The translations under genes and the position numbers were made by a program. The notes beneath the pieces were generated by a model. The model did no database searches, had not been told where the DNA came from, and worked only from the letters and a program-made list of their open reading frames with translations. Of a stretch of DNA of 22,215 nucleotides, positions 1 to 22,215 are shown in pieces; position 1 is the first letter of the stretch, and every line of letters begins with the position of its first letter. This stretch comes from a virus, in the IMG/VR virus record IMGVR_UViG_3300042924_006496, positions 1 through 22,215 of that record. The stretch is one strand, 5' to 3'.

Positions 1-675
1 GAAACTGAGAAGCGGGCCGCGTCGGTGATGCACGCTCAGGGCGACTTCGTGTCGTGGGATGGCGGCGTCGGCCGCATCGAGCACATCATGGAAGAAGGCC
101 AGTTGGGCGAGCATTCGGAGGAACCGCTCCCCGCAACGCCCGATGACCCAGCCGTGCTGATCCGACTCTGGGAGTCGGAGGACGGCGAGTGGGAAGAAAC
201 CGACTACTTCATCGGCCGACGGATGTCGGAACTGACGGCCCACGCCGATGTTTCGGAGTCTTCGCCAGACGACGAGCGGGCGGTCAGCCTGAAGCCGACG
301 AGCGGCATGGCCGCTGCGGCGAAGCGTGGACTCAAGCTGCACGAAGAGGGCAAGAGCGGCGACGGCCTCAGGCCTGAGACGGTGGCCCGCGCGAACCGCC
401 TCGCCCGCCGCGAAGAGATGAACCCAGACTGGGTACGCGAGATGAATGCGTGGTTCGCGCGGCACGAGTCGGCGAGCAAGTCCCCAGGCTGGGATAAGGC
501 CGGCGAAGAGAAGCCCGGCTTCGTTGCATGGCTCTTGTGGGGCGGCACGCCCGCGAAGAACTGGGCGGCTCGCAAGGTCAAGCAGATGCAAGCGAGTGAT
601 CGGAGCATCGACTACGTCGGCAAGGCCGCCTCGCTGAAGAGCGTCATGCTCTCCACTCATTTGCACACGAAGTAA
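1..675 (+). CDS. Head-associated phage protein, 5'-truncated (SH3-like region plus C-terminal head-protein domain)
   Basis: The frame is open from base 1 with no stop upstream of the first ATG (25), so the gene probably begins outside the window; if ATG 25 is the start the product is 216 aa. Two parts are visible. The N-terminal part (GDFVSWDGGVGRIEHIM, then DDPAVLIRLWE and a YFIGRRMSEL ending) resembles the small SH3/Tudor-like fold found in XkdF-type and DUF2945-type proteins. The C-terminal part (about residues 95-195: AAKRGLKLHEEG, ANRLARREEM, MNAWFARHE, AWLLWGGTPAKNWA) matches a domain I know from the ends of phage portal, protease and other head proteins. It sits just before the capsid gene, so a role in head assembly or maturation is likely. 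No protease catalytic residues can be assigned here. The identity of the full-length protein is uncertain. Confidence 0.7.
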   Translation, partial: ETEKRAASVMHAQGDFVSWDGGVGRIEHIMEEGQLGEHSEEPLPATPDDPAVLIRLWESEDGEWEETDYFIGRRMSELTAHADVSESSPDDERAVSLKPTSGMAAAAKRGLKLHEEGKSGDGLRPETVARANRLARREEMNPDWVREMNAWFARHESASKSPGWDKAGEEKPGFVAWLLWGGTPAKNWAARKVKQMQASDRSIDYVGKAASLKSVMLSTHLHTK

Positions 676-690
676 GCAACAGCCTACATT
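661..690 (+). promoter_or_regulatory. Possible promoter before the capsid gene
   Basis: TTGCAC at 661-666 and TACATT at 685-690 are separated by 18 bases, which fits a sigma70-like -35/-10 pair. The -10-like half belongs to the recurring AT-rich motif at 682-700. The -35 half lies inside the end of the upstream coding region. This is pattern matching only; no other site of the motif has a -35 as good except the one near 17840. Confidence 0.35.
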
Positions 691-700
691 ACAAGATATA
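682..700 (+). promoter_or_regulatory. Recurring AT-rich motif, copy 1
   Basis: GCCTACATTACAAGATATA lies in the 158-base gap before the capsid gene and matches the consensus GGCTACAATACAAGATATG at most positions. Related copies are at 6607, 6742, 15579, 17851 and 20585. It is an AT-rich island in GC-rich sequence. A promoter -10 or another phage-wide control site is the simplest reading. Confidence 0.5.
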
Positions 701-702
701 AG

Positions 703-724
703 CCTCACGAAGGACTTCGTGAGG
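703..724 (+). promoter_or_regulatory. Perfect 10-bp inverted repeat in the capsid leader
   Basis: CCTCACGAAG (703-712) and CTTCGTGAGG (715-724) are exact reverse complements separated by GA. The RNA would form a stem of about 8-9 bp with a short loop. No U-tract follows, so it is not a canonical intrinsic terminator. It may stabilise the capsid mRNA 5' end, mark a processing site or bind a protein. Confidence 0.5.
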
Positions 725-780
725 AGCAGTGCGAGCGACTTGAGGATTCTTGTCGCGGCGTGCTTGCGGGCAATACACCC

Positions 781-811
781 GCCGGCCGCCGCACTTTCGC
801 GTTTGGCCGGC
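781..811 (+). promoter_or_regulatory. Second inverted repeat in the capsid leader
   Basis: GCCGGCC (781-787) pairs perfectly with GGCCGGC (805-811) across a 17-base loop. It ends 7 bases before the AGGAG ribosome binding site (818-822) of the capsid gene. Such GC-rich pairing can occur by chance in this composition, but with the hairpin at 703-724 it makes this leader unusually structured compared with other gaps in the window. Confidence 0.3.
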
Positions 812-833
812 TCAACCAGGAGCAAGGCCAATC

Positions 834-2180
834 ATGGCGAGCAACCTCAAGCGTCTTCAGGATCGTGCCGCGGCAATCGCCGCTCGGATGACCGAACTGG
901 CCGAAGTGGCCGAGCGTTCGGAAGAGCAAACCGCGGAACTCCGCAAGCTGTCGGTCGAGGCCGACGCGGTGAAGTCGGACCTGGAGTTCGAGGGAACCCT
1001 CGCCAAGAAGGAAGCCGAACTGCGTGCGGTGGTCGAAAAGGCCGCCCCCGCCGAGGCTCCCGCCCCCGTCGCCGAGCAGCCCAAGAAGGTCGAGATTCGG
1101 GCGATCGCCCCCCATCACACGACCCTCCGCGCCTTCAACGAAGGCCCGGATGCGGTGGACGCTGCGTACCGCTGCGGCCGGTGGATCAAGGCCGCCGTCT
1201 TCAAGAACGACTCCGACATCCGGTGGTGCCGTGAGAACGGCGTCGAGGCCCGTGCTCTCAACGAAGGCACGAACTCGGCCGGTGGCGCGCTGGTGCCGGA
1301 GGAGTTCGCCAATCGCGTGATCCGCCTGGTGGAAACCTACGGTACGTTCCCGCCCGCCGCGGAGAACGTGTCGATGAGCCGCGACACGATGGTGATCCCG
1401 AAGCGGACGGGAGGCACGACCGCCTACTTCGTCGGTGAAGGTTCGGCCATCACCGAGAGCGAGCCGACCTACGGTCAGGTGAGCCTCGTGGCGAAGAAGC
1501 TCGCCGTCGGCTGCCGGATGAGCACCGAAGTGGTCGAGGATTCGGCCGGGGTGATCAACCTCGCCGACGCCGTCGCCACGGAGTTCGCGACCAGCCTCGC
1601 CTACAAGATCGACCTCTGCGGCTGGCTCGGTGACGGCACCAGCGGCTCCGGCGGCATCAACGGCATCGTCCCGAAGATCAACGACGGCAACTACACGGCC
1701 TCGGTCGTGACGGCCGCCAGCGGCAACACCGCCTTCGAGACGCTTGACATCGAGGACTTCCTCGCGGTCATCGGCAAGCTGCCGATCTACGCCCGCCAGG
1801 GAGCCGCCTGGTACGTTTCGCCCGCCGGCTACGCGGCGAGCATCGCCCGCCTGAAGTACGCCGCCGGTGGTAACACCGTCGAGAACGTCGGCTCCGGTGC
1901 CGGCGAGTCCTTCCTCGGCTACCCCGTGCGGATGGTGCATGTGCTCAACAGCACCCTCGGCGCGGACACCAACAAGGTCAAGGTGCTCTTCGGCAACATG
2001 GCCCTGTCCAGCATCTACGCCCGTCGTCGGGACTTCGCGGTGCGGCTGTACGACCAGGTGTACGCCACCACGGACCAGCTCCTGCTTCAGGGAACCATGA
2101 GGTTCGATGTGAACCACCACACCCTCGGCTCGACGTCGGAGGTCGGCCCCGTGGTCGCCCTCAAGACGGCTGCCTCTTGA
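834..2180 (+). CDS. Major capsid protein, HK97 fold
   Basis: This 448-aa protein forms the icosahedral shell. Residues 1 to about 75 are charged and heptad-like (NLKRLQDRAAAIAARM, ELRKLSVEADAVKSDLEFE), like the delta/scaffold domain of HK97-type capsid precursors that is removed by the prohead protease. From about residue 140 the protein shows the family's mature-domain features: NEGTNSAGGALVPEEF, VETYGTFPPAAENV, ITESEPTYGQVSLVAKKLAV and LGDGTSGSGGINGIV, and near the C-terminus VYATTDQLLLQGTMRFDV. The start at ATG 834 is chosen because AGGAG lies 11 bases upstream and the coiled-coil region begins there; the frame is open further upstream from 750 but encodes an arginine/proline-rich segment unlike a capsid N-terminus. 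The maturation protease must be outside the window. Confidence 0.95.
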   Translation: MASNLKRLQDRAAAIAARMTELAEVAERSEEQTAELRKLSVEADAVKSDLEFEGTLAKKEAELRAVVEKAAPAEAPAPVAEQPKKVEIRAIAPHHTTLRAFNEGPDAVDAAYRCGRWIKAAVFKNDSDIRWCRENGVEARALNEGTNSAGGALVPEEFANRVIRLVETYGTFPPAAENVSMSRDTMVIPKRTGGTTAYFVGEGSAITESEPTYGQVSLVAKKLAVGCRMSTEVVEDSAGVINLADAVATEFATSLAYKIDLCGWLGDGTSGSGGINGIVPKINDGNYTASVVTAASGNTAFETLDIEDFLAVIGKLPIYARQGAAWYVSPAGYAASIARLKYAAGGNTVENVGSGAGESFLGYPVRMVHVLNSTLGADTNKVKVLFGNMALSSIYARRRDFAVRLYDQVYATTDQLLLQGTMRFDVNHHTLGSTSEVGPVVALKTAAS

Positions 2181-2198
2181 TAAAGGAGCTTTCCTAGC

Positions 2199-2636
2199 AT
2201 GAAGCAGCACGAAAACGACAAGGTTGTGGCGACGATCCCCGCGGGGGTCACCGGCTCGAGCGAGACGGCGACCCTGACGATCGACACGCTCGGCTACGAC
2301 CACGCGAGCGTGACGGTTCTGCGGGCGGCGAACGCCAACACGGTGTTCGCGAGCGTCCTGCGGGTGCAGGAGTCGGACGACAATTCGTCCTACTCCAACG
2401 TGACGGCCCTCGTGGGCGGCGGCGTCGATGGATTTACGATCCCGACGGTTCCCGTCACCACGCAGCCGTCGGTGGTGAAGATGGACATCGACACGCGGTC
2501 GAAGAAGCGCTACCTCCGGGTCAGCGTCACCCCGACGACCGCCGTCAATGTCGCCGTGACTGCCCGCCTGAGTCGTGCCGGCGTTGCGCCGACGACTGCT
2601 GGCGAGGCCGGTGCGGTGGCTTGGGTTACTGGTTGA
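2199..2636 (+). CDS. Probable head decoration or minor structural protein
   Basis: A 145-aa beta-rich protein of Thr/Val/Ala-rich strands without membrane segments. It follows the capsid gene by 18 bases with a strong AAAGGAG (2182-2188) ribosome binding site. The segment LRVQESDDNSSYSNVTALV is a pattern common in small proteins encoded directly behind HK97-type capsid genes in many siphophages, where they are annotated as structural or decoration proteins. YLRVSVTPTTAVNVAVTARL near the C-terminus fits the same beta-sandwich type. Position and composition support a virion role; whether it sits on the capsid surface is inference. Confidence 0.65.
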   Translation: MKQHENDKVVATIPAGVTGSSETATLTIDTLGYDHASVTVLRAANANTVFASVLRVQESDDNSSYSNVTALVGGGVDGFTIPTVPVTTQPSVVKMDIDTRSKKRYLRVSVTPTTAVNVAVTARLSRAGVAPTTAGEAGAVAWVTG

Positions 2637-2674
2637 TCCCGAAACAAGCGGGACGGCCAGTGACGGCCGACTAA

Positions 2675-2709
2675 GGCGCAAGGATGCGCGCCCGCTCCTC
2701 AAAGGAGCG
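2675..2709 (+). promoter_or_regulatory. Tandem hairpins covering the RBS of the glycosyltransferase-like gene
   Basis: GGCGCAAGGATGCGC (2675-2689) can form a GCGCA/TGCGC stem with an AGGA loop. It is followed by a perfect 7-bp stem CGCTCCT (2693-2699) and AGGAGCG (2703-2709) with a 3-base loop. The second stem buries the AGGAG ribosome binding site (2703-2707) of the GTG-start gene at 2715, so initiation is probably repressed or coupled to something that opens the stem. The 15-base segment at 2675 recurs with one change at 6761. Confidence 0.5.
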
Positions 2710-2714
2710 AAGTC

Positions 2715-3443
2715 GTGCTAATTCGTGTCGGTAGTTGTGAGGCCGAGGTGCGGGTGTGTGCCGTAATGAGCACGCCCCGCCTCGGCTTCACGGACAATTT
2801 CTTCTGCGTCCACTCGGCCCTGACGCCCCACCAGATTCCCGTTATCAAGCATACGGGTGTCTTCTTCGGCCAGTGCCTCACGCGGTCAATCGAGAGCGTC
2901 ATCGACAAATATGACGTCATTCTCACGATTGATTACGACACCGTATTCTCCGGCAAGATCGTCGAAGCCCTCGTCGCCCTGCTCATGCACTCCGGCGTGG
3001 ACGCCATTGCCCCGCTCCAGACGAAGCGGGAAAGCCAGTGCGTCATGTTCGCCCTGCCGGGCGTGAAGTCGGAAGACAAGACGACCGTCGAGGGCGACTG
3101 GTTCAAGAAGCCCGTGCAGCTCGTCGAGACTGCGCATTTCGGCTGCACGCTGATCCGCACCGAAGCCATCAAGAAGATGGAGAAGCCCTGGTTCGTCGCC
3201 AAGCCGAACGAGAACGGCGACTGGAACGGCTCGCACGTTGATGAGGACATCTCATTCTGGCGCGGCTTCGCGAAGGCCGGCAACAAGCTGGGCCTCGCGA
3301 CGAACATCAGCGTCGGCCACGCCGAACTGATGATCACCTGGCCCAGCCGGACAGAAGGCGACGGCAAGGTGCAACAGCACACAACCGATTTCTGGAACGG
3401 CGGCCAGATGCCGCCAGAGTCAGCCTGGGGCATCATAAAATGA
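2715..3443 (+). CDS. Glycosyltransferase-like protein (GT-A fold) in the head module
   Basis: A 242-aa protein with features of a GT-A/family-2-like glycosyltransferase: an N-terminal region rich in beta strands; ILTIDYDTVF at about residues 69-78, containing a DxD-type metal/nucleotide-sugar motif (D73-Y-D75); a central region ending with FGCTLIRTEAIKKM; and HVDEDISFWRGFAKAG from about residue 174, like the acidic acceptor-side motif of such enzymes. GTG 2715 is taken as start because AGGAG lies 7 bases upstream; an in-frame ATG at 2766 would give a shorter protein. It lies between the decoration and connector genes, so virion glycosylation is a reasonable guess, but the donor sugar and acceptor are unknown. 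It lacks a membrane segment. Confidence 0.65.
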   Translation: MLIRVGSCEAEVRVCAVMSTPRLGFTDNFFCVHSALTPHQIPVIKHTGVFFGQCLTRSIESVIDKYDVILTIDYDTVFSGKIVEALVALLMHSGVDAIAPLQTKRESQCVMFALPGVKSEDKTTVEGDWFKKPVQLVETAHFGCTLIRTEAIKKMEKPWFVAKPNENGDWNGSHVDEDISFWRGFAKAGNKLGLATNISVGHAELMITWPSRTEGDGKVQQHTTDFWNGGQMPPESAWGIIK

Positions 3444-3637
3444 AGATTCGCGTGCTCAAGAGTTTCAACGGGTATCGGGTCGGGCAGGTGTTCGACTGGG
3501 GCGACGGGATGGCCCGCATCTTCATCGCCCGCGGGATGGTCGAGCCGGTCGGCGAGAAGCCCGCTGAGACGGCGATGCTCGAGGAGCGGACTGAAAAGGC
3601 CACCGTGCAGACGCAAGCAAGGAAGCGAGTGAAATGA
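3440..3637 (+). CDS. Small 65-aa head-region protein
   Basis: It starts at an ATGA overlap with the stop of the preceding gene, so it is translationally coupled. The first ~40 residues (MKIRVLKSFNGYRVGQVFDW, then MARIFIARGMVEPV) look like a small beta-barrel pattern that I recognise from short proteins encoded ahead of head-tail connector genes in other phages. The last 20 residues are basic (QTQARKRVK end). The function is unknown. The conserved position suggests a head-completion or neck accessory role. Confidence 0.6.
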   Translation: MKIRVLKSFNGYRVGQVFDWGDGMARIFIARGMVEPVGEKPAETAMLEERTEKATVQTQARKRVK

Positions 3638-4284
3638 CAGTCACGATTCGATACGGCTCGCCGGAGCACCCCGATAGTTCGATCACGCCATACCGGAGCC
3701 TCGTCCGTCACACGGCCCCAGTCGTCGAGCCGGTGTCGCTCGCGGAGGCGAAGGCTCAGTGTCGCGTGGACGGCACCGACGAAGACGCCTACCTCTCAAG
3801 CTTGATCTCGACGGCCCGCGAGTACGTCGAAAACGTGCTCGACCTGAGTCTCATCACCCAGGTCTGGGAGGCCCGCTACGACACGTTTCCGCTCTGGGAG
3901 ATCATCCTGCCGCGCCCCCCGATGCAGACCGGCACCGTGACGGTCATCTACCGCGACGAGGGCGGCGTGAGCCGGACGATCACGAGCGCGGCGAACGCCT
4001 TCCAGGTGGATGCCTATGCGACACCCGGCCGCATCTACCCGCTCTACGAGGGCGTCTGGCCGGCGGTGCGGGGCGACGAGAACAGCGTCACCGTCCGCTG
4101 GACGGCCGGCTACGGAGCCAGTGGCGGGAATGTACCGCAAACGGTTAAGAGTCTGATCATGCTTCTGGTGGCACACTGGTTCGAGATGCGGCAGCCCGTC
4201 GTGGCCGGCTACAGCCAGGTGCTGCCGGTGCCGCAGACGTTCGAGACGCTGCTCGCGGCGAGCGGCTGGGGAGGATACCGATGA
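3634..4284 (+). CDS. Head-tail connector protein, HK97 gp6-like
   Basis: A 216-aa protein starting at an ATG that overlaps the previous stop. The N-terminal half has the connector signature VSLAEAKAQCRVDGTDEDAY, then LISTAREYVENVL, which in this family (HK97 gp6, SPP1 gp15, 'phage connector' proteins) forms helices that bind the portal ring. A beta-rich middle (LPRPPMQTGTVTVIYRDEGG) and the conserved VTVRWTAGYGA followed by PQTVKSLIMLLVAHWFEMRQ complete the pattern. It is somewhat longer than minimal gp6 proteins, as in the phi-E125-gp8-like group. Its place just ahead of the adaptor and gp10-like genes agrees. Confidence 0.85.
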   Translation: MTVTIRYGSPEHPDSSITPYRSLVRHTAPVVEPVSLAEAKAQCRVDGTDEDAYLSSLISTAREYVENVLDLSLITQVWEARYDTFPLWEIILPRPPMQTGTVTVIYRDEGGVSRTITSAANAFQVDAYATPGRIYPLYEGVWPAVRGDENSVTVRWTAGYGASGGNVPQTVKSLIMLLVAHWFEMRQPVVAGYSQVLPVPQTFETLLAASGWGGYR

Positions 4285-4769
4285 GCCTCACGGCATCGGT
4301 GCTGGCGACGGTGTCGGCTCGGCTGCAATCGCGGCAGGGGCTGGCGACGGCCTTCACCGAACAGCCGATTGAGTTCTCGTTCGACGTCGGCGATTGCACG
4401 AAGGTCTGGAGCGACCGCAGGACATTCGCCTCCGTCGGCTATGACGATGTCGATTTCGCGACCGTCGGCATCGGCACGGTGAAGCTACTCTGCATCAAGA
4501 ATCTGTCGAAGACGAGCCAGATCGCCCTCTCGGCCGGCTGGACGGGGTCGCAGTTCAGCGTCTTCCGGCAGGACGTCACGAGCTGGAACTTCAGCCCCAT
4601 GATCAACCTCGGCAGCCTGACGCTCCGCGGCTACCCGATCCGCGAGGGCGGCGCGATGCTGCTCTCCTGCCCGAACTCATCTGGCTTCGCCACGACCTCC
4701 GGCGGGTCGATTCTCCGCATCGGCGGCACCAGCGGCCAGAACTACGAAATCTATGTGATGGGGAACTAG
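4281..4769 (+). CDS. Unidentified small structural protein, paralogue A
   Basis: A 162-aa protein starting at an ATGA overlap. I do not recognise a named family. It is paralogous to the next gene: KVWSDRRTFASV matches VVWSDARTLAGS, VKLLCIKNLSKTSQIALSAG matches VKAVYIRNSHASASLAFAG, and both end with a beta hairpin pattern (GSILRIGGTSGQNYEIYVMG against GTITVTGSAGATYDIVLIGE). The sequence is Ser/Thr/Gly-rich and beta-predicted. Being in the connector-adaptor block, it is probably a virion component such as a neck or collar decoration, but that is inference. Confidence 0.6.
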   Translation: MSLTASVLATVSARLQSRQGLATAFTEQPIEFSFDVGDCTKVWSDRRTFASVGYDDVDFATVGIGTVKLLCIKNLSKTSQIALSAGWTGSQFSVFRQDVTSWNFSPMINLGSLTLRGYPIREGGAMLLSCPNSSGFATTSGGSILRIGGTSGQNYEIYVMGN

Positions 4770-5231
4770 ATGGCACTCAATGCCCAGATCATCGTGTCGA
4801 TCCTCGCCCACGAAACCAGCATGGGCGACCTGTCGCGGACGCTGCGGGCGACCCCGGCGTCGTATTCGGCCGTGCTCTCCGACGGCACCGCGGCCTACCA
4901 GGCCCAGGTGGTCTGGAGCGACGCGCGGACGCTGGCCGGCTCAAGCGAAACCCTGAACCTTGCCACCCTGGCTGACACCCGCGACGGCGCTGCGGTGAGC
5001 GTGGCGATCACGGCAGTGAAGGCCGTCTACATCCGCAACAGCCACGCTTCGGCATCGCTGGCGTTCGCTGGCTCGCCGCTCCCGGCGGGCGGGCTGACGG
5101 TGGCGGCCGGAGGCGGCTACGCGCAGATCGACCCGACGGCCACCGGAATGGCGGCCGGGACGATCACTGTGACCGGATCGGCTGGGGCGACCTACGACAT
5201 CGTCTTGATCGGCGAGGGCAGCGTAACGTGA
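4770..5231 (+). CDS. Unidentified small structural protein, paralogue B
   Basis: A 153-aa protein whose ATG follows directly on the stop of paralogue A. It has the same core strands as its neighbour (see the paired segments described there) but is richer in alanine and glycine in the second half (LPAGGLTVAAGGGYAQ). Tandem duplication followed by strong divergence is the likely origin. A third, more distant relative may be the protein encoded at 12480, which shares the LRNLSTATASTATIGI-type strand pattern and a C-terminal GTAGTRLRVDI strand. The function is unknown. Confidence 0.6.
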   Translation: MALNAQIIVSILAHETSMGDLSRTLRATPASYSAVLSDGTAAYQAQVVWSDARTLAGSSETLNLATLADTRDGAAVSVAITAVKAVYIRNSHASASLAFAGSPLPAGGLTVAAGGGYAQIDPTATGMAAGTITVTGSAGATYDIVLIGEGSVT

Positions 5232-5542
5232 ACATCGGCATGATGCGTGAGCGTGTCGCCTTGCAGGCTCCGCAGGAGATGCGAAGCCCGACGGGCGAAG
5301 CCACGCTTTCGTGGGCCACGGAAGGCACGGTCTGGGCGAGCGTCGATGGGCTGTCGAGCCGCGACATCCTCCAGGCCCAGCAAGCCAACGTCATCGCCTC
5401 GCACAAGATTTCCATCCGCTACCGGGCCACGGTGAATCCGCAGTATCGGATTCTCTGGCGCGGCAAGACGCTTGAGATCGCAAGCGTGAGTGAGCGGGAT
5501 AACCGGACGCGACTGGAACTCCTCGTCCACGAGGTGCAGTAG
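5228..5542 (+). CDS. Head-tail adaptor protein (phage_H_T_join / SPP1 gp16-like)
   Basis: A 104-aa protein typical of the head-completion/stopper family. It shows MRERVALQAPQEM, the TVWASVDGLSSRDILQAQQ segment, HKISIRYRATVNPQYRILW and a final RNRTRLELLVHEVQ-like strand (the sequence has DNRTRLELLVHEV), all in the order expected for the small beta-barrel closing the connector channel. The start GTG 5228 overlaps the preceding stop (GTGA); an alternative ATG at 5240 would remove four residues. Neighbouring gp6-like and gp10-like genes support the assignment strongly. Confidence 0.88.
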   Translation: MNIGMMRERVALQAPQEMRSPTGEATLSWATEGTVWASVDGLSSRDILQAQQANVIASHKISIRYRATVNPQYRILWRGKTLEIASVSERDNRTRLELLVHEVQ

Positions 5543-5543
5543 C

Positions 5544-6314
5544 ATGGCGATCAATCCCAGCAATCCGTCGCCCCGTGACGTTGGCTTCGGCACCGGCAAG
5601 AGCCAGACCGAGGGCTTCGTGCGGATCGACACCGCCGGCGTCCGCGAGCTGGCAAAGGAACTCGAGCGAGTGGCCGGGGCGCTCGCCGCGCCGGGGCTGC
5701 TCCAGAAGTGCGTCAAGCAGGCGTCGCGACCGATTGCGATGGGCTACAAGTCCCTCGTCTCGAAGCCGCTGGCTGCGGGCAGTAGCGGTGCCACCGGCAA
5801 CCTCGCCAAGGCGACGATCACGCGGACGAAGGAATACGAGGGCGGGCAGGTCGCCGTGGCGATCACCGGCCCCCGGCAGACCGGCCCTGTCGGCTCCGAA
5901 GAGGGGCGTGAGAGCGGCAACCATGCCTGGCTCGTTGAGTTCGGCTCCGGCCGCCGCAAGCCTGGAACGCAGAACCGTCGCACCTATGTCAACGTCCATC
6001 AGATGATCAACGGCAAGATGCGGCGAACGACGTCGGCCATGAATGACGAAGAGTTCGCCCGGCGCGGGCGCGGCTACTACTTCCTCATGGGCAGCCTCAA
6101 CGAGCCGACGCGGCAGGCCAAGCGAGGCAAGGGCTACTCCCACGACTTCGCCACCGGCAAGGACGGCGAGACGCACCCGATCACCCTCGGCCCCGGCGAG
6201 AGCATCGACCCGATGCCGGCGTATCACCCGATGGAACGCACCATCGTCAGTTCGGCGGCCCAAGTGCAAGGCGTCCTGGCCCAACTGATCCAAGCAGAAA
6301 TCAACAAATTCTAA
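5544..6314 (+). CDS. HK97 gp10-like head-tail / neck protein
   Basis: A 256-aa protein. The start at ATG 5544 is preferred to more upstream in-frame codons because it follows the previous gene's stop by one base with GAGGTG 7 bases upstream. The region IDTAGVRELAKELERVAGAL is the family's N-terminal helix; RPIAMGYKSLVSKPL, HAWLVEFGSGRRKPG, then PMPAYHPMERTIVSSAAQVQ and a C-terminal helix match the HK97-gp10/SPP1-gp17-like pattern (minor tail or tail-completion protein). It is longer than the usual 130-170 aa because of a basic insertion around residues 145-190 (MINGKMRRTTSAMNDEEF, RQAKRGKGYSHDFATG), of unknown role. Confidence 0.8.
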   Translation: MAINPSNPSPRDVGFGTGKSQTEGFVRIDTAGVRELAKELERVAGALAAPGLLQKCVKQASRPIAMGYKSLVSKPLAAGSSGATGNLAKATITRTKEYEGGQVAVAITGPRQTGPVGSEEGRESGNHAWLVEFGSGRRKPGTQNRRTYVNVHQMINGKMRRTTSAMNDEEFARRGRGYYFLMGSLNEPTRQAKRGKGYSHDFATGKDGETHPITLGPGESIDPMPAYHPMERTIVSSAAQVQGVLAQLIQAEINKF

Positions 6315-6742
6315 TGCTCATCTCCCCCGAAAAGCACGTTTACCAGAAGCTCGTCTCCACGCCCGGCGTGGCGCGGATCGTCGGCTTTCAGGTCTACCCG
6401 ATCGCCGTACCGAAGACCGGCGCGAGCCTGCCGTTCATCGTCTACAAGCGGTCGAACATCACCCGCGAGACGGCTCTCTCTGGCCCGCTGTTCGTCCCGA
6501 TCGTCGGCCTCCAGATCGCGTCGTGGGCGCTCTCCTACGACGCGGTGCGTGAGCTTGCCGACGAGGTTCGGCTTGCACTGGATGGACACACCGGCACTAT
6601 GGCCGGGGCTACAATACAAGATATGAGGTTGGTGTCCGAAACGGACGACTTCCTCGATCCGACGGTCGCTGGGGCGCAACTGCCTCCGGCCTACGAAGTC
6701 CGGCAGTTGTTTCAGATTCGGTGGAACGAAGCCACCGCGTAA
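6314..6742 (+). CDS. Tail terminator / tail completion protein (DUF3168-like)
   Basis: A 142-aa protein starting at ATG 6314, overlapping the preceding stop by one base. The order ISPEKHVYQKLVSTPGV (N-terminal helix), VYPIAVPKTGASLPFIVYKR, VGLQIASWALSYDAVRELAD and ALDGHTGTMAGATIQDMRLV, ending in YEVRQLFQIRWNE, follows the DUF3168/lambda-gpU-like family, which caps the tail tube where it joins the head. The length is normal for the family. A copy of the AT-rich motif lies inside its coding region at 6607-6625 and a second immediately after its stop. Confidence 0.85.
   Translation: MLISPEKHVYQKLVSTPGVARIVGFQVYPIAVPKTGASLPFIVYKRSNITRETALSGPLFVPIVGLQIASWALSYDAVRELADEVRLALDGHTGTMAGATIQDMRLVSETDDFLDPTVAGAQLPPAYEVRQLFQIRWNEATA
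6607..6625 (+). promoter_or_regulatory. Recurring AT-rich motif, copy 2 (intragenic)
   Basis: GGCTACAATACAAGATATG is the best example of the repeated motif and lies inside the tail terminator gene, about 160 bases upstream of the first tail-tube-like gene. TACAAT (6610-6615) resembles a -10 element; no convincing -35 is seen at 16-18 bases (TGGACA at 6584 is 20 bases away). Confidence 0.4.
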
Positions 6743-6760
6743 CCTACACGACAAGATTAC
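6742..6760 (+). promoter_or_regulatory. Recurring AT-rich motif, copy 3 (weaker)
   Basis: ACCTACACGACAAGATTAC begins at the last base of the tail terminator stop codon and ends 21 bases before the first tail-tube-like gene. It keeps CTACA and ACAAGAT of the consensus but has a poorer -10-like hexamer (TACACG). It is followed by GGCGCAAGGAGGCGC (6761-6775), which is nearly the same 15 bases as at 2675-2689 and contains the strong AGGAGG ribosome binding site. Confidence 0.35.
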
Positions 6761-6781
6761 GGCGCAAGGAGGCGCAACCAC

Positions 6782-7117
6782 ATGGCAGGCGTTTCAGCAC
6801 AGGGACTCACCTTCACGTTCGGTGGCTCCAACCTCACGGTCACTTCGGTTCAGGTCAGTGACACCCAAGACCTCGTTGACGGCTCGCATCTCGGCATCGC
6901 CCCTGGCGGTCGCCGCGAGTTCGTCGGCGGCTTCGCCACCGAGCGGGAAGTCACCATCGACTACATCTCGACCAATGTGCTCGCGGCCGGTACGTCCGGC
7001 AGCCTGTCGATCAGCGGCCCGATGTCGTTCAGCGGTGCTGCAACGCTCGCGTCGGCCTCGATCGGCGGTTCGGTGGGCGCCCTCATCAGCGGGAGCGCGA
7101 CCTTCCGCGTCGCGTAA
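6782..7117 (+). CDS. Tail-tube-like protein, copy 1
   Basis: A 111-aa beta-rich protein with the strongest ribosome binding site in the tail block (AAGGAGG, 6766-6772, 9-base spacing). It begins MAGVSAQGLTFTFGG and ends with an ISGSATFRVA strand; between are short Ser/Gly/Thr strands. Its position between the tail terminator and the assembly chaperone is where the tail tube (major tail) gene belongs, and its strong ribosome site suits a high-copy protein. It is the first of three paralogues. The tube assignment rests on position and fold pattern, since no diagnostic motif is visible at this small size. Confidence 0.65.
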   Translation: MAGVSAQGLTFTFGGSNLTVTSVQVSDTQDLVDGSHLGIAPGGRREFVGGFATEREVTIDYISTNVLAAGTSGSLSISGPMSFSGAATLASASIGGSVGALISGSATFRVA

Positions 7118-7123
7118 GGCGAC

Positions 7124-7480
7124 ATGGCTGGCGTCAGCTCACAAGGCACGACGTTCACGTTTGGTGGTGGCTCCTATTCCATCACCAGCGTCACGGTCAA
7201 CTACGGCCAAGAGCGCGGTCGCGTGTCCGGCGCCCACATGGGCATGGGGGTCAACGACGTCGAGCCGGTGTACCTCATGCACCGGACGGCAGACTCGCTG
7301 CCGACGGTCGATGTCGAATACATCACCGCGTCTGCGATCCCGCAGGTCAATGCCACTGGGTCGCTTTCGGTCAGCGGAAAGATTGCGTTCTCAGGCTCCG
7401 CGACCTGCGTCTCGTCGCAGGTCACGGCCAGCGTCGGCGACTTGGTTCGTGGGTCTGCGTCGTTTCGCGTGCAGGTCTAG
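7124..7480 (+). CDS. Tail-tube-like protein, copy 2
   Basis: A 118-aa paralogue of copy 1: MAGVSSQGTTFTFGG against MAGVSAQGLTFTFGG at the N-terminus, LSVSGKIAFSGSATC against LSISGPMSFSGAATL in the middle, and GSASFRVQV against GSATFRVA at the end. The middle third (residues 28-60, with HMGMGVNDVEPVYLMHRT) is divergent and has more charged and methionine residues. The spacing to copy 1 is six bases with an AAGG site. It may be an alternative tube subunit, or a tip or initiator ring protein. Confidence 0.6.
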   Translation: MAGVSSQGTTFTFGGGSYSITSVTVNYGQERGRVSGAHMGMGVNDVEPVYLMHRTADSLPTVDVEYITASAIPQVNATGSLSVSGKIAFSGSATCVSSQVTASVGDLVRGSASFRVQV

Positions 7481-7482
7481 AT

Positions 7483-7833
7483 GTGCCTGGCATTCCATAC
7501 AACGCCACGTTTTCGTTCAGCGGCTTTTCCGGCCATGTCACTGGGATTTCAGTGGAAGCCGGTCAGCCGGAGATCGTGAACATGACCGGCGCCAGCGCCG
7601 CGCTCGGCTCGGCAGTGATGGTGCCGACGGGCGACTTTTCGCCGGGGTCCATCACGGTGGACTTCCTTGCGGATGGTTCCATCCCGAGCACTGGCACGAA
7701 GGGGCAACTCAGTTTCTCGTCCAGCGCGTATTCAATCGGACGGAATGTGGTTCTTGAGTCGGTGCAGGTTGACGCCAGGGTTGGCGAATTGGTTCGAGGG
7801 ACGATGAAGTTTGTGATGACGGATTATTACTAG
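7483..7833 (+). CDS. Tail-tube-like protein, copy 3 (GTG start)
   Basis: A 116-aa third paralogue, most diverged at the N-terminus but retaining the pattern YNATFSFSGFSGHVTGISVE, a GSITVDFLADGSIPSTGTKG middle and a VGELVRGTMKFVM end (compare VGDLVRGSASFRV in copy 2). GTG 7483 is the only start that keeps the homologous N-terminus; ATG 7481 is in another frame. Lower expression than copies 1 and 2 would fit its weak ribosome site. Confidence 0.6.
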   Translation: MPGIPYNATFSFSGFSGHVTGISVEAGQPEIVNMTGASAALGSAVMVPTGDFSPGSITVDFLADGSIPSTGTKGQLSFSSSAYSIGRNVVLESVQVDARVGELVRGTMKFVMTDYY

Positions 7834-7846
7834 GAGCAGGTTTGGC

Positions 7847-8185
7847 ATGGCGACTGATCTTCGGAAGCGGATTCTGGCGGCGAACGACATCAAGGTGGAG
7901 GCCGTTGAAATCCCCGAGTGGGGCGGCACCTACTACATCAAGGTGATCAGCGGCACCGACCGCGACTCCTTCGAGGAGTCCTACGCCGAGCAGAAGATGA
8001 AGGCGTTTCGCGTCCGGTTCCTCCTGCTCGCCCTGTGCGACGAGGCCGGCGAGCGGATTTTCAAGGACGAGGATTCGGCCGACCTCGGCAAGAAGTCGAG
8101 CGTCGTGATCAATCGCGTCTTCGACGCGGCCTGGAAGGTGAACGCCTTCACGAACGAGGCCGTGGAGGCGCTGGGAAAAGACTAG
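7847..8185 (+). CDS. Tail assembly chaperone, short form (gpG-like)
   Basis: A 112-aa protein from ATG 7847, with AGGAG upstream at 7833-7837. It shows VEAVEIPEWGGTYYIKVISG, a beta-hairpin region common in these chaperones, then a helical part (MKAFRVRFLLLALCDEAGER) and ends ALGKD. In the family (lambda gpG, HK97 gp13/14) the short form coats the tape measure protein with the frameshifted long form during tail assembly and does not remain in the virion. The gene stands between the tube and tape measure genes, as expected, and its last codons contain the slippery heptamer. Confidence 0.85.
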   Translation: MATDLRKRILAANDIKVEAVEIPEWGGTYYIKVISGTDRDSFEESYAEQKMKAFRVRFLLLALCDEAGERIFKDEDSADLGKKSSVVINRVFDAAWKVNAFTNEAVEALGKD

Positions 8186-8496
8186 CCGACAGGCCCGAGC
8201 GGAAGTTCTACCTCAAGTTGGCGCTTTCGCTGGGGATGTCGGTCAAGCGGTTGTTGCGGGAGGTTGATTCGGAGGAGATCGCGGAGTGGTATGCCTACGA
8301 CCAGAGGCATCCGCTCCCCGACTCCTGGGCTCAGACCGCGAGAATCTGCCGCATCATCATGGCGGCCAGCGGCAACTACAAGAAGGGCGACATACCTGAC
8401 GAGGCAGTCTTCATTCCGACGACCGTCAAGCAGGAACAGTCGCAGGCGCAGATTATCAACGAGTTGATGAAACTGAACCAGCCGCGTCAGGGATGA
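7847..8496 (+). CDS. Tail assembly chaperone, -1 frameshift long form (gpGT-like)
   Basis: The long form reads the first 111 codons of the short form, slips back one base at 8173-8179 and continues to the TGA at 8494-8496, giving about 216 aa. The downstream part (FYLKLALSLGMSVKRLLREV, SEEIAEWYAYDQRHPLP, ARICRIIMAASG) has the typical T-domain pattern of these fusions and has no credible start or ribosome site of its own. The lambda gpGT T-domain binds tail tube protein, so here it should link the tape measure complex to the tube-like proteins encoded just upstream. The ratio of the two products is set by the slip efficiency. Confidence 0.85.
8173..8179 (+). promoter_or_regulatory. -1 programmed ribosomal frameshift site
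   Basis: GGGAAAA sits in the zero frame as G GGA AAA, four bases before the TAG of the short chaperone, and fits the X XXY YYZ rule exactly (GGG AAA after slipping). Lambda uses the closely related GGGAAAG. No strong downstream stem could be identified by eye. Confidence 0.85.
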
Positions 8497-8500
8497 CCCG

Positions 8501-11500
8501 ATGGCAAAAGCGTATCTCGGCAAAATCTCGGCGCTAGTCACTGCGAACACCAGTGACTTCAACAGCAAGCTGAATGCGTCGGCGAACGAACTTCGCAGCT
8601 TCGCCAAGTCGATGCAGACGTCGCTCACCCGCGCCCAATCGGAGGCGACGTCGGCGCTTCGCGGCATCTACACCGAGTCGCAGAAAGTTTCACGCGCCCT
8701 CCAGGCAGTCGCCACGCAGAGGCTCTCGTTCAAAGGCTTCGACACGGCGGCGGTGGGCTCGATCCGCCAGGCCGTCGATCAGTTCAAGGCTCTCCAACAG
8801 GCGGCCGTAGCCGTCAACGAGCCGCTCTCGCGAGCCGCACGGGCGGTCGAGAAGCTCTCGGCCCCGGTGCAGATGGGCTTTGAGCCGGCGATGAAGTCGG
8901 CCCAGAAGAGTGCGGAGTATCTCAATTCCGCCCTCACTCGTGGCGGGATCATCGGCGAGAAGAGTTTTGAGCGTATCGAGCGGCGAGCGCTGGCCGCCGC
9001 CCAAGCCGCCGACCGGCTCGCCGAAGCCGCGCAGATGGCATCCGCAGGACCGCGGGGGACTGAGTTGGCCTTCGCAGCCCCCCGCGTCCGCGACTCACTG
9101 GCCGCATCGGCCGATGTAAGACAGCGGGCCGCCGCCGCCCCGGCGTCTGTGCTCGAGGGCGGCCGGGTTGCGAATGACGTCCAGAAACTCGTCGCCATCG
9201 ACAATCTGATTCAGAAGCGACGGGCTGAGGTTGAGTCCGGCACGATTCTCAATATCGACACGACGCGGGCGCAGGCCAGCCTGGAGAGCCTGCTTCAGAT
9301 TGCGGCACGGGTTCGTGCGCAGGTCAGCGCGGCGATCGGCGGTGGCGGCGCAGACGCAGAGACGGCTTCACTGATCAACCGCGCCCGCGCCCAGCGGGAT
9401 TATTACGAAGAAAGCGAGCGGCTCGCCAATCAAGCAGCAAGTGACGCTGCCGCCCCGCTCATCGCCCGCGCTCGTGCGGAGCGCGACTTCTACGAAGAGA
9501 GCCGTCGCCTTGCCGGCCAGGCCGCGGCTGACGCTGCCGCGCCACTGATCGCCCGCGCCCAAGCGGAGCGCGAGTTCTACGAAGAGAGCGAGCGACTCCG
9601 CAGGCAGGCTGCCGCAGACTCCTCCGCGACCGCAGACCGCGAGGTCGCCCCGCTCATCAACCGCGCCCGCGCCCAGAGAGACTCGCAGATCGACTTCGGA
9701 CTCGACCTTGACGCCCCGAAGCGGCAGATCGAGGTTCTTCGCGGCTCAATCGTCTCGCTCAAGGGGCAACTCGACACCCTGCCCGCAGGGATTCGTGCTC
9801 AGTTCGTGCCAGCGATCTTGGCGGCACAGCAAAACCTGGAGGCGCTTGCCGCCGCCCCCGCGGCGACCGCGGAGCAAATCGACGCCGCATCCGCGGCTGT
9901 CGCGAGGCTTCAGTCGGCCGCCGCCAACGCATCAAAGTTCACGACATCGCTTTCCCAGTCATTCGATGACACTAGAGTTAGGGTTTTCTCGGCCAGGCTT
10001 GAGGCACTCCGCAGCATCCTCATCAACGTCGGCGCTACCGCCAGCACCGACGCTGCAAGGAGGTTTGAGGTTCTTCGCCAGGCGATTCTGGAAGCCGCTG
10101 CCTCCGGCGACTTCACCGCTGTCATCGGCAACCTGAACAAGTTGGAAAAGGAGGCGATCGACGCAGCAGCGGCCTTCTCTGGACTGTCCAGCAAAAACAT
10201 CGCGGCGAACTTGCAGCGAGCCGGCGATGTAGGGCGTGCGGGGTTTGACAAGTTTTCGCTCGCTCTCAACCAGGCTGCCTTCGCCATCGACGACTTCTTC
10301 TCTGCCACCGGCGGCCTTGAGTTCAAGCTGCGGGCCGTCAGCAACAACATTACGCAACTCGGCTTCATCATTGGCGGGACGACGGGATTGTTCGTCACGC
10401 TTGGCGCTGTTGTCGCGGGGCAGGTCGCCGTCGGGATTGCGAAGTTTGTCTTTGAGACTGACAAGGCAGACGCCGCCCTGAAGGCTCTGAATGACGCGCT
10501 GGAGGCAAACCAGCGCAATGTCGAGCAACTCGCCGACTCCTACAAGCGGCTTGCCAACGAAATCGCCAAGGCGACGCTGTCCCCGAGGGACAACGTTCGC
10601 CGCGAGCGCGCGCAGCGGAGAGAAGAAATTGATCGCCAGCGTCGGGCCACTGAAGAGGAGGCATTTGCTTCGCTGTCACCGGAGGTTGCCCGCGTCCGCG
10701 GCGAGCGAGAACTGCTCAAGAAGCGTCAGCAGGAATCGAATGACGTTCAAGAGCGCGTTCGCATCGCCAAGCAAATCCGCGATAATCTCAAGCAGGAGCG
10801 AGAACTGCTTGACAACCGCGGCGTGGACGCTGCCCGCAACCTTCTGACGCAGTCTGCCGACAGGCAACTGGCCGCACAGGAAGTCAGGCTCAAGAGGGCC
10901 AGGGCGAGGCGGGCGCTGGGTTCTCCGGAGCAGGCTGGCGAGAATGTCGAACAACTTGAGCAGGTCGTCGCTAGGGCAAGAGAGCAAGCCGCCGCCGCGA
11001 GGCGGGCCAGGGTTCCGTCGGCTAACACATCCGCCGGCACGCGGTCGCAACTGGATTCGCTCCGTGGGTCGCTTGCAGGGGCAGAGCAGGCCAGAGCAGA
11101 CCTTGTCCGTGCGTTGCCGCGGCAGACCCCTGGCTCCAGAGTCACCCGCCTTGAAGAACTTGACCAGACGATCAGCGAACTGAAAGACAGGATCGAGGTC
11201 GTATCTGCCGTACTGGGTGGGCAGTTGGCGTCGGAGCTAATTGATGGGCAAGGGCGGATTCAAGACTCCCTGAATGCCACAGCGGAGTCGCTGTCATCTG
11301 TCGATATAGCAACTGCGATTGGCGAGCAGCGCGACAAACTCGCCCGCGAGCTGACCGCCATCGCCGACGAGCTTGCGACTATTTCCGACCCAGCCCGCGC
11401 CGACGCGCTACGCCAGCAGCAGGAGGAGATCGCTAAAAACGCAGCCGCTCTCCAGTCTTCCGCAAAGTCAGTCGAGCAGTTTGCTGCCGTTGTGGACAGG

Positions 11501-12466
11501 GTCGCTAAGCAACTTGCTGACACAGTCACGCAAGAAGTTCAGGGCAGGGCAGACCAGGCTCGCCGAGGACTGAACGCGGCCCGTGGCGCCGAGTTGGCCG
11601 GAACATCTGGCTTGCCGGCGTTTCGCCGCGGGCGTGCTGGCGTGGATCAGAGAAGGGCTGTTGAGCAAGCCGATGAAGATCGTCGTCGCGCCGATGCTGA
11701 ACTGCGCCGCGCCCGTGGTGCGCAGCAGGCTTTTGAGCGTCGCCGCCGCCGGTCTCTCCGGCGATTTGAGAATGCCGCATCTGACGGGAATCTTGGAGAA
11801 GAAGCGCAGAGCATGATTCGCCAGCGGGACGCCGCGCAGGCGGTGCTGGACAGCGAAACATCCACGGCCGCGGAGCAGAGGCGGGCGGCCGACTTGCTTG
11901 CCGAGGCAAACGCAAGGCTCGAGCAGCTCTTCCAAGACTCTACCCTTGGTCAGGCACTGGCGAAGTTTGCGGACCAACTCGACATCGCGGCACAGAGGGC
12001 CGTTGAGGTTGACCGCCAGATTGAGCAACAGCGCCAGTCAGTCGAGCGCGGTCGCGAGCTATCTATGCAGCCAGGCCAGCGCGAGGGCGAAGAACTTCAG
12101 CAGCAAATCCAAGACATTCGCAACTACTTCGACCAAGCCGTCGAGGAAAGCACTGGCCTGCCGGATGATGTCCGGCAACTCCGCGCGCAGATGAACGAGG
12201 CCATCACCCGCGCACAAGAGGAAATGGCCCGCCAAGTCGCACCAACCATCATGGGTGCCGCCGACGCCAGGATGAACGCCGTCCTGCAAGGGCCGTCGCG
12301 GAGGGAGCTGACAACGGCCGACATCAGAACGGATGCAGGAAGCCGCGAACTCAGCCGTCTCTTGCGCGGCGACGACGACGCAAAGAACGCCGATCTCGCG
12401 AATCTCCAGCGTGAAGCCAACAGGCTCCTGCAAGTCATCGCCGGCAAGAATAACCCAGTAGCCTAG
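8501..12466 (+). CDS. Tape measure protein
   Basis: A 1321-aa protein directly behind the chaperone pair, the longest gene in the window. The N-terminus (KISALVTANTSDFNSKLNAS) has the substrate-like pattern of many tape measures. Long Ala/Arg/Glu/Gln-rich helical segments cover most of the chain. A hydrophobic stretch at about residues 616-650 (LGFIIGGTTGLFVTLGAVVA) is the likely membrane-active segment. Residues 291-400 hold tandem 29-residue repeats. Tape measures set tail length, occupy the tube and are ejected with the DNA; by the usual 0.15 nm per residue the tail would be near 200 nm. No peptidase or lysozyme domain was seen. Confidence 0.92.
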   Translation: MAKAYLGKISALVTANTSDFNSKLNASANELRSFAKSMQTSLTRAQSEATSALRGIYTESQKVSRALQAVATQRLSFKGFDTAAVGSIRQAVDQFKALQQAAVAVNEPLSRAARAVEKLSAPVQMGFEPAMKSAQKSAEYLNSALTRGGIIGEKSFERIERRALAAAQAADRLAEAAQMASAGPRGTELAFAAPRVRDSLAASADVRQRAAAAPASVLEGGRVANDVQKLVAIDNLIQKRRAEVESGTILNIDTTRAQASLESLLQIAARVRAQVSAAIGGGGADAETASLINRARAQRDYYEESERLANQAASDAAAPLIARARAERDFYEESRRLAGQAAADAAAPLIARAQAEREFYEESERLRRQAAADSSATADREVAPLINRARAQRDSQIDFGLDLDAPKRQIEVLRGSIVSLKGQLDTLPAGIRAQFVPAILAAQQNLEALAAAPAATAEQIDAASAAVARLQSAAANASKFTTSLSQSFDDTRVRVFSARLEALRSILINVGATASTDAARRFEVLRQAILEAAASGDFTAVIGNLNKLEKEAIDAAAAFSGLSSKNIAANLQRAGDVGRAGFDKFSLALNQAAFAIDDFFSATGGLEFKLRAVSNNITQLGFIIGGTTGLFVTLGAVVAGQVAVGIAKFVFETDKADAALKALNDALEANQRNVEQLADSYKRLANEIAKATLSPRDNVRRERAQRREEIDRQRRATEEEAFASLSPEVARVRGERELLKKRQQESNDVQERVRIAKQIRDNLKQERELLDNRGVDAARNLLTQSADRQLAAQEVRLKRARARRALGSPEQAGENVEQLEQVVARAREQAAAARRARVPSANTSAGTRSQLDSLRGSLAGAEQARADLVRALPRQTPGSRVTRLEELDQTISELKDRIEVVSAVLGGQLASELIDGQGRIQDSLNATAESLSSVDIATAIGEQRDKLARELTAIADELATISDPARADALRQQQEEIAKNAAALQSSAKSVEQFAAVVDRVAKQLADTVTQEVQGRADQARRGLNAARGAELAGTSGLPAFRRGRAGVDQRRAVEQADEDRRRADAELRRARGAQQAFERRRRRSLRRFENAASDGNLGEEAQSMIRQRDAAQAVLDSETSTAAEQRRAADLLAEANARLEQLFQDSTLGQALAKFADQLDIAAQRAVEVDRQIEQQRQSVERGRELSMQPGQREGEELQQQIQDIRNYFDQAVEESTGLPDDVRQLRAQMNEAITRAQEEMARQVAPTIMGAADARMNAVLQGPSRRELTTADIRTDAGSRELSRLLRGDDDAKNADLANLQREANRLLQVIAGKNNPVA
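9371..9700 (+). repeat. In-frame tandem repeats in the tape measure gene
   Basis: Four copies begin at 9371, 9458, 9545 and 9653. Copies 1 and 2 are exactly 87 bases (29 codons) each, copy 3 has a 7-codon insertion and copy 4 is partial. The protein unit is of the form LIxRAxAxRxFYEESxRLxxQ followed by an AAxDAAAP linker. The DNA copies differ at many sites, so the array is not a very recent expansion. Confidence 0.8.
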
Positions 12467-12479
12467 TAAGGAGTGCTCA

Positions 12480-12848
12480 ATGGCAGATGTTTCGTACAAC
12501 GTCGCTCTCAGGGTCGATAAGGACTACCTCAACAACTCCCTTTCGGTCGTCAACGTGACGGCGACCATGAGCGAAGTGGGCATGAGCAGCATGACGCTCG
12601 CCCTCTCGACGAATCCAGTCAGTATCTCGACGGCGAACCTCACCAGGGTCGGCCTCGCGTTTCTGCGGAACTTGTCCACGGCAACCGCCTCGACGGCGAC
12701 TATCGGCATCGCCGCGGGCGGGTCGATGGCTGGCTTCTGCACGCTGCGGGCCGGCGAGCCGGCGGTTTTCAGGATGAGCCCAGGCACCGACTACCAGGCC
12801 ACCGGCACGGCCGGCACCCGTCTCCGCGTTGATATTACGGAGGGCTGA
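12480..12848 (+). CDS. Unidentified 122-aa tail-region protein
   Basis: It starts at ATG 12480 with AAGGAG (12468-12473) six bases away. The protein is beta-rich, without signal peptide or membrane segment. The second half (VGLAFLRNLSTATASTATIG, CTLRAGEPAVFRMSPGTDYQ, TRLRVDI) has the strand pattern also seen in the paired proteins at 4281 and 4770, so it may be a third member of that group. It stands directly behind the tape measure gene, where the distal tail protein is encoded in many siphophages, but it is too short and too unlike known Dit proteins to be called one. Confidence 0.55.
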   Translation: MADVSYNVALRVDKDYLNNSLSVVNVTATMSEVGMSSMTLALSTNPVSISTANLTRVGLAFLRNLSTATASTATIGIAAGGSMAGFCTLRAGEPAVFRMSPGTDYQATGTAGTRLRVDITEG

Positions 12849-12852
12849 TCCC

Positions 12853-13914
12853 ATGCCCAAGATGGTTTCTGAACTCGCGCAGGGAAACGCATTCAGCCGC
12901 TCGGCTGACGGCGGCGCCCTTTCCGACACCGCGACGCGAGTGTGGCGAGTGCTTCTCAATTCGCCGAGCGAACAGTGGGACATCGGCGGTACGGTCGGCG
13001 TCCAGATTGGCGACCCTTACAGCGGCAGCGACCCGCTCCCGTGCGCGAGCATTGAAGCCCGCGCCGACGGCGATAGCCGATTGGTGCGGATCGTCACGGT
13101 AACGTACAAAATGTCGCCGGGGGGCGAGGAGGGGGGCGAAGACCCGAAGCAGCGGTCGCCGGATATACGCCCGGCCAATTTCTCGACAAGCACGACGCTG
13201 TACGAGATGCCGGCGTGGGCGTGGAAGAGGCACGGCCAGCAAGACTTCGAGCCTGTGATGAATCCAAACAAAGAGCGGGTGGACGGAGTCACACGCTTCG
13301 AGCCGATCACGACTATCCGCGTCACGCAGTTTTCTGGTACTCCCGGGACTGTCCATTCGCAGCACTGCGGCCGCGTGAACAGCGAGGAGATGAGACTCGG
13401 AGCCTACATGACCTGCCCGCCCCACACCGTCATGTTTCGCGGCGTCGAGGCCACGCCGCACATTGAGTCGTTCGGCGACATGGTCTATCGCGGTTTTATG
13501 AACTCATACGAGTTCTCCTACCGTGCCAACGTAACCACCATCAAGCCCGCCGGGCCGGTGCCTTACGGCTGGGACTTGGCGGTGCCTGTCAGCGGCTTCA
13601 TGGTCAAGAACGATCGACTCAACGACCAAGAGGTCGATAACGAGTCGCTGAACCTGAAGCACAACGCAGACCGCACTTTTGTGGAAGAACCGCTCGCGAT
13701 CGCGGAAGGCCAGAACGGCAAGGTCGGCCGCGCCCAAGTGATGATTTCCGGCGGCGAGGGGAAACGCCTGCAAACTCCGTCCGCGCAGCCCGTGGCTCTC
13801 AACGAAGACGGCACGCCCAGGTCAAGGACCGCGAATCCGCCGATCCTCATCTGGCGCGTCTCGACGCAAGAAGAAATCAACCTCACCCAAACCCTCCAAC
13901 TCCGGCTGACCTAA
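12853..13914 (+). CDS. Conserved tail-tip-region protein of unknown function
   Basis: A 353-aa protein. ATG 12853 is preferred to the in-frame upstream codon at 12829 because GGAGGG lies 8 bases upstream and the upstream codons overlap the previous gene. The motif order (TRVWRVLLN near residue 28, VQIGDPYSGSDPLPC near 52, RLVRIVTVTY, an NSEEMRLGAYMTCPPHTVMF stretch, YRGFMNSYEFSYRANV, then ALNEDGTPRSR and PPILIWRV at the end) agrees with an unnamed family that I recall behind tape measure genes in other phages, notably planctomycete-related ones. There is no enzymatic motif. A structural role at the tail tip (distal tail or hub) is the best inference. Confidence 0.6.
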   Translation: MPKMVSELAQGNAFSRSADGGALSDTATRVWRVLLNSPSEQWDIGGTVGVQIGDPYSGSDPLPCASIEARADGDSRLVRIVTVTYKMSPGGEEGGEDPKQRSPDIRPANFSTSTTLYEMPAWAWKRHGQQDFEPVMNPNKERVDGVTRFEPITTIRVTQFSGTPGTVHSQHCGRVNSEEMRLGAYMTCPPHTVMFRGVEATPHIESFGDMVYRGFMNSYEFSYRANVTTIKPAGPVPYGWDLAVPVSGFMVKNDRLNDQEVDNESLNLKHNADRTFVEEPLAIAEGQNGKVGRAQVMISGGEGKRLQTPSAQPVALNEDGTPRSRTANPPILIWRVSTQEEINLTQTLQLRLT

Positions 13915-14384
13915 TGGCCCAAGGCTTCCTCATCGGCGAAAACCTGCTCGGGCAGATCAAGGACACGGTCAAGCGTGTCCAGGGTGAGCCTATGGTTGGG
14001 AATATCAGCCGCATTGAGACGCGGTTTGAGGGTGGGCCGCCGGCGGCTGGCGGAAAGACGTTTCGGATTTGTACGTTCACCGGTGCGTGGTCTATCAACG
14101 GCACGAAGACGGTGACGTTTCGCGGGGTCACGACGACGCCGAATACGGTGTCGGCGATGAATTTGTTTTTTCCCGTCACGAACACGGCGACCGGCGACCG
14201 GTCGTGCGCGATCGCAAAGGACGGGACGGCGTGGCACTTGGTGGGGGTGCAGGTTTCCACCGCTGCGGTTACTGTCGTCACTAACATTACGCTCAGCGGC
14301 AGCCTCAATACCGCCAACTGCTCTATATCCATTGGCCGCACGCTGACCACGGCGACGGCGAGCGTTGTTGTTTACGGGGTGTAG
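13914..14384 (+). CDS. Unidentified 156-aa structural-type protein
   Basis: ATG 13914 overlaps the previous stop. The N-terminal helix (FLIGENLLGQIKDTVKRVQG) is followed by a beta-rich, Thr-rich body (TFTGAWSINGTKTVTFRGVT, FPVTNTATGDRSCAIAKDGT, AWHLVGVQ) and repeated short strands at the end. The pattern 'helix, then GTW/GAW ... CAxAxxGTxWHLxxxQ' recurs in phage-linked proteins that I associate with planctomycetes. A helical trimerising or anchoring segment plus a beta body would fit a tail tip or short fibre component. The function is not known. Confidence 0.55.
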   Translation: MAQGFLIGENLLGQIKDTVKRVQGEPMVGNISRIETRFEGGPPAAGGKTFRICTFTGAWSINGTKTVTFRGVTTTPNTVSAMNLFFPVTNTATGDRSCAIAKDGTAWHLVGVQVSTAAVTVVTNITLSGSLNTANCSISIGRTLTTATASVVVYGV

Positions 14385-14386
14385 CG

Positions 14387-15136
14387 ATGGCCTGTTGTTG
14401 CTGCGAAGGCACGAACGGCGTGTGCTGCCAAGGCACGACCTGCACGAGCGCCAGTTCGTGCGAGTGCCAGCAGAACGGCGGGACTTTTCAGAGCGGAAAA
14501 ACGTGCTCGTCGAAAAAAGTTCACTGCTGCCCAGGGTCGCCGTGCGAAGAAAAGCCGATCTGCGATGAGTGTGGGCCGGGATGCACCTGCTCTCCGCCCG
14601 GCACTTGCTGCGAGTGGCTCATTAGCGGCACCTATGATTTTGACGTTACTGCGAGTTGGGAAAGCAGGCCATGTAACGCGGCCGCACCATTCCAGTCGTT
14701 CTCAAAAAGCTGGTCGTTTACTGGCACACATGAACCGGTTAGAGGTTGGGTCACAGGCGGAACAAGGCAAAACGACGCCACCTTCAATCTGATCGTGCTG
14801 TGCAGCAGCGGAATTTTTGCTCCTTTCGATTGCGGCAACCCGCGTGGGGATTACCAAATATTTTGGCCGCGGGGACTTCATTGTGCCATAGCCATAAGGG
14901 ACGTGGTTGGAGAGCAAAGTTTCGGAACGTATCTATATACGATGGTGAATCCAGGGCTTGCGAATACGCATCCGTGCAACAACACAAGAAAGATGCTTGA
15001 GGGCGTGACTTTCACGGGCGTTGACTACACGCAATTCGGGGCGCCTCAATCTTGCAATACCAGCTATTGCTATCCACAACAAGGCAACCCCATTGAAACT
15101 GTTAGGAATTTCAACATAAGGGTAGCGATTTCGTGA
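14387..15136 (+). CDS. Cysteine-rich protein of unknown function
   Basis: A 249-aa protein with 19 cysteines in its first ~75 residues, beginning MACCCCEGTNGVCCQG and running through CECQQNGG, VHCCPGSPC and CDECGPGCTC to GTCCEW, plus seven more in the remainder. The rest (from about residue 78) is beta-like with aromatic residues (TYDFDVTASW, SKSWSFTGTHEPVRGWVTGG). There is no signal peptide, so a cytoplasmic metal-binding protein or a virion protein oxidised outside the cell is possible. It follows the tail-tip block and precedes the fibre module. The 3' half is less GC-rich (about 47% in 14881-15000 by hand count) than its neighbours, suggesting separate acquisition. Confidence 0.65.
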   Translation: MACCCCEGTNGVCCQGTTCTSASSCECQQNGGTFQSGKTCSSKKVHCCPGSPCEEKPICDECGPGCTCSPPGTCCEWLISGTYDFDVTASWESRPCNAAAPFQSFSKSWSFTGTHEPVRGWVTGGTRQNDATFNLIVLCSSGIFAPFDCGNPRGDYQIFWPRGLHCAIAIRDVVGEQSFGTYLYTMVNPGLANTHPCNNTRKMLEGVTFTGVDYTQFGAPQSCNTSYCYPQQGNPIETVRNFNIRVAIS

Positions 15137-15594
15137 CTGCACGCCTCGTCACTATGCGCCGAGCCCTTGTTGCGATCCGCGCAAGAGAAAACGGCGTTCC
15201 GATTGAAGACGCCGTGCAGTCCATTGTTCGCGATGATGGAGGCGAAAGAGTTGTCGTTGACATTGCCCATCCGCTCTACCCTCGCCCAACGCAGCACCGG
15301 CCCACAGTTCCGACCGCCCTCGCGGCAGGCTTTGGGGGCGGCCCCGGCACCGAACTCTCCAAGCTCCTCAAGCGCTTCGGCATCGAGCCGACGCCGACTT
15401 GCTCCTGCCGTGCCAAGGCGGCCGAGATGGACGCTTGGGGGCCAGACGAGTGCTCGAAGCCCGAGCGGATTGAAGAGGTGGTGGCCGTCATGCGTGAGGA
15501 GGCCAAGGCTCGCGGCCTGCCGTTCCTCGACGCCGCCGGGCGGATGCTGGTGAAGCGGGCCATCCAGAACGCTAGAAAGGCTACAATGCACTAA
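15133..15594 (+). CDS. Unidentified protein with CxC...WG...C motif
   Basis: A 153-aa protein. GTG 15133 overlaps the preceding stop (GTGA); ATG 15154 is an alternative giving 146 aa. The C-terminal 65 residues carry the conserved block C90-S-C92 ... MDAW102G ... C107, followed by a long helix (RIEEVVAVMREEAKARGLPF, then GRMLVKRAIQNAR). I know this arrangement from small unnamed proteins beside phage fibre genes; the three cysteines may bind a metal with a nearby residue. The middle (HRPTVPTALAAGFGGGPGTE) is a flexible linker. Its role is unknown, possibly linked to the Cys-rich neighbour. Confidence 0.55.
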   Translation: MTARLVTMRRALVAIRARENGVPIEDAVQSIVRDDGGERVVVDIAHPLYPRPTQHRPTVPTALAAGFGGGPGTELSKLLKRFGIEPTPTCSCRAKAAEMDAWGPDECSKPERIEEVVAVMREEAKARGLPFLDAAGRMLVKRAIQNARKATMH

Positions 15595-15598
15595 TATG
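15579..15598 (+). promoter_or_regulatory. Recurring AT-rich motif, copy 4
   Basis: GGCTACAATGCACTAATATG overlaps the end of the 15133 gene and reaches into the start codon at 15596. AAAGG (15576-15580) is the only ribosome-site-like sequence before that start, 15 bases away. If the motif is a promoter -10, transcription would begin inside the fibre-module gene and it could not serve that gene's start, so here an RNA-level role is equally possible. Confidence 0.4.
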
Positions 15599-15964
15599 GC
15601 AACGACATTCAGCCAGCTCCCTGCGCAGTTAGATGTCACCTTCGTGGCTGGGGACGAAGTCAATATCGCCCTCGACTTCTCAAACGACCTCACCTCGCAT
15701 ACGTTCCAGAATGCGATCTACGTCTCCGGGAACATCGCCACCGGGGGCGGCACTGGGTTTATCAACACCGTCGGCCAGACGGTGACGTCGTTCAATATCA
15801 CCCAGACGAACCTCGCCACCGGCCAAATTGGCCTTGGGCTGACCGAGGCCCAGACCGCCCTCCTTTCGCCGGCCAACTCATACCGCTGGTATCTGCGGTG
15901 GGTGTCGCCCGGCTCCGTGACTAGGACAGTCCTCTCCGGCGTCGTGACGCCGGTCGCGCCATGA
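15596..15964 (+). CDS. Fibre-module beta protein A (BppU N-domain-like)
   Basis: A 122-aa beta-rich protein with the pattern LDVTFVAGDEVNIALDFSND, GLTEAQTALLSPANSYRWYL and RTVLSGVVTPV. The same order occurs in the protein encoded at 20952 (LPISFVRGDTMSALVDFSID, LTAQQTAALPRGTYQWKFVW, RTALTGFVEAL), so the two are paralogues. The pattern resembles the N-terminal beta-sandwich of baseplate upper proteins that attach receptor-binding proteins to the tail. It overlaps the fibre gene by an ATGA. It probably anchors or caps that fibre. Confidence 0.6.
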   Translation: MATTFSQLPAQLDVTFVAGDEVNIALDFSNDLTSHTFQNAIYVSGNIATGGGTGFINTVGQTVTSFNITQTNLATGQIGLGLTEAQTALLSPANSYRWYLRWVSPGSVTRTVLSGVVTPVAP

Positions 15965-17775
15965 CCGCTGGAAACGAAATCAGCGTCTCCGTCGCCAACG
16001 GCCCGGCGGTCGATGTAGCCGTGGCCGGCGCCATCGGCGACACGCTTACCGTGACGAACGGCTCGACGGCGTCGATCAGCGTCACGAGCGTCGGCGATCG
16101 CGGGCCGAGAGGCGACACGGGGCCGGCGACGACGCTGACGATCGGCACCGTCACGGGTGGAGCGACGGCTGCGGCCACGCTGACCGGCACGGCCCCCAAT
16201 CAGACGCTCTCGCTGGTGCTGCCGCAGGGTGCCACTGGCGCGAACGTCGAGCTTCAAACCACCTCGACGCATATTCAGTGGCGGCTCGTTGGCGGTAGCA
16301 CCTGGACGAACCTCGTCGCCCTGACGGCAATCACAGGACCGCAGGGCAGCGTTGGTGCGACCGGCGCGAACGTCGAACTGCAAACGACATCGACGCACAT
16401 TCAATGGCGTCTGGTCGGCGGTAGCACTTGGACAAACCTTGTGGCGCTGACGGCGATCACGGGACCACAAGGTAGCACTGGCGCAACGGGTAGCGTCGGC
16501 CCGGCTGGGCCTGCGAATAGCCTGAATGTTGGCACGGTGACCACTGGTGCCGCTGGCTCGTCGGCATCGGCCACGATCACGGGTAGCGCACCCAATCAAA
16601 CGCTTTCGCTCACGATCCCGCGCGGCGACACCGGGGCCACCGGTGCGGCTGGCGCGACCGGCAGTGTCGGCCCGGCCGGGCCTGCGAACTCATTGAGCGT
16701 CGGCACGGTGACGACGGGGGCGGCCGGGAGCAACGCATCCGCGACCATCACAGGCACCGCTCCGAATCAGACGCTCTCCCTCACGATCCCGCGCGGAAAT
16801 ACTGGCGAGACGGGGGCCACTGGCGCGGCTGGCCCGGCAAACAGTCTTTCTATCGGCACCGTGACCACCGGCGCAGCGGGCTCGTCGGCAAGCGCGACCA
16901 TCACCGGCACGGCCCCCAGCCAGACGCTATCGCTCACGATCCCGCGCGGAGATGCCGGAACGGGCGGAATGTCGTGGGCGAGCGTGCCCGACGCCCCTGG
17001 CTCAACTGGCACCGCTGGGGCGATGGCCTACGACCCAAACAACATCTACGTCTGCGTGGCGTCCAACACATGGAAGCGGGCCGCGCTCTCGACATGGACT
17101 GTCACCGATCCGCTCTTCGCCAACGTCTCGCTTTTGCTGCACATGAATGGCAGTAACGGCAGCACGACGTTCACGGATTCCTCTTCGACTCCGCAGACAG
17201 TGACCGCATCTGGCGGGACCATCAGCACAGCGCAGAGCCGGTTTGGTGGCGCAAGCGGTTTGTTTGTAAAGGCAAGCGGACACCAGCTGACGCTTCCGAC
17301 ATCAACCGCCGCTTTTGATTTCGGCACCGGAGACTTCACGATCGAAGCCTGGGTGCGGCTGAACTCGCTCCCGTCTACCACGGACTCGGGTTCGTTCTGG
17401 ATACTCGGCTTAGGGAGTAGCAGTTTCAGGTATGGAACAGATTTCTGGATTTCACCCAGCAACATCGTTTTTAATGTTGGCGATTGGGTGAATCCGACTG
17501 CCGAAGGTCCGCACGGCATGACGACCGGGCAGTGGTATCACGTCGCGGCGGTTCGTAGCGGCAATACCGTGCGGGTGTTCGTCGGCGGCTCTCAGGTGGG
17601 CTCGGGGACGAGTACGCAAGCAACTTCAGGAAATTTCTCGTTGCCCGTGATTGGCGGCGACACGAGCGGCGGCGGCAACTTCGATGGCTACATCGACGAG
17701 TTCCGCGTGACCAAGGGCGTCGCCCGCTACACGGCGAACTTCACGCCGCCAACGGCCGCGTTCCCTGACGCTTGA
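15961..17775 (+). CDS. Collagen-like tail fibre with C-terminal LamG-type domain
   Basis: A 604-aa fibre protein. Residues 1-45 form an N-terminal beta segment. Residues 46 to about 340 alternate short Gly-X-Y tracts (GDRGPRGDTGPA, GPQGSTGATGSVGPAGPA) with repeated beta modules of the form PANSLxVGTVTTGAAGSxAS ... APNQTLSLTIPRG and two copies of a 42-residue unit containing STHIQWRLVGGSTW. Residues 386 to 600 are a concanavalin/LamG-type jelly roll: FDFGTGDFTIEAWVRL, GQWYHVAAVRSGNTVRVFVG and GYIDEFRVTKGVARYTANFT are hallmark segments. LamG domains bind glycans or proteins, so this is probably a receptor-binding fibre. No chaperone is visible in the gap after it. Confidence 0.88.
   Translation: MTAGNEISVSVANGPAVDVAVAGAIGDTLTVTNGSTASISVTSVGDRGPRGDTGPATTLTIGTVTGGATAAATLTGTAPNQTLSLVLPQGATGANVELQTTSTHIQWRLVGGSTWTNLVALTAITGPQGSVGATGANVELQTTSTHIQWRLVGGSTWTNLVALTAITGPQGSTGATGSVGPAGPANSLNVGTVTTGAAGSSASATITGSAPNQTLSLTIPRGDTGATGAAGATGSVGPAGPANSLSVGTVTTGAAGSNASATITGTAPNQTLSLTIPRGNTGETGATGAAGPANSLSIGTVTTGAAGSSASATITGTAPSQTLSLTIPRGDAGTGGMSWASVPDAPGSTGTAGAMAYDPNNIYVCVASNTWKRAALSTWTVTDPLFANVSLLLHMNGSNGSTTFTDSSSTPQTVTASGGTISTAQSRFGGASGLFVKASGHQLTLPTSTAAFDFGTGDFTIEAWVRLNSLPSTTDSGSFWILGLGSSSFRYGTDFWISPSNIVFNVGDWVNPTAEGPHGMTTGQWYHVAAVRSGNTVRVFVGGSQVGSGTSTQATSGNFSLPVIGGDTSGGGNFDGYIDEFRVTKGVARYTANFTPPTAAFPDA
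16123..16971 (+). repeat. Coding repeats of the collagen-like fibre
   Basis: Two families are interleaved. The 126-base unit occurs at 16240-16365 and 16366-16491. A module starting with Pro-Ala occurs at 16123 (diverged), 16510, 16681 and 16834. In the 126-base pair, 23 of 42 codons differ synonymously and only one amino acid (Val or Thr in the collagen part) changes. Confidence 0.85.
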
Positions 17776-17839
17776 CGCCCTGCCCGCACGTTGACCCTCG
17801 CTCTACGCTGGCGCCGCCCGTGCTAGCAAAAACCTCGCC

Positions 17840-17870
17840 TTGACCGATAAGGCTACATAGCCACAATATC
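17840..17870 (+). promoter_or_regulatory. Putative promoter with AT-rich motif, copy 5
   Basis: In the 98-base gap after the fibre gene, TTGACC (17840-17845) is followed after 16 bases by CACAAT (17862-17867). The variant motif GGCTACATAGCCACAATATC spans 17851-17870, four bases before ATG 17874. This is the best -35/-10 combination in the window and would drive the accessory cassette. The start codon would be very close to the transcription start, giving a nearly leaderless message. Confidence 0.45.
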
Positions 17871-17873
17871 CCC

Positions 17874-18161
17874 ATGCCGGAAGACCACCACTTCACGCTG
17901 GCAGGGGTCAAGTGGCTCCTTCGATTCACTCGCCTCCGCGGCAACGCCGCCGGTTGGGCCTATCTACCGGACTCCAAGAACCCAAAGCTCGAGCGGAAGA
18001 TTCTCATCGACGAGAAACTCTCGAACCGCCCCCGCCTCGAAACCATCGTCCACGAGTGCCTCCACGCCCTGTACCCAACAGTGAGCGAAGAACATATCAC
18101 CGAATCCGCCCGCGACCTCTCGAGGGTTCTTTGGACTCTCGGCTATAGGGAGACAGAGTGA
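17874..18161 (+). CDS. Small HExxH metallopeptidase-like protein
   Basis: A 95-aa protein with H60-E-C-L-H64 in the context LETIVHECLHALYPTVSEEH, which is a zincin catalytic helix; E77 in HITESARDL could be the third ligand. The N-terminal half (GWAYLPDSKNPKLERKILID) is a beta-sheet edge as in minimal SprT- or IrrE/ImmA-like peptidases. It is shorter than those families (usually over 140 aa) but similar small phage proteins exist. It is the first gene after the putative promoter and is followed by a coupled DNA-binding-like gene. Peptidase activity is inferred from the motif only; the substrate is unknown. Confidence 0.6.
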   Translation: MPEDHHFTLAGVKWLLRFTRLRGNAAGWAYLPDSKNPKLERKILIDEKLSNRPRLETIVHECLHALYPTVSEEHITESARDLSRVLWTLGYRETE

Positions 18162-18430
18162 TGCCAAAGCTCTCACCAGTTGACTTCGTGCTCGAGCGGG
18201 CCGCCGCCGCGATGAACAATCAGCCCAAGCGGTCGTGGTTCTCGAAGCTGCCGCCGGAGGCGCAGCAGCGGCTCCGCGAGGTCAAGAAGGCGTACACGGA
18301 TGGAAAATTCGCGGGGGTGTCTTACGCGACACTCTGCCAGGCGATCACGGACCTGCTGAAGGAGCACAAATGGCCCGTTCCAGGAAACAGAGACACGATC
18401 CTTCGTTGGCTTCGTTCGAGCGGCACCTAG
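18161..18430 (+). CDS. Small HTH-like DNA-binding protein
   Basis: An 89-aa protein from ATG 18161, overlapping the preceding stop by one base (TGATG); AGGGAG at 18147-18152 is 8 bases upstream, better than the alternative GTG at 18158. The block SWFSKLPPEAQQRLREVKKA, then ATLCQAITDLLKEHK and RDTILRWLRSS, follows the pattern of small phage helix-turn-helix proteins with a terminal 'I..WL' helix, often found with a phosphoesterase gene. Its last 61 bases overlap the start of the next gene in another frame. A function as DNA-binding partner of the phosphoesterase is inference. Confidence 0.55.
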   Translation: MPKLSPVDFVLERAAAAMNNQPKRSWFSKLPPEAQQRLREVKKAYTDGKFAGVSYATLCQAITDLLKEHKWPVPGNRDTILRWLRSSGT

Positions 18431-19419
18431 ACGTCGCCCGTGACGCCAGCAACTCGCGACTGCGGGATGAACTGGCGAGCCTGAAGCGGAAGTACGACGC
18501 ATCGCTCAAGCAATTGGACGCCGAGAAGGCGGCCGTTGCGAACTTGACGGCGCTCTCCGACGTCGCGCCGAAGAAGATCGCCCGCAGCCGCCCGCGCGGC
18601 AAGCGACCGGAGGCGACGGCGGTGTTGATCTTGTCGGACTGGCACGTTGAAGAAGAGGTGCGGCCCGAAACCTGCCGCAACCTGAATCACTTCACGCTCG
18701 CCATCGCTGACCGCCGGATCAAGCAACTGGTGCAGCGGGCGTCGATGCTCATTGAGCACGAAAAGCACCTGACGGGGATTCGTCGGATCGTTGTGGCGGC
18801 GCTCGGCGATTTCATCACCGGCCATATCCACGACGACCTCGTGGAAGTGACCCAGTTGGCCCCGCTGGCCGCGACCCGCTGGGCCGGCGAGCGTTTGGGT
18901 GGCGTGATCGACGCCATGAGCGAGATCGCCCCGGTGCTCGTGGCGACGGCGAGCGGCAATCACGGCCGCAGCACGAAGCACCCGCGGATGGCGACTGAGA
19001 ACGACCACTCGTTCGAGCAGCATCTCTATCTCACGATGGCGGGCCAGGAGAAGCGAAAGAACGTCGAGTGGCAGGTGGGCGAGGGGTATCTCAACAACAT
19101 CAACCTCGACGGATTCATCGTGAGGGCGCACCACGGCCACGCCATCCGGTTTGGCGGGGGCGTGGGCGGGCTGACGATCCCCGCGAACAAAGCGATTAGT
19201 AACTGGAACCAGGCCCAGCGGGCCGACCTCGACATCTTTGGTCACTGGCACTGCTTCAGTTGGCTGCCCTATCGCTTCGTGGCGAACGGCTGCTTGATCG
19301 GCCACAACGCCTTCGCCGACCGCATCAAGGCTGAGTATCAGCCCCCAAGCCAGTCGCTCGTCATCATCGACCACGACCACGGGCGGGTGACGAAGGTGCT
19401 CCCGATCTTCTTGAAATGA
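18370..19419 (+). CDS. Calcineurin-like metallophosphoesterase
   Basis: A 349-aa enzyme of the metal-dependent phosphoesterase superfamily. All five motifs are present: D90-W-H92 (LSDWHVEEEV), GD147 (ALGDFITG), GN197-H198 (ASGNHGR), H255-G-H257 (VRAHHGHA) and G291-H-W-H294 (FGHWHCF). Residues 1-70 form a charged helix, probably a coiled coil (LRDELASLKRKYDASLKQLD). ATG 18370 is chosen because AAGGAG is 5 bases upstream and starts the basic helix, although the frame is open from further upstream. Phage relatives are thought to be nucleases or phosphatases in DNA metabolism; here the substrate is unknown. It starts inside the HTH gene and is coupled to it. Confidence 0.85.
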   Translation: MARSRKQRHDPSLASFERHLDVARDASNSRLRDELASLKRKYDASLKQLDAEKAAVANLTALSDVAPKKIARSRPRGKRPEATAVLILSDWHVEEEVRPETCRNLNHFTLAIADRRIKQLVQRASMLIEHEKHLTGIRRIVVAALGDFITGHIHDDLVEVTQLAPLAATRWAGERLGGVIDAMSEIAPVLVATASGNHGRSTKHPRMATENDHSFEQHLYLTMAGQEKRKNVEWQVGEGYLNNINLDGFIVRAHHGHAIRFGGGVGGLTIPANKAISNWNQAQRADLDIFGHWHCFSWLPYRFVANGCLIGHNAFADRIKAEYQPPSQSLVIIDHDHGRVTKVLPIFLK

Positions 19420-19598
19420 CACCCGACGAAATCAACAAAGCCTGGGAACTCGTCAACAAGTACGGCCCGTCGAATTCGTGGACGGCCGCGAACGGGACGC
19501 TGGCGGCGGCCCTCGGCCGGGCGCTCGAGCAGATTGAGCGGCTCCAGTACCGGATCGCGATTATGGAGGAGCGCAGTACGCCCTATGAACGAGACTGA
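19416..19598 (+). CDS. Small 60-aa coiled-coil protein
   Basis: It starts at an ATGA overlap with the phosphoesterase gene and its end overlaps the deaminase gene by 14 bases. Residues 27-55 (LAAALGRALEQIERLQYRIA) form a probable helix or coiled coil; the first 26 residues include a SNSWTAANG loop. There is no recognisable family and no clear ribosome site, so expression would depend on coupling. It is a real but unassigned gene by position and overlap. Confidence 0.5.
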   Translation: MTPDEINKAWELVNKYGPSNSWTAANGTLAAALGRALEQIERLQYRIAIMEERSTPYERD

Positions 19599-20043
19599 CT
19601 ATCTCCGCGAGGCTCTCCGCTACGCGAGGGCCGTTTCGCACGACACGAACACCCAGGTCGGCGCCGTCCTGGTCGCCGGCAAGCGGCTGGTCTACGGGGT
19701 CAACCGCGCCGCCTGCCGGATCGACGGCGCCAGCAAATACCAGATCACGGAGCACGCCGAGCGGGCCGCGATCTACAAGGCCGCGGCCGTGGGAATTGCC
19801 ACTGCCGGCTCGACGATGTACGCCCCCTGGTTCGCCTGCACCGACTGTGCAAGGGGCATCATCCTGGCCGGCATCCGCGAGGTCGTCGGCCTGGTGAGCC
19901 TGCGGCAGGCCACGCCCCGCCGGTGGCTTGAGAACCTCGAGATGGCTGACGAGATGCTCAGTCGCGGGGGCGTCAATACTCGCTGGCTCAACGAGACGGT
20001 GGGGGTCACGATTCGCTTCGACGGGAGGGACTTTTCATGCTGA
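19585..20043 (+). CDS. dCMP deaminase-like enzyme (cytidine deaminase superfamily)
   Basis: A 152-aa zinc enzyme. H57-A-E59 (TEHAERAAIYKAA) and C85-T-D-C88 (PWFACTDCARGI) provide the zinc ligands and catalytic glutamate; the usual proline before the first cysteine is replaced by alanine. The N-terminal helix and TNTQVGAVLVAGKRLVYG strand are typical of the dCMP deaminase/ComEB group, which converts dCMP to dUMP for dTMP synthesis. ATG 19585 is used because the codons further upstream in the frame are inside the previous gene; GGAGGAG lies 13 bases upstream. It overlaps the next kinase gene by seven bases, so the pair forms a nucleotide supply unit. Confidence 0.85.
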   Translation: MNETDYLREALRYARAVSHDTNTQVGAVLVAGKRLVYGVNRAACRIDGASKYQITEHAERAAIYKAAAVGIATAGSTMYAPWFACTDCARGIILAGIREVVGLVSLRQATPRRWLENLEMADEMLSRGGVNTRWLNETVGVTIRFDGRDFSC

Positions 20044-20603
20044 TTGGGCTCTGCGGGGCCGCCGGAAGCGGCAAAGACACGGTGGCGGGCATCCTGCGCG
20101 AGACGGCACAGTGCTACCGGGTGGCGTTCGCCGACCCGCTCTACGAGATGATCTCCGTCGTGACGGGCCTGCTGCCAGAAGACCTGCAAGACCGCGAACT
20201 CAAGGAGGCCGAGATCGACTGGATCGGCAAAAGCCCGCGGCAGCTTCTCCAGACCCTCGGGACTGAGTGGGGGCGGGGCATGGTCAGCGAGAACATCTGG
20301 ATCGACATCGGGATGCGGCGGATCGACCGGCTCCTGGCCGACGGCCGCAACGTCGTCGTGACCGACGTTCGATTCGACAACGAGGCGGCGGCCATCAAAT
20401 CAGCCGGCGGCGAGGTCTGGCAGATCGTCCGCGGCGAGGGCTGCGTCCGCGGGGTGTCGATGCGTCATGCCAGCGAGGCCGGGGTGGCGCAGACGCTCGT
20501 CGATCGCGTAGTCGGCAACTGGTCTACCCTTGAGAAACTGCGGCAGACCGTCGCGGCGAATGTCCTCTCTGGGGCCGCCCCAAAGGCTACAATACAACAA
20601 TAG
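20037..20603 (+). CDS. Deoxynucleoside monophosphate kinase-like protein
   Basis: A 188-aa P-loop kinase. Walker A is G7-A-A-G-S-G-K13-D-T15. The AFADPLYEMI segment and SPRQLLQTLGTEWGRGMV, followed by NVVVTDVRFDNEAAAI, match the T4 gp1-type dNMP kinase pattern with the conserved R-F-x-N-E. It phosphorylates dNMPs to dNDPs; the host normally completes the triphosphate. The GGGAGG site is 8 bases upstream of ATG 20037. Gene overlap with the deaminase points to joint expression. The last codons (KATIQQ) are encoded by the AT-rich motif, copy 6. Confidence 0.85.
   Translation: MLIGLCGAAGSGKDTVAGILRETAQCYRVAFADPLYEMISVVTGLLPEDLQDRELKEAEIDWIGKSPRQLLQTLGTEWGRGMVSENIWIDIGMRRIDRLLADGRNVVVTDVRFDNEAAAIKSAGGEVWQIVRGEGCVRGVSMRHASEAGVAQTLVDRVVGNWSTLEKLRQTVAANVLSGAAPKATIQQ
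20585..20603 (+). promoter_or_regulatory. Recurring AT-rich motif, copy 6
   Basis: GGCTACAATACAACAATAG covers the last codons and stop of the kinase gene, 16 bases before ATG 20620. TACAAT at 20588-20593 resembles a -10; no -35 is seen at the normal distance. Like copies 2 and 4 it is read in part as coding sequence. Confidence 0.4.
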
Positions 20604-20619
20604 CCACGGATGGGCGCAG

Positions 20620-20943
20620 ATGACGGCGGACGAAATCAAGCAAGGCGTACTCGACTCTATGCTGCGGGTCGCCGAACGCTTCGGCGTTCCGGTGGTTCTG
20701 CTCGGGGTCATCATCTGGCTGGGTCGCGAGGCGGCGATTTCCCTGCATGGAACGCTCGTAAAACCAGTTGTCGAGAGCCACGTTCAGTTCTTGGAATCGA
20801 CGAGCGAGACGCTCAGAGAGATCAGTTCAGTCCAGACTCAGCAGGCGGCGACCCTCGAGGAGTTGGCTCACGGGCAGCGGGAGCTGCGTGAGAAGGTCAA
20901 AACAGTCACGGTGCGGGCGGTCGAGACACCTCCGCAGAACTAG
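20620..20943 (+). CDS. Small membrane protein with coiled coil (holin- or spanin-like topology)
   Basis: A 107-aa protein. ATG 20620 is chosen because GGATGG lies six bases upstream and the frame further upstream runs into the kinase gene. Residues 18-38 (FGVPVVLLGVIIWLGREAAI) form one membrane segment, and residues 50-95 (QFLESTSETLREISSVQTQQ) a probable coiled coil ending in basic residues. One transmembrane helix plus a charged C-terminal domain suits a class III-like holin or a membrane-anchored accessory protein, but there is no adjacent lysin. It stands between nucleotide enzymes and the second fibre module. The function is unproved. Confidence 0.55.
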   Translation: MTADEIKQGVLDSMLRVAERFGVPVVLLGVIIWLGREAAISLHGTLVKPVVESHVQFLESTSETLREISSVQTQQAATLEELAHGQRELREKVKTVTVRAVETPPQN

Positions 20944-20951
20944 GGGTTTCG

Positions 20952-21263
20952 ATGGCCTACGACCAGACGCCTGGCAACCTGCCGATCTCGTTTGTGCGCG
21001 GTGACACGATGTCGGCGCTGGTTGACTTCAGCATCGACCTCACCGGTTACTCGTTCACTGGCTCCCTCGTCTCGGTGGTCACGGGGGCTGAAGTCGTGCC
21101 GCTGACGCTTGCGGTCGTGTCGGCCGCTAACGGGCAGGTGAATGTGTCCCTGACGGCCCAGCAGACCGCCGCTCTGCCCCGCGGCACCTACCAGTGGAAG
21201 TTCGTCTGGACGCAGGGGCTCGCGGTTCGCACGGCGCTCACCGGCTTTGTGGAGGCTCTCTAA
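20952..21263 (+). CDS. Fibre-module beta protein B (BppU N-domain-like)
   Basis: A 103-aa paralogue of the protein at 15596 (the aligned segments are given there), starting at ATG 20952 with a GGGG track 5 bases upstream. It is directly followed by a collagen-like fibre gene, exactly as in the first module, so the pair was duplicated or acquired as a unit. In the shared pattern, FVRGD replaces FVAGDE and the QWKFVWTQG strand replaces RWYLRWVSPG. It probably anchors or caps the second fibre at the baseplate. Confidence 0.6.
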   Translation: MAYDQTPGNLPISFVRGDTMSALVDFSIDLTGYSFTGSLVSVVTGAEVVPLTLAVVSAANGQVNVSLTAQQTAALPRGTYQWKFVWTQGLAVRTALTGFVEAL

Positions 21264-22215
21264 ATGCCGCCGATCAACGCCACGGTGACGAATCAGCAGA
21301 TCACGGCGAACGTCGGCGAGACGCAGATCGACGTTTCGGTCAGCGGCGGCGTCGGCCCTACGGGGACGGCGGGCGCGGCGGCATCGGTGACCGTCGGCAC
21401 CGTGGCGACGGGTGCGCCGGGATCGTCGGCCTCGGTGGTCAATGCCGGGACGACCTCGGCGGCCGTCCTGAACTTCACGATCCCCGCCGGGGCCACGGGT
21501 TCAGTCGGGGCTACCGGCCCGCAAGGCGAACGCGGCGAGCAAGGGATTCAAGGAATCCAAGGAATCCAAGGCCCAGCGGGACCAACCGGGCCTGCGGGAG
21601 CAACCGGCCCGGCGGGCAGCAACGCTACCGCGACGACCGACGCTTCGGCACTGGTGTCTGGCATCCTCCCCGACGCCCGGCTCTCCTCGGCAATCGCCCG
21701 CACGAGCGACGTTTCATCGGCCGTCGCCGCCGTCGTGAACGCGGCCCCCGCGACGCTCGACACGCTCGCGGAGTTGGCCTCGGCTTTGGGCTCAGACGCG
21801 AACTTCTCGACGACCGTCACCAACTCGCTCGCCTCGAAGGCCCCTCTCGCCAATCCCACGTTCACTGGCACGGTTAGCGGCATCACGGCCTCGATGGTGG
21901 GCCTGGGCAACGTCGCGAACGTGGACGCGCGGGCGCGGTCGTCGCACACGGGGACGCAGGCGATCAGCACCGTCTCGGGATTGCAGGCGGCGTTGGACGC
22001 GAAGGCGTCGCTTGCTGGTGCGTCGTTCACGGGTGGCGCAGATTTTGGCAGCGATGTTGATGTCGATGGCGTTTTAGGCGCATCTGCTGTTGTTTCCGCG
22101 TCCTCGATTCAGGGGCGCACACTGGTTTTGACGGCAATCGGCGGCGGCCCAGTACCGTTTTCGGTCAACAACGCCGGGCAGGTCGTGGCTGGCACATGGC
22201 TCGCCAGCGCCATCG
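21264..22215 (+). CDS. Second collagen-like tail fibre, 3' truncated by the window
   Basis: The frame is open from ATG 21264 to the right edge (317 codons visible), so the C-terminus is missing. The N-terminal ~75 residues resemble the start of the fibre at 15961 (SVTVGTVATGAPGSSASVVN, then a LNFTIPAG strand). A longer Gly-X-Y tract follows (GATGPQGERGEQGIQ to GPAGATGPAGS), including three successive GIQ triplets. After it come fibre-shaft segments such as LASKAPLANPTFTGTVSG and MVGLGNVANVDARARSSHTG, typical of tail fibre and collar proteins with 'P-x-F-T-G' repeats. The receptor-binding end lies outside the window. Confidence 0.85.
   Translation, partial: MPPINATVTNQQITANVGETQIDVSVSGGVGPTGTAGAAASVTVGTVATGAPGSSASVVNAGTTSAAVLNFTIPAGATGSVGATGPQGERGEQGIQGIQGIQGPAGPTGPAGATGPAGSNATATTDASALVSGILPDARLSSAIARTSDVSSAVAAVVNAAPATLDTLAELASALGSDANFSTTVTNSLASKAPLANPTFTGTVSGITASMVGLGNVANVDARARSSHTGTQAISTVSGLQAALDAKASLAGASFTGGADFGSDVDVDGVLGASAVVSASSIQGRTLVLTAIGGGPVPFSVNNAGQVVAGTWLASAI

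Follow-up and report, generated by a model that had tools for sequence, protein, structure and literature searches.

A widespread, uncultured siphophage lineage always keeps two paralogous genes for proteins of predicted tail-tube fold, of which one stays nearly constant and the other is swapped freely between phages. The tube of a siphophage is usually pictured as many copies of a single protein, and most such viruses have one tube gene. In the virus record analysed here, which covers 22,215 bases and is called the window at its full length, three paralogs lie in tandem and are named P1, P2 and P3.

Three tandem genes in the tube gene position

The three genes lie between a tail terminator gene and a tail assembly chaperone (TAC) gene, and the same gene order is found in their relatives. 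The relevant features of the window are:

6314–6742, + strand: tail terminator/completion protein (Tail_completion_gp17), 5′ neighbour; Pfam PF11367, 4.3e-11; PHROG tail terminator, 2.1e-7
6766–6772, + strand: Shine-Dalgarno (SD) site of P1, AAGGAGG, anti-SD energy -11.4
6782–7117, + strand: P1, predicted tail-tube-fold protein, conserved paralog; ATG start, 111 aa
7124–7480, + strand: P2, putative tube-fold paralog, optional accessory copy; ATG start, 118 aa
7483–7833, + strand: P3, predicted tube-fold paralog, obligate but variable copy; GTG start, 116 aa
7847–8185, + strand: tail assembly chaperone, G-like, 3′ neighbour; phrog_344, 5.8e-29
8173–8179, + strand: slippery heptamer GGGAAAA at the chaperone end, read from the sequence, with the -1 frame then open to 8496
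8501–12466, + strand: probable tape measure protein, 1321 aa, assigned from its size and its position after the chaperone

P2 starts 6 nt past the stop codon of P1, and the GTG of P3 lies 2 nt past the stop codon of P2. In siphophages the tail-tube gene usually follows the gene for the tail terminator and precedes that for the tail assembly chaperone; P1 to P3, flanked by these two genes, therefore occupy the tube gene position. The slippery heptamer and overlapping -1 frame of the chaperone gene are of the same frameshift type as lambda G/G-T, and GGGAAAA or GGGAAAC is present close to the end of the chaperone gene in 24 of 56 relatives. Head genes further 5′ encode an HK97-type capsid protein (Pfam Phage_capsid, 1.4e-31), a gp6-like connector and a head completion protein. 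The head module also contains an unnamed gene (4281–4769) whose ribosome site equals the P1 site in strength (-11.3) and which perhaps encodes an abundant capsid decoration protein, a similar-looking gene directly after it (4770–5231), and a glycosyltransferase-like gene (2715–3443; Pfam Glyco_trans_2_3, 1e-5, just under the cut-off). Elsewhere in the window are two collagen-like repeat proteins that are probably fibres (15961–17775 and 21264–22214), of which the first has a Laminin_G_3 domain at its end (Pfam 3.9e-20), and a dCMP deaminase-like gene followed by a deoxynucleotide monophosphate kinase-like gene (19534–20603).

The open reading frames were found as in the preliminary description, which had proposed three tandem paralogous genes of 111–118 aa, and the three proteins are mutually homologous beyond chance. 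Their local alignment scores stand 25 (P1/P2), 8.4 (P1/P3) and 14.6 (P2/P3) standard deviations above those of 1000 shuffles, none of which reached the observed score for any pair. In a MAFFT alignment P1 is 45% identical to P2 and 27% identical to P3. The N-terminal third is most alike (62, 36 and 39% for P1/P2, P1/P3 and P2/P3) and the middle part least alike (30, 21 and 28%), so that the proposed pattern of shared ends and divergent middles holds as a tendency, but it does not extend to the C-terminal part of P1 and P3, where identity is merely 24%.

Structure prediction points to a tube-type β-sandwich fold in both P1 and P3. AlphaFold2 models were made for these two proteins from alignments of relatives with many sequences in common, which leaves them partly dependent on each other; the P1 model has a pLDDT of 89.2 and a pTM of 0.73, and the P3 model is of moderate confidence (pLDDT 76.5, pTM 0.61). 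Foldseek matches of P1 in the PDB are tail tubes, Hcp proteins and tube-like baseplate or distal-tail proteins, with RcGTA first (E 1.4e-5) and monocin, the phage 812 neck and lambda gpV also among the top matches, while VIA gave Z scores up to 9.8 (rmsd 3.9 over 109 residues). The matches of P3 belong to the same tail-tube or Hcp-like class, including the Sf11 tube in Foldseek (E 1.2e-4) and the R4C tube in VIA (Z 9.7, rmsd 4.1 over 110 residues). In a comparison with predicted structures of viral proteins, P1 best matched uncharacterised proteins from uncultured phages and major tail proteins of the TP901-1 type. For P2, homology to the other two suggests the same fold. The predicted models and the gene position thus bear out the tube-like identity first proposed. 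The converse picture, no tube fold here and a true tube gene elsewhere, was not found within the searchable data, which include 35 whole records. The earlier suggestion of decorating domains split into separate genes is not supported, since each of the two modelled paralogs forms a complete tube domain.

The family resembles known siphophage and RcGTA major tail proteins (Rcc01691, lambda gpV, R4C TTP and monocin MttP) in its predicted β-sandwich tube fold with a long hairpin and loop, and in the placement of the gene between tail terminator and chaperone. It differs from them in having two to four paralogous genes where those systems have one, in the lack of any sequence match, and in size. 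RcGTA has been called the most minimal tube system in a review, and its tube protein has an α-helix flanking the sandwich (PMC8718954). In comparison, P1 at 109–113 aa does not reach the 134 residues of the RcGTA chain in 6toa_G, and the models of P1 and P3 contain no helix flanking the sandwich, although a helix-like DPQxLVR segment occurs in the sequences of many P3 relatives. P1 to P3 of the window have no match in Pfam or PHROGs, 124 relatives have no convincing match in Pfam, PHROGs or NCBIfam, and a sequence search of the PDB returned nothing convincing for P1 to P3. The genes would add a tube family that these sequence libraries do not recognise.

Relatives and copy number

Relatives of P1 to P3 were found in IMG/VR only, where scans yielded 171 and 184 P1-like stretches, 40 loci reached through the chaperone, and, besides these, a sister clade and a far clade. 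These relatives were retrieved through P1 or the chaperone, a route that would miss phages whose only tube gene is very different. A tblastn search of 50,697 phage records found no relatives of P1, of a P3 relative or of the first copy of the far clade, and a search of a genome collection found none of P1 or of the capsid protein. From the IMG/VR loci we assembled 84 non-redundant cassettes with terminator, P1, P3 and chaperone, 56 of them from the clade of the window (clade 1) and 28 from the sister clade (clade 2).

In the locus lists that we inspected, P1 and P3 are present in every clade-1 or clade-2 locus with an intact interval between P1 and the chaperone, P3 lying inside a longer open frame in one of them (L086). 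P2 is present in 23 of the 56 clade-1 cassettes and is absent from locus L009, even though the terminator, P1 and chaperone of that locus are 93–97% identical in DNA. Four copies occur in L073, L074 and L086, and each of 31 whole clade-1 or clade-2 records has two to four copies. When 35 whole records, the longest of 74.5 kb, were searched with profiles, no copy turned up outside the tail cluster. The far clade (clade 3) is very divergent, with a tape measure of 460–472 aa, and its loci have two tandem copies; in three of four clade-3 records the profile caught one copy only, and the second was detected with clade-3 queries. Some relatives have an extra gene of 141–240 aa between P3 and the chaperone (L041, 2705–3130; L042, 5801–6523; L043, 6512–6937), and L039, L046, L049 and L057 have a gap of similar size there. 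The product of this extra gene is weakly similar to those of window genes 15596–15964 and 20952–21263, each of which lies 5′ of a collagen-like fibre gene.

Start sites, history and exchange of alleles

P1 has the best ribosome site of the three genes, as first described, with an anti-SD energy of -11.4 in the window against -3.7 for P2 and -3.2 for P3. All quartiles of the P1 value are -11.4 across the 56 clade-1 cassettes, and the median is -11.4 across 27 clade-2 cassettes. The P2 and P3 sites are weak in clade 1. However, in most clade-1 cassettes P2 and P3 start 2–6 nt after the preceding stop codon, a spacing with which translational coupling could supply both proteins, and clade-2 cassettes have a separate, strong Shine-Dalgarno site for P3 (median -10.6). 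Abundance therefore cannot be read from the start sites, and the proposal that the GTG codon and weak site of P3 mean a lower copy number is a weak one; deducing a low abundance from SD strength was rejected as unsafe.

In a tree of 124 sequences, P1, P2 and P3 are each set apart by a branch supported at 99–100/89–99 (99/93 for the P2 clade and 100/99 for the P3 clade). These separate, well-supported clades indicate an old duplication followed by lineages kept in a fixed order, and rule out that the P3 copies are recent duplicates. An AU test did not distinguish between two origins for the clade-3 pair, orthology to P1 and P3 or a second duplication (p 0.42). Within clade 3 the first copy has a mean identity of 79%, compared with 42% for the second copy, 47% for the terminator and 50% for the chaperone.

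P3 and, to a lesser degree, P2 vary between phages that are otherwise closely related. For phages whose terminators share at least 95% identity, mean identity is 94% for P1, 95% for the chaperone, 85% for P2 and 75% for P3, with a P3 minimum of 35%. DNA identity profiles against the window drop in P2–P3 and in the tape measure gene, and remain high in the terminator, P1 and chaperone genes; between L002 and L009, for example, P1 is 97% and P3 53% identical. By these sequence comparisons, P2–P3 behave as a swap cassette. In close pairs dS is 1.17 in P3 and 0.31 in P1, with dN/dS of 0.27 and 0.21, respectively. Divergence of P3 is thus raised in dS as well as dN, which, with a dN/dS of 0.27, indicates old alleles exchanged under purifying selection. 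Positive selection on P3 was considered and is not supported, its dN/dS being only slightly above that of P1.

The tape measure gene (window 8501–12466 and its relatives) is itself strongly mosaic, with the chaperone and P1 96–100% identical between the same phages. The type of P3 follows neither the tape measure nor the next gene closely, and strong matching of P3 to the tape measure was rejected because P3 proteins that are 99–100% identical (L002, L007 and L010) occur with tape measures that are only 33–43% identical in their middle and C-terminal parts.

Variation within the proteins is also uneven. P1 is near-invariant across relatives, including a loop at residues 34–46 that we equated with the β2-β3 loop by strand order in the models. 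The corresponding loop of P3 is among its most variable parts, and its barrel strands are conserved. In T5 and SPP1 the β2-β3 loop of the tube protein makes the contacts between rings, and growth of the tube depends on it (PMC8718954).

Possible roles of the paralogs in the tail

Between a tube of mixed composition and a special ring, the evidence leans towards P1 as the trunk with P2 and P3 as specialised subunits. All three would be paralogous tail-tube proteins of a lambda-type siphophage. Hexameric rings of P1, stacked round the tape measure, would form the bulk of the hollow tube, and P3 together with the optional P2, as old and diverged copies, would join the same tail as specialised subunits. 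Their most likely place would be in rings at one end of the trunk, by the tip or the terminator, or else as a minority within it, at positions and copy numbers that we can only suggest. The outward and inter-ring loops of P2 and P3 would be free to vary and be exchanged between phages as a cassette, with the barrel strands constrained. A putative inter-ring loop that hardly changes in P1 but is highly variable in P3 favours a self-stacking P1 trunk with P3 and P2 specialised, most likely as end rings. We also counted for this arrangement the fold matches and gene position, the separate clades, the strong SD site and near-invariance of P1, the swapping of P3 beside a stable P1, the retention of P3 in all intact cassettes while P2 is dispensable, and the recurrence in clade 3 of a conserved first and a variable second copy. 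On the other side, the strong P3 site in clade 2 and possible coupling in clade 1 mean that P3 could equal P1 in abundance, and its conserved barrel strands mean that it could polymerise with P1. On balance we give about even credence to P1 as trunk with P3 always, and P2 sometimes, as specialised rings or minority subunits.

These last points belong equally to a different arrangement in which P1 and P3, with P2 where present, co-assemble along the whole tube in mixed hexamers or alternating rings. The presence of P3 in every intact cassette, its independent SD site in clade 2, the short distance between stop and start codons in most clade-1 cassettes, with which synthesis could be coupled, and the conserved barrel strands would all suit such co-assembly. 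So would a T6SS heterohexamer from Bacteroides fragilis, Hcp2-Hcp3, which by the title of its entry (PDB 9vne) unites two tube-fold paralogs in one hexamer and which VIA placed among the top matches of both proteins (Z 9.5 with P1, 9.9 with P3), although it comes from a secretion system and not a phage tail. However, P1 is nearly fixed while its supposed partner ranges from 99% to 53% identity, and the putative inter-ring loop is invariant in one and variable in the other. We regard co-assembly along the whole tube as rather unlikely. Slightly less likely still is its full form, in which the tube would be a genuine heteropolymer of P1 with P3 and sometimes P2, in contrast to phage tubes built from the product of a single gene, and phages would trade P3 variants as exchangeable components of the tube.

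P3 and P2 might instead be tube-fold virion proteins with another job, such as a ring at the tail surface or in contact with the host whose loops are pressed to vary. Swapping of P2–P3 as a cassette between near-identical neighbours fits this idea, as does the resemblance of the post-P3 gene of some relatives to window proteins encoded before the collagen-like fibre genes. That resemblance is weak (E 0.02 and 0.004, single comparisons), and the dN/dS of P3 against that of P1 bears no sign of positive selection, making such a job improbable. That P2 and P3 act outside the virion, as assembly factors or decaying duplicates, would fit the weak start sites of the window clade but is very improbable given purifying selection, universal retention of P3 and recurrence of the pair in a divergent clade.

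Precedents for specialised rings come from contractile systems. In the eCIS, Alg5 and Alg7 are tube-initiator rings that share the tube fold (PMC8894135) and attach the main Alg1 tube to the spike, and in T4 gp48 and gp54 are hub rings (PMC8718954) for polymerisation of the gp19 tube. In both, the initiators lie at the baseplate or spike, whereas the place of P3 in an end ring is our proposal. Two subunit forms also share one tail in SPP1, where gp17.1 and gp17.1* occur at 3:1 (PMC8718954), but these arise from one gene by a frameshift that adds an FN3 domain and not from paralogous genes.

Two major tail genes per genome are already known. Actinophages of clusters DJ, EL and others have two major tail protein genes, which are 43% identical in the DJ phage FortCran (PMC12859696, PMC11080557), so that at least two related major tail genes per genome are common to those phages and the lineage described here. 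In DJ the copies lie one gene apart and one was likely acquired horizontally, according to the authors; here the copies are adjacent, old, in fixed order and up to four in number. Against the open-access literature searched, what is new is an old, adjacent and obligate pair with an exchanged member in an uncultured lineage. This lineage would be a natural system in which to ask whether tube rings differ in role according to their position, how growth of the tube is started and stopped, and whether a heteromeric tube is possible.
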